From Owenia fusiformis (Eukaryota > Annelida > Polychaeta > Sabellida > Oweniidae): DNA of 64,000 bases. The DNA lies in the NCBI GenBank assembly GCA_903813345.2, contig CAIIXF020000008.1:7700366-7764365 (forward strand), read 5' to 3'. Of the stretch, positions 1 through 64,000 are shown one piece after another (position 1 is the first letter of the stretch; every line of letters begins with the position of its first letter). Both the position numbers and the translations under genes were made by a program. The notes under the pieces are model-generated. The model ran no database searches. It was given only the letters and a program-made list of their open reading frames with translations, and was not told where the DNA came from.

Positions 1-1889
1 TACTAACCCTGTTAGTTCTGTAGCCATGTTTGCAATGGTCTGCTTTGACATTCTCCAATGCCATTCTCCAATGCCATGGCTTGAATCTCTTGTGAGGTAA
101 TCCAATGTGGGGAGTCTAGATATTTTTATAATCTGAAGGAATATTATTGGGTATTCTCATCTCAATAACAGTGTCATCTTCAAGATAATATTAATAGGAA
201 AGAATTTGTTTAATGCCTGTGACATTAAATGGATTCTTTGCAAGAATCCCAGGCATTCGTTCTCCTGTAATTCTATGATTGTTTTTATTATTTATTTTAT
301 TAACTTTGATATTTCCTTTTTACTCATGATTAAAAATAGTGTGTAAAAATGTGATTTTATATCAACATACAAATGGCCACATTGTGCACTATTCTGGGAA
401 CATATGGCTGGTAATCTAAGCTTACCCTCCTCACAATATAATCCCATGCCTAATACTTTTTTTCAGTGTGAGCAGTTAACTTAAACAATGCATGAACACA
501 TCATACTTCTTTTCAATGATGTCCATCATTACCTCCAATGGGAAGCTGGAGAAAACCTCTGCCCGTTGTTTTCCAACCTTGTCAGCCATTTTTTGTAGCA
601 GAATATCAACCCGAGGTCAAAATTTACAAGGGTAGCTATACCCTATGTCAAACTGACATAGCTGTCTTAATTAGTGACATGGCTTGCGGACACAGTGATA
701 ACATGTGGACATGCCCTGGATTTGCGGATAGCTTTGTAATACGATGTAACGCAATAAATTGCGGACAGGCAATAGGTCCGCATGCAAGCTTGAATTAGGC
801 CTCAGAGTTGGACTGACTATGTGTCTTAATCTCCAATCTGATTTCTTCTTCAGTTAGGGATAGAACCTGGATGAGATCTTCTTGAACTGCTTCTGGGTTG
901 GTAACAATCAGTGATTTTTGCTACATTCATAATGCTTGGGGAGATGATTAATGGTCATGGATTAATGGATGATTTGATTCTTTTAGGGTCTAAATAAGAA
1001 AGAAACAGGAATGTGGGGCTAGATTCTTGGCTAGTGTCAACAGTTCAATTTTCATGAAATCATCAACACTGTAGGTCAAATTTTGGAATATATCCCTAGA
1101 GATAGTCCTTCCAATGATGTTTGGTTGATTGTACATGACCATCATCACTCGAAACACACAAATATTTACTTGTATCCCTGGCTGGCATTAAGTTAAATTA
1201 AGAATATTTTAACCACGGCCTACGATTCAATTCTTAAGGACACTTTTATTTTAACAGTTATTTCTCTGGTCAACTGCAATCTTGAAATTATTGCTAAAGT
1301 ATTTGATATAGTTGGGTTTTATCTTTAATTTATGCAATGAAAATTATCTTTTGCATGACTATAGTAATCTTCTGTCTGATCCCAATGAAATGAAAAAAAT
1401 ATATTGCCTTAAGTCTAGGAAACCTAAAATAATGACTAATGTCCATTTTGATAAAACTATTTGAAACGGAAAAATCGCCAGCCAGTGTGAAAGAAAAGTA
1501 CAAAAGTCCTGCAAAAGGGTGTATGGGAGAAGAAAAAATAAGAGAAGAGGCATAATTTGTAGCTAGTAATAAAAATACAGCATCCTTTCCACATAAAATA
1601 ATTTTAGCAACATCAGTTTTAAAAAAAGTTTGCCTCTCCTGGATATGATATTTTAGCACAGTTATTCTTAAGATATCTAGGAGGCTCTAGTTGGGCTGAG
1701 GGAGAGAAGAGAACAGCTTTCTTGTTGGTTGTTCATCCATCCATTTCATTTCTTCAGCTTTAAAGATATATCATCTCTAAATGAAGATGAATATTGTCTC
1801 TGCTTCGAAATTGTCTGATGTTGGAGGCAACTTTTAGTGGTGACATAATAATCCATAACTGTCCTTCACACTACGATGAATAGTACAGG
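1..1889. other. AT-rich stretch without a recognisable gene
   Basis: The reading frames here are short, start and stop without plausible splice sites and have low-complexity translations. I see no RNA gene, no TIR element and no clear repeat apart from a short trace near 1835 (gtggtgacataataa) that matches the end of a dispersed repeat found again near 16030 and 50850. Confidence 0.4.
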
Positions 1890-1894
1890 GATGT

Positions 1895-2850
1895 GAATGT
1901 TCAAATGATTGCCTCTGCTTCGAAACTGTCTGGAGTGCTAACACGTTGCGTAACACGTTTGGCTCTAAATTTAAAAGCAAATGCAATTTCCTGTACAGTG
2001 TCCATTAGATTTCTCACAATGGGAATAGCTCTACAGGACGAGGCGATGCATAGGTTAAGAACATGTGCGTTGCAATGTATGTATACAGCATTTGGAAAAT
2101 CTCTGCTAATACGAGCTTGAACTCCATTATGAATACCGGCCATAACCGATCAGCGCCATCATATCCTTGCCCAGCACATTTCTCCAAAACAACATCTGCA
2201 TCATTCAGGGTGTCAATGATGGCCCTTGCAAATGGTTCTGCTTTAGTACTGTCCAGTTTTACAAATTGTACAAGTTCTTGGAAATTCTTTCACGTAACAA
2301 GCACAAGTTGCCAATTGCCCATGGATGGCAACATCGCTTGCCTCGTAAGCCAAAATGGCAAAATATGTTGACTGATTAATTTCGCCAACTATCATCTGCC
2401 TGATTTGATCGCCGCATATTGAGAGCAACTCTTTTTGAATATCTGGTAAAAGGTAAGTCGCATACCTTGGTGCATTATTGAGGTGATCTTGTAATGCTCT
2501 CTTTGCAGTGTAGTTAATGAGTGAAAAATAGTTGATTTTTCTTCTGTTTTTCCCCTCAATGCAATACCCTGTTGACCAATGAAAATAAGTGCATCGATGA
2601 TTGCCAGCATAACTTCTTTATTTCATCTAAAAACACATTCGTCCACATTATGTAAAACAACACCAATGTCGCGTTGGTTTCCTCTCGGATTGTTCATGAT
2701 TTGGATCCAGTGTTCAAAGCGTTCTAAATGGGCGTCATGTTTATGTTTTTTCAATACATTACACGATATATACGCGTGTGCTGACACAGTCAATGATTCC
2801 GCGAGTATGACCAGAAAATACTGAGTTTTTTCCTCGCTCTCCAAGACAAT
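1895..2850 (-). pseudogene. hAT-type (ZMYM1/DUF4371-like) transposase relic
   Basis: Four minus-strand fragments lie in protein order: 2844-2623, 2610-2392, 2428-2243 and 2143-1901. The third contains QIRQMIVGEINQSTYFAIL followed by A-EASDVAIHGQLA, the pattern of the start of the DUF4371/ZMYM1-type hAT transposase core. The last contains HCNAHVLNLCIASSC, the typical downstream CNAHxLNLxI block of this family. The pieces sit in different frames and are separated by stops, so the gene is dead. This is family knowledge applied by eye. The N-terminal zinc finger and the C-terminal dimerisation region are not seen, and no terminal inverted repeats were found around it. Confidence 0.7.
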
Positions 2851-2859
2851 TAATTATAT

Positions 2860-3880
2860 GTAAGCCAACATTTGATTGGTTAAGAGTAAGACGTGTCTCA
2901 ATTGGCTAAAAAATGTTGTAAAAATATAACGTAATTGAGTATGCTAAACCTCGGAAATAGAATTAAATCTCAGAAAAGTAAAAGTATGATACCAAGTTGT
3001 ATAAATATCAGTTGACAGTCATAGAATATAAAAATAATATATATACAGTACAAAAATACTTCCCTTGTAACGCATCCTTAAGTCAGTCTCACTCACTCGG
3101 TCTGCATCATGACCAAAACTGAAGTGTGAAATGCATAAAGATCAGCAGTAAGGTAGGATAATCTGACATCCACTAAATCAATTATGATTAACTAAAAACG
3201 CTGAAAATATGATATAAACAAAAAATCGATTGGGGTGGTTGTCACCCCCACCCCCTCTTGAAAATAATGACCTTCCAGGGACATGTTTGTCTTGGCCAAC
3301 AATACTTTTGAAAGTGTCTATAAAGGTGTTTAGCTTAACCTCAGTGTTTGCTGATTTTGGTACAATGCTGGTAGGAGATGAATTTGGTGGTGTTTTGGAC
3401 TCATCACATTGTTTATGAATGTTATTTGATGTTTTGTTTCCTTAGGAACAATCTTGACTCCTTAAGGTCAAACGGTTGTAACCGTGTTAATGACACATCT
3501 GGTTGAAAGAGCTGGTTGCCAGCCACCATACAAGCTTTTCAAGTCGTGCGATGTTGGTGCATCTTTATTGGATTTTCCTTAATGATCTTCATGCGACAAT
3601 ACCCCAGATTACAGACATCGAAGGTGTGGAACATTTCAAAGTGGCAGTCCAATAGGCTTTTGGATGGAAAGATTGCCTTGCATTTCACCCCATGTTGCTT
3701 CCTTTCATCGCAAGGGAACTGGAAGTAAAAGAAATAATTATAGAGCTCTACATTATAATCCTTCAGCCAGGCATTTTCATTTTCGCCTGGCCAAAGGTCT
3801 CTCAGCAGGCTGAGAGAGAATATCGGTTGACTGATATTCTTGGACTACATCTAATGATGGCACCTCAGTAGGATGAGATG
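2860..3880. other. intergenic stretch, nothing recognised
   Basis: No supported coding region, RNA gene or terminal repeat. A C-rich run near 3245 and generic AT-rich sequence are the only features. The short frames at 3230-3418 and 3516-3728 show no family pattern. Confidence 0.35.
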
Positions 3881-3909
3881 AAAAATCAGTGTGCTGATTT
3901 TGGTTCTCG

Positions 3910-4085
3910 ATTGGAGGGGGGAGGGGGATGTTAGACATTGTTTCTTTTCACGTTAGATTATGGTTTTGGGATATATAGGGTCTACTTTTCTTATGACAGA
4001 TTTACACTTACAGTTTGCTTTTCTTGTTGGGTTTCTTTAAAGTTTTTAGTCACCCTTCCCTTTGGCATTTGTGCTTATATATTTA
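3910..4085 (-). repeat. dispersed repeat R1, detached right-end fragment
   Basis: This stretch is the reverse complement of about 8135-8330 and of the matching parts of the copies ending near 10140 and 11605. It shares the landmark atgttagacattgtttc and the segment around tttgggatatatagggtc. It is a separate inverted fragment of the repeat amplified from 5.3 to 18.5 kb. The apparent reading frame across it recurs in the other copies only because the repeat recurs. Confidence 0.8.
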
Positions 4086-4137
4086 AAAACGAGGATGTTC
4101 AGAATCACTCAGGTTTTCTACATTTGATTCAGATTTT

Positions 4138-4200
4138 GAAACTGATATGAATGGTCCAAAATAATTGATTTTCACGGTGTGAATTTAGTCTTGACAGGTC
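4138..4200 (+). repeat. 62-bp direct repeat, left copy
   Basis: The sequence beginning gaaactgatatgaatggtcc and ending tagtcttgacaggt occurs here and again at 5123-5183 in the same orientation, with only a few mismatches. The two copies bracket about 920 bp that contain the minus-strand ORF at 4373-4708. Confidence 0.8.
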
Positions 4201-4372
4201 GTCCCATTATTTCCGCATTGTTACAAGTGCATTTTAGCTGATATTGAGAAATCAGAGATTGACTTGCAGACTTGCCTGAGGGCTCAGTAGGGTGTGAACA
4301 CTACTCGACTGGGTTTATTTCTCAAAACATCGAGGTTTCAGGTAAATAATTTTAGCATTCTAATATAACTGA

Positions 4373-4708
4373 TCACACGAACTTGTTAACAGCATAGCTG
4401 TCGTGTTTCTTATCGTCTGATAAAACGATAATTGAATGTTTGATAACTTCTTCACAGTGAGGGCATCGGTAAAAATTGACAGACGGAAATACGGTAACTT
4501 GGTCTTGGGCCTCGTCTTGATAAGAACATGTATAATTTTCGGCAAAGTCTAAACACATCACGCATTGTCCATTTGGTACATTTTTTGTGATATTGTCAAA
4601 TTGGCGGTATTGCCATTTGGCAACGTGCAAGTGCAGGGAAAACGGTTTCAGTTCAGAGAGCAGTTCTTCTACCATAGTTTCAAATGATCCGTTCTTAGTT
4701 ATAAGCAT
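4373..4708 (-). CDS. transposon-type ORF with (M/L)DFAENY motif, partial
   Basis: An open frame of 111 codons. Its centre reads VMCLDFAENYTCSYQDEAQ, followed by QVTVFPSVNFYRCPHC and then SIIVLSDDKKHDSYAV. I recognise this block (DFAENY, QVTV.P, YxC..C, SDD.KHD) as the type found in multi-copy, transposon-like uncharacterised proteins of cnidarians, fish and molluscs. I cannot name the superfamily. The DFAENY aspartate and the SDD..HD cluster could be catalytic carboxylates of a DDE-type nuclease, which is inference. The protein is shorter than such relatives and stops abruptly, and a stop lies just upstream of the ATG, so it is probably a fragment. It lies between 62-bp direct repeats, which supports a mobile origin. 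Confidence 0.5.
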   Translation of the reverse strand: MLITKNGSFETMVEELLSELKPFSLHLHVAKWQYRQFDNITKNVPNGQCVMCLDFAENYTCSYQDEAQDQVTVFPSVNFYRCPHCEEVIKHSIIVLSDDKKHDSYAVNKFV

Positions 4709-4795
4709 TTTTCTGTTGCAGGTTTTCCTTTGTGATCAAAAGATTGATTTTGCCATCTTTGCCATTGTATTTGCTGATCTTCTAACGCAGACTCA

Positions 4796-4864
4796 AGGGG
4801 CGCTACATGTTCTTGGACACTATGGACACCACATGTTCTTGGACACTATGGACACCACATGTGT
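4796..4864 (+). repeat. 27-bp unit repeated twice
   Basis: The unit gttcttggacactatggaca plus ccacat occurs twice head to tail. It is a short local duplication with no coding meaning. Confidence 0.75.
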
Positions 4865-5122
4865 AACAAGCCCTTTTCGATGCATCTTCTTTTATATAAA
4901 AATTCGACCCATTTACCTGAATTAAAATAATTAATTATTGAGTGGACCCATTTAGACATATTTGTATGGCATTCATTCAAGAGCACACAATTAAAACAAT
5001 AGTGATGTAACTAATATGTGTATGTGTGTGTAAGCATTCAATATTTTAAATAGTTAAGTAACTAAGCTTAGTACAATTAAACCTTTTCTGTCAATCTTTG
5101 AAAATTAGTTTTGGGTGAGTGT

Positions 5123-5183
5123 GAAACTGATATGAATGGTCCAAAATAATTGATTTCCTTGGTGTGAATTTAGTCTTGACAGG
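5123..5183 (+). repeat. 62-bp direct repeat, right copy
   Basis: Second copy of the repeat at 4138-4200. The flanks outside the matched block differ at both sites, so this is a true bounded repeat rather than part of a longer duplication. Confidence 0.8.
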
Positions 5184-5304
5184 TGTTGATATGTTATGTT
5201 ATGTTTCCTAGTTTAGTTGTTCTAGGTGTTTATTTGCTTTCTGTTGATCTTTTTTTATTGCTATTGTTACTTAATATCAGGTTAGTGTTCTATACCTAAA
5301 ATTA

Positions 5305-6747
5305 TTACATACTGAATGGAGTATCTTTTCAATCCTTTGCTCTTGGCCACAAAATCTGCAGGAAAACACCTTGTCCAGGTTTATATTCTTCATATTGGAT
5401 ATGGATCGTTGCAAGGTTTTGATAACCTATCCTCTGTCATGCATGTCCTATTTTAGGCAGGCAACCTTCATAGGGCCACTAAATGAACATCAGGTCGATA
5501 TGCATATCTACTAGTTATCAGAGCATTTTCTACGAAAGAGCTTGGAAGTCTCTAATCTATGATGATGTCATTAGTCTGGGACATTCATATACAAGGGCCC
5601 AGGTGGCAATGACATATCTGATAGATGAATCTAAATTTGAAAAGTTATTTATTATTCTGAGCTCAGTGTCTAACCATCACGATACTCAGTGGATGGTTCA
5701 AAATTTTGTTTGGTCGGTGATGGGGAATATACATACCTCCCAAGATTTGTAGCAAGATAATGGAAGATGTTAGAAGTTGATCAGTTTTATAAAACTCTCT
5801 TATGATCTAAACTGTTTTTTTAAGAACATAAATGTTTGGAAATGTCTCTTGGCCAACATCTCCATTGCCTCTCCAAAGGATTGTACTCTTAGATTCTGCA
5901 AAATTTAGATTATACTGCTTCCAGTGGTAAAGTTCAGTATCCACTAACTCTGAAGCGGGTACATCATCAGGCCTGTCAACTGTCCCGCAATTTGCGTATT
6001 TGTCACGCATTTGCTGAAGAATTTGAAGTCACGCCAGTTATTTGTGCGTGACAAAAAATGTCACGCAAATACGCATTTTACCTGATAATTGTGGAGCAAA
6101 AAGTATTTCTGTAGAAAAATTTCTAAAAAAGATCGATTACACAGCAAAAATACGAACGCCGGAAAAAAACGTACGCATTCCGTTCGGTCTTTCACGCGAA
6201 TTTCGTATATGTCACGCATTCAGTTCGAAATTTTTCGTACCTACCCCCCCCTCCCCCCCAAGTTGACAGGCCTGCATCATTAATGTACAAATCTGCTATG
6301 TCCTGTAAATCTGGGTACAAAGAACTGACTGATGGCACCAATGACAATAATCTACTAACTTTAGCTGAAAAATAGCACTCTTAAATGTACTTACATGTCA
6401 TTTTGTTCCCCAATTTATTCAGTGTATTTATTGTCATTTTTACCTAAAAACAGATATTTTAATTTTATATTCTATAATGTGGTTTGACAGTTTATTTGTT
6501 TTTTTTGGAAATGACTGAAAGGAAATTGATTTGTGGGGAAGCCAAATGATTGTCTTGAACCACAACTAGAATTTAAAATCTTTTTGACCATTGATTTCCC
6601 ATAGGGCTCTGTGAATATTATGTTTTTAGCACCTCATCTAAAACATTAACCACCGTTCCTGCTTCAAGGTAGGATTTGTTTTTGGAAGATCTTTGGTTTA
6701 CTCTTCAATTGCTTCCTTTTAGCAATCAATGTTCTTTGTTTGTCTCA
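5305..6747 (+). repeat. dispersed repeat R1, copy 1, interrupted by a MITE
   Basis: This matches 16855-17990 nearly base for base, from the landmark catactgaatggagtatc to gtttgtctcaattga. At 5968-6274 it is split by an inverted-repeat element that the 16.9-kb copy lacks. After 6747 it passes abruptly into the truncated psq-type element. The ORFs inside (for example 5483-5752) are broken in the other copies and are not genes. Confidence 0.85.
5968..6274. mobile_element. MITE with CAGGCCTGTCAACT termini and CATCAT target duplication
   Basis: The left end reads CAGGCCTGTCAACT and the right end is its inverse, AGTTGACAGGCCTG. The 6-bp sequence CATCAT stands directly before and directly after the element. 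The uninterrupted R1 copy near 17507 has a single CATCAT at this point, so this is an empty-site/filled-site pair. The 307-bp body has no coding capacity. It contains many gtcacgca/cgtattt motifs. A 487-bp relative is at 34603-35089 and a one-ended remnant at 41774. Confidence 0.9.
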
Positions 6748-7217
6748 ATTGAATTTAAATTTCACGAATTTTACAAGTTCAGAAGTGCGTGCCGGGCTAT
6801 GTTTGCCCTTTCTGCGTCGTTGTACACTTTATATGGTCCACGCTTGGACTTCATGTTATTTTTAGCAATTTGAACTTCAGTTTCTATAATATCGTCGATG
6901 TCATTATTAAGCCTAGGCCCATTGGTAGTAGTTGGCCTGACTAGCCAACGTAAAATAGACATGTTGGTGGAAATCATCCAATTATCGCCCAATAACACTA
7001 GACGAAACGTTTTACACAAAACGAAATGCATGTTGTAGTTCTTCTTACAGATGTAGGAATGGAGGGATCAGAAGTTGACAAAATGCATCTGAGCCCCGGG
7101 TTAAAACAAATTCCCGGGGATTTAATTGGCAATATCGCGACGATAATTTTTCGCAATTTTCACACCCTCGCGAAAAGCGCGAAACTAAATCGCACGCGAA
7201 TAATACCGGGCGTACAG
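6748..7217 (-). mobile_element. truncated psq/HTH-type DNA-transposon derivative
   Basis: This is an inverted copy of the element at 41890-42464. Its minus-strand frame (7031 down to 6771) encodes the same peptide up to HALLN, then is cut by a deletion. The outer end at 7217 carries the terminus CTGTACGCC (read on the minus strand) followed by TA. The other end is missing and joins R1 sequence at 6747. Confidence 0.8.
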
Positions 7218-8525
7218 TATTGTACAAATCTGCCATGTCCTGTAAATCTGGGTACAAAGAACTGACTGATGGCACCAATGACAATAATCTACCAGCTTTA
7301 GCTGAAAAAATAGCAATCTTAAATGTACTTACATGTCATTTTGTTCCCCAATTTATTCAGTGTATTTATTGTCATTTTTACCTAAAAACATATTTTAATT
7401 TTATATTCTATAATGTGGTTTGACAGTTTATTTTATTTTTTTGGAAATGACTGAAAGGAAATTGATTTGTGGGGAAGCCAAATGATTGTCTTGAACCACA
7501 ACTAGAATTTAAAATCTTTTTGACCATTGATTTCCCATAGGGCTCTGTGAATATTATGTTTTTAGCACCTCATCTAAAACATTAGCCACCGTTCCTGCTT
7601 CAAGGTAGGATTTGTTTTTGGAAGATTCTTTGATTTACTCTTCAATTGCTTCCTTTTAGCAATCAATATTCTTTGTTTGTCTCAATTGATCTTTTCATCT
7701 TTTGATTTTTCCAACTTTCTAATATACTTCCCATAGCTATGCTATCCCATAAAGCAATGTCAATTTTGTTGTAAAATATCAGTAAAAGGTCATGGTGTTT
7801 CTTATAATAGAATTAGGCCTACACTGCCACTTCAACTTGCCAAGGCAGGGTTGAAGTGGGACACTATGTGGTTTGAAATATAAACAGTTTATTCCTGCAT
7901 TCAACATTGTAACTTTAATCCATCTACTCAGTGTTCTAGATATACCCCCATAAGGTTTTATTTAGCTTATGCAGCGGAACCAGTCTCCATTTTAAATTTA
8001 TGGTAGCATGCTCGATTTGCTGTCAGTTTTAGTTTATGGACATTGGCCGACTCCGGGTGAAAACCCTTGTGTGAGTCCTAGCTTTATAAGCTTCCAAATA
8101 CGATTGAAAACCCCTTTCTGGTAGTAGCACCTGTGAACAAGATTCTCACTGAATATATAAGCACAAATGCCAAAGGGAAGGGTGACTAAAAATTTTAAAG
8201 AAACCCAACAAGAAAAGCAAACTGTAAGTGTAAATCTGTCATAAGAAAAGTAGACCCTATATATCCCAAAACCATAATCTAACATAAAAAGAAACAATGT
8301 CTAACACCCCCCCTCCCCCCTCCAATCGAGAGCCAATATTACAATCCAGGACCAGAACACCAAGGGACATTTCATTCATACTGAAGTCATTACAATACAT
8401 GTTGAAGAAAAATTGAAAAAATTGATAGCTAATACTCATAACATCAAAAATAGTTGTAGAATGTAGATACTAGTACTCATAAAAGAGTATTCAGTCTCAA
8501 ATGATGTGGAGATATACTTTATAGG
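6911..8525 (+). repeat. 1615-bp tandem duplication, unit 1
   Basis: The unit starts at cctaggcccattggtag and contains the right part of the psq-type element (to 7217) followed by R1 (7218-8525). Unit 2 begins at 8526. All landmarks I compared are offset by 1615 bp (for example 7026 and 8641, 7045 and 8660), with only scattered substitutions such as tttttcgcaa against tttttcacaa. Confidence 0.92.
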
Positions 8526-10140
8526 GCCTAGGCCCATTGGTAGTAGTTGGCCTGACTAGCCAACGTAAAATAGACATGTTGGTGGAAATCATCCAATTAT
8601 CGCCCAATAACACTAGACGAAACGTTTTACACAAAACGAAATGCATGTTGTAGTTCTTCTTACAGATGTAGGAATGGAGGGATCAGAAGTTGACAAAATG
8701 CATCTGAGCCCCGGGTTAAAACAAATTCCCGGGGATTTAATTGGCAATATCGCGACGATAATTTTTCACAATTTTCACACCCTCGCGAAAAGCGCGAAAC
8801 TAAATCGCACGCGAATAATACCGGGCGTACAGTATTGTACAAATCTGCCATGTCCTGTAAATCTGGGTACAAAGAACTGACTGATGGCACCAATGACAAT
8901 AATCTACCAGCTTTAGCTGAAAAAATAGCAATCTTAAATGTACTTACATGTCATTTTGTTCCCCAATTTATTCAGTGTATTTATTGTCATTTTTACCTAA
9001 AAACATATTTTAATTTTATATTCTATAATGTGGTTTGACAGTTTATTTTATTTTTTTGGAAATGACTGAAAGGAAATTGATTTGTGGGGAAGCCAAATGA
9101 TTGTCTTGAACCACAACTAGAATTTAAAATCTTTTTGACCATTGATTTCCCATAGGGCTCTGTGAATATTATGTTTTTAGCACCTCATCTAAAACATTAG
9201 CCACCGTTCCTGCTTCAAGGTAGGATTTGTTTTTGGAAGATTCTTTGATTTACTCTTCAATTGCTTCCTTTTAGCAATCAATATTCTTTGTTTGTCTCAA
9301 TTGATCTTTTCATCTTTTGATTTTTCCAACTTTCTAATATACTTCCCATAGCTATGCTATCCCATAAAGCAATGTCAATTTTGTTGTAAAATATCAGTAA
9401 AAGGTCATGGTGTTTCTTATAATAGAATTAGGCCTACACTGCCACTTCAACTTGCCAAGGCAGGGTTGAAGTGGGACACTATGTGGTTTGAAATATAAAC
9501 AGTTTATTCCTGCATTCAACATTGTAACTTTAATCCATCTACTAAGTGTTCTAGATATACCCCCATAAGGTTTTATTTAGCTTATGCAGCGGAACCAGTC
9601 TCCATTTTAAATTTATGGTAGCATGCTCGATTTGCTGTCAGTTTTAGTTTATGGACATTGGCGGACTCCGGGTGAAAACCCTTGTGTGAGTCCTAGCTTT
9701 ATAAGCTTCCAAATACGATTGAAAACCCCTTTCTGGTAGTGCAAATAGCACCTGTGAACAAGATTCTTACTGAATATATAAGCACAAATGCCAAAGGGAA
9801 GGGTGACTAAAAATTTTAAAGAAACCCAACAAGAAAAGCAAACTGTAAGTGTAAATCTGTCATAAGAAAAGTAGACCCTATATATCCCAAAACCATAATC
9901 TAACATAAAAAGAAACAATGTCTAACACCCCCCTCCCCCCTCCAATCGAGAGCCAATGTCACAATCCAGGACCAGAACACCAAGGGACATTTCATTCATA
10001 CTGAAGTCATTACAATACATGTTGAAGAAAAATTGAAAAAATTGATAGCCAATACTCATAACATCAAAAATAGTTGTAGAATGTAGATACTAGTACTCAT
10101 AAAAGAGTATTCAGTCTCAAATGATGTGGAGATATACTTA
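8526..10140 (+). repeat. 1615-bp tandem duplication, unit 2
   Basis: Near-identical second unit. It differs from unit 1 by a few substitutions and small indels, such as an extra gcaaat near 9740. At its right edge it continues into tagtgtttacag, which is the true continuation of the repeat, whereas unit 1 is cut there by the start of unit 2. Confidence 0.92.
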
Positions 10141-11151
10141 GTGTTTACAGAAATAAAAGGATCACTTGTGATTACAATCTTATCCCAGGCTGGTATCTAA
10201 AATATGATGACCCGGACTCTAAAGTCTCCTTAACCTATCTTGAATCGGGAGACTCTGAATTTTCTCTCTGAGACTATATTTTTTCGAAGTGTCTGGAAAA
10301 CCTTAAATTCTAAGGCTCTTTAGCCAAAATGTTGAAGAGCCTTAAAATTTAAGGCTATTTAGCTGTGAACATAGTATTTTGGCTAGAGAGCCTTTGTATT
10401 TGTAATCCGTGTTTATTTTGTTTTTTATTGATGTTTTCGTAATCTAAACAATAAAACAAGTCTCAAAAGTTTTTTCAACCCAGAATGCCACTTAAAAATA
10501 TCACACATGTATATCACTATAAAGTTTCGAAAAATCCAGTTCCATCATGGAAAAACCACTCTGGTGTAGTGGTTATGGTGGTCGCCTTCACCTCTGCGGG
10601 GTGGGTTCGATTCCATGATGGGGCCCTTTTTTGTTATGAAAACCATGCCGAAAGTTTGTTCTCTGACGTCCGGAAATTATGTACACAATTTTTTCTAGAA
10701 TTTTGGGGCTTGCTCTATCGCTCAATCATCCATATTTAATGAAATTAATCACTTGTATTGGCTTTGCTATAGTAACAAGCTTAGAAAATACAGGGAATCA
10801 CACATTTGAAGGTTTCAAAAAGTATGATTAAGACCTGGGGATGAAAAAAGGATCTTGTTTATTCTAGATACAGCACATCTTGACGCAGTTTATCGTGAAT
10901 GCAGGGACATCACAGAATACACTTCAAAATCTATTGCCTTTTAGATTTCAATGCTGTTTTTAGGATTTACCATCTGAAAAACTCTTTGCAAAAACTTCCG
11001 CTCAAAAGTCCTTCATTTGTTACATGTATGTATCAATGATTTTAGGCTAGCATCAAATTCATCAATAAATGTGACTCCCAAGACATTTTTACGTGATTGC
11101 CTGGTCTTACACCTTCTCTGGTGAACCTATTTACGATATATGCATGAAGGT
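10141..11151 (+). repeat. about 1.0-kb repeat D, copy 1
   Basis: Runs from gtgtttacagaaataaaagg to gatatatgcatgaaggt. A second copy lies at 11608-12647. Between them (11152-11607) is another right-end fragment of R1. Copy 1 has the block gactctgaattttctctctg once, where copy 2 has it three times. It contains a SINE-like tRNA head at 10562-10614. No intact gene is present. Confidence 0.88.
10555..10626 (+). repeat. tRNA-Glu-like SINE head, copy 1
   Basis: The A-box-like TGGTGTAGTGG (10562-10572) and the perfect B-box GGTTCGATTCC (10604-10614) have the spacing of a polymerase III internal promoter. In between, cgccttcacctctgcgg resembles the anticodon arm of tRNA-Glu with UUC. The acceptor and T stems do not pair properly, so this is not a functional tRNA gene but the tRNA-derived head of a SINE. 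The same head recurs at 12053-12124. Confidence 0.75.
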
Positions 11152-11607
11152 TTTAAATTTATGGTAGCATACTTGGTTTGCTGTCAGTTTTAGTTCATAG
11201 GCATGGGCGCACTCCGGGTGAAAACCCTTGTGTGAGTCCTAGCTTTATAAGCTTCCAAATATGATTTAAAACCCCTTTCTGGTAGTGCAAATAGCACCCG
11301 TGAACAAGATTCTCACTGAATATATAAGGGAAGGGTGACTAAAAATTATAAAGAAACCCAACAAGAAAAGCAAACTGTAAGTGTAAATCTGTCATAAGAA
11401 AAGTAGACCCTATATATCCCAAAACCATAATCTAACATAAAAAGAAACAAGGGACATTTCATTCATACTGAAGTCATTACAATACATGTTGAAGAAAAAT
11501 TGAAAAAATTGATAGCCAATACTCATAACATCAAAAATAGTTGTAGAATGTAGATACTAGTACTCATAAAAGAGTATTCAGTCTCAAATGATGTGGAGAT
11601 ATACATA
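11152..11607 (+). repeat. R1 right-end fragment between the D copies
   Basis: Matches 8000-8525 (ttttaaatttatggtagcat, tgtgagtcctagctttata, gttgtagaatgtagatac), with a deletion that removes the C-rich run present in the other copies near 8307. Confidence 0.85.
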
Positions 11608-12647
11608 GTGTTTACAGAAATAAAAGGATCACTTGTGATTACAATCTTATCCCAGGCTGGTATCTAAAATATGATGACCCGGACTCTAAAGTCTCCTTAA
11701 CCTATCTTGAATGGGGAGACTCTGAATTTTCTCTCTGAGACTCTGAATTTTCTCTCTGAGACTCTGAATTTTCTCTCTGAGACTCTATATTTTTTCGAAG
11801 TGTCTGGAAAACCTTAAATTTTAAGGCTCTTTAGCCAAAATGTTGAAGAGCCTTAAAATGTAAGGCTATTTAGCTGTGAACATAGTATTTTGGCTAGAGA
11901 GCCTTTGTATTTGTAATCCGTGTTTATTTTGTTTTTTATTGATGTTTTCGTAATCTAAACAATAAAACAACAGTCTCGAAAGTTTTTCCAACCCAGAATG
12001 CCACTTAAAAATATCACACATGTATATGTAAATTCAGTTCCATCATGGAAAAACCACTCTGGTGTAGTGGTTATGGTGGTCGCCTTCACCTCTGCGGGGT
12101 GGGTTCGATTCCATGACGGGGCCCTTTTTTTATGAAAACCATGACAGAAGTTTGTTCTCTGACGTCCGGAAATTATGTACACAATTTTTTGTAGAATTTT
12201 GGGGCTTGCTCTATCGCTCAATCATCCATATTTAATGAAATTAATCACTTGTATTGGCTTTGCTATAGTAACAAGCTTAGAAAATACAGGGAATCACACA
12301 TTTGAAGGTTTCAAAAAGTATGATGAAGACCTGGGTATGAAAAAAGGATCTTGTTTATTCTAGATACAGCACATCTTGACGCAGTTTATCGTGAATGCAG
12401 GGACATCACAGAATACACTTCAAAATCTATTGCCTATTAGATTTCAATGCTGTTTTTAGGATTTACCATCTGAAAAACTCTTTGCAAAAACTTCCGCTCA
12501 AAAGTCCTTCATTTGTTACATGTATGTATCAATGATTTTAGGCTAGCATCAAATTCATCAATAAATGTGACCCCCAAGATATTTTTACGTGATTGCCTGG
12601 TCTTACACCTTCTCTGGTGAACCTATTTACGATATATGCATGAAGGT
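11608..12647 (+). repeat. about 1.0-kb repeat D, copy 2
   Basis: Second copy of 10141-11151. It has a local triplication of gactctgaattttctctctg near 11720-11785 and a 15-bp deletion just before the tRNA-like head. Beyond 12647 the sequence becomes unrelated to the first copy's continuation. Confidence 0.88.
12053..12124 (+). repeat. tRNA-Glu-like SINE head, copy 2
   Basis: Duplicated with repeat D. A-box-like TGGTGTAGTGG at 12060-12070 and B-box GGTTCGATTCC at 12102-12112. Same degenerate stems as copy 1. Confidence 0.75.
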
Positions 12648-13129
12648 CCATTCAAAGTCGACGTTTGAACCTTTAAAAAGCCAAATTTGAAAAGGATTTA
12701 AGAACTTTTATTTTTCTCAGTAGACCGGAAGTAAATTTATGAGTCGAGTAAAAAGTGATAATATTCTTTTTATGAAGTGGGGAAGTCAAAACAGTACTAA
12801 TAGAAGTCATAGTAAGCATTCGAAGATTATTTAGAACGATTTAAAATTAAACCGACGGCAAAATTGAATTGAAGACTGAAATCTTTATATGTTTTCTTCT
12901 TCATCTTCTTCGCGGACCTCAGAGAAAACACTTCCGGTTTAATAATCAGTGATTTTATCGATCATTAAATATTTCTGAATATATTTTTGAATTTGTCCGA
13001 TATCTGCTAATATGGTATGTACATGAATGTATTTCAGTTGACATCAAGCTTGAACATGAAGTATATTTGTGCTTATTGTTAAATTACAAAATAGGTTGGG
13101 TATAGAATATGTCAAAGTCGTTTGATCAT

Positions 13130-15060
13130 CTATCTGATGTACTTGAGATAGGCATTTGATTTCCATCTTTCTAAGTGATTTAGTTGTTCAACTGTTAATT
13201 TTTGTTTTGAGTGGTAGTGTGTGGCTCCTATACGGAAGCTGTGTGATGCTATATTTAACATATTCATGTTGCATATTTTAAGGATACTTTTCAAAGGCTC
13301 AAATATTGTGAAGAGGTGGGATTGTTTTTTTTCTTTTATGAAAGCATATTCATGTTGCATGTTTTAAGGATACTTTTCAAAGGTAAAATATTGTGAAGAG
13401 ATGGTTTTGTTTTCTTTTATGAAAAACTGTCCAGATGGTATCCGCCATGTTGTAAGTATTGTTTGCAATTCTCTACTGGGCAAAATAGATTGCTTATTTG
13501 CTTGTCTATGAGTATTGTTTGTGCTTGTATGATGTGTTAATAAGATTCAAACTTTGATTTCTAATTGATTCTTACTATAGATGTGGACATGGTTTATTTG
13601 TAAGTTATGTGGAGATTCTGTCATTTCTCCAATTCTCAATAGCCCATAAAAGGTTGTTAGTACATGCATTTAAATTATATGTTCGTATGTAGAGTGTACT
13701 ACTATTGGTATATGTAGTATTATTGTTGGTAACCTATCTAGTGTCTATGTTAGGTTTTGATTTTTGTATTCCTATTAGCATCTGTTTTATCAAATACTGT
13801 AGATTGGGTTAAATTGGCGCCCGCTTTAATTTGGCGAATTTGGCGAAATTGAAAAATTCGCCAATATAAATCTCCGCCAAAATTTAGAATGAATCCCCGG
13901 GAATCATCTAGGGTATTTCGTCCAGTGTATTTAGGTCACTTCCGGTTTATTTTTTCCAAAAATATGAAAAAATGTCTCTCATAAATTGGCTCAGAACTGG
14001 TCAGTCACTCATTAATACTCAGGGAAAAGTAGCAGCATCGATTGAGGTGTAAAATGTAAAGGATGATCTCACAAAAATGTACAAACGTGGTGAATATCGC
14101 CAGTGGTCCTCAAAAGAAAAAAAAATGAACATAAAAAAGAAACATGCCCATTTACATGGTAATTCACAAACAGCGCGTAAGTTTAACATTCCATTAACAT
14201 TTTTTTGCATATCCACCAAATTAAATAGCTGCCAATATGCCAAAAATGGCAAATTCGCCAAATTAAGTAGCGCCAAATTAACCCAATCTACAGTATGTAT
14301 TAGTGCGATCTATTATGTTTTTTATTTTGTGAAAATATGCGATGGCTGAAACATGTTTGTATTGTCGATGCAGCATAGTTCTGTTGTATCAAATAAGATA
14401 TAAATAGAATAAGATATTCTGTTGATAAAGGGAATATGTTTATATTATATAAATGGCCAAAATTTTCCCCAAAATTTTCCCCAAGATTGTTTGTACACAT
14501 CTTTTGTACCTTCTGCTTTTGCATTTTTAATTATATTGTCTCTTATGATTTCCAGTTCTCTGGTTGGAGTTGGATTTGTATTCTTTTGTGTCTTTGATTT
14601 ACATCTGGTTGATGATTTGGCATACCTGTAATTTATTTCTCAAAGCATCTGCCCTTATTTATATTTTGCTCACCAGGTATATGTTCAGCTTAAATCGTAA
14701 TATTATTTTTCAAGCATGATAACGCCATTGTTCTAATGAAAATCTGATTATAGTTGGATCTTTAGATGTACCTTTGTTTTTTAAATTTCATGATTAACTT
14801 TATAGCTTCATTGTCTGTGTATATCATTATTAATTTGGTAGAAAGTTCCAGAAAAGAGGTCCTAAAATAACGGGGAATGATTTTAAAATGGTTATATGCA
14901 GTTTTTGCCATGATTTTGGCTTTCTGCCCATTTCCATTCCTTTCTGAAGATAACACCAAATCCTATTGACGTACTAGTCTGTTACTAGGGTTTTATTCGT
15001 TCTTTCGAACCATTGTTTGTCATTGAAAAAACTTTTCCCATTGTATTCCTGAAGGAGCAA
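13130..15060 (-). pseudogene. DIRS-type retrotransposon relic (RNase H plus tyrosine recombinase)
   Basis: Minus-strand pieces are in the DIRS order. At 14959-14762 an RNase H-like block reads LIMIYTDNEAIKLIM, followed in shifted frames by SKDPTI and AEHIPGEQN, the pattern of the DIRS RNase H domain. At 14524-14300 the block STEYLILFISYLIQQNYAAS plus TIQTC is the N-terminal SAM-like part of a tyrosine recombinase. At 13360-13130 the C-terminal catalytic part reads ASHSFRIGATHYHS, LERWKSNAYLKYIR, with the second catalytic Arg, the W of the H/W position and the nucleophile Tyr. The recombinase is split by the MITE at 13797-14293, and several stops and frameshifts intervene. A 90-bp local duplication lies at 13250-13430. 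No reverse transcriptase was recognised upstream. Confidence 0.75.
13797..14293. mobile_element. TA-flanked MITE with about 24-bp inverted termini
   Basis: The ends read CTGTAGATTGGGTTAAAT and, inverted, ATTTAACCCAATCTACAG (one mismatch), flanked on each side by TA, as in Tc1/mariner/pogo-like elements. The subterminal parts are rich in ttggcgaa and ttcgccaa. A short frame at 14077-14200 reads YKRGEYRQWSSKEKK then HAHLHGNSQTARKFNIP, which parallels the peptide in the larger TA-flanked element at 41890-42464 (KRGTYKVYNDAER, HALLNGNSSAAKKFKV). It lies inside the tyrosine-recombinase region of the DIRS relic. Confidence 0.85.
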
Positions 15061-15938
15061 GTCCCACACTTCGAGGTCAACTTTTGCCAATTTGTTAATG
15101 TTAATATGCCAGTGCATTTATTTAAAATGAAATTAATCTTCTTAATAATGTTCTTAAGTATGATATCACAATAGTGCAGTAAATCAATAAGCTGATGATT
15201 TGTAGATTTTTTCCTTTAGTCATTTTTAGGCTGACACCAATAGCATACCTCTAGGGAACTTTAAAAACAGGTCAGCAATATACCACTTACAAATATATGC
15301 AATTGTTACTGTATAAAATATAGTTACCTGAGTGATTGAACCCTCTGGTGTCATGGTAAGGAACAGCTTGCTGTTTTGGTACTGAGATTTTTTGCGTGAT
15401 TGCAAGTTAACTTTTTCATTTTCATTCCAGAGTTTTAGTGTATGCTGGTGTTGGTGCTGCTGCTGTCACTTACTTGCACCTCTAATCTTTTGTCATAGAT
15501 TTTTTTCTAAATTGAAAATAATCAAATTTGGTTTACATTATAAAGTGTCACACAAAGCTACAAGCCATCAGTTCTCAAAATAATCAAACAATTCAAAAAT
15601 GTAAATTTAACTGCCACTTTTCAAAATGGCCATTCAAAAACAATGTCAAGTACAGTATACACTATGTATAAAAAATATCACTCCATTACTAGCAAAAAGT
15701 ATATTTTGTTATACATCAGTATCATCATGACAAGGCATTAACATGACAAAATGTCACCACCTAGTTGCTCAAATCTGAAATCTAAAGTAAGATGTGAACT
15801 TCTGAGAACTTATAGAAGAAAAAACCTGGTCAATTTAAAGCAAGTTAAAAAAAGATCTTTCTGATGTTTTGAACTTCTGACAACTTGTAGATGATTTAGC
15901 AAAAAATTGAAGTCAGACTAAACAGTATTTGTTAAGTT
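15061..15938. other. intergenic stretch, nothing recognised
   Basis: AT-rich. A frame at 15392-15583 has no family pattern. I see no RNA gene or bounded repeat. Confidence 0.35.
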
Positions 15939-15939
15939 A

Positions 15940-16042
15940 TTGGAAGTTGTAAGAATTTGTTACAGACGCCAATCGCTGTCATAAAAATGGAGACCATAAC
16001 AATATGTCACCACTTTTTGGTGGTGACATAATAACATACTTA
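15940..16042. repeat. dispersed repeat with ATGTCACCAC ... GACATAATAA end, copy 1
   Basis: The pattern ttgttacaga(c), aatggagaccataacaatatg, tcaccactttttggtggtgacataataa recurs with variation at 49905-50010, 50718-50850 and 52425-52505. In all of them a block resembling ttacagaYgcc is followed by a block resembling agttggagac and then GTGACATAATAA. I do not see terminal inverted repeats or a tail, so the class is unknown. Confidence 0.6.
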
Positions 16043-16043
16043 C

Positions 16044-16181
16044 ATCTACTATCTCTCCCATCAGGGATACCTTTCTCTTCTTCAAAGGAGACCCCCTTAT
16101 TTCTTCAATTCTTTGAAGCGGAGCATTTTCAAATTCGCTTATCAAACTTTCTTGGACTTTAAACTCTGATGCATCTAATAT
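16044..16181 (-). CDS. putative internal exon, 46 codons, unidentified
   Basis: On the minus strand an acceptor (tgttttag) precedes 138 nt that are open in one frame and end at a strong donor (GAT followed by gtaagt). Both splice phases are 0. The peptide includes QRIEEIRGSPLKKRKVSLMG followed by EIVD, with coding-like composition. The RGSPLKKRKV stretch resembles a basic nuclear localisation signal followed by the first strand of a possible OB fold, but I do not recognise the family. No neighbouring exons were found, so it may be a piece of a host gene or of a transposon gene. Confidence 0.4.
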
Positions 16182-16199
16182 CTAAAACATCATTTAATA

Positions 16200-16850
16200 T
16201 ATGCAGTGAAACATGTATATCAGAACACCTGGTTCATCAAAACACCTTCCAATCTTTTATCCAGTCCCATTTTTTCCTCCCATTAACTCCCATGTTAAAA
16301 AAACTTCATATCTGAAAACCTGTACTCCCTTACTGTACTGTACCGTACTCCTTGTATATTGTAACACTATTTACTTTCACGAATTTTGAAAAATCAAAAA
16401 CATAGCAAAATCGCTTTTAAGTTTCACGGATTTCACAACTTAAAAGGAAGAATCAATTTAACAGATTATTGGTATTGGTCCACTTAAGCTTTTTCTAAAA
16501 AATCATTCTTCCATTTATTTTTAAAACCAATTGCATGTTGTAGATATAGCCCTTTGTCCTTTCAAAAAGTGATATAATTTTTGTTTTATTGTTTTGTCCC
16601 TTTTATCCCATTTCATTAAAAAGTTAATAGTGGGGCCATTTCTGAGAACTTGTAGTTGATTTGAAAAAAATTTTTAGTCAATTTTAAGCGCAGGGTGAAC
16701 AGAATTGCACCCTTGAACAGAATACACTTTTCGGGATGGAAAATTCAAAATGGCCACCTTAACATTTACCCAGACTGCCTAAAAACTAATCACTTCTAAA
16801 CTTTCCATAGAAACATATACACCATTACATTATATACCTAAAATTATGTT
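16200..16850. other. intergenic stretch, nothing recognised
   Basis: No coding region or element boundary is visible. The block aaattcaaaatggccacc near 16740 recurs near 53105, so it is part of some unresolved repeat. Confidence 0.35.
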
Positions 16851-16854
16851 GAAC

Positions 16855-18450
16855 ATACTGAATGGAGTATCTTTTCAATCCTTTGCTCTTGGCCACAAAA
16901 TCTGCAGGAAAACACCATGTCCAGGTTTATATTCTTCATAGGTTATCAAAACCTTGCAATGATCTATATCCACTATCCTCTGTCATGCATGTCCTATTGT
17001 AGGCAGGTAACCTTCATAGGGCCACTAAATGAATATCAGGTCGATATGCATATCTACTAGTTATCAGAGCATAGTCTACGAAAGAGCTTGGAAGTCTCCT
17101 ATCTATGATGATGTCATTAGTCTGGGACATTCATATACAAGGGCCAAGGTGGCAATGACATATCTGATGAATCTAAATTTGAAAAGTTATTTATTATTCT
17201 GAGCTCAGTGTCTAACCATAACGATACTCAGTGGATGGTTCAAAATTTTGTTTGGTCGGTGATGGGGAATATACATACCTCCCAAGATTTGTAGCAAGAT
17301 AATGGAAGATGTTAGAAGTTGATCAGTTTTACAAAACTCTCTTATGATCTAAACTGTTTTTTTTAAGAACATAAATGTTTGGAAATGTCTCTTGGCCAAC
17401 ATCTCCATCGCCTCTCTAAAGGATTGTACTCTTAGATTCTGCAAAATTTAGATTATACTGCTTCCAGTGGTAAAGTTCAGTATCCACTAACTCTGAAGCG
17501 GGTACATCATTATTGTACAAATCTGCCATGTCCTGTAAATCTGGGTACAAAGAACTGACTGATGGCACCAATGACAATAATCTACTAGCTTTAGCTGAAA
17601 AAATAGCACTCTTAAATGTACTTACATGTCATTTTGTTCCCCAATTTATTCAGTGTATTTATTGTCTTTTTTTTTTTACCTAAAAACATATTTTAATTTT
17701 ATATTCTATAATGTGGTTTGACAGTTTATTTGTTTTTTTTGGAAATGACTGAAAGGAAATTGATTTGTGGGGAAGCCAAATGATTGTCTTGAACCACAAC
17801 TAGAATTTAAAATCTTTTTGACCATTGATTTCCCATAGGGCTCCGTGAATATTATGTTTTTAGCACCTCATCTTAAACATTAGCCACTGTTCCTGCTTCA
17901 AGGTAGGATTTGTTTTTTGAAGATTCTTTGATTTACTCTTCAATTGCTTCTTGTTAGCAATCAATATTCTTTGTTTGTCTCAATTGATCTTTTCATCTTT
18001 TGATTTATCCAACTTTCTCATATACTTCCCATAGCTATGCTATCCCATAAAGCAATGTCAATTTTGTTGTAAAATATCAGTAAAAGGTCATGGTGTTTCT
18101 TATAATAGAATTAGGCCTACACTGCCACTTCAACTTGCCAAGACAGGTGTGGTTTGAAATATAAACAGTTTATTCCTGCATTCAACATTGTAACTTTAAT
18201 CCATCTACTGATAGTGTTCTAGATATAACCCCATAAGGTTTTATTTTTTAGCTTATGCAGTGGAACCAGTCTCCGTTTTAAATTTATGGTAGCATGCTTG
18301 GTTTGCTGTCAGTTTTAGTTTATAGGCATGGGCGCACTCCGGGTGAAAACCCTTGTGTGAGTCCTAGCTTTATAAGCTTCCAAATACGATTTAAAACCCC
18401 TTTCTGGTAGTGCAAATAGCACCTGTGAACTAGATTCTCACTGAAGATAT
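16855..18450 (+). repeat. dispersed repeat R1, most complete copy
   Basis: This copy is colinear with 5305-6747 and then with 7218-8160, without the MITE at 5968-6274 and without the psq-type insertion. It therefore serves as the empty-site reference for both. It ends at about 18450, where the D-repeat start (tagtgtttacagaaataaaa) follows until about 18600. No intact ORF is conserved between copies. Confidence 0.85.
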
Positions 18451-18639
18451 ACATAGTGTTTACAGAAATAAAAGGATCACTTGTGATTACAATCTTATCC
18501 CAGGCTGGTATCTAAAATATGGTGACCCGGACTCTTAAGTCTCCTTAACCTATCTTGAATGGGGAGACTCTGAATTTTCTCTCTGAAACTCTATATTTTC
18601 CAAAGTAAGGCCTTCAGTTAACTATCCTTAAAATCCCGT

Positions 18640-19270
18640 ACAGGTAAGTGGCATGTTCGAAAAGTAGCTCTTTGTTCAAAGAATTTCTACATTAAAATAG
18701 AAAAATTGTAATTCTGAAATGCTTTCTTTCAAAATAACTGACAATAAGGCGTTTCTCATTTACTTGTATATCCCTTTTTCTCCAAATATTTTTAAAATGT
18801 TATAACATTCCCAGAAATGGTGAACAGTCTTTTCTTTTAGCTTGCCAAAAAATCACAATTATCATTTGTAGGGATACCTACTAGTCTTAGGTATAAATTT
18901 GATGCATAAATGTTATTTATGATCTTATATTGCAACTCCCAAAAAGTTTTAGTTTTTTGTTACGTCATAAACCATAGAACAATTGATGTTTTTGTAGTCA
19001 AGTTTTTAATGTTAACAATTTTATTTCCAATGCAAAACTGTTTTGTTTGAAGAGATATGTATATCATACCTACATTGAAGAAGTAAGTTTAGGCCGCCAA
19101 AAGTTTCAAAATATATCCGTAGGATCACTCCAGTGGCTAAAATCAACATCAAGGTATCATTAAGCCACATGATTTTTAACGCTTTTTCCATCGATGACAT
19201 GTTTACCATTTGGATGCCCCCCTGATCATAACCTCTGAGGACAGTTTTTTTTTTATATCTTATCAAGCTT
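18640..19270 (-). pseudogene. LINE (CR1/L2-like) 3' ORF fragment
   Basis: The minus-strand frame from 19266 contains YDQGGIQMVNMSSMEKALKI then MWLNDTL, the GGLxMxDxxxxxxALKxxW pattern found after the reverse transcriptase domain of CR1/L2-type LINEs. Further downstream, in shifted frames, come NNIYASNLYLRLVGIPTNDN then CDF, and HHFWEC, the usual C-terminal motif of these ORFs. There are stops and frameshifts, and the reverse transcriptase proper is absent, so it is a 5'-truncated dead copy. Confidence 0.7.
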
Positions 19271-19399
19271 CCCTTTCCATGGAAAATTATATTTCAGAGT
19301 ACTGTTCTTACCTTTGAGATAATGCTATTGGTTGTAACAGTCATTGATATGGAATATACTATCTGTGACACTGCCAAGGATTTAATTATCACACGGTCA

Positions 19400-20690
19400 T
19401 AAATCGTGAGATTCTAAAAAACAAAACAAAAATATTCAGTTTTTCCCTTGTTGATTATAAAACTCTGATCATAGTGGCTTCAAGAGATTTTACAACTTTA
19501 AGTAATGAAGATGTATTTTCTGTGTACATGATGATTTCCTGAGTGTGGCCATTAAGGTCAATCTCTCTAATATTTTCGTCTTGTCTGATGGCTTCCAACA
19601 TATTCTGATCTGATTAGAATGCCTCTATCATTGAAATGAATGCTATTATTTCCACACTTTATTTCAATGATATTATAAAGCTTTTATAAGAGTAGGATAT
19701 ACTCACTCCCCAATTAAACTCTGGTTTCAGCCAATCATTTCCTATTTTCGTGAGACATATTATGTGCATGTGGCCTGTCTCGACTCAAGCCAAAAAGATC
19801 AAACACCGCTTAATTATCCTCCCATGTGAGGACATAAAACGGACAGTTCAAAACCCTAATTTTTAAAGATACACACATGTTGCATTGAATTTACAAAAGA
19901 AAAAAAATATGTCAACCTGGTTCTTATCTATTTACAACTAAGAGAACATTTTCTGGTGACCATTTTATTCTGAGCTATTGATCACTCTAATGGAGTGATC
20001 ACGAATATCAGTGAAGGTACAAGTCAATACTTTCGAAGTGAGGGCATAATTGTCAAGTACCATGACCTTCCACACATACATACATCTTTGGATCCCCATG
20101 TGCTGCACTACTTTTCAAATGGGATTCTCTGGACAGATATACTGTTTGCTCTCAGAGGTACTGAGCTTCATTAACCATGTTAGGTACCTCCACACTAGAT
20201 ATAGCGACTGAAGATGAGACATCAGCCGAATTTTCTAAAATTTGTTACACATGTTTAAGTAGTTTTAGTGCTTATATTTTATTCTCCTTCAAAATATTCA
20301 TCCCCCAGATATAATGCACTTCCTGCATCTGTCCACTTAATCCAAAAACACATGTTTAAGGCCTCCTTGTGAGAGGTTGTAAATGCTCATGTTGGTAAAT
20401 GCTGCAGTGATCTCCTCTGTGTTAAAGCGAATCGTATACCTCAAATTGGTTTCTTTGCTTCTGGGAAAAGATAAAGGTTGCAGGATGCCAAATCAAATTA
20501 ATACAGAAAATGGCTCAATAACTAACCATTAAGTTTAATGTTGATGATGTCTGATAAGTGCTCTGTGGGTATGAGCATTATCGTGATGGAACTAGAACAG
20601 GTTACATTAAATATTGTGATATTCAGATCTACCAACCCGTATGCTCCCTCGGAGAAGGTCTGGTTGTGATTGAGGGGATGCGGAGATGTT
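19400..20690. other. intergenic stretch, nothing recognised
   Basis: No supported coding region. The frame at 20558-20752 overlaps the start of the repeat-rich stretch and has no family pattern. Confidence 0.35.
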
Positions 20691-20699
20691 ATTCACGGG

Positions 20700-21620
20700 C
20701 GACTCTGGAATGTCAATCATGTAATGAGATTAGACCAGAGCCACTATCGTAGAAATACTATCCCCTCTTGGATCAGGTCTAGGCTCTAGAAGTTCCTTCT
20801 CCTGCTGGAGCAACACTTCTCACTTCACTTCAGGTACACACAAAGCCTTCAATATCCTCGTCCTTAAATTGTGAGACTTCTGCTCGGAGTCGGGTAACTC
20901 AGGAATGTCAATCCCTAGAGAGATTAGACCACATGTCACATGTCTCTTGGTTTCAGCTTCAAGCAGTACTTCTTCTGGAGTATCCCTGCTCTGAACATAT
21001 ACTGCACCTTCCGGAGTATCTCTGCTCGAGTTATAAACACACACCTTCTGGAGTATCTTTGCTCAGGGAGATATAAAACACACCTTCTGGAGTATCTCTA
21101 CTCAGGGGGATATAAAACACACCTTCTGGAGTATCTCTTCTCAGGGAGATATAAACACACACCTTCTGGAGTATTTCTACTCGGGGAGATATAAACACAC
21201 ACCTTCTGGAGTATCTCTACTCAGGGAGTTATAAACACACACCTTCTAGAGTATCTCTGGTCGGGGAAATATATAAAACACACCATCTGGAGTATCTCTG
21301 CTCGGGGAGATATAAACACACAAATTTCTGGAGTATCTCTACTCAGGGAGATATAAACACACACCTTTTGAAGTATCGCTGCTCGGAAACATAAAACTCA
21401 GGAATGTCAATCGCTATGGAGATTAGACCAGAGTTGAATATCTCCTGGAAGTAATCCAAGATAGCAGATCAGGGGGAATGCTGGGTAGAAGAAGGTTGAT
21501 GTCACAAGATGACTGCTCAACACTCTATGATCCAATATGGTGATCACACAGACAATAACTTTGACAAGGAATAGCGGGTATAAAGGACTTCTGGACTGGA
21601 AATGTCAATCACCAACTGGG
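20700..21620 (+). repeat. 42-bp minisatellite within a larger repeated block
   Basis: About ten degenerate units of roughly 42 bp fill 20980-21390, each with the core ccttctggagtatctct then ctcagggagatataaacaca. A second motif, ggaatgtcaatc followed by gagattagaccaga, appears at about 20709, 20902, 21396 and 21600. Short units are therefore nested in a larger repeated block. The open frames across it are by-products of the repeat. Confidence 0.88.
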
Positions 21621-21846
21621 ATTAGATCCAACATAATAGACAATAAGAAAAACTCTAGAGACAGCAAAGTCATTGTAGTAAATTACTACTCACCAACACT
21701 TCTTCAGACAATCAGCCACAAATATAATCCAAACGCTTGTAATCCTATTCTTCTCCATTGAGTAACTTAACATTTCATAAGCTTGGTAAACACTAAACAA
21801 CCCGTTGATATACCAAATGGTAGGACAGTGAATTCATAGAACTTTC

Positions 21847-22077
21847 TTACGCCATTTTCTGGGAACTTTCCATGGTGGCTTGTACTTCGACGTTGAACTC
21901 ATGTTGAACTTTATTGCCTTTCTTTTTGAACGTGAAACTGTCTTCCGTCTTAAGTTTCTTTAGAAGTCTACTGTTGTCTTCATGGTCTTCCTTTAAGTCC
22001 TTTTTGAACTTTGAAAACTGATCATTTTTTTTTATCAATTTAAACACGTCTTCCAACGTTTGCGTGTGCGACTGTGC
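21847..22077 (-). CDS. putative exon of an unidentified lysine-rich protein
   Basis: On the minus strand, an acceptor-like cacag precedes an open phase-0 stretch (SHTQTLEDVFKLIKK and onward) that ends at ATGGC followed by gtaaga, a plausible donor. The peptide is highly charged and probably helical, and contains RLLKKLKTEDSFTFKKKGNK followed by VQHEFN. The (K/R)xKGNxxQxxFN block is one I associate with multi-copy, transposon-like genes of marine invertebrates, but I cannot name the family. A TAA also follows the donor in frame, so it could simply be a terminal fragment. Confidence 0.35.
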   Translation of the reverse strand, partial: AQSHTQTLEDVFKLIKKNDQFSKFKKDLKEDHEDNSRLLKKLKTEDSFTFKKKGNKVQHEFNVEVQATMESSQKMA

Positions 22078-22119
22078 ATATTTACTGCCGTATTTACTAA
22101 ACAGCTATTCACCATACAC

Positions 22120-23977
22120 ATACTTGCCAACTTACCATATTTTTACGGGAATCTACCGTAAATTTTTCTATTTCCGTAAAAACAATGACAAACTACATTA
22201 AGAAAATGCCCGTAAAAAATGTCTACCGTATTTTTCCGAAATCTAACATAAATTTTTTTAAATCGTTTTTTCCATGAGAACGGCCATAAAATCTACCGTA
22301 AATTTTTGAAAATCTACCGTATTTCTGCTAAAATCAACAGTATTTTCATTCAAACTACCGTAAAATCTCCCTTTTTTGTTTGGAAATGCTGAAAATTGAA
22401 GTCTTTCTGTACTGTCCCTGTAATATTCCTTTACCAACCCGAATATAAGGCATTGGCAGGATATTGAATCAATTCAAAATTCTAAATCACATTCCCCATC
22501 CATGAAGTTCGTAAACAGACCGTAGAACGTTGTAGCTACGTTTATTCAGTTTGTACACAGTTTAAAACCGATTGTTCTGGTGTGGTAGCTTTTTTTGTTA
22601 ATCCGTTCATAAGCAGTTTTTAATACGTTCATCTCGTCTTTATTCCGTCTGCAGTACATGGGTATCAAGTTTAGATCGGGTTAAATTGTGCGTTTGGTCT
22701 ACACAACGTAACCAAGCAGTTCAATTATGTACTTAATCAGTTTAAAACAGTTGACAATTAGTTGTACCTCGTTCTCAATACGTCCTAATATGTTACTGAA
22801 TTATCCACCAAATTTCCATACTGTTGAACTCGTTCTAAAATAGTAAACATTGTGTCCCTAATCCGTGCAGAACGCATACTACCTTATTTTCCTGATTGGT
22901 ACTCACGGCTGCAAATCACGCCTGACTACACAACGTCGTAATATGTCCGTAGTAGGATTGAAGTACGACTCTTCCGTTCGTAGTGTGTCCCCAGTGCGTC
23001 CAGGTCGTCTTAAGTATGTTGTCACTCGTGCTGATTGCAGAACGTGACTATCATCAGAAAATTTTGAGCATGCTTTAAGTTTTGAGGACCTACTCGTTCG
23101 ATTAGTTTCATTAAGTTTGTAACAGATCCCAAACGGTTCTTAGTGGGTTCTTAGTACGTCAAATCCATTCGTACACAGTTTTAGCCCGTTTTCGAGAACG
23201 TAGTGAGAACTAGTTTGGTGTGATAGTATGGTTAACATACTGTTTTTTCATTATTCATCGAAAACTACCGCAAAACTACCACATTTTTTCAAATTCTTCC
23301 ACAAAACTAGTTTTTTTAATTTACCGCAAAAACACATTTTTTCAAAATCTACCGTAAAAGTACCGCATTTTTCGAAATCTACCGTAAAACTACAGCATTT
23401 TTTATAAATCTTCCGCAAAACTTCCAGTTTTTCAAAAAACTATCGTCAAAATCTACCGTTTAATTACCGCATTTTTTCAGAATCTTCCGCAAAACTACCG
23501 ATTTTTCAAAAAACTACCGCATTTTTTAAAATCAACCGTAAAACTACCGCATCTTTTATAAATCTTCCGCAAAACTACCAGTTTTTCAAAAAACTATCGT
23601 CAAAATCTACCGTTTAATTACCGCATTTTTTCAGAATCTTCCGCAAAACTACCGATTTTTCAAAAAACTACCGCATTTTTTAAAATCAACCGTAAAACTA
23701 CCGCATCTTTCTAAATCTTCCGCAAAACTACCGCTTTTTTTTAATTTCTACCGCAAAATTACACTTTTTTCAAAAATCTACCCCAAACCTCTGAAACTAC
23801 AGTATTTTTTAAAAATCTACCGCAAAAACTACCTTTTTTTTAAATCGACCGCAAAAACTACCACATTTTTGTTGAAAAATACCGCAAAATCTACCGCATT
23901 TTGAAAAAAAATTTCACAAAAATACAGCAATTTAAAAAAAATCTACAGCAAAATTTTTGTCTCAGGTTGGCAGGTAT
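22120..23977 (+). mobile_element. inverted-terminus element filled with ctaccgtaaaa array
   Basis: The left end ATACTTGCCAACTT and the right end AGGTTGGCAGGTAT are inverted relatives of each other and of the termini at 60489 and 62114. Inside, at 22130-22370 and 23260-23960, is a degenerate array of roughly 22-28-bp units of the form aatctaccg(t/c)aaaactaccgcattttt. The middle (22380-23250) is a non-array segment with recurrent cgttc/agtacgt words and no supported gene. No clear target duplication is seen at this copy. Confidence 0.7.
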
Positions 23978-26346
23978 TTATATTTTAAATTCGTGAACTC
24001 AAACGAATATATATTACAAGAAATATAATTTAATTCCTTGTTGTTGTGAATTATAAATTTTGGGTTGTCTAACCCATGATCTGTCTTATTAAATAACTTT
24101 GTAATATGAAATTTACTTTTATCTTTCATCATCCTTTGTAAAAATTTATACTCATATGAGAATAGAAAATGGACTGCTAAAAGAGGAGTACAATCTGTAG
24201 GTACATGTATTCCTACATTCTGATGTAAAACTGTATTCCAAACTTAACAAATATATTATCAATAAGAAAGCCTAACACCTCACAGAATTGTACTGCAGTG
24301 AAAGAAATATACGTTCACTAGAAAAGAAAGCCCTTTTTGAATTACAGTTAACATATTTAAATTTACTACCCGTCATTGTCTTTTTAATGATTTCAAATAT
24401 TTCATCTTTTAACTTGTCATGAGGAATTGATGTGTTAGGTGTAGAAAAAGCCCACGTTGAAATACATTTAACTTATGAATAAATCAGGTCATTAAATTTT
24501 GATGAAAGATCTTTGGAATTTTTAAGGATCCACATATGGTTAACCCCGGAATTTCTAAAAATAGCCTTACAATAAGTCTCCCTATATGTCTCACTCTTAA
24601 ATAATTAATATTTAGGAGTAAACTATCTCACATTTTTGTGACGGTATTGATTTGAAATAGAGCCTGGAATAGAACCTTAAAATCCTGTAAGAGATGCTCT
24701 ATAATCCCTACAGAAATATGGCACTTACCACAAATAGTTATACTCCTGAGCTCTACACTTGAATTACACACTAAAATGTCCTTTAAATTCTCTATTTCAA
24801 AACAATAGCACCATTTTTTGTAAATCAACTGTCATTGGTGTATCACAAACCCAACAATTACATAAAAACTGTCCTCAGCAATATCATAATTAAGCAGTGT
24901 CTCACTCTAAAATAATTAATATTTAGGAGTAAACTATCTCACATTTTTGTGACAGTATTGATTTGAAATCGAGCCTGGAATAGAACCTTAAAATCAATGT
25001 TTGATTTTACAAACTTTGTGAATGCAACATTGCTCCACCTATGTCATTAACTCAATATGTATGAAAATTACAGGAATTCGAGCACTTTCTTGTGTTAATC
25101 TTTAAGTATCTAACTCCTGTTAGAAACTTTTTGATCGACCCTTGTAGGTTCAAAATACTCAATGTTATTTAATTGCCATCAAATCTATAAAAAATATTGT
25201 AAAATTGCACCTGCCACGGTTGTTATATGATTAAATTCATACTGGAAATCAGGTATTCAGGAATTGTTTAAATTTTGAAAAATTGTTATTTTAAAATCGG
25301 CCTATTGGTGTATTAATGCAATATGATACAGCAATTCACCTCATCACACGGTCTCGTTTAGACCGTTCCGTATTAGTGGTTGCATTGACATTAATACGGA
25401 ATAAATCATACCATTTCATGAAAAATGGTGACCTTGTCCTACGGAAATTGAGATTATGCTTCACAGCACGGCAATACTGTATAGCACATGCTCCGGGGAA
25501 TTGATTCTACTTTCCATAGACACCAAACACATCTCTGTCGATAGAATAATAATAAAAAAGCCTTAAGGCCCCAACCTCCTTTGTTTACATTTACAAAAAC
25601 GTGAAAAAATGACAAAAGTTGTCATCACTTGTTAAATCTAAATCTGTTGAAACAGATTTCACTTGCTAGCGACAGATACTTTAGTCTTTCACGAACCGAA
25701 CATGTCAGTTTGGTTCGTAATATCTCCAAATAAACAATTTCAACATTTTGAAAAACTCGATGCTAGTCCACGTGTTTATAAGGAATGGGTATACAGTTTC
25801 CAAGTGTTAATACGGAATGGGTGTTAAATCATATACATTCCAGGGGAAATCACAATTTCCATAAAACTTGCATTGATAATTGTTCTGATAGCTTGCAAAT
25901 GGCACGTTAATCGACGACGTCAACACGTCCGTCAAACGCAAGGATTTAATGTACATAAACAGTGTTCTCTTTTTTTCTTAAGTATATCAACGGTGTTAAC
26001 GCGATAGCTTTACGCCCATTAATAGTAAAGATAGGTTGTTGTACTGTTTCTCATTGCATCTAATAGGTAGTAGTTTACCAACGGCTTCAACTCAGCAGCC
26101 TGACATCTGTCAACACCAGGTACCGCTTGTTCATAAACATTCATTCTTTTTCATTATTTTATGTAACAAATAATTTCATCCCTTTATGTAACAGTTTATG
26201 TGAGGACGCCAACTGTTGGCTTGAAACACAATAAAATCTTGAATATTGTTTATCACGTAACCACTCCAATTCTTGTGGATAGAATAAACATGATAATAAA
26301 AGCACCAACAAACATCTGAGTGTTTTGTTAACCAAGTTTGACCCAG
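22288..26346 (+). repeat. 4.06-kb tandem duplication, unit 1
   Basis: Begins at aaaatctaccgtaaat and ends at aagtttgacccag. The next unit starts at 26351. The two units are nearly identical over about 4 kb, with isolated substitutions (for example accaagcag against accaagtag), so the event is recent or homogenised. The unit cuts through the element at 22120-23977, so unit 2 has only that element's right part. Confidence 0.95.
24592..24995 (-). repeat. 95-bp direct repeat flanking a short minus-strand frame
   Basis: The block ataattaatatttaggagtaa to agaaccttaaaatc occurs at about 24600-24690 and again at 24908-24997, and again in the duplicated unit at about 28693 and 29001. Between them is a minus-strand frame (24828-24628) with a CxxC. 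It might be LINE debris, but I do not recognise it. Confidence 0.6.
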
Positions 26347-26350
26347 CCAG

Positions 26351-29300
26351 AAAATCTACCGTAAATTTTTGAAAATCTACCGTATTTCTGCTAAAATCAA
26401 CAGTATTTTCATTCAAACTACCGTAAAATCTCCCTTTTTTGTTTGGAAATGCTGAAAATTGAAGTCTTTCTGTACTGTCCCTGTAATATTCCTTTACCAA
26501 CCCGAATATAAGGCATTGGCAGGATATTGAATCAATTCAAAATTCTAAATCACATTCCCCATCCATGAAGTTCGTAAACAGACCGTAGAACGTTGTAGCT
26601 ACGTTTATTCAGTTTGTACACAGTTTAAAACCGATTGTTCTGGTGTGGTAGCTTTTTTTGTTAATCCGTTCATAAGCAGTTTTTAATACGTTCATCTCGT
26701 CTTTATTCCGTCTGCAGTACATGGGTATCAAGTTTAGATCGGGTTAAATTGTGCGTTTGGTCTACACAACGTAACCAAGTAGTTCAATTATGTACTTAAT
26801 CAGATTAAAACAGTTGACAATTAGTTGTACCTCGTTCTCAATACGTCCTAATATGTTACTGAATTATCCACCAAATTTCCATACTGTTGAACTCGTTCTA
26901 AAATAGTAAACATTGTGTCCCTAATCCGTGCAGAACGCATACTACCTTATTTTCCTGATTGGTACTCACGGCTGCAAATCACGCCTGACTACACAACGTC
27001 GTAATATGTCCGTAGTAGGATTGAAGTACGACTCTTCCGTTCGTAGTGTGTCCCCAGTGCGTCCAGGTCGTCTTAAGTATGTTGTCACTCGTGCTGATTG
27101 CAGAACGTGACTATCATCAGAAAATTTTGAGCATGCTTTAAGTTTTGAGGACCTACTCGTTCGATTAGTTTCATTAAGTTTGTAACAGATCCCAAACGGT
27201 TCTTAGTGGGTTCTTAGTACGTCAAATCCATTCGTACACAGTTTTAGCCCGTTTTCGAGAACGTAGTGAGAACTAGTTTGGTGTGATAGTATGGTTAACA
27301 TACTGTTTTTTCATTATTCATCGAAAACTACCGCAAAACTACCACATTTTTTCAAATTCTTCCACAAAACTAGTTTTTTTAATTTACCGCAAAAACGCAT
27401 TTTTTCAAAATCTACCGTAAAAGTACCGCATTTTTCGAAATCTACCGTAAAACTACAGCATTTTTCGAAATCTACCGTAAAACTACAGCATTTTTTATAA
27501 ATCTTCCGCAAAACTTCCAGTTTTTCAAAAAACTATCGTCAAAATCTACCGTTTAATTACCGCATTTTTTCAGAATCTTCCGCAAAACTACCGATTTTTC
27601 AAAAAACTACCGCATTTTTTAAAATCAACCGTAAAACTACCGCATCTTTTATAAATCTTCCGCAAAACTACCAGTTTTTCAAAAAACTATCGTCAAAATC
27701 TACCGTTTAATTACCGCATTTTTTCAGAATCTTCCGCAAAACTACCGATTTTTCAAAAAACTACCGCATTTTTTAAAATCAACCGTAAAACTACCGCATC
27801 TTTCTAAATCTTCCGCAAAACTACCGCTTTTTTTTAATTTCTACCGCAAAATTACACTTTTTTCAAAAATCTACCCCAAACCTCTGAAACTACAGTATTT
27901 TTTAAAAATCTACCGCAAAAACTACCTTTTTTTTAAATCGACCGCAAAAACTACCACATTTTTGTTGAAAAATACCGCAAAATCTACCGCATTTTGAAAA
28001 AAAATTTCACAAAAATACAGCAATTTAAAAAAAATCTACAGCAAAATTTTTGTCTCAGGTTGGCAGGTATTTATATTTTAAATTCGTGAACTCAAACGAA
28101 TATATATTACAAGAAATATAATTTAATTCCTTGTTGTTGTGAATTATAAATTTTGGGTTGTCTAACCCATGATCTGTCTTATTAAATAACTTTGTAATAT
28201 GAAATTTACTTTTATCTTTCATCATCCTTTGTAAAAATTTATACTCATATGAGAATAGAAAATGGACTGCTAAAAGAGGAGTACAATCTGTAGGTACATG
28301 TATTCCTACATTCTGATGTAAAACTGTATTCCAAACTTAACAAATATATTATCAATAAGAAAGCCTAACACCTCACAGAATTGTACTGCAGTGAAAGAAA
28401 TATACGTTCACTAGAAAAGAAAGCCCTTTTTGAATTACAGTTAACATATTTAAATTTACTACCCGTCATTGTCTTTTTAATGATTTCAAATATTTCATCT
28501 TTTAACTTGTCATGAGGAATTGATGTGTTAGGTGTAGAAAAAGCCCACGTTGAAATACATTTAACTTATGAATAAATCAGGTCATTAAATTTTGATGAAA
28601 GATCTTTGGAATTTTTAAGGATCCACATATGGTTAACCCCGGAATTTCTAAAAATAGCCTTACAATAAGTCTCCCTATATGTCTCACTCTTAAATAATTA
28701 ATATTTAGGAGTAAACTATCTCACATTTTTGTGACGGTATTGATTTGAAATAGAGCCTGGAATAGAACCTTAAAATCCTGTAAGAGATGCTCTATAATCC
28801 CTACAGAAATATGGCACTTACCACAAATAGTTATACTCCTGAGCTCTACACTTGAATTACACACTAAAATGTCCTTTAAATTCTCTATTTCAAAACAATA
28901 GCACCATTTTTTGTAAATCAACTGTCATTGGTGTATCACAAACCCAACAATTACATAAAAACTGTCCTCAGCAATATCATAATTAAGCAGTGTCTCACTC
29001 TAAAATAATTAATATTTAGGAGTAAACTATCTCACATTTTTGTGACAGTATTGATTTGAAATCGAGCCTGGAATAGAACCTTAAAATCAATGTTTGATTT
29101 TACAAACTTTGTGAATGCAACATTGCTCCACCTATGTCATTAACTCAATATGTATGAAAATTACAGGAATTCGAGCACTTTCTTGTGTTAATCTTTAAGT
29201 ATCTAACTCCTGTTAGAAACTTTTTGATCGACCCTTGTAGGTTCAAAATACTCAATGTTATTTAATTGCCATCAAATCTATAAAAAATATTGTAAAATTG

Positions 29301-30439
29301 CACCTGCCACGGTTGTTATATGATTAAATTCATACTGGAAATCAGGTATTCAGGAATTGTTTAAATTTTGAAAAATTGTTATTTTAAAATCGGCCTATTG
29401 GTGTATTAATGCAATATGATACAGCAATTCACCTCATCACACGGTCTCGTTTAGACCGTTCCGTATTAGTGGTTGCATTGACATTAATACGGAATAAATC
29501 ATACCATTTCATGAAAAATGGTGACCTTGTCCTACGGAAATTGAGATTATGCTTCACAGCACGGCAATACTGTATAGCACATGCTCCGGGGAATTGATTC
29601 TACTTTCCATAGACACCAAACACATCTCTGTCGATAGAATAATAATAAAAAAGCCTTAAGGCCCCAACCTCCTTTGTTTACATTTACAAAAACGTGAAAA
29701 AATGACAAAAGTTGTCATCACTTGTTAAATCTAAATCTGTTGAAACAGATTTCACTTGCTAGCGACAGATACTTTAGTCTTTCACGAACCGAACATGTCA
29801 GTTTGGTTCGTAATATCTCCAAATAAACAATTTCAACATTTTGAAAAACTCGATGCTAGTCCACGTGTTTATAAGGAATGGGTATACAGTTTCCAAGTGT
29901 TAATACGGAATGGGTGTTAAATCATATACATTCCAGGGGAAATCACAATTTCCATAAAACTTGCATTGATAATTGTTCTGATAGCTTGCAAATGGCACGT
30001 TAATCGACGACGTCAACACGTCCGTCAAACGCAAGGATTTAATGTACATAAACAGTGTTCTCTTTTTTTCTTAAGTATATCAACGGTGTTAACGCGATAG
30101 CTTTACGCCCATTAATAGTAAAGATAGGTTGTTGTACTGTTTCTCATTGCATCTAATAGGTAGTAGTTTACCAACGGCTTCAACTCAGCAGCCTGACATC
30201 TGTCAACACCAGGTACCGCTTGTTCATAAACATTCATTCTTTTTCATTATTTTATGTAACAAATAATTTCATCCCTTTATGTAACAGTTTATGTGAGGAC
30301 GCCAACTGTTGGCTTGAAACACAATAAAATCTTGAATATTGTTTATCACGTAACCACTCCAATTCTTGTGGATAGAATAAACATGATAATAAAAGCACCA
30401 ACAAACATCTGAGTGTTTTGTTAACCAAGTTTGACCCAG
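26351..30439 (+). repeat. 4.09-kb tandem duplication, unit 2
   Basis: Second unit. Landmarks are offset by 4063 bp on the left side (22865 and 26928) and by 4093 bp on the right side (24628 and 28721, 25316 and 29409). The difference is one extra 30-bp array unit near 27455. No intact gene is carried: the open frames at 26928, 28721 and 29409 are the same short frames as in unit 1. Confidence 0.95.
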
Positions 30440-31055
30440 TTCACCATGCATTAATCCTGTTAGCTAGCTGTACTAAGTTTATGATCCCAAATTAATCATG
30501 CGCTCCTTATTAATCCCCTCAATTATTACTATGAAGTGTTAACTATTCCGCACCGCCAAGCCCAAAGAACTGCGCGTACACAGATGAGGTATGTTATTTT
30601 ACGTCTATTTTCAATTCTTATAAGGATACCAAATCATGTAGGCTAGTCAGCCAAACCTTTTTTCATAGCGGTTATCATACTTTCATCAAAAACCTGAACC
30701 CGCTTTTCAAGATGCCTCGACCTTGTAAGAAGAGAAGCTGTCCATTTGAATTTAATACAGCAAAACGAAGCTTACATTTTCATATTGTTTCCCTGTGAAA
30801 TAAAAATTGTAGTATAGTTGTCATTACTTATGCGATATTCCCTATCACAGTGTCTAGTGCTGGCACTCAAATGATTTTCTTGCGAAGGTTTGGTACATCC
30901 TTCAAACCGGCATGACACTCTTACCCTCTCCATGAGGAATGAAGTTATAACTAAATGCCCATGCTACTGAAACCAGTAGTCAAGGTATTATGTTTCATAC
31001 CCCAAGTTAAAACATACTAATATTGTATGACACTACAAATTATCTTAATTGCTTC
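30440..31055. other. single-copy spacer after the duplication
   Basis: No gene recognised. It separates the direct duplication from the diverged inverted copy at 31060-31460. Confidence 0.4.
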
Positions 31056-31059
31056 ATTT

Positions 31060-31460
31060 CATTCACGAGTTCACCATTTCGTTCATTGAGTTTACTTCTT
31101 GAGTCGACCAATTCCGTATTATCACATGGACTAGCATCAAGTTTTTTAAAATGTTGAATCGTTTATTTGGAGATATTACGAACCAAACTGAAATGTTCGG
31201 TTCGTCAACGACTAAAGTATCTGTCGCTCGCAAGTGAACTTTTGTCATTTTTTCCCGTTTTTTTGTAAATGTAAACAAAGGAGGTTGGGGCCCTAAGACT
31301 TTTTTATTATTCTATTGACAGAGATGTGTTTGGTGTCTATAAAAGTAGAATCAATTTCCTAGAGCATGTGCTATTCAGTATCGCCGTGCGAACTTGCTGT
31401 GAAACATAATCTCAATTTCCGTAGGACAAGGTCACCATATTTCATGAAATTGTATGATTT
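31060..31460 (-). repeat. diverged inverted copy of the duplicated unit's right part
   Basis: Reverse complement of about 25420-25800 (and 29510-29890). Shared landmarks are the block around aggttggggcc, the one around gagatgtgtttggtgtctat and ttgaagttggttcgt-like sequence. Divergence is clearly higher than between the two direct units, so this copy is older. Confidence 0.8.
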
Positions 31461-31636
31461 ATTCTGTATCAATGTCAATACAACCACTGATCACCTTCAA
31501 AGATATACAAATTACTTTATCATCTTGCTATATCATTTTAATGGTTCAACTTCTAACTAAGCACATTTATTGAAAATAACAGTAAGTATATCTTCATTTA
31601 TTTATCTTATTGGTTGTCCATCTCACAACTTGTATA

Positions 31637-31642
31637 TTTAAT
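31637..31642 (-). promoter_or_regulatory. possible polyadenylation signal ATTAAA
   Basis: On the minus strand an ATTAAA hexamer lies about 35 nt after the stop codon of the DSL/EGF gene. It is a common variant of AATAAA. The evidence is position only. Confidence 0.35.
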
Positions 31643-31675
31643 TGTTGATTAAAAAATAATCTTTCATGGTCCAAC

Positions 31676-34408
31676 CTACTTTCTCAACATCCAAATGTCA
31701 CAATAAACACCAGTCCATCGAGGAGTACATATGCACTTGTAGATCCCATCCAAGCCAGGTGTGAGATTGAGACATGTGGCTCCATTTTGACATTCATGTC
31801 TTTCACATGGTTGCTTTTCTATCTCACATTCATCCCCTCTAAAATTTTGAGTGCAACAACATCTGTTTTGAAAACAAGCCCCTCCATTCAAACATGGTCC
31901 TCTCACTGGACATTCTATATCAGAATCTGGTGGGATCACCTTTACAATGCAGTTATATTCTGGTCTCATCCAGCCAACAATACATTTCTTATACCCTGTT
32001 TGACAGTCGCATGTGTAATGCCCAGAGCAGTCATTCTGGGGCTGGCAGAATATTTCACATAGATGGCCATAATGCCCAGGTGGACATCTATGAATGTATG
32101 TCTCACAGTCTGTTCCTTCAAAGTTTTGGCAACAGTTACATGTATAGCCTCCCACTTTTGGATTACATGTTCCCCCATTTTTACATGGACTACTTGCACA
32201 ATAATCTATGAAGGTCTCGCATCTGTCTCCAGTGTAATAATTATCACAGCAACAACCTTCTCTGTAACATCTCCCATAAACGCAAGGAGAGTCCCTAGGG
32301 CAGTCTGGGTCTACTGGTGGAGGAATCGTTTTTATTTTACAGTCAAAATCAGGGCTAGTGTATGAATCCAGACATACCTTAGTTCCTGTATTAGGATTAC
32401 ATGTATAATGGCCTCTATCACAATCATCTGCTGCAAGACAGTGCACATTGCAAGCTGGGGGATTGTAGTAATTCAATGGACATTGTGGCTGGTATGTTTC
32501 ACAATGAATCCCAGTGAAGTCCTTCAAACATGAACATATGAACCCACCCACCATAGAATTACATGTTCCTCCATTGAAACAAGGTTGACTTGTACAATAA
32601 TTAATGTAGGTTTCACACCGATGTCCAGTGTAATGTTCATCACAGCAACAACCTCCTTTATAACATCTCCCATGAATGCAAGGAGAGTCCCTTGGACAGT
32701 CTGGGTCAGTTGGTGGAGGTGTTGTCTTTATTTTGCACTCCATCTCAGGATAGGTATACCCAGGAAGGCATACCTTTGCCCCAGTATTTGGGTTGCATAT
32801 ATAATGACCTCTATTACAATCATCGGCAGCAAGACAGAACACATTACAACCAGGTAAATTGTAGTAGTTTGGTGGACATTGTGGATCATATGTTTCGCAG
32901 TGTATCCCAGTGTAAAATCTTGGGCATGTACAAATGTATGATCCAACCATAGAGCTACATATGCCACCATTGAAACAAGGTTGACTTAGACAGTAATCTA
33001 TAAGTGCTATACATCGAGGTCCAGTGTAGTGTTCATTGCAACAACATCCTTGTCTGTAGCACCTTCCATTACCACATGGGGAGTCAGCTGGACAATCTGG
33101 ATCGGATGATGGAGGGATTGTTTTAATTTTACAATTATTTTGAGGGCTTGAATATCCTGGAAGACAAACTATTGCTCCAGTATTTGGGTCACATGTATAA
33201 TGACCTCTCTCACAATCATCTGCAGCAAGACAGTACACATTGCAAGCAGGCGGATTGTAGTAATTTGGTGGGCATTTTGGATCATATGTTTCACATTGGG
33301 TTCCTGTATATTCAGGATGGCAAATGCATGTATAACCCTCATCAGTTGAGATACATGTCCCATCGTTCTTACAAGGATTGCTTGTACATGAGGTTCTTCT
33401 GATGTCACAAAAGTCCCCAGTCCACTGATCAAAGCAACAGCATTGGTTTTTATGGCACTGTCCCCCAACACAAACACCATTTTCTGGACATTCAGGGTCT
33501 ATAATTGGAGGAACTGTCCTTAATGTACAGTTTATATTTGGCAAAGCCCAACCATCGAGACATATTTTCTCACCAGTGGTTGTGTTACACTCATAATGTC
33601 CATGTATGCAGTCATTTGCAGATTTACATAGAGTTTCACAGTTCCTACCATAATAATTTGGAAGACACATACACTCGTAACCTATTCCAATATTTTTCCT
33701 ACATGTGCCCTGATTTTGGCATGGCTCACTCAAACATTCATTGATAGGCATCTCACAAAATTGCCCTGTCCATCCACTGAGACAACAACATGATTTCTTA
33801 TGGCATTGACCATTAACACAGACATGCTCATGGGGACACTCAGTATCAAGTGGTGGCGGTATGATTCTAACTGTACAATTGATTTCAGGAGTCTCCCAGC
33901 CTTCAAGGCAATCCTTTGCACCTGATATACTGTCACATGTATAGTGACCATTTTGACAGTCGTCAGCTGGTTTACAGTAAATGTTACAAAAGGAACCATA
34001 GTAGTGTGGTCCACAGAGACATTGATATCCATCAGGGACTGTTACACATGTTGAACCATTACCACATTGGTTATTGGAACAATCTATTGGTATATCACAA
34101 GTTGGTCCAGTCCAGTTTTCGAAACAACAGCAGGATTTATTGTGGCACTGACCAGCCCCACAAGTTGTTCCTGTATCTGGACAATCTTCATCTATAGGCT
34201 TAGGAATGATTTTCAGATTACAATTCAGTTCTGGCAGGTCCCACCCATCTTTACACACCTTGGCACCAGTCGTTGCATTACATGTATAGTGCCCTCCCTC
34301 ACAACTGTCTTCTGCCTTGCAGAACACTTGACACTCTGGTCCATAGTAGTTAGGAGGGCAGGTGTCATGCCCATTCCCATCAGACCTTGCACTGCTTGAG
34401 GAGCAGCC
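31676..34408 (-). CDS. multi-DSL/EGF repeat protein, terminal exon (910 residues)
   Basis: A single exon, open in phase 0 from the acceptor (tattatag, ending at 34409) to the stop TAG. It encodes seven units of about 130 residues. Each unit has a DSL-like module (for example CPPNYYNPPACNVYC, then DDCERGHYTCDPNTG, then C.PGY......C), then an EGF-like module with a constant CCC motif (CPRDSPCIHGRCYKGGCCC...TGxRCE), then in most units a classical EGF (C.SxPCxNGGTC...C.C...TGxxCE). The DSL hallmarks YY(G/N), GHYTC and GW/GY are clear, so it is related to Notch ligands, which normally have one DSL domain. Every DSL module has one extra Cys (the C of DDC), and every following EGF-like module has one extra Cys (the middle of CCC). 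I infer an inter-module disulphide. In units 2 and 3 the DSL start is merged with the last part of the preceding EGF. No membrane segment follows, so it is probably secreted. Upstream exons with the signal peptide were not found. Its role is unknown, with a Notch-ligand-like or antagonist role possible. Confidence 0.88.
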   Translation of the reverse strand, partial: GCSSSSARSDGNGHDTCPPNYYGPECQVFCKAEDSCEGGHYTCNATTGAKVCKDGWDLPELNCNLKIIPKPIDEDCPDTGTTCGAGQCHNKSCCCFENWTGPTCDIPIDCSNNQCGNGSTCVTVPDGYQCLCGPHYYGSFCNIYCKPADDCQNGHYTCDSISGAKDCLEGWETPEINCTVRIIPPPLDTECPHEHVCVNGQCHKKSCCCLSGWTGQFCEMPINECLSEPCQNQGTCRKNIGIGYECMCLPNYYGRNCETLCKSANDCIHGHYECNTTTGEKICLDGWALPNINCTLRTVPPIIDPECPENGVCVGGQCHKNQCCCFDQWTGDFCDIRRTSCTSNPCKNDGTCISTDEGYTCICHPEYTGTQCETYDPKCPPNYYNPPACNVYCLAADDCERGHYTCDPNTGAIVCLPGYSSPQNNCKIKTIPPSSDPDCPADSPCGNGRCYRQGCCCNEHYTGPRCIALIDYCLSQPCFNGGICSSMVGSYICTCPRFYTGIHCETYDPQCPPNYYNLPGCNVFCLAADDCNRGHYICNPNTGAKVCLPGYTYPEMECKIKTTPPPTDPDCPRDSPCIHGRCYKGGCCCDEHYTGHRCETYINYCTSQPCFNGGTCNSMVGGFICSCLKDFTGIHCETYQPQCPLNYYNPPACNVHCLAADDCDRGHYTCNPNTGTKVCLDSYTSPDFDCKIKTIPPPVDPDCPRDSPCVYGRCYREGCCCDNYYTGDRCETFIDYCASSPCKNGGTCNPKVGGYTCNCCQNFEGTDCETYIHRCPPGHYGHLCEIFCQPQNDCSGHYTCDCQTGYKKCIVGWMRPEYNCIVKVIPPDSDIECPVRGPCLNGGACFQNRCCCTQNFRGDECEIEKQPCERHECQNGATCLNLTPGLDGIYKCICTPRWTGVYCDIWMLRK

Positions 34409-34602
34409 CTATAATAATCACATAACAGAACAAAATTATAATGAAAAATAAATGTAAAAGAGTTTTAGCTTGTAGTTTTATTGATTTTCTACAGTGCAAT
34501 TTATTAAAGGCTATTTCAAACCGGGGTAGGTTATATTTTTTAATTTTGGCGCCTGTTACGATGCCACAATGGAAGTGGCTGCTATGTTCTCTGAGGGAAT
34601 TA

Positions 34603-35089
34603 CAGGCCTGTCAACTTGGGAACACCTAACATGAGTGACTTGGAAATGTTGAACACCTCCCCTCAAAATGTGGACACCTTGGTCCAAATCTGAGCACCTT
34701 GATCCAAATTTTGAACACCTTGGTTTAAATTTTATTACATCTTGCCAAATTTTGAACACCTCAAATTTTTCGCACTCGCTACGCTCGCGTTGCAAACATC
34801 AATCAACGGGAGGGGGGGTAGGTACGAAAAATTTCGAACGGAATGCTTAACATATACGTAATTCGCGTGAAAAGTCCGAATGAAATGCGTATGTTTTTTT
34901 TTCGGCGTTCGTATTTTTGCTGTGTAGACGAACTTTTTTAGAAATTTTTCTACAGAAATATTTTTGCTTGACAATTACCAGGTAAAATGCGTATTTGCGT
35001 GACTGTCACGCAAAATTAACTGGCGTGACTTCAAATTCTTCAGCAAATGCGTGACAAATACGCAAATTGCGGGACAGTTGACAGGCCTG
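34603..35089. mobile_element. MITE, larger relative, with GAATTA target duplication
   Basis: The ends are CAGGCCTGTCAACTT and CAGTTGACAGGCCTG, flanked by GAATTA on both sides (34597-34602 and 35090-35095). The right half is the inverse of the 307-bp MITE at 5968. The left half contains a short internal array with the word gaacaccttggtccaaat. It lies just upstream of the DSL/EGF exon, within the presumed intron of that gene. Confidence 0.9.
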
Positions 35090-35099
35090 GAATTAAAAT

Positions 35100-35858
35100 A
35101 GCCTTACTTTATTAATCTCTGTAAAAAACTTGTTCTTTTCAAATTAGTTTGTGATCCTCATTGAATGCATCATGTAATCTTTCTCTTATTATTCATTGCA
35201 TTGCATCAGGTTTTTGATTTAAAGGTATGGTGTCATACCTTTTTTGTCATTTTATCATATTACTCACCATATACGCATAACAGATTAGAAGAAATGGTAA
35301 TATTGTATTCATCCTCAACATGAATATGAGCAAAATATGATAACAATGCACATAAACCTTTTATAACCAGTTAATTCTAAAAATTCAGAGATAACATGCT
35401 ACTTACTGATAAAGGAAGGTCCATTGGATTATAGTCTTACCTTTTCAAAACAAATCTGGGAAATGTACATGAAAGAAGTAAAGACAAATAAGAAAGCTAC
35501 ATTGTAGTTTACCAAAGCATAATTTGTCTGCCCTTTTTATCTATTAAGCTTGATTAGTTGTTACAGGTAGAAAGAGTATAGTCATAGGAGCTATTGGAAC
35601 TCCCCTTAGATTTAGTTCAAAACAACGTTATCAAACAAGATGTTTTTGTGAACTTCAAATGAGATGACTCACTTGAATCACATTTTACAAATTATCTTTA
35701 AGTATTTTTACAAAAGTAGAATATTACTACTGTAACAATGTATTTGTTTGTATTATCAGAAATGCCAGCTTAGTGTTTTGTAAGGAAACTTTAAAGGGTA
35801 ATGTTAAGCTTCTCATAAAAAACAACATGTTGTTATTTATGGATTGATTGAATATTTA
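35100..35858. other. non-coding stretch upstream of the DSL/EGF exon
   Basis: No exon with a signal peptide or DSL/EGF pattern could be found. It may be intron. Confidence 0.35.
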
Positions 35859-36104
35859 CTACATTAATTTTTTAAATTTCACCCAGTTGTTTTGTGGGGT
35901 CTCCATTGGTACCTGGTGTTGCTTTTGATTGATGTTTTCCATTTCAAAACGAATAGGCCTGTCCCCAATTTGTAACTCACTTCCCTGAATGATTGTTTCA
36001 TTTGTAAATTCCCTTTGGGGCAATGAAAGCCCAGATAGAACACAATGTTGATTTTTGTACATGAAAATTGACTGTGACAAACTCATTAAGAAGGCAAATG
36101 GCAT
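35859..36104 (-). CDS. unidentified 81-codon frame
   Basis: The frame includes IIQGSELQIGDRPIRFEMEN and ends in WVKFKKLM. Composition is protein-like and the region is single-copy in the window, but I do not recognise a family. It lies between the DSL/EGF exon and a LINE tail on the same strand, so it could be an orphan exon or transposon debris. Confidence 0.25.
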   Translation of the reverse strand: MPFAFLMSLSQSIFMYKNQHCVLSGLSLPQREFTNETIIQGSELQIGDRPIRFEMENINQKQHQVPMETPQNNWVKFKKLM

Positions 36105-36189
36105 CTTGACTTGTCAGGATAACTTTTTGAAGGAACTTATGTTCTGTTGTTATAACAGGGTTTAGTTTTTATGGTTTCTTTATTTTACT

Positions 36190-37300
36190 TTACAAAATTA
36201 TCTACAAATGACAGGGCCGAGGCTGAAATCAGCATTATTGGCCCTGTTAATACAAAGTTTATTCAAATTTACATAATAGCAACAAAATGACTACCAACAT
36301 ATATGTATGCATGGCAGGAATGTGTTAAAACTATATAATTATATCAATGCATTCACACAAAAAGGATGTAAAATGCTTCAATATTGAAGAATTGCATGTT
36401 ATGCTAACTCCATCTCTGCCATACATTAAGATATTCAGCTTTTGCTCTACAGAGCATCCTGTAAAGAAAATGTTCATTTCTGGCATGTTCCTGAGTTCCC
36501 CCCAAAGTTTCTCTCTTATAACATTCAACAGAGGGCATTTGAAGATTAGATGCTTTGTAGGTTGTTGTTTAAAACCACAGATGCATTTGGGACTGTCAAT
36601 ACCTTGAAAATTATGTTGAAAAAGATGACCAGTAAAAATGAAATCACATCTTGTTCTATTCAGTAAAATTTCTTCTTTTCTTGTAAGATCCAGGTTTGTG
36701 GTTGTTAAATGCTTCATTGTTCCTGAATATTTACGTAAATTGGTTTTGAAAGTGACTCTTGATGGTGCACTTTTTAGATAATTTGGAATGGCTTCCCATT
36801 CTCTTATGGCATTTATTATTGGTGACTTTTGTGAACGTGCAGTTAACTTTGGAATAGTGTATTCTCTTGATTTTCTCAAGTTAATATTATGTTGCTTATT
36901 TTGATAACTATCAAAAATTTTTTGAACATAAGTTGGGACCAATTTCTGTCTAACATCATACATTAAACGTAAACGTTTCTCCTTTCTCCGCTCAGACAGG
37001 GTATTCCAATTTAGACATTTCAAAACCTTTACAGTAGATGTTCCATGAATGCAGCCACTTACTAATAATGCTGCCCTATAATGAACTTGGTCTAGTTTCA
37101 TAATATTATACTTGGTAGATTTTTCAAATAATATACTTCCATACTCTAAGTTTGGGAGAATAAATGATAGATACATCTTCTCTAGGTGTTTAGCTCGAAT
37201 CTTGGTCTTAAGAACTTTCAATGGATTTAACATTATATTACATGCTTTTATGATATCCTGTAAATGGGCTTCAAAATTAATTAATATTATTAATATAACA
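36190..37300 (-). pseudogene. 5'-truncated LINE, 3' part of ORF2 with terminal hairpin
   Basis: The minus-strand frame (37233-36331, open upstream to about 37295) begins after the reverse transcriptase catalytic core: LEKMYLSFILPNLEYGSILF is the usual YxxxIxPxLEYG motif of the post-catalytic region. It ends with a zinc-binding motif, PKCICGFKQQPTKHLIFKCP (CxC...H...C). The ORF is intact over 300 codons but has lost its reverse transcriptase. Downstream, at 36211-36247, a hairpin with arms acagggcc and ggccctgt fits a LINE 3' UTR structure. The insertion orientation matches the DSL/EGF gene. Confidence 0.8.
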
Positions 37301-37309
37301 GGGTGAAGT

Positions 37310-38480
37310 TAGTCTCCTATTGTCATGGTTTCTTTTATTATGTAGCAGAATGGAATTAAGCCTGCATCTCAACACAGCTCATGATAGAATATATGAAATG
37401 CTTCTTTACTCCATTGACTTTGTCAAAGAGTTTTTGATGCATGGTCTTAGTTAAGCATCCAACTGAAAATTATTTTAAATTAAATCAATCATATGCAAGG
37501 GGAAGGGGGGTTATTCATCACCATTTTCCACTGAAGTTTTAAATGTTTGATTGCATGCATTAGGTGTCAGCATTGTGTTGTTTCTTGTATAGGTATAGCG
37601 TCCTTTGAGAAAGCCAGTTTGGTCATTTTTAATTAGTAAATGAATTCTTCAAGGTAATCTGTTGTGAGCGTATAGTCCAAGTTTATATCATTTGGGGTCT
37701 GTTATATTATCCCTCATCTGTTTTGTTGACGTATCTACAGTCCCTTATTCAAGGAGCTTTTGTTAAATTCAGTGGTTAGTCTATCTGAAGTGATTTAATA
37801 ACTTTCTTGGCTCCATAGTATATGAAGATTTCTTTCAATACTTATTTAAGTATTGTCTTAAGGTGGTCAACATTTGTGTCACCCATTACAATAAATTTTC
37901 AGCAGTACCTAGTGCAAGGTTAGTAATATATAGGTAGTAAGTACCTCTTGAGTTGAAGTTGAAGGTGGAATTGAATAACTTATTATTATACAAAACATTA
38001 CTTATCTCTTGTTTTTGAGAAACTGACATATCTTTATACGAACACACTGCATTGGACCTGTAGCCTGTGGCTCATCAAATTTGGAGGAGTATAAGCAAGA
38101 AGCAGTAGTAGTGCGCAGGCTATGGTTTGTTTAGCGACCAATAATACCAGCTTCGTTACATATGATTATGTTTTGGTCATTGTATCAAGATTGTACAATG
38201 TAATTTATGATTTGTGCCAGTTCTTTATCACATTCTTATTCCGGTATGATTCTGAAAGTCTCTTGCGTCAGTTGAACAAAGTTGAGTCAATTGAACATTG
38301 CACATTGTATCCTCATGTAAACAACTAACAATTCATCTATGATTTTAGTGTATGAAAGCTGAAGCATCTCCCATCCTTTGTGATCGTTTCAGACCTTCTT
38401 GGCATATGTGTGTTTGTTTTTTAAAATTAAAGATTAATAGAAGGGAGAGACTATGGACGGGGTCTTGTTCGGTCTTATTT
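37310..38480. other. intergenic or intronic stretch, nothing recognised
   Basis: AT-rich, with no supported coding region or bounded element. Confidence 0.35.
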
Positions 38481-38481
38481 T

Positions 38482-38890
38482 TCAGAACATCCTTATCCTC
38501 TTTGATTGAACAAGCTCAGTAATCATTTCAGCCATGAATTTATATAATGGAGGTCCCATTTCCTCCTGTAACATGGCCATACCAAGAATTTTCTTCATGA
38601 AAGAAGACAATGGGTATGCCTCGGATATTTCTCCTTGCCACTTATCAACATCTATAGCATTATCAGGGTCCCATTTATCCCAGATATATTTCAGATCGTG
38701 TATAGCTTCGGCCATGCTGTCTTTGATATTTTCTAGACCAGCAGTTAACGGTTGAGTGATATTGTGAACTCTTTTCAAAGAAAGTCCAGAATCCTCATTG
38801 AGATTAAAGTGGCGACATCTACCTTCAGGTCATCACGGATACGTGGACCAACCTGAATCTCAGTTTTTTGTACCATTTGATTGATTTTCT
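38482..38890 (-). pseudogene. broken unidentified reading frame
   Basis: Minus strand: a frame starting near 38875 (MVQKTEIQVGPRIRDDLKVD, VATLI) breaks near 38805 and continues in another frame as EDSGLSLKRVHNITQPLTAG on to WDKWDPDNAIDVDKWQGEIS and a stop at 38482. A single indel would join the two parts into about 130 codons of protein-like sequence. I do not recognise the family. It is probably a decayed transposon or gene fragment. Confidence 0.4.
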
Positions 38891-39106
38891 TGCAATACTG
38901 TATGGCTCAATCATCTTAAATTTGGTTAAGGAAAATTGATACATAGTTTCTAATGCAAGGTCATAAATGAAATAGAACAACGGCTGCATGGTATAGCAGA
39001 TCCATTTGGTAAAAATCCCAATTTACAGGATTGTGAACTATCAAAAGTCTTTCAATTATTGTTTGTTATAATACTATATTTATTCCGATTGGCAAAATAG
39101 CATAAT

Positions 39107-40399
39107 CACGGTGTAGAACCCAAACGCTCCTACATACATGACGGAGCGTTACATTTACGCGGAAACGCTCCGGAGCGAAATAAAATGGCGGCTAATGAAG
39201 ATTCTAATATGACCGTAAGTATTGTTTCTCTTGTTTCTCTAACATATCATATGTCATGGTGAAATATTATGTACCATTCGATGAACAATACCGTGAGCAA
39301 AGATCTTATTTATTCAACTTCTGGTGGTAAACTGTTATTTGCTTGATCAAAGCTCCGTAGTGTAGATCTAACGAATCTGAAGATGACGATTTGACCACAA
39401 ATTACGAATTAAACTAGTATTTCTATGAAAACGTTAATCTTTCTGTTTAAGTAGTAGATCACAAACTCGTATATTCTCATTTCCTAAAATCCCAGTCCAA
39501 ATCCATTACTTGTTCTCGAGAAATCGCTTGTTTTCCTTGAAACGCTCTGTCGATTTAGACCACAATTTTAGAAACGCTCTTACCATTTTGTTTTGATATC
39601 ATTTTCAGATTATTAGAGAAGAGTTCCGAATCGAATCTATCTCTCGAAAACGTGTTGTACTTGTTAGGCAAATTGAAACATCTGAACCTGGTGGTGCTTA
39701 ACGTGCAACTAGCTGATTAAAGCCTATACATTAGATGATGTCATGCCTACATATGTGCTAAATCATAAAACTTTAAAAAAAAACGAAAAGTTATATGTGA
39801 ATTAATCTTTCTTCTATTGATGCCAAGGGGTATAATAGATATTTCTTTCTCTTCCTGAAAAGGAAAGGCAAGCTATATATTTCCTTAACTGATCTAGACT
39901 ACAGGAGCGTTTCCAATTCACTGTGTTAACCAGATCGGAGCGTTTCTTGAATATGAGAATGTCATCATTTTTAAGACTGGATTTTCGGTCATCAAATCAC
40001 TATTACGATAATGTATGGTGCGTTGAAGCATTGGAATTTGACTAAAATATACGTTGATGCTCTAATCTTGGCTCAACTAATCACATGTATCGACAAAAGG
40101 GGTTTTGACCGGTAGAATGACAAATACGTTTTTGAATTTTGATAACTATACTGCTTCGTACAGCTCTTCCTAATTGCTTCAAACGTCAACAGCCAGCCAC
40201 GTACAACATGAATATCACACCCATCGAATGGTATACTCGAAATATGTAACTCATACCTCTTATTCCCATTATTGGGGAAATTGTCAGACGGCTCATCATT
40301 CCCGCCAGACAGTTTTCCTACTCCGAAGCGTTTCTTTGTTTAATTTCAGTAATGAAATGCTCCGTCGTGCATGTAGGAGCGTTTGGGTTATACACCGTG
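39107..40399. mobile_element. 1293-bp inverted-repeat element with ATAAT target duplication
   Basis: The termini are about 44 bp long and inverted with roughly four mismatches. They start CACGGTGTAGAACCCAAA and carry CGCTCCTACAT and GACGGAGC further in. ATAAT stands on both sides (39102-39106 and 40400-40404). The motif gaaacgctc or its inverse gagcgtttc recurs inside at about 39171, 39538, 39573, 39905, 39935 and 40325. No transposase is present, so it is non-autonomous. It carries a possible two-exon micro-ORF at 39185-39701. Confidence 0.88.
39185..39701 (+). CDS. possible two-exon micro-ORF (40 residues) inside the TIR element
   Basis: Exon 1 (39185-39214) reads MAANEDSNMT and ends exactly at a consensus donor gtaagt. 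Exon 2 (39609-39701) follows an acceptor (cattttcag) in phase 0 and reads IIREEFRIESISRKRVVLVR then QIETSEPGGA to a TAA. The ATG context (aaaATGG) is good. The product is small, charged and unlike anything I know. The splice signals are seen in sequence; that it is transcribed and translated is inference. It could equally be the leftover first and second exons of a lost transposase gene. Confidence 0.35.
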
Positions 40400-40543
40400 A
40401 TAATTACTAGTAAATGCTTCTCAATTACATGATACAAATATAAGTACAGAACTAAATACATACAGTTACAATAAAGAAAAAAAATCAATTGTATAATAAA
40501 TTCAATTATTTAAATGTAGACTATTTCTATGGTAACTTTCAAA

Positions 40544-40745
40544 TTAATAAATCATTATGACTATCAAAAGATATTGTGTCATGTATTTGTACATATATAT
40601 ATGTATATCTTTTAGTGAAAATAGCAAACCATATTTTTTATGAAAAAACGATACTTGATCCTGCATGTCAACACCACTCATGTTCTTTTTATAATCTGCA
40701 ACTGCACCTGTCTTGTTTCTTAGCCCTCCCCTAGTCATAATCACC
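40544..40745 (-). pseudogene. piggyBac-like transposase fragment
   Basis: The minus-strand frame reads MTRGGLRNKTGAVADYKKNM then SGVDMQDQVSFF. The pattern (A)DYNKxMxGVDxxDQ is the highly conserved C-terminal block of piggyBac (DDE_Tnp_1_7) transposases, with the last catalytic Asp region. About 30 recognisable residues remain before the sequence decays. Confidence 0.8.
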
Positions 40746-41150
40746 ACTCATGTTCTTGTTATAATTTGCAACTGCATCTGGCTTGTTTCTTAGCCCTCCC
40801 CTAGTCGTCAACACCACTCATGTTCTTGTTATAATTTGCAACTGCATCTGGCTTGTTCCTTAGCCCCTCCCTTAGTCGTCAACACCACTCATGTTCTTGT
40901 TATAATCTGCAACTCCACCTGGCTTGTTCCTTAGCCCTCCCCTAGTCGTCAACACCACTCATGTTCTTGTTATAATCTGCAACTCCACCTGGCTTGTTCC
41001 TTAGCCCTCCCCTAGTCGTCAACACCACTCATGTTCTTGTTATAATCTGCAACTCCACCTGGCTTGTTCCTTAGCCCTCCCCTAGTCGTCAACACCATTC
41101 ATGTTCTTGTTATAATCTGCAACTGCACCTGGCTTGTTCCTTAGCCCTCC
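40665..41150 (-). repeat. 70-bp minisatellite derived from the piggyBac fragment
   Basis: About six to seven units, each with the core accactcatgttcttgttat, start near 40675, 40742, 40807, 40878, 40948, 41018 and 41088, ending in short cttagccctccctcgtcc repeats. Read on the minus strand, each unit encodes TRGGLRNKPGAVADYNKNMS followed by GV. Since 70 is not a multiple of three, the array cannot be one long frame. The array therefore grew from transposase coding DNA. Confidence 0.9.
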
Positions 41151-41773
41151 CTCGTCCCTTAGCCCTCCCTCGTCCCTTAGCCCTCCCCTCGTCCTAACAT
41201 CAACCGGCTGTCTTGGAGTATGATACTTATCATGTGGATGTCTCTTGTATCTTTCCACTTTTGCACTGTTATGTTACCTTAATTATAAAACAACATTGAC
41301 ATTATGTCATTATTGTACTTTAACACTGTAAAATGTAAATATTTTTTGCCTATTGTTTGTTACTACATGTATGGGTTTACTTGTGTTATATTAGTAATTA
41401 AAACAGATAATGCTAGCAATATATAGATACACAATATATTCCCACCTGTTGTAGTACCTCAGAACTGTAGGTATGGGATATATATGACCATACATGTATG
41501 TAAGAAATGTCTGTGGGAACCTAAAAATACCTTGTTTGAAGATAGGTGTGGACTGTCATACCAATTATCTTCAAACATGTAACCCTTGTCTAGAAATGGC
41601 TTAAGCACAAAATCACAACTTTTTCTACAACAAAAACATTTTAAGATTCAAAACAAGCATCATAGAGGCCTCCCAAAATAATTTTGGTATTTCTTTGTAG
41701 ATTCATCACTTTGTTGGTAATATATTAAAAAATAACTCAAACTTCAAGATTACATTCAAAGTGAAGATGAGTT

Positions 41774-41830
41774 CAGGCCTGTCAACTTAGGAACACTTAA
41801 CCTGATTGACTTATAAATGTTGAACACCTT
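41774..41830 (+). mobile_element. one-ended remnant of the CAGGCCTG MITE
   Basis: Starts CAGGCCTGTCAACTTAGG and continues like 34603-34655 (gaacac, ttaacctgattgactt), then stops without a matching right end. Confidence 0.75.
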
Positions 41831-41889
41831 CAATTGGTAAGAACAAAAAATTCAAAGCAAATGTGTGACAGTGGAGTAGTGACAGAGTA

Positions 41890-42464
41890 CTGTATGCCTG
41901 GTATTATTCGCATGCAATTTAGTTTCGCGCTTTTCGCGAGGGTGTTAAAATCGCGAAAAATTATCGTCACGAAATTGCCAATTAAATCCCCGGGAATTTG
42001 TTTTTACCCCGGGCTCTGAGGCATTTCGTTTTGTGTAAAACGTTTCGTCTAGTGTTATTGGGCGATAATTGGATGATTTCCACCAACATGTCTATTTTAC
42101 GTTGGCTAGTGAGGCCAACTACTACCAATGGGCCTAGGCTTAATAATGACATCGACGATATTATAGAAACTGAAGTTCAAATTGCTAAAAATAACATGAA
42201 GTCCAAGCGAGGAACATATAAAGTGTACAACGACGCAGAAAGGGCAAACATAACCCGGCATGCACTTCTGAATGGAAATTCAAGCGCTGCTAAAAAATTT
42301 AAAGTCTCTGAATCGACAGTTCGCTCCTTCACATGAGTAGCTCGAGAATTCCTGGAATAGTAATGAATTTCAAACTTGTGAAATTCGCGAAATTTAATAG
42401 CTGCGAAATCGTGTTTTCGCAAAATTCGCGAAATTAAATCTCGCGACTAATACTGGACATACAG
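41890..42464 (+). mobile_element. TA-flanked DNA transposon derivative with HTH-type ORF
   Basis: The termini CTGTATGCCTGGTATTA and its inverse TAATACTGGACATACAG are flanked by TA on both sides. Subterminal regions are rich in cgcgaaa/tttcgcg. The frame at 41998-42336 encodes a peptide containing MKSKRGTYKVYNDAERANIT then RHALLNGNSSAAKKFKVSES and TV. This is the form of a helix-turn-helix (psq/homeodomain-like) DNA-binding N-terminus. The catalytic domain is absent. Truncated copies are at 6748-7217 and 8526-8832, and a related but distinct element is at 13797-14293. Confidence 0.85.
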
Positions 42465-42479
42465 TATGTTGCAATTACA

Positions 42480-44040
42480 AGTATTGCCAATAAGCTCTCC
42501 AATCAATCACACAACTTCGAAGTCGCAAAATACCAACAGAACTTCCACTAGTTCATTATATCCATTTGTACTTCCATAATCACACCACAAACCATATTCT
42601 CATTTGATCATCTACATCACAAGGGAATCAACTAGCCCTCATATATAGAAGGGAACTATAATTATTTACTCTGAGACACCCCGTATCGCCTATCTAGCCA
42701 TCTGAGATATACCACAATCAAATCTCTCCTGAGATGTTCATTCATGAGATTATATTTCACATAATCTGAGGAGCTCTTGCTCTGCCCCTGTATTATACTC
42801 CGTGATGTTAATGGGCATGTCTAAGTGCACACTAACTCTAAATTCCAAATAACACCGTCAGCATTATAGAGATAGGTAGCATGGAAATACAGTCAAAAAT
42901 ACACCAATATTACGAACATGACACACCCTGAATGGTCCTAAGTTTACATTAGTTATTCGACTTGTATTACATATTTAAATATACCATTAGAAAGGGAATT
43001 ATGGGGGCAGTTTCATCTTATACTACACCCCCCCCACCCTTGGACCCATTGTCCCGCTGGCAATGGTACAGATAATTCATGTTGAATGGTATCATTTATT
43101 TGAAGGCTGTTTCTTTCTGTTTTCTTCCTCGTCCTTATTAACAGTAGTTCTGTTTTTCTCCTTCCCACGTCTTCCCTTTCCTCATCCAGACATATTGTCT
43201 CTAATACATAAGATAACAATGATATGCATACCCACAATCATTCAATGACAAAAGTGAAATGACAGATGTATGATGTAATGTCCACATGTATGAAGTCCCA
43301 AAAGTGAGTGAATTATAGAGAGCAATTTCAATTCATTATCAATGCAGTTTGGCTGGTACCAAAGTGTTATTTCCAGTCGGCTTACACGGCAAGTGTGACT
43401 GCTCTATAAAATAGTCGCCAAAATCCCAGGGAATTGGACTTGTTTTTCGTTTCGTGAACTTTCGATTAATAGATGGCTGAAGATGTTTAAATTGTATAAT
43501 TTAGTGATAGAATATACAATGATAAACAAATTTTGTTTATGAATACTTACGATAAATGTGTCATTATGAGGATTGTTCCTTCAGTTTCTAGGATGTTTAA
43601 AATTTGGCATCTTTTTTTGATGTTTTTTTAAACTAAATGCTAATGTGCTTTAACTATGCATTAACTACAACAACTTGTCTTATTCTTTATTTCCACCCAC
43701 TCTTGTGAGTTTAAAATGGAACATGTACTGTACATACAATAATAATACAGATCAGTTTCATTCCTTACAACCAATTACATCTTTATATCTTTATTAATTT
43801 ACTCAACTTCACAGAATGCTTAACATTTGACAATAAACCTTTACATTTCAACATACAACATGTATTTGGTTGTTTATTTATTGAAGTTGCTGTCTATGAG
43901 TGTTTTTCTCTCATCTTCAAAAAGTTTTTACATTTTAAAATGTAATGGTACTCATCCCCTAAGAATGCATAAGAATATACATCTATGTCCAAATATTACA
44001 TTATAAAGAAAGGTGAGCCTTTAAATTGTCTGTCAGAGGA
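42480..44040. other. intergenic stretch, nothing recognised
   Basis: A C-rich run near 43030 and AT-rich sequence. The short frames at 43013-43237 and 43063-43248 overlap on opposite strands and show no family pattern. Confidence 0.35.
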
Positions 44041-44049
44041 CCAAACCAC

Positions 44050-44300
44050 AGAGTTATTCCCTGTGTGTCTTGGTACAATTTAGGGGGTACAACAGAAAAA
44101 TGGGGGTGCTATACTTAAATAAAAAAACAAGCCTTTCTCTAAAAACTTGGTGAAACATTATAAGTTATTCAGTGTTTGTCTTTGAACAATTTATGGGGAG
44201 ACAACAAACAGAAAAATGGGGGTGCTATACTAAAACAAGCTTTTCTCTAAAAACTTGATGAAACTTTATGAGTTCAATGTTCGTCTTTGTACAACTATTT
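44050..44300 (+). repeat. about 118-bp tandem repeat, 2 to 2.5 copies
   Basis: The block acaacagaaaaatgggggtg, then gctatact and aacaagc.tttctctaaaa, occurs twice in tandem, with a partial third start near 44270. Divergence is moderate. Confidence 0.8.
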
Positions 44301-44644
44301 GGAACACCCTGTAGCTTGCCCTAAACATTCCACTTATCTTAATATTCGCTATTCATGCTCTAGGTTTTATTTTTGTTATTTGTATTTTCAGGTAGGACCT
44401 TAAAGAGAGATGCGATTAAAACAACAGATTGTTCCTGCTGATAGCCTTGTGATTATATTCTGACAATTTGGAAATACCATAGTAAGTAGTTATACATAAC
44501 TTTGCAACTAATAGAGATAAAAGTTTGTCTGATATTCTAATTTCTGAATCGTGTATTTCAGGAGTTTACTTTATGAGAATCTGACATCACACAATACAAT
44601 AGAATACAAAACATAATACAATACATAATGCAATACACACAAGT

Positions 44645-44805
44645 CAATAGAGGGGGGTGTATGGAGGGTCTTGAAAATGCATATACAATATTTTTCAGCT
44701 CTCTTATACCATATACAATATTTTTTCACCCCTTTTATACCATATACAATATTTTTCACAGCTCTTATACCATATACGATATTTTAGGTGAAATACAATA
44801 TACAA
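44645..44805 (+). repeat. AT-rich array, unit cttataccatatacaatattttt
   Basis: Four to five degenerate units of about 30 bp follow a g-rich block (tagaggggggtgtatgg). A second array of the same family in the same direction is at 47823-47960, ending in the inverse block (tacaccccccc aatag). The short overlapping frames are repeat artefacts. Confidence 0.8.
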
Positions 44806-45811
44806 TAATTTTGAAACTGCTTTTGATTAAAGTTTGGATATTTATAAGGAAATAACATTATATTAGGAGAGAATCCATGTGCTAAAGTAAATGTATTATT
44901 ATAAGGCAACTAGACTCCACATACATACCACAATGATTTCATTTATTACATTATGAATCAGACACCATTCGGGTACATCCGCATGTTCAGAAAAGCTGTG
45001 ACCACATTTTATTTTCAGGTAAACAAGTTGATTTAAAACACATTTATGATATAAGATTCATGATTTCTCTTTAGTGATTTCACAACCTACTTTGACCAAA
45101 AAACTAACTTTGACATTTCTGCAATTTGCTAAAGCCATTAGCCCATTACCTGTAAAAGTACCATAAAGATATTCAAAATTAGCCCAAAACCTGCATCATT
45201 GGAATGGATGGAACTCAGTGCTCCTCTTTCTCATGACCTACTTTCCCATGACTTATTTTAATGTCAATGGAATCCTTCATAGTGAGCCAGGGAAAAAAAT
45301 TCTTGAAACATAATTGATGCAAAATTGAGAATGTGGAATAAAAGATTCATCATGTGTTCTATGAAAATAAAGTTTGCTGCGGAAAATATGTTCACGAACA
45401 CTATCAGGTAGATAGTGATGATTCACAATGCACGATAATTTTGTAAAGCCTGGAAACCTAGAAAATGTTAAGTATTGAAAACAGTTTCAGAAATAAAGGA
45501 CTTCACAAGCTTCCTTGCAGCCATGTAGATAATTCATTTTTGATTGGACTGGAGTCTGGAAACTAGAGTTTGAAATAAAGGAAAGATGAGACTTAATTGT
45601 TTAAACATTTGAAACAAGAGACACTTCGGGTTTTCAGATAAGGCAGCCTCAAAAACAGTATAACATGTATAAGTTAAACAAATTTCCATGAAGGTCAAAC
45701 CACATGTTTCACGAATGATTTCAAGGCAAAGATGTATTGATGAGAATGAAAACTACTCTATGTAACTAGAAATAACTTTCTTTTAAAGGACCACGGACGG
45801 TATCGCAACAG

Positions 45812-46430
45812 ATTTCAGTCATATATTGGATTTTGGCTATTTTCTGAGGATTTGAACAGGGGCATATGTTAGGCCAATGCATTAACTCCAGGACAAGCAG
45901 TCATAGAGATTATAAAATAATTTGGACTTTAAGACAGGGAAGGTGCAAACACCCCATCAACATGTTTTTTTCTGTAATGTTGTCCTGATTTCCAGCCCTT
46001 TCCACACCTGTTTTTCAATGTTTGTTGCATCGATCACTCTGTTGCATTTTGAGACATGGTTAACATCTTTAAATGAAAATATGATTCATGCAGGGATTTT
46101 AAAGATATCAATTTCAATTAAGCTGAAAACAATGGATCACATGTGTTTTCCCTATGGGAAAATAACATGGGAAATACATGTACTGTTTTCCACTTTATCC
46201 CAAAAAAATCATATTTTAGAGGTTAACTGTGTCTCAAAGTGCAACATATTGGTGCATCAAACATTGAAAAAACATATGTGGAAAGGGCTGAAAATAAAGA
46301 CAACATTTCAGAAAAACCTTCCCTGTCTCAAAGTCTAAATTATTTTATAACCTCTATGAGTGCTTGATCTGGAGTTAATGCATTGGCCTAACATATGCAC
46401 CTGTTCAAATCCCAACATATGACAGTTTGA
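45812..46430. repeat. about 600-bp imperfect palindrome (hairpin element)
   Basis: The left arm from gtcatatattggatt through gcatatgttaggccaatgca to tttaagacagggaagg is mirrored by the right arm from ccttccctgtctcaaa through tgcattggcctaacatatgc to aacatatgac. The inner parts also pair (ccctttccacacctg with catatgtggaaaggg), so almost the whole element folds back, centre near 46140. The 138-codon frame at 45922-46338 lies across it and is a by-product. Confidence 0.85.
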
Positions 46431-46611
46431 AGACCAAATAAACACCTTTTGCTATATTATGCTATATTAGCATTGTGATGCTTATATTAAAACATGCGCT
46501 GTATGAACACTTTGTACTCAAATATTTTATTGATTTATCCCACATACCCCGAAACACGAGTAGCCATAGTGACCATATTTTTCATCAAAGTTAAGATGAG
46601 TCAATGACATT

Positions 46612-47587
46612 TGGCAGTCTCACGCCCGGTGATCTGATGAAATGAATGGTGGGGGGAGTAGCTGATTTCCGGTAAATTCAACAAATGTTGAAGATTTATT
46701 TTTTCAAGAAAAAGTTTACAATTGAATGGCTTAATGAATAGGTGCAGTGCACAGGGAAATATGTTCGGTCTTCTTGGATTTTTTTTGAACTGATAGAGTT
46801 CTAAGATAAAAAATCTATTAAAAAAGGCGCAGAGTGGCCAACATGCAAATGCCAATGTTTTTGCTATAAATCAAGCAACAATGGTCTGCACGACATGTAA
46901 TAAATATATAAGCGACATTTTTATCACAAAATTCATTGCTGGTTTTTAAAATAATTTTCCAAATGATAGATAAAAAATAATCGAAAATAATTAAAATTGA
47001 ACGGAGGGGGGGGAGTGAACGGAGGGGGGGGGAGTAATACGTCTTTAAGATGGAAGAAATTTCCACAAATTCGTGTACTTGAAAAATGAACTCACTTACT
47101 GAGTAACTTGATGTTACAACTCTGAAAAGTGAAAAATGGGGACATATGGAGTTATTGGAAGTTTTCATATGTCTTATAGACACATTACTCCCCCCTCCGT
47201 TCAATTTTAATAATTTTCGATTACTTTTTATATAACGTATGGTAACATGTTTTACAAAACCAATGATGACAATAGTTTTGTGATAATTACTTCACTTACA
47301 AGTATTTATTACAGGTCGTGTAGACCCCTGTTGGTTGATTTATAGCAAAAACATTGGCATTTGCACGTTGGCGACGCTTCACTTTTTTAATAGATCTTTT
47401 ATTTTAGAACTCGACAGTTAAAAAAATCCAAGACCTAACATATTCCCCCGTCCACTGCGTCTTCATTTAGTCATTCAATTGTAAACTTTCTCTTGAAAAA
47501 ATAAATCTTCAAGATTTGTTGAATTTCCTACCGAAAATCAGCTAGATCTACTCCCCCTTCCGTTCATTTCTTCTGATCGTCGGGCTT
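46612..47587. repeat. about 980-bp long inverted repeat, arms about 400 bp
   Basis: The left arm (46612-47035) and right arm (47187-47587) are inverted and mostly similar. Matched landmarks are aaaacattggcatttgca against tgcaaatgccaatgttttt, aaaaaataaatcttcaa against ttgaagatttattttttc, and ccctccgttcaattttaat against attaaaattgaacggaggg. The loop of about 150 bp is unrelated. Overlapping minus-strand frames at 46601-47204 are by-products. Confidence 0.88.
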
Positions 47588-47822
47588 AATTTTTATTTGA
47601 GACTATATTTAACACCTCCTGTGAAAATTTGAATGAAAAGGGCACAAAACTCTTAGTTTGAGAGGGATTTTCTCTAAACTTACAGTATTAATTGACCTGG
47701 AATGTGGAACCAATTATAGAGACTACTTTTCCATGTCTTTCCAACACGGTTACAGTAAGAGAGTTCGCACAATGGGGGAACTTTAGGGTACAATTTCTTC
47801 ATAATTAGCCTTCTTTAATTCT

Positions 47823-47980
47823 AGATACCATATACCATATATTTTCTATTATACCATATACCATATTTTTTACACCTCTTATACTATATACGATAAATTT
47901 TGCCCCCTCTTATACAATATACAATAAATTTTCAGCCTCTTATACGATATACAATATCTCTATACACCCCCCCAATAGAG
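47823..47980 (+). repeat. AT-rich array, second copy
   Basis: Units of the form ttataccatataccatattttttac are related to the array at 44645-44805 and lie in the same direction. It is bounded on the right by tacacccccccc-type sequence. Confidence 0.75.
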
Positions 47981-47989
47981 TAAAATTAC

Positions 47990-48640
47990 CAGATGACAGA
48001 CCCAATTTGGAGATTGTGAAAATCAAAGCAGACCAGTGATTCATTGATATTTCCAATAGACCAATGGAGCATTCATCACCATGCCACATATTCACTATGA
48101 CGTAATGGCATGTCCAAGGGCAGAAAAAGATTTGAGATTTGAAGTTAATGCTATCTTCAAAAGCTGCTTAAAATTTCAGTAAATATACCCTAGTTCCTAG
48201 TTTTGGTTCACCGAAAGAGATCAGAAAGGTCTGTTGTATTTATATAAGTGTAATTTCACTGTTTCATTTTTTCAGTATAATCTACCATGAGACAATTGGA
48301 AGGAAGTAAAACGTACCGAGAGTGGTTCACACTCTGGGATTGTCTGTGATTAAACCAATAAATCCCAGGAGTAATACAGAACATTCAGACACCACTGGGA
48401 TAAATAAACTGTATAAAGGAAGACTATTCTAGATATAGGGACCAAAACAAAAGTTCAATGAAATCACTGGAATCATAAGAACTGTATTAAGGTGGTTTCA
48501 AACGACTATTCTTGCCATTAATTTATTGACTTGAAGATGTTTAGTTATTCCAAAATATTTTGCTCCAACAACATTTTGGCCTTCATAAGCAATTTCATCT
48601 AAGGAAACAAGTGTCACCTGAATGTTCATTTGGATTGGAC
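47990..48640. other. intergenic stretch, nothing recognised
   Basis: No coding region or bounded element seen. Confidence 0.35.
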
Positions 48641-48649
48641 AATACTAGA

Positions 48650-49487
48650 GGTGTCAAGTATTAACCGGTTAACCGGTTAACCGCCGATAATGCCTTGACC
48701 GGTCTGTGTTTTTATGGGTGGTTAGTTGACCGTGTATAATTCTGTTATTTCCCGCGCTTATATGGCATGCTAATCTGTTTGGTTTTAAAGTGTCAGTTTC
48801 ACGTAAGCTACTCATACATGTCATAAGTCCGATAATTCCTTACAAACATCCAATCAGCAACTTTAATCCCTGCCACATTGCTTTCCTGCGCTTTCTTTTG
48901 CATGTTAATCTGTTTGTTTTTCAAGCGTCAGTTTCATGTGAGCTACTCATACATGTGATAGGTCCGATAACTCCTTACAAACATCCAATCAGCAACTTTA
49001 ATCCCTGCCACATTGCTTTCCCGCGCTTACTTTGCATGTTAATCTGTTTGTTTTTCAAGTGTCAGCCATGTGTAATCAACTCATATTGCAAAACAATTTC
49101 ATAAATAAATTATATGCATTTTTTAATTCGTCAGTTTTGTTATTATTGTTGTCTATCAACGTCGCCAAAATGTCAAAAGTCGAGGAAATCAAAATCAAAA
49201 TAAACACTAATCAGCTGCAATTCTCGTTGTTATGGTGCGTTCGTGGAGATTCCAAGGGTAAACCAGTGTGGTAAGTAATTTAGAGGTACAGGTAGTGTAT
49301 GAATAGAATAGAGTAAAGCTTGGCGAACGTAAAAAATCAACGCCGATGTATCATTTTTCCAATTTTTTCAACTTTCAAGATCGAAGATGAATATTTCATT
49401 TAATTTAAAATTTCCCGCCGGTTAACCGACTTTAACCGGTAAAAACACCCGGTTAACCGGTTAATGCTCAAGCAGTTAATTGACACC
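48650..49487. mobile_element. 838-bp TIR element with ACTAGA target duplication and taaccggt repeats
   Basis: The ends GGTGTCAAGTATTAACCG and, inverted, GTTAATTGACACC are each followed inward by ttaaccggttaaccgg tracts. ACTAGA stands at 48644-48649 and again at 49488-49493. Inside are three head-to-tail copies of a block of about 120 bp with the core aaacatccaatcagcaactt (first two) and catgttaatctgtttg. The frames at 48790-49274 reflect that repeat. No transposase is recognised, although the short-TIR structure is hAT-like. Confidence 0.85.
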
Positions 49488-49904
49488 ACTAGACAATACA
49501 AGAAAAACTATAAGTACATGTAATTAATACAACTGCCATAATTTTTGGTTTTCGAAATTGAATATAAACAGAATACTAAAAGATGTTTATGCCAAGAGAA
49601 GTCACATGGTATCTTTGTACCTTATGAACAGTTTGTTACCTTTTGTACTTTGGAAAAGATGACAAAAGTCATTTTAAGTGATAGATTCAGACAAACCAAG
49701 CAATATTTTTTATTTAATCTCAATTGTATTTATTACTAGTGTATTTTTATTGTCCCTATTGTATAATAACCACAAGGGCAATGATATTAAAAAAATGTAA
49801 TTGATGATGTAATCTATTGTGAGATAATAAATGAATAATCAGTATTTCAAATGGGTTTGTGGTCATTGTGCTCATTGAAGGTAATAAACGAGGTATAAAA
49901 CAAG

Positions 49905-50010
49905 CAAAATGTCACCTGCCATTTATTACAGATGCCGACTGCCAAACACCATCCAGAAAAAGTTGGAGACTATAACAGTATGCCACCACTTGTACTGACA
50001 TAGATAATAA
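49905..50010. repeat. dispersed repeat, ATGTCACCAC family, copy 2
   Basis: Shares ttattacagatgccgactgcc, agttggagactataacagta and the end caccactt...gacata..ataa with the copies at 15940, 50718 and 52425. Divergence is high. Confidence 0.6.
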
Positions 50011-50717
50011 TTTGATGAGAAAGGAAATTCATCCCAGTCACCTTGTATGCTATACATGCAACACCAAGAAGGGAAATACTTCATTACAACAAAAGTTGTC
50101 AAATATACTTGTATATATATATACATGTATATAAATGAACAGAACAACTTGTAATATTTTACATTTTATTAACAATGATTCAGCCTGATAGAGTCGATCC
50201 TCCTATTGCATTATAATATACATTGTAATATGATAAATAGAAGGCAGCACTAAAATTGGGATGCACTTAAGTAGATGAATTACGTCATGTGATCGTAAAC
50301 AACTTATCATGAGTTAGTTATATCTTTACTGCCAGTATGGATACATCTATTCAATATGTGAATGTGCAATGACATCTTTGGACTAGAATAGAATGGAGTA
50401 CAGACAAGTTGAAAGACCACTTTCAATTCTAATGAATTTGAGTATCTCAAATGATTTGATTTCACAATCTACATATGTAAAGGCTTTTAAGTATATCCAA
50501 GTACACGTTTTAAGTCATCATCACACTTTTGGCGTGTGGCTGTCGGCTTCTGTAACAAATGAGAGGTGGTTATATTTGTTAATACCTTGATTCAGAATGT
50601 TACATTTGGCAGTCCTCTCATCACTAAATGTGTTAAACTTTGTTAGGCCCTATTTACTCATAAAGTCCCTGACTTAACATAAAAGACAAGTTCTAGTTTG
50701 ATGACATGTACAAGTCT

Positions 50718-50850
50718 AATAAGGCATTAACATGCAAAATGTTACTACTTGCCATTTGTAACAGGCACCTAACAACAAACACCAACTGCTGAACACCAAC
50801 CGGAAAGAAGTTGGAGGAAATATGTCACCACTTTTGGGTGACATAATAAC
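50718..50850. repeat. dispersed repeat, ATGTCACCAC family, copy 3
   Basis: Longer copy beginning aaggcattaacatgcaaaatg and ending cacttttgggtgacataata. The start is also seen at 15735 and 52425. Confidence 0.65.
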
Positions 50851-51211
50851 TATTCATATCACATTTCTGAACAATAGTCCACAATAATTCTGAATGCCAT
50901 AGAAATCTTCTGATCATGATCCAAACAAGATCACCTCTGTTGGTTAAATGTCACATGTTTCATACTTTGTCCCACACACAAGTGTTCAATTCCTGGTACA
51001 TTGCAATAACTGGTGTGTGTTTACATGGTGCATCACAACAATGGGGGTTGTAGGCTAGGCCAACTCTAATCCAAACATCACCGCGATACTCGATGGGTTT
51101 ATAGGTTGGGAAGGGTCAGGTTGCGCTTCCTTCTTTTATTGAATTTTGTTGAAATACTTCTACAGTCTCTAAAATGACAGCCCTGAAATAGACGAATGTC
51201 AAATTTCAAAA

Positions 51212-51592
51212 CAGGGTGAGTCAAAAAGGTAACATAAAGAAATGTTAATAACTCAGTCATCTAGAATAGGTTTGAAGTCATATTTGGCACACTAAGACCT
51301 TGTTTAATGTTCTCTGGTATTCCTACGTTCCATGAGTCTATTCTCAACGGTCAAGACTTATGGACATTTTAGGATAGATACTCCAATGTATGTGCTTTCA
51401 AGAGACATGAGGTATTTTGAGTATGTTTTGTAAAGTGGCAATGAAATCATGACCATTTGGATTTATAAGACAAATGAAACATGAATAAAAAAACATTGAA
51501 TAAGGTTTAATTGTACCAAATGTGACCTTAAACCTATGCTGAATGACTGAGTTATTAAAATTTGCTTGGGTTACCTTTTTTGGCTCACTCTG
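51212..51592. repeat. hairpin element with CAGGGTGAGTCAAAAA termini
   Basis: The left end CAGGGTGAGTCAAAAAGG and the right end, inverted, CAGAGTGAGCCAAAAAAG continue into arms that pair over about 100 bp (aataactcagtcat with atgactgagttatt, and catatttggcac with gtaccaaatgtg). The centre holds no gene. Confidence 0.82.
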
Positions 51593-52048
51593 AATAGTGA
51601 ATTTTTAACAGATTTATAAAATATAGAGCATGGGGAAGGAGACCATCACAAAACAGTGGATTTATATACAAATACATGTAATGACTGCCACTGAGGGAAA
51701 TACATGTAGTGCAAACTATTTTCCCCAAGGGATTATCCTGTCCACTCAATTGTTCCTGAGGCCTGTATTTATATCCATTTTATACTCATTCGCTGCATTC
51801 ACTCGTAGAAATATTCAATATCAACTCATGGATATTGATGCAGGCTGTGAACATGTCAGTGAACAGGATATTCTCGAGGGGAGCATATATACCCCTTATA
51901 TATTGTAAATGCTCATTATCACTTAGGCCATAGAAAATACAACTGAGAGGGGGGGGGGGCAGTAGTCCCTGGGGGTCATATTATTACACATTCATGTAAA
52001 AGTTCTTTTTTATACAGGTAGCTTAATCTCCATTATCATATCACTTAC

Positions 52049-55000
52049 CTTGCTCTCTCTGCCATCTCTGTGCCTTTCCACCTTGGACTGTAGGGATATG
52101 TAGATTTCTTCATGCTATATGGCAATCCATTCAGTTCATGGTAAACAGAGTGAAATGTGAACGTGGGGCAGTCCTGGGGGAAGCTCCTTGGAATATCAAC
52201 TGGAAATGCATCAGATGTGTAGACTTAAGTATGGTACAGCATACATACTGAAGAGTGAGACAGCTCAGTACAAGTTTGATAAATGACATATTGTTTTGGC
52301 TCGGACAAGGGACTAAGTCATCAGTCCTTTACTGAACCAATCAAAGGAAACTGAAGGAGTGACACAATTGGTGGACCATTAGATCTTAGGAAGGGAGAAA
52401 AAATTGTTAGTTGCAAAATAACAAGGCATTAACATTCCATTTGTTACAGACACTCAACACTGACCACCATCCACAAAAAAGTTGGAAACTGACATAATAA
52501 TGAAGTATCCGTACATGACAGGTCTAGTTGTTAGGAAAAATATTTTAGATTTGAAATTATTTTCTGGGTTCAGTTGAAAAATAAAAAATGTCTAATGTTT
52601 ATATTCATAAACAAGTTATTATTTATTTGCATGTACATTCACATAAAAACACAATTTAACATGTTATATGATGCTCCAATCCACCCATTTACTTGAGTCA
52701 GTTACGATCAACTTGAATAGAAAAAGTTGACTTTATTAATGTCATGTACTTACTTGAGACTAGAAAGGAAAAGTTGCGCCAGTCAAACAGAAAAGTCAAT
52801 TTGGAGAAACTCTCTGTGTCATACTCCTGAACGGACCTAGAAAAAACCCCAAATAATTTCAGCAAATTTTCAAACATTCTTACTAACGAATCAAACTTCT
52901 ATTTACATACGAATACTTGTTGCAAACAATGTGCTACCCAGTAATATTTATCAACCTCGGATTACAATAGTACTTTAAACCCACCTGCCATAGTGACTGA
53001 GGAAAGCTGATACATACTCCTTCCTCTTCTCATAAGTCTCACAGGTCTGATCCACCTACATACAAAAAACACATAATGATGAATATTGCACTCCACTCGT
53101 TATTGAAAAATTCAAAATGGCCACCAAGTAATTTACCCAGCATGCCCAAATTCTTGACACTTAAAGTCTGCTTTTGCAATAGATAAGCAGTTTTCCTGGA
53201 ATTTTGATGACAAGATTTATGTGGTATCTACCTGTCCAGACAGAACACAACCATCGACAGAACAAGTTGACAACAATATAGAACTGTGAATAAGTGCAAT
53301 AAAAAGCAATACACTCTAGCCTGCACAGTTGGCTCAGTGACAGCAAGTCTACCTTGGGTGTATGAGGTCCAAAGTTCAGAATCAAGTTCATGTCAAAATG
53401 TTTGACACACATTTATGAAGAAAAGCATTTGGCAGAGTGGACCATATCTCCTATACAACCAAGTTGTAGTGTATACATGTACTGGTATGTCTAATAAGTG
53501 AAACTGAATATGATTTCTTAAAGGTTATCATCCAACAAATAAGAATTGTCACCATTTTATTTGAATCAAGGATTTAATTTTTTACATTGACTTACCTTAT
53601 TAGTGAGCAGTGTTTTGATGCTGGGGACATAGTCTATCATACATCCATTGCTAGGGAAACTTGGTATTCTTAGTCCAGCTGATCCTCCAAGAGCTCTGTA
53701 AACAAAGTGCATTGTAAAACAATTGATTGACACTAACACCTGCTAAAACAGATTAAAGGTAATCACATTTAAAGTGACTAGTATATACCCCCTGTCCAGG
53801 TCACAGACCATGTTTATGTTTAATTGAATATTAATATAAAAAATTGTTCACAGACACAGGTTTTGATAACATGGAAGTCAAGGGGACATCCAGAATATCT
53901 TAAAAAACGTTCACATTTCAAACTGTTCACTTTATAGAGTTTTCACATGAATAAAACAAACAGAAATTAATGCTATGCTCAAAACCAAATTGTCAGGAAA
54001 TGTAAAGAAATAGATTGATTGATCTATTAATTAATCTTTTATTATCCAATAGACGATATGATCTCTGAGACAATAAATGAATTGATCTGTGTAAACATAT
54101 GATACAATCAAGTTCTTTGATCCTTAAATCAAGTGACTAATAGACCGATCTGCGAAGCGATGGATTACTCTGTACTTACACTTCCACCCTGGGGGAGAGA
54201 TAGAGCTGTGATGTGACCCTACCACCCTCAGATGACGAAAAGTTCACCAAGAGGACCGCAGAGTCTTCACCAGGATTATCCTGGAATATGATATCCGCAA
54301 TGTTAGTATTATATCTCAATTGAAATATTTAGTTCTGATTGGTCAATGGTTTTGTTTACATATTCATTGCTGGTTAATACTGGTTGAGTGTGATGTCACA
54401 CCATGATTTAGTATTGGGTATATTTTCCAATATTTTATGATTCTGTACAACATGCTTTAAACAATCAAAATGTACCTAGTATCCCTAGCAATGAACTACC
54501 AAAACAAAAAGTTTATTCCGCTACCATTAACAATAATATTCAGAAATAAAAAACATATTTTAAATAATACTGACCTTTGTCAAATAGGCTGGAATCCTTG
54601 AGAAATCAACATCGAGTTTGATAAGAAATGATATTGGGCCTATTTTATATTGTCCTTTTTTCATAACATGCACCTCTATCGCATCTTTCCCTAGCTCCTC
54701 TGCAATAGACTGATATTCAAACTTTAATCTTGACTCTGCTTCAATGAGATTGTGTTGGTACGATTTGTACTGGTCTAACAGCTCTTGTACTACATATAAT
54801 AGTGACTTCGGATCTGTATGGTCCCATTCTAGAAGACTCTGTAAATATGTAAGAATATATTATAACTGACTTGTCGTTATTATCCATCCATTATTAGAGG
54901 AATTAATAATTCAAAATGATATGTTGTTTTATCTCCAAAAATACCAGAATATCAGAAATCCATGAGAATAAATTGTTTAATTTGACGGCCATTTTAATTT

Positions 55001-58000
55001 AGCGGATTGAACAAAACAGTTAGTCTCCGCCAATTTTTTGAAAAATCACTGTACTATATAGCTAGACCTCAAACATCTGCATTTTACTGATGGGTCTGTC
55101 ATTTCACCAAATGAAATAGCAGCCAAACATTCAAAAATTTGCCCAATCCGCCAAATTAAACGGTGCCAAATTAAAGTAATTTACAGTACTGAATTTTTAC
55201 CTCATCTACCAAATGTTTAAAAATATGTGTAAGGACAAAAATCAAATACAATATATTGACCATCAACAATCTGCAGTGTCAAGAGATAGAAATTAAAGCT
55301 TCGATGTTGATATATTACACATAATGAGTTTTAACCCATAAAAAATAGCCCCAAGAATAACATGCTGAAAAACTTAAAATGATTAAAATAGAGAAAGAGT
55401 AATTTACAAGTAAATATAAATCAAACGGCCATGAGGATGTAAAGTATAGTACCAAGATCAGATATATCAGATAAAAGTTATTTTTAAGGTTGTGTCAATA
55501 TACCAGTGCAGCTAAAAATTACATAATTAATTTGTTGGATGGTGTGGAGGGAGGTGATGGGGGTCAAGAGAAACTTTGAAACCATTGATGTTTCCAATAT
55601 AAAACTTATATTGCTTATATCACTTATATCGTTTTTGAAGTTATTATTTGAAGAGCAGTTTCAAAATGGGAGGGGAGCTTTTGCATTGATATATTGACTC
55701 AACTCTAACAGTGTATATAAGCATGCAATGAATTACATTCAAATGTTTTGGGGTGTCTTACAGAAAAACACAGTAAAAGATGATAGCAATAAGATGGCAG
55801 TTATTCTGTTGTTTGATAGCAGTAACAGTTTATGTTCTACTTTGTACATTGTTTTATTCAAATAAAATTGATAAAAGGGACCAAAAATTGAAAACTGAAG
55901 GATATATACACACCACAAAGACACATGCAACTCAACGAGTGCTTCGATATTTTGACAATGTTGTTAAGAAAAATGTCTTTCTTGTGGGGTATGATAATCC
56001 GGAAGAATGCGACGATGATCCTCTTTGCCTTATAAACATGAAGAGACCTCCCAAGGTCAAAAAAATGAGGCAAAAACGCTTCAAAAAACAGAACAGGAAT
56101 TAGTGACAATTGTTTGTAAAACTATGAACAGATTGGACCTTGTCAAGCGAATGATTGAGTCAGTCTGGAATTACTACCCAAAGACTCAAGTTATCGTTGT
56201 TGACGATTATTATAAAGATTATTTAGCTGACGTTCTATGGCAGGAATTTTTAACCAATCACAGTATTGTGGATTACGTTCAGCTTGGTGAGAATGCTGGT
56301 ATAAGTCATGGTCGAGAGATTGGTGTTAGTTTAGTGACAACAAAGTACTTCATGCAAATTGATGACGATTTTGTCTTCACTGATAATACAAATTTAACCA
56401 AGTTAATCGATGTATTAGAGACTACAGATCTAAGCATTGTGACTGGTGACTACAAAAATATGATGTTTACAGGGATACTAAAAGTACATCAAAATATCGC
56501 ACAGAAGAAAGGCAAACAGACAATGCTGTATCATTTCCCAGAAACAGCCCATGGTCTTATACCTGGGTTTAAAAACTGCTATAGTGTTGATCTTGGGCCT
56601 AATATATACCTGGCTAACACAGAGCATATACGATACATCAAACCATGGGATCGTGAACTTAAAGCACAAGAACATACTGATTTCTTTCTCGTAGTCCTAA
56701 TAGCGGGACTTAAAGTAGGAGCGTGCACTGATGTTCCCCTCAAGGAGTATGGAGTGCCGGACAGACTCAAAACTCGGGCAAAGTATCCAAAAAAGGGTGT
56801 TTACATTATGAACTATTTAAGAAAATGGAAAATTACTGAATGGTTCAAACAATGTAGTCCCAAACAGTATTATTCTAAAGAAATGGACAATGGAAAATGC
56901 AAATGGAATAGCACATATCAATTCTTTGATGGAGATCCAAACATACTTCATAATATACTTATTGACAGAAATTAATAAAATATAACATGTAATTATCAAA
57001 TTTTGAACATAAAGTCAGCATCATTGATAATTTAAATAGAGATGAATATTCTATCCAGTTTGACTTAATAGAAAATGCCTAGTCTTTTGTGTCACATATC
57101 ACCAGTTTGACATAAAAAAATGGAATAATGTGACCAGTGTGATATAACAGAGTGAGATAAATGTGGCCAATGTGACATTTACAGAGTGGAATAAATGTGG
57201 CCAGTGTGACATTAACAGAGTGGAGTAATTGTGACCAGTGTGACATTAACAGAGTGGAATAATTGTGACCAGTGTGACATTAACAGAGTGGAACAATTGT
57301 GACCAGTGTGACATTAATGATAAATATAACCAGTGTAAAATCAACAGAGTAGAATACATGTGACAAGTGTGACATAACAGAGTGGAATAAATGAGCCAGT
57401 GTAACATTTTTAAGAAAATGTGACCAGTGTGACATAAAAGAGTAAAATAAATTTGACAAATGTGACAATATGAGTTGAATAAATTAGACCAGTATGACAT
57501 TACAGAGTGAAATAAATGTGACCAGTGCGACATTATAAGCATGTGCATGTACTCACAACAAGATTGAATAAATCTGGCAGAAAGAACTGCTCATCATTGC
57601 CAAATATGAAATCTGGTGGCTCTTCAGGGTAACAACTGTTGAACAACACTTCCCCTAGAAGTAGATAGAACATGACATTTGAAATTATTTTTTAACAAGA
57701 TGCTGAATAATAATCATTATTTAGTACTATATTTTGGGCATTTAATGCATTGCTACCCCGAGCACACAGTGCAAACAGGGTACAGTCTGTTGAAAATCTG
57801 ACATTTTACCTACCTGAAAATCTTTGAACCTTGCCAAAATGCTGAAAAGATCATGTGATATTTTGACCATAATAGGTAAAATTTATTGAGCACCCTGTTA
57901 AGAAAAATCTTGGGAATGTAACTGAAATGTTGTTCCTATCAAGCCTGAGTGGAATGAATCATTAAAATCTCTTCGCACATTGCAAAATATTTTCTATGAA

Positions 58001-59831
58001 ATCACCTAAAAGATACGAAATCACTAAAGGGAAATATTTTAAATGAAACTTTTTGCAAGGGTCAAGTTGGCATAGCATCAATTTCAATCTGTAGAGTCAA
58101 GCTGTCACCTTGACAACCATTATACGAATGACTTTGGGTGTGGTGATTGACTTTATAATGCAGTGAAGTTATATTAAATACTGTGTTTGGATTGGCTGGA
58201 ATCAGACACACCTTGCCTACCTATGTGTGAATTCTTGATATGCAGTGTGCACTATTAGACTTACATGTTATGGAATGACCCCCATACGGTAGTAGCATTT
58301 TGAACCGATCACAGCATGGTCCCTTCTCTACCTGGAGTGTGTTGCATCTGAAATTACACATCAATAATTTGAATAGCCTTTGCTTGTTAAGTTATGAAAA
58401 CTTCTTATAAAGTTTAGCATGGTGATCATGTGTGCATCCTAAAGGCTGATCGCATAGTTATTATATTGACCAATTATATTTGAATCATATTACATTAGCT
58501 AAAAACTAACAGTGCTTGTCAAAACATTTTACAAATTACCATGTTTTGTTTGTTTTATTTCATCAAGCAAAAATCAGGAATTTTTAACAGAGCTTCCAAA
58601 TAATCCAATATGTTCAAACTTGAGGCTTGTTGATTAATTGTTGAAGTGCAAACAGTACAAGTCGTCCAACATGCTAGCATTGAGCATGTTATAAAATGTC
58701 AGGAATGAAAACAACATCAAACATGCAAAGCTAAAGGAAGAAAAAGATGTTTGGAGAACCAATAAAAGGTAAGTGAAATAATTTAGCATTTTGTTCCAAA
58801 TTATTGCAGAAGGTAATTTGTAACCATGAAATGCAGGCAGAGATTTTAATCTCTAAAAATTTGAGTGACAAATTGACCTTCAACGAACATCAATGGCTGA
58901 TACTATTGGGTCGTTGACCAACTCAAGATATACGGATATTATAAATGGTTGTGATAGGCAAAAGAACTGATAGCCCTTTGTATTTGATTGGACAATTGTG
59001 ATGACGGTATGAAAAATCAAAAACTGTGTTGACAGGTTACAGAAAATTAAATGATGACGCTCAAACTGTGATGACAGGTAGCAAAGAATAAGATGGGGAC
59101 ACTATTTTGAATACTTTTGCCAGTAAAAGTGCCAGTCTTGGTCTATCATTCACTCTAATTATTTTATATATGATGATATCTTTTATAATTGAACGTTGAA
59201 GTGCTTTAATAACTGATGACGGGTATGCAGACTGAGATGATGAATATGGGACCGAGATGACGGGTGACACACATGCATACATTAGTATGTATCCAACAGA
59301 CTGACTAGAAGTCAGTCTGTTATGATGTACTACTTTCCTGTGGAAATTGCAGTGAAATTTTTTGCACAAAATTATCAATTAGAGGAACCATTTATTCAAT
59401 AAAATAAACATTACAAAATGTCAACTAAATAGTAAGGTACAACTAAATGCAATAAAAAGTAACACAGCATATTTTCAAGTGGAAATAAAGCTAGTTGAAG
59501 TAACAAATTTGCAAATTAATTTTACCCAATCGGCCATTTTGAATAGCACTTCCTATGTAAACAAATACTTTGGATTACCAAACTTTAACATAGGTGCCTT
59601 ATAGTCTGAATATAATTCAGACTAAATAGGATATAGTCTAATGCATACATGTACTCATGTTGAACTGATTTGATGGACGGGTATTTTCAAGCAAAGTATA
59701 ATAAATTACCCAGATGTGATATCGGTTAATCTTATGTTTCCTTCACAAATACCAATTTTTCCTTCAGTCAATAGACACTCTACATAATTCCCTATCTGCG
59801 GCTCAAATTTCCCGATAACACTAGCTCCCAT
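52049..59831 (-). CDS. BABAM2: BRISC and BRCA1-A complex member 2 (BRE/BRCC45), nine exons, last exon not found
   Basis: Exons on the minus strand: 59831-59710, 58347-58265, 57654-57557, 54838-54575, 54280-54180, 53695-53596, 53055-52985, 52836-52754 and 52199-52049. All have GT/AG borders and compatible phases, totalling 1073 nt (357 codons plus 2 nt). Peptide landmarks match human BRE throughout: [114 protein letters not shown] is the UEV-domain scaffold of the BRCC36 K63-specific deubiquitinase complexes BRCA1-A and BRISC. The human protein has about 22 more C-terminal residues, so one short exon should lie below 52049 but was not located. Intron 3 hosts an opposite-strand glycosyltransferase gene and a minisatellite. 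Confidence 0.95.
52425..52505. repeat. dispersed repeat, ATGTCACCAC family, copy 4
   Basis: Begins caaggcattaacattccatt, continues ttgttacagacactcaacac, and ends aagttggaaactgacataata. It lies just 3' of the last recognised BABAM2 exon. Confidence 0.6.
54975..55186. mobile_element. degenerate MITE related to the TA-flanked family
   Basis: The right end gccaaattaaagtaa then tttacagta resembles the terminus of the 13797-14293 element. The left part (tttaatttagcgg, tagtctccgccaa) is inversely similar to the right part. It sits in BABAM2 intron 3, between exon 4 and the glycosyltransferase gene. The left terminus is lost. Confidence 0.55.
55714..55720 (+). promoter_or_regulatory. TATA box of the nested glycosyltransferase gene
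   Basis: The heptamer tatataa lies 60 bp upstream of the first ATG (55780) of the intronless gene. The spacing would place the start site near 55745. Position and consensus only. Confidence 0.5.
55780..56975 (+). CDS. GM2-synthase-like (GT12) N-acetylgalactosaminyltransferase, intronless, one frameshift
   Basis: Two overlapping frames form one type II membrane glycosyltransferase. The first (55780-56103) gives a short cytosolic tail, a membrane anchor ([19 protein letters not shown]) and a stem. The second (56025-56975) gives the catalytic domain with [47 protein letters not shown] and the metal-binding DxD in QIDDDFVFT, followed by LVDVLE-like and IPGF blocks. This matches the B4GALNT1 (beta-1,4-GalNAc transferase, CAZy GT12) pattern. 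The family acts in the Golgi and adds GalNAc to a beta-galactosyl or related acceptor; the substrate here is unknown. Moving from the first to the second frame needs a -1 shift. The A7 run at 56059-56065 is the likely place, since one more A would restore a single frame. AATAAA overlaps the stop (56974-56979). It lies inside BABAM2 intron 3 on the opposite strand. It is either a gene with a sequencing or allelic indel, or a young pseudogene. Confidence 0.85.
57100..57540 (+). repeat. 33-34-bp minisatellite in BABAM2 intron 3
   Basis: About twelve to fourteen degenerate units with the core gtgaccagtgtgacattaac and agagtggaataa lie immediately 5' (on the plus strand) of BABAM2 exon 3. The minus-strand frame of 100 codons across it is a repeat translation ([11 protein letters not shown]-type) and not a gene. 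Confidence 0.93.
59296..59322. repeat. short hairpin with AGACTGA/TCAGTCT arms
   Basis: The sequence acagactgactagaagtcag then tctgt is a near-perfect palindrome. Similar hairpins are at about 59605-59630 (tagtctgaatataattcaga) and 62509-62533 (acagactgaataatattcag). Each is flanked by related tatgtatc or AT-rich sequence. Confidence 0.6.
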
Positions 59832-59922
59832 TATTTAGAAATCGTACTAATCGTCGAAATTGTGGATTTATAAATTTCGTCCCGGAAGTAAAATTGCAAT
59901 CTCAAATCGAGGCTGATAAAAA
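59832..59922. promoter_or_regulatory. bidirectional promoter between BABAM2 and DDX28-like gene
   Basis: Only 91 bp separate the two divergent start codons (59831 and 59923). The segment contains CCGGAAGT at 59882-59889, the ETS/GABP core that is common in animal head-to-head promoters of housekeeping genes. There is no TATA box in a sensible position. The 5' UTRs must be short or overlap. Confidence 0.7.
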
Positions 59923-62900
59923 ATGAAAAATCGGAATGTAAGTTCTCTTTCTATCATGTACGTTTAACATAGTTTTAAAAGCGCTTCCGCATAGATAGAG
60001 TGCATTTATTTTATTTGGGATACTGATCAATATTTCTGCATTTGAAATTTATTCTTTGATCGCATAAATAAGTGAATAAACTGTCGACAAATATTGAAAA
60101 AATGTTGGTGGGTGATAATAACATAGCCAGGCATGTCCAAAAGTGTAAGCAATATTTAGCCAAGCATATGGAGTTACTAATTGCAAAAATGAGTATTTCT
60201 GGGTATTTATGGACGTCGAAAACATTTATAGGCTAGATATTATCCAAGAGATGAAATCAAATATTTTTCAAGTTGCTTGTTGATGATGTCAGGCATGACA
60301 CATTACTCGGACTCTTCATCACAAATATGTTGTATATGGGTTTGTGTAAAAACCTGGGTGGCTGTAACAGGGTGACTTGGTACTTAATGTTCCTAGCAGG
60401 GTTAATTATTTTTATTTTATGCCTAAAAATGCGCCAATGAACAATCTAAGTGTAACAACCCTAGGTGTTGTATTGTGGGGTTTGATTTCAGACTTGCCAA
60501 CCTAAAATGAACAATTTTCGGGAGATTTAAAAAAAATTGTGGTACTTTTACGGGAGTTTTTTTCAAAATCCGGTAGCTTTTTGGGGTTTTTTTTGAAAAA
60601 AAGCGGGAGTTTTTACGGTAGATTTTTGAAAAAAACTGTAGTTTTTACGGGAGATTTTAAAACACGGGAGTTTTTGCGGTAAATTTTGAAAAAAAACGGG
60701 AGTTTTTACTGGAAGTTTTGAAAAAACAGGATTTTTTACGGGAGATTTTTTAAAAAAGGTATTTTTCGCGGTAAATTTTAAAAAACCTAATTTTTTTACG
60801 TAAGATTTCAGAAAAAACTGGAGTTTTTGCTGTAGGTTCTGAAAAACGGGAGTTTTTACGGTAGGTTTTGAAAAAACTGGAGTTTTCGCGGTAAATTTTT
60901 ATAAAAAACGGGAGTTTATATGGTAGATTTCTGAAAAACGGGAGTTTTTACGGTAGATTTCTGAAAAAACTGGAGTTTTTACGGTAGATTCTGAAAAAAC
61001 TGGAGTTTTTACGGTAGATTTCTGAAATAACGGGAGTTTTTACGGTAGATTTCGGAAAAAACGGGAGTTTTTACGGTAGATTTTGAAAGAACGGGAGTTT
61101 TAAGGTAGATTTCGGAAAAACGGAAGTTCTTCGGGTAGGTTTCTGAAAAACAGGTGTTTTTACGGTAGATTTTGAAAAAACGTGAGTTTTTACGGTAGAT
61201 TTTGAAAGAACGGGAGTTTTAAGATAGATTTCGGAAAAACGGAAGTTCTTCGGGTAGGTTTCTGAAAAACAGGTGTTTTTACGGAAGATTTTGAAAAAAC
61301 GTGAGTTTTTACGGTAGATTTCTGAAAAAACGTGAGTTTTTACGGTAGATTTCTGAAAAAAACTGGAGTTTTAAGGTATTAAATCCAGCGATTTAATTGG
61401 TTGAAATTATTATGACGCATGCGCAGTTAATAAATTAATTAGAACTTATAATCTAAGATAGATGTCACTAACGTTCATTACAGCAGTCCCTACCCATAAT
61501 GCGCCTTATATTGCGGGAATATTTTGTTTAGCGCCATATAAAAACAAAATGTATTCTCCCGACAGAAGTATGACAGAATATGAACTGCCCCCCTTTTGTG
61601 GACATTTGGTGTGCAAACTTATACCGAACTGATCGCAGAAAAGCAATTTGAATCATGGGAATGAAGTACTTCTAAGTTATTTATGAAAGTATCGATAGTG
61701 AACCATGGGAGTCAATCCTTCTTGGAGTAAAAGAAAGAAGCGTGCCTGCAATAATCAAGGTCACAAATTTGTCAAATTCCTTCTAAATAAGGTAGATTTC
61801 GACAGCAAAAACGGAGATTTTACGGGAGTTATACCAAGAATACGGGAGATTTTACGGGAGTATACCAGAAAACGGGAGATTTTACGGGAGTTATACCAAG
61901 AATACCGGAGATTTTACGGGAGATTTCAGCAAAAATACGGGAGATTTTACGGCAATATTTTTAAAAAAATTACGGGAGATTTTAGTGGAAATACGGTACG
62001 GGAGTTTACGGGAGTTTTTACGGGAGAAAACGGTACGGGAGTTTGGTATTTTTTACGGAAAAACAAAAAATTTACGGGAGATTCCCGTAAAAAAACGGGA
62101 GGTTGGCAAGTCTGGATTTAATAATAAGGGTTCAAACAAAACATATTAGTTTGAGCATGGACTTTCAATCTAGTTGAAAGCCCATGGTTTGAGGTCAACA
62201 ATAATCAACATTACTATATTGTTTAGTAATAAGTCATAAGATACATGAACATGTTACATAACAATAAGAAATGCGTACAAGTACAACTCATGAAACCTCA
62301 ATGTGATTAATCTAAAGTACAACACCAGCCTTTATGAAACTCAGAACTAAGACTACTGTAGATACTGATACACGATTGGTTGACAAATGACAATAATTTT
62401 AGCTTGACCACAAAATGAAGACCTTCAGAGATAACTGAGAAAATATACATACTAAGACCCAAATCCATTACACAAGCAACCAACCACCAAACTGACCTAG
62501 TATGTATCAAACAGACTGAATAATATTCAGTCTAAATTGATTCATGTGAAGGATACAGGCAACCAACTGATCACCCACTCAACATACAGTTGTACCAGTC
62601 ATCCAAATAATCAACAACCAACTAATCTACCAATAAACAAAGCAATCAGCAAACCAAACAATTATCAATATCCTTTGAAACACTAAGGCAATCAACCAAG
62701 CAACTAACATCATTGCACGTTATTTGACAGATAACAACAGCAATTTATGTTTCAGTATACTGCCAATGGCTGAGGTCCGGGAATACATCTCTTAGAATGT
62801 TTAAACACCTCAGAAGTATACGAGTTAAAAGAACATTTATAGAAAATATGTTAACATATTTCACTTTACCATGTGCCAGGTGCATATTTCATGTATCCAG

Positions 62901-63748
62901 TTAGCAATTGATTAGTAACTATTATAGGGGGAAATGTAACCAAGTCACCTGGTCACCCTGTTACCTGGCCACCAATTAGTCTTTCATACAAACCAGACAA
63001 AATTGATTAAAGTAAGATTTGATTTGATTGTAGAGCTTTGAAGATCACATACATATAGAGATTCCCACAACAGGAAGTGAATTGGCTAATTGGCATGATG
63101 AATTTCCAGGCGTGTCTCAATAAGATAACAACACTAAAGCTATGCAGGTGCCACTTAGTCCAGTCTCAACAGGTATATTTTTATTAAGTCATAAGTCCAG
63201 TGTAGATGTAATATCATGTTCAGTGTATACATTGTATTTAATTAATACTAAATATGATATTAGGCAAGTGTTATTTAATCCATTCTAATATTATATCATG
63301 CAAGTGGCACTAAGTCTACTGCAGGTAAACAGGTGACATCATCAACAGATGGACCTGTCTCAAGGGGTAAAATAGCAAATTTATTACATCCAAGAGAAAA
63401 ATACTTTATTTAAATGATCCATTCCCTTTAACAGGTTGGCATGAAATGGTAGATCATAATCTTTCTATTTGTCAGGTTGCCACCATTATGAGTGATGCAT
63501 TGCCTCGAATAACAGTTCCACATAAGATGGTAGAAAGGTTAGAAAAGATGAAGCAGAAGCAGCAAGAAACAATGAAAAAGAAATCAGTGAAAAAAGACAA
63601 CCCTATAATAATATCATGTAAAAGGAAACAGTTTAATCACTACAAAGGACAGTTGTATACAAACTGGTCTCCCCAGTCATTAACGTCACATGGCTGGAAA
63701 AATAAACGAAACAAAGGAGACTATTTTACCATCAATGCTTTTCAATCT
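59923..63748 (+). CDS. DDX28: DDX28-like mitochondrial DEAD-box RNA helicase, N-terminal part
   Basis: Exon 1 (59923-59937) reads MKNRN and ends at gtaagt. Exon 2 (63476-63748) follows tttgtcag in phase 0 and ends at gtaagt, giving 96 codons. Exon 2 reads ATIMSDALPRITVPHKMVER, a basic linker, NWSPQSLTSHGWKNKRNKGD and YFTI. This matches the N-terminus of human DDX28 (LPxxxIPxxxxxxLE, then a PLAS.GWK.RR...DHFSI block) just upstream of its Q motif. The helicase core must lie beyond the window. DDX28 acts in mitochondrial RNA granules in assembly of the large mitoribosomal subunit. The intervening 3.5-kb intron holds the array element at 60489-62114. Translation could alternatively start at the ATG at 63488. 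The tiny first exon is supported by splice consensus and phase only. Confidence 0.8.
60489..62114. mobile_element. 1626-bp TIR element filled with acgggag/acggtagattt array
   Basis: The termini CAGACTTGCCAACCT and AGGTTGGCAAGTCTG are perfect 15-bp inverted repeats. GATTT stands on both sides (60484-60488 and 62115-62119). Most of the body (60520-61375 and 61795-62100) is an array with the core cgggagtttttacggtagat then ttctgaaaaaa. This is the reverse complement of the ctaccgtaaaa array at 22-28 kb. A non-array core of about 400 bp (61380-61790) is in the middle. The 138-codon frame at 61705-62121 is mostly array translation. It lies in the first intron of the DDX28-like gene. Confidence 0.88.
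62130..63434. other. intron 1 remainder of the DDX28-like gene
   Basis: AT- and CA-rich sequence (aaccaac/aatcaac-type low complexity at 62560-62720), with no supported exon or bounded element apart from the short hairpin near 62520. Confidence 0.4.
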
Positions 63749-64000
63749 GTAAGTTGACTTTAAGGATTTACCATAAATTTGGCCAGAGTGTACATACTAT
63801 ATGCAAACATGAATGTAAAGTTTATAAAACATGGAAAGAAATATATTGTTCATTAAGGGAAAACAGTAATTGTATAAAAATTGACCACAATATATGTCTA
63901 AGTGATTTTTTGTCTGCTTTTTAGTTCAGCAAAATGATGACACTGATTTTATAAATGTTACCCCTAAAAGTAGAACAATTTACATTACAACGTTTGGTTG
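63749..64000 (+). other. start of DDX28-like intron 2, runs off the window
   Basis: Begins with gtaagttgac directly after the last in-frame codon of exon 2. No further exon is visible before the window ends. Confidence 0.5.

Follow-up and report, generated by a model that had tools for sequence, protein, structure and literature searches.

DSL domains are commonly read as the sign of a Notch ligand, and the locus studied here raises the question of what a protein made of seven of them might do. The window, a stretch of 64,000 nucleotides, contained on its minus strand a single exon with an open frame of 910 codons ending in a TAG stop; the chance of a frame of that length staying open at the base composition of the window is about 2e-29. 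The initial annotation had described a repeating DSL / CCC-EGF / EGF pattern, seven times over in one exon, and this architecture was confirmed. The Pfam DSL model (PF01414) scored the translation at 103.6 bits in seven stretches (curated cut-off 24.2), making the modules true DSL domains by Pfam, and a regular-expression module table gave seven DSL and seven CCC-EGF modules. The EGF model PF00008, the second count that the annotation had proposed, also matched seven stretches, as did the Teneurin-type EGF model (PF25024). In a whole-genome scan with the DSL model, in which E-values are scaled to the genome, four of the seven window modules reached E 0.001. Each DSL was followed by a CCC-type EGF and then by a further EGF, amounting to 21 domains. 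The hallmarks said to be kept in all units held in part: GHYxC was present in 7/7 (GHYTC in five, GHYEC and GHYIC once each), so strict GHYTC was limited to 5/7, and YY(G/N) occurred in 6/7, unit 7 having HYG. The stop codon lay 7 residues past the last EGF, and no membrane segment or intracellular tail preceded it in the frame. MNNL/C2 was absent among the Pfam families of the window exon translation (E up to 1), and calcium-binding EGF, TB, lectin or other recognition domains were absent from the Pfam lists of this exon and of the four paralogous exons described below. The features of the gene are collected in Table 1.

Table 1. Observed and predicted features of the seven-DSL gene, in positions of the window.
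Feature	Position	Strand	Basis
Possible TATA box TATAAAA, 44 bases upstream of the predicted ATG	35359..35365	−	weak
Predicted exon 1: 18-residue predicted signal peptide, phase-0 end at GTGAGT donor	35268..35321	−	exon scan, likeness to C12
Predicted intron GTGAGT...TATAG	34409..35267	−	
Exon 2: 910 codons and stop, seven DSL / CCC-EGF / EGF units	31676..34408	−	open frame, Pfam, regular-expression table
Unit 1: DSL, CCC-EGF, EGF with last hairpin common to DSL 2	34016..34360	−	
Unit 2: DSL, CCC-EGF, EGF with last hairpin common to DSL 3	33668..34015	−	
Unit 3: DSL, CCC-EGF, EGF	33275..33667	−	
Unit 4: 132 residues	32879..33274	−	
Unit 5: 132 residues	32483..32878	−	
Unit 6: 132 residues, extra cysteine in second EGF (CNCC)	32087..32482	−	
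Unit 7 and stop: second extra cysteine in DSL (TCDCQTG)	31676..32086	−	

Four large relatives of the window protein lay on further contigs of chromosome size (C1, C2, C10 and C12) and were encoded by exons of 2592, 2185, 1318 and 1526 residues, respectively. By the regular-expression table, the arrays held 7 (window), 19 (C1), 16 (C2), 10 (C10) and 12 (C12) DSL modules, 64 in total; the stricter Pfam stretches numbered 7, 16, 15, 9 and 7. The first DSL hairpin was missing in 3/64 modules (C1 module 17, C2 module 1, C12 module 8), and C12 module 1 was degenerate, with RFHC in place of GHYxC. The window copy stopped after module 7; C1 and C12 went on with further modules. At E up to 0.001, MNNL/C2 was not among the Pfam families matched by the C1, C2, C10 and C12 exons. 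The DSL model gave 63 matches in the 498-Mb genome, which is a lower bound, and 28 of these fell in the five arrays. The flanks of the five loci were compared on the plus strand at E 1e-10; the stretches covered were 0.6–2.7 kb on the downstream side and, on the upstream side, about 12 kb, or 29.6 kb in the case of the window gene. They had only scattered repeat-like matches in common, which gives no support to a recent segmental duplication of the locus as a whole. When translated frames from both sides of the five loci were compared in search of further exons, mostly repeats came up.

A 5' exon with a signal peptide, for which the initial annotation had looked to RNA-seq, was sought in the DNA by an exon scan, and a candidate was found. 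The frame of the window exon begins directly after an AG in phase 0, as do the large C1 and C12 exons; the C2 and C10 frames extend further upstream and an AG was chosen within them, which makes phase 0 an assumption for these two. Upstream of the window exon, 29.6 kb of sequence contained four signal-peptide exon candidates with a phase-0 donor. The best of these, MLRMNTILPFLLICYAYM followed by a GTGAGT donor, lay 0.9 kb from exon 2 and was the sole survivor at a stricter donor threshold. Controls for the strict scan (the two other phases and the other strand) gave four matches in five scans, so about one chance match per 30 kb is to be expected. The best support for the candidate is its likeness, in sequence, donor and phase, to the predicted peptide of the C12 paralogue, MRMYSVLQFLLLYCYM followed by GTGAGT 1.5 kb upstream of the C12 exon, which was found only with relaxed thresholds. 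Candidates for C1 and C2 (first scan) and for C10 (relaxed scan) are single predictions. The gene likely consists of two exons, with a predicted precursor of 928 residues, and the candidate signal exons of the window gene and C12 make it likely that the multi-DSL protein is secreted, as had been supposed. The TATAAAA motif is weak evidence, because this DNA has roughly one such motif per kb and none lies at a like distance in the paralogues (C2 at −82; C1 at −114 and −9; none in C10 and C12). AATAAA/ATTAAA hexamers were present 3' of the stop in 5/5 array genes, but in AT-rich DNA this is a weak indication.

Elsewhere in the window, a direct tandem duplication of 4.1 kb (22283–26346 and 26346–30439, 99.0% identical) contained ACCGCAAAACTACC-type minisatellites, and a second recent tandem duplication of 1.6 kb lay at 6911–10139 (99.1% identity). 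A 325-codon frame at 36331–37308 (−) looked, by eye, like the C-terminal region of a protein from a non-LTR retrotransposon and had no Pfam match. A 318-codon frame at 56019–56975 (+) encoded a family 2 glycosyltransferase domain (PF00535, 61.9 bits).

The initial annotation had considered selection for the fold likely, and the substitution rates agreed with this. Using the method of Nei and Gojobori, in which high dS values near saturation are rough, the window gene compared with C12 (355 codons) gave a dS of 0.85 and a dN of 0.15 (ratio 0.18), with C10 a dN/dS of 0.12, and in its C-terminal part with C1 and C12 a dN/dS of 0.13. The ratio was 0.08 for C12 against C10 and 0.11 for the first module of C1 against that of C10. 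Within arrays, the twelve C1 repeats (66 pairs) had a median dS of 1.27, dN of 0.05 and ratio of 0.04. Saturated repeat pairs had been entered as ratio 0 (C1 6/66, window 1/3, C2 3/10, C10 0/10); without them, the median repeat dN/dS was 0.044 in C1, 0.141 in the window, 0.130 in C2 and 0.101 in C10. The coding sequence is under purifying selection, with dN/dS of 0.04–0.18 in all comparisons except one, a 672-codon C-terminal stretch of C1 and C12 with a dS of 0.10 and a dN/dS of 0.33, which suggests recent exchange or duplication together with weaker constraint.

Canonical DSL domains have six cysteines (PMC2770060). In the module table of the five exons, an additional cysteine was located in the DSL loop just before GHY in 61/64 modules, and the usual C-x-C of the next EGF was CCC in exactly these 61 (7/7 units in the window). 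Both modules followed by CVC instead (the first of C1 and the first of C10, which are mutually related) were without the extra DSL cysteine, as was C12 module 1, which had no EGF directly behind it. With seven cysteines each, neither the DSL nor the EGF can close alone, and the pair can, so that an interdomain disulphide is the simplest reading; the co-occurrence suggests a putative DSL–EGF disulphide clamp. The modules without the two cysteines grouped together (0.93) on a weak tree of short units, so the covariation may be a single evolutionary event, the tree being too weak for counting gains or losses of the pair. Total cysteines per exon came to an odd number in the window (139) and C12 (213), and to an even one in C1 (374), C2 (330) and C10 (194). 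In the two odd exons, at least one cysteine would be unpaired, lost with the signal peptide or engaged in an intermolecular bond; the window exon has a cysteine at residue 2, adjoining the predicted signal peptide, and cleavage of that peptide may take it away. A second candidate pair was formed by the CNCC of an EGF in window unit 6 and the TCDCQTG of the DSL in unit 7, with CSCC and TCDCQTG at the corresponding place in C1 and C12.

Both cysteine features also occurred in intron-rich DSL loci, the loci examined being part of those in the whole-genome scan and their neighbouring exons being assigned to one gene from order and strand. The extra cysteine was present in 19/19 DSL exons found there by regular expression, two of which (L019 and the first of L020) are nearly identical to each other. 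A CCC-EGF preceded the next DSL in 13 of the 19 by regular expression and in two more (L021, second of L020) by eye. For the other four, a CCC exon was not seen within about 0.2 kb (second of L024) or 1.6–1.9 kb (second of L025, second of L005, L007) of sequence, the spacing from DSL to CCC-EGF being 0.15 to 3.2 kb elsewhere. The first DSL module of L021, which the regular expression had missed, was without the extra cysteine, and its next exon had CVC. Exons of ordinary DSL type (L001, L002, L006) were likewise without the extra cysteine, and CCC was not seen in their 3-kb stretches. Four of the intron-rich loci, L023–L026 (C1:31838000-31857900, C1:31904000-31923900), form part of a cluster with long EGF runs, followed by an extra-cysteine DSL and then mostly by a CCC-EGF exon; one 1038-codon frame in it was nearly all EGF.

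Could these domains still bind Notch? Consensus sites for O-glucose and O-fucose were both present in 47 EGFs, as in EGFs of the Notch pathway, so that a role in signalling would still be conceivable. In Jagged1, a conserved putative Notch-binding group comprises F199, R201, R203 and F207 (PMC3415683), and the substitution F207A lowers the binding of Notch-1 by Jagged-1 to background (PMC3888931). Phenylalanine was found at the F207 position in 0/64 modules and anywhere among the three final positions of the loop in 0/64; the degenerate C12 module 1 has one just past the loop, where a confident alignment is impossible. Arginine was retained at R201 in 2/64 and at R203 in 3/64 modules, both positions being approximate because the aligned loop has 8 residues in 53/64 modules against 7 in Jagged-1. 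The F199 position, also approximate, held phenylalanine in 14/64 and tyrosine in 38/64, a count that is meaningless for the three modules without a first hairpin. In the same genome, the DSL of L001, whose PDB match is Jagged-2 (5.5e-20), has all of F199, R201, R203 and F207 in place. Binding of Notch-type receptors had been one of the roles offered in the initial annotation; with F207 lost in the arrays, R201 and R203 rarely kept and an MNNL/C2 match absent, the canonical mode of binding is not supported.

The window gene, C10 and C12 each had two places, six altogether, where a single hairpin closed an EGF and opened the DSL behind it; these hybrid hairpins were probably inherited. The C1–C2 loop of DSL superimposes on the C5–C6 loop of EGF, and it has been proposed that DSL might derive from truncated tandem EGFs (PMC3415683). 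The shared hairpins bear on that proposal and are consistent with it.

On balance, we lean towards a disulphide-clamped extracellular structural rod as the product of this gene, rather than a canonical Notch ligand. The two-exon gene would encode a secreted, cysteine-rich rod consisting of a signal peptide and 21 small disulphide-bonded domains, in which each DSL and the EGF behind it would probably form one clamped brick. The cysteine gained in what was the Notch-binding loop of DSL would bond the middle cysteine of CCC, and the ordinary EGFs would link the bricks into a stiff multivalent fibre. If straight, such a fibre may measure about 60 nm here and about 170 nm for the 19-module C1 (some 57 domains), at a presumed length of about 30 Å per domain; four Jagged-1 domains span 120 Å (PMC3415683). 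It would act by assembling with itself or by attaching to matrix partners within a secreted material such as tube, mucus, cuticle or connective matrix, and otherwise than by canonical Notch binding. A structural matrix role, which the initial annotation had also raised, fits better than Notch binding; nothing pointed to the shell or egg matrix that it had named as examples.

Three other explanations were weighed against the structural rod. The true DSL domains, the probable secretion and the 47 EGFs with both glycosylation consensus sites would suit a soluble multivalent Notch modulator, which would bind or cluster Notch or its canonical ligands through a changed interface and so block or tune signalling. 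A secreted DSL ligand does exist in C. elegans (DSL-1, PMC3415683), but the modules have no phenylalanine at or near F207 and rarely keep the two arginines, there is no C2 domain, the part of DLL4 in contact with EGF12 of Notch in their complex (PMC5538765), and the genome keeps a Jagged-like DSL with its contact residues in L001; we consider such a modulator unlikely. We would give slightly less credence to a cell-surface or innate-immune recognition family, whose diverse secreted arrays would bind microbes or self ligands. The existence of several genes with differing module counts agrees with it, as does the raised dN/dS at low dS in the C-terminal stretch of C1 and C12, but the whole-repeat comparisons indicate purifying rather than diversifying selection and the Pfam lists contain no lectin or other recognition domains.

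It is very improbable that the window gene is a decaying or unexpressed copy of its paralogues. Its array does end at module 7, where C1 and C12 continue, but the 2.7-kb frame is intact, both extra cysteines are kept in every unit and dN/dS against C10 and C12 is low (0.12–0.18). The candidate signal exon also argues against decay, as do, weakly in AT-rich DNA, the AATAAA/ATTAAA hexamers after the stop.

Apart from Notch binding, DSL may have been put to use a second time as a structural brick, in the form of a clamped DSL–EGF supradomain polymerised into giant secreted rods, an idea that we put forward tentatively. Just as tentatively, the Notch-binding loop could have become a disulphide anchor, in at least five array genes and several intron-rich loci of this genome. 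The units with hybrid hairpins would then illustrate, in a present-day genome, how DSL is proposed to have arisen from EGF, and the clamped brick, if real, would be a new extracellular building unit. As 64 DSL modules are without the F207 contact and 61 of them carry the loop cysteine, the residues should be checked before an invertebrate DSL protein is called a Notch ligand.

Among known systems, fibrillin-type matrix proteins are long tandem arrays of disulphide-bonded modules that form extracellular rods. The present arrays may work alike, but the calcium-binding EGF and TB domains of these EGF-rich proteins are absent from the Pfam lists of the arrays. In the parts of the fibrillin literature available to us, the DSL domain of Jagged-1 appears only as a control, and a link of DSL to adhesive or footprint proteins was not found in the open-licence literature. 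The EGF spacing of the arrays scores with the teneurin-type model, but the other teneurin domains are absent from the Pfam lists of the arrays.

By sequence, the best PDB match of the window protein was Delta-like protein 1 (4xbm). Canonical Notch ligands (Delta, Jagged/Serrate) resemble it in having DSL followed by EGF domains; however, they have a single DSL, C2/MNNL, a membrane anchor and the F207 contact, and none of these four was found in the window protein. Delta has been defined by a signal peptide, MNLL, DSL, at least nine EGFs, a membrane segment and an intracellular domain, proteins outside this definition being set aside as DSL-like (PMC5356439). Several DSL domains per gene are known from cnidarians and bivalves. 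Cnidarian genomes contain DSL-only genes with 1 to 11 repeats, left open as true genes or misassemblies, and one gene with MNLL and three DSL (PMC2770060). Among 138 lophotrochozoan DSL genes that were screened, EGF-free tandem DSL repeats were confined to bivalves, a second branch combined DSL, EGF and other domains, and genes with more than one DSL were mentioned (PMC8166818). In the present genome, L017 (C1:48005500-48010000) contained a 650-codon frame of tandem DSL-like units (PF01414, 162.9 bits, five stretches) without a PF00008 EGF match; as an EGF-free DSL array, it would extend such arrays beyond bivalves if the genome is that of an annelid, for which three weak matches on C6 to the annelid erythrocruorin-linker domain PF16915 are a hint (38.1, 30.7 and 28.4 bits against a cut-off of 27, the last one containing a stop). 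The mollusc haemocyanin domain PF14830 had no match, in a search whose controls were silent as well, and mitochondrial COX1 was not found in the assembly. Among the open-licence matches listed, neither alternating DSL/EGF arrays nor the extra DSL–EGF cysteines were described, although arrays like the present ones could already be in the tree of PMC8166818, whose Fig. S1 may hold DSL and EGF arrays. Multi-DSL genes as such are already published (PMC2770060, PMC8166818). In the portions of these papers that we drew on, the bivalve and cnidarian arrays are described as free of EGF, whereas those reported here differ in alternating each DSL with two EGFs, in arrays of up to 19 DSL modules.
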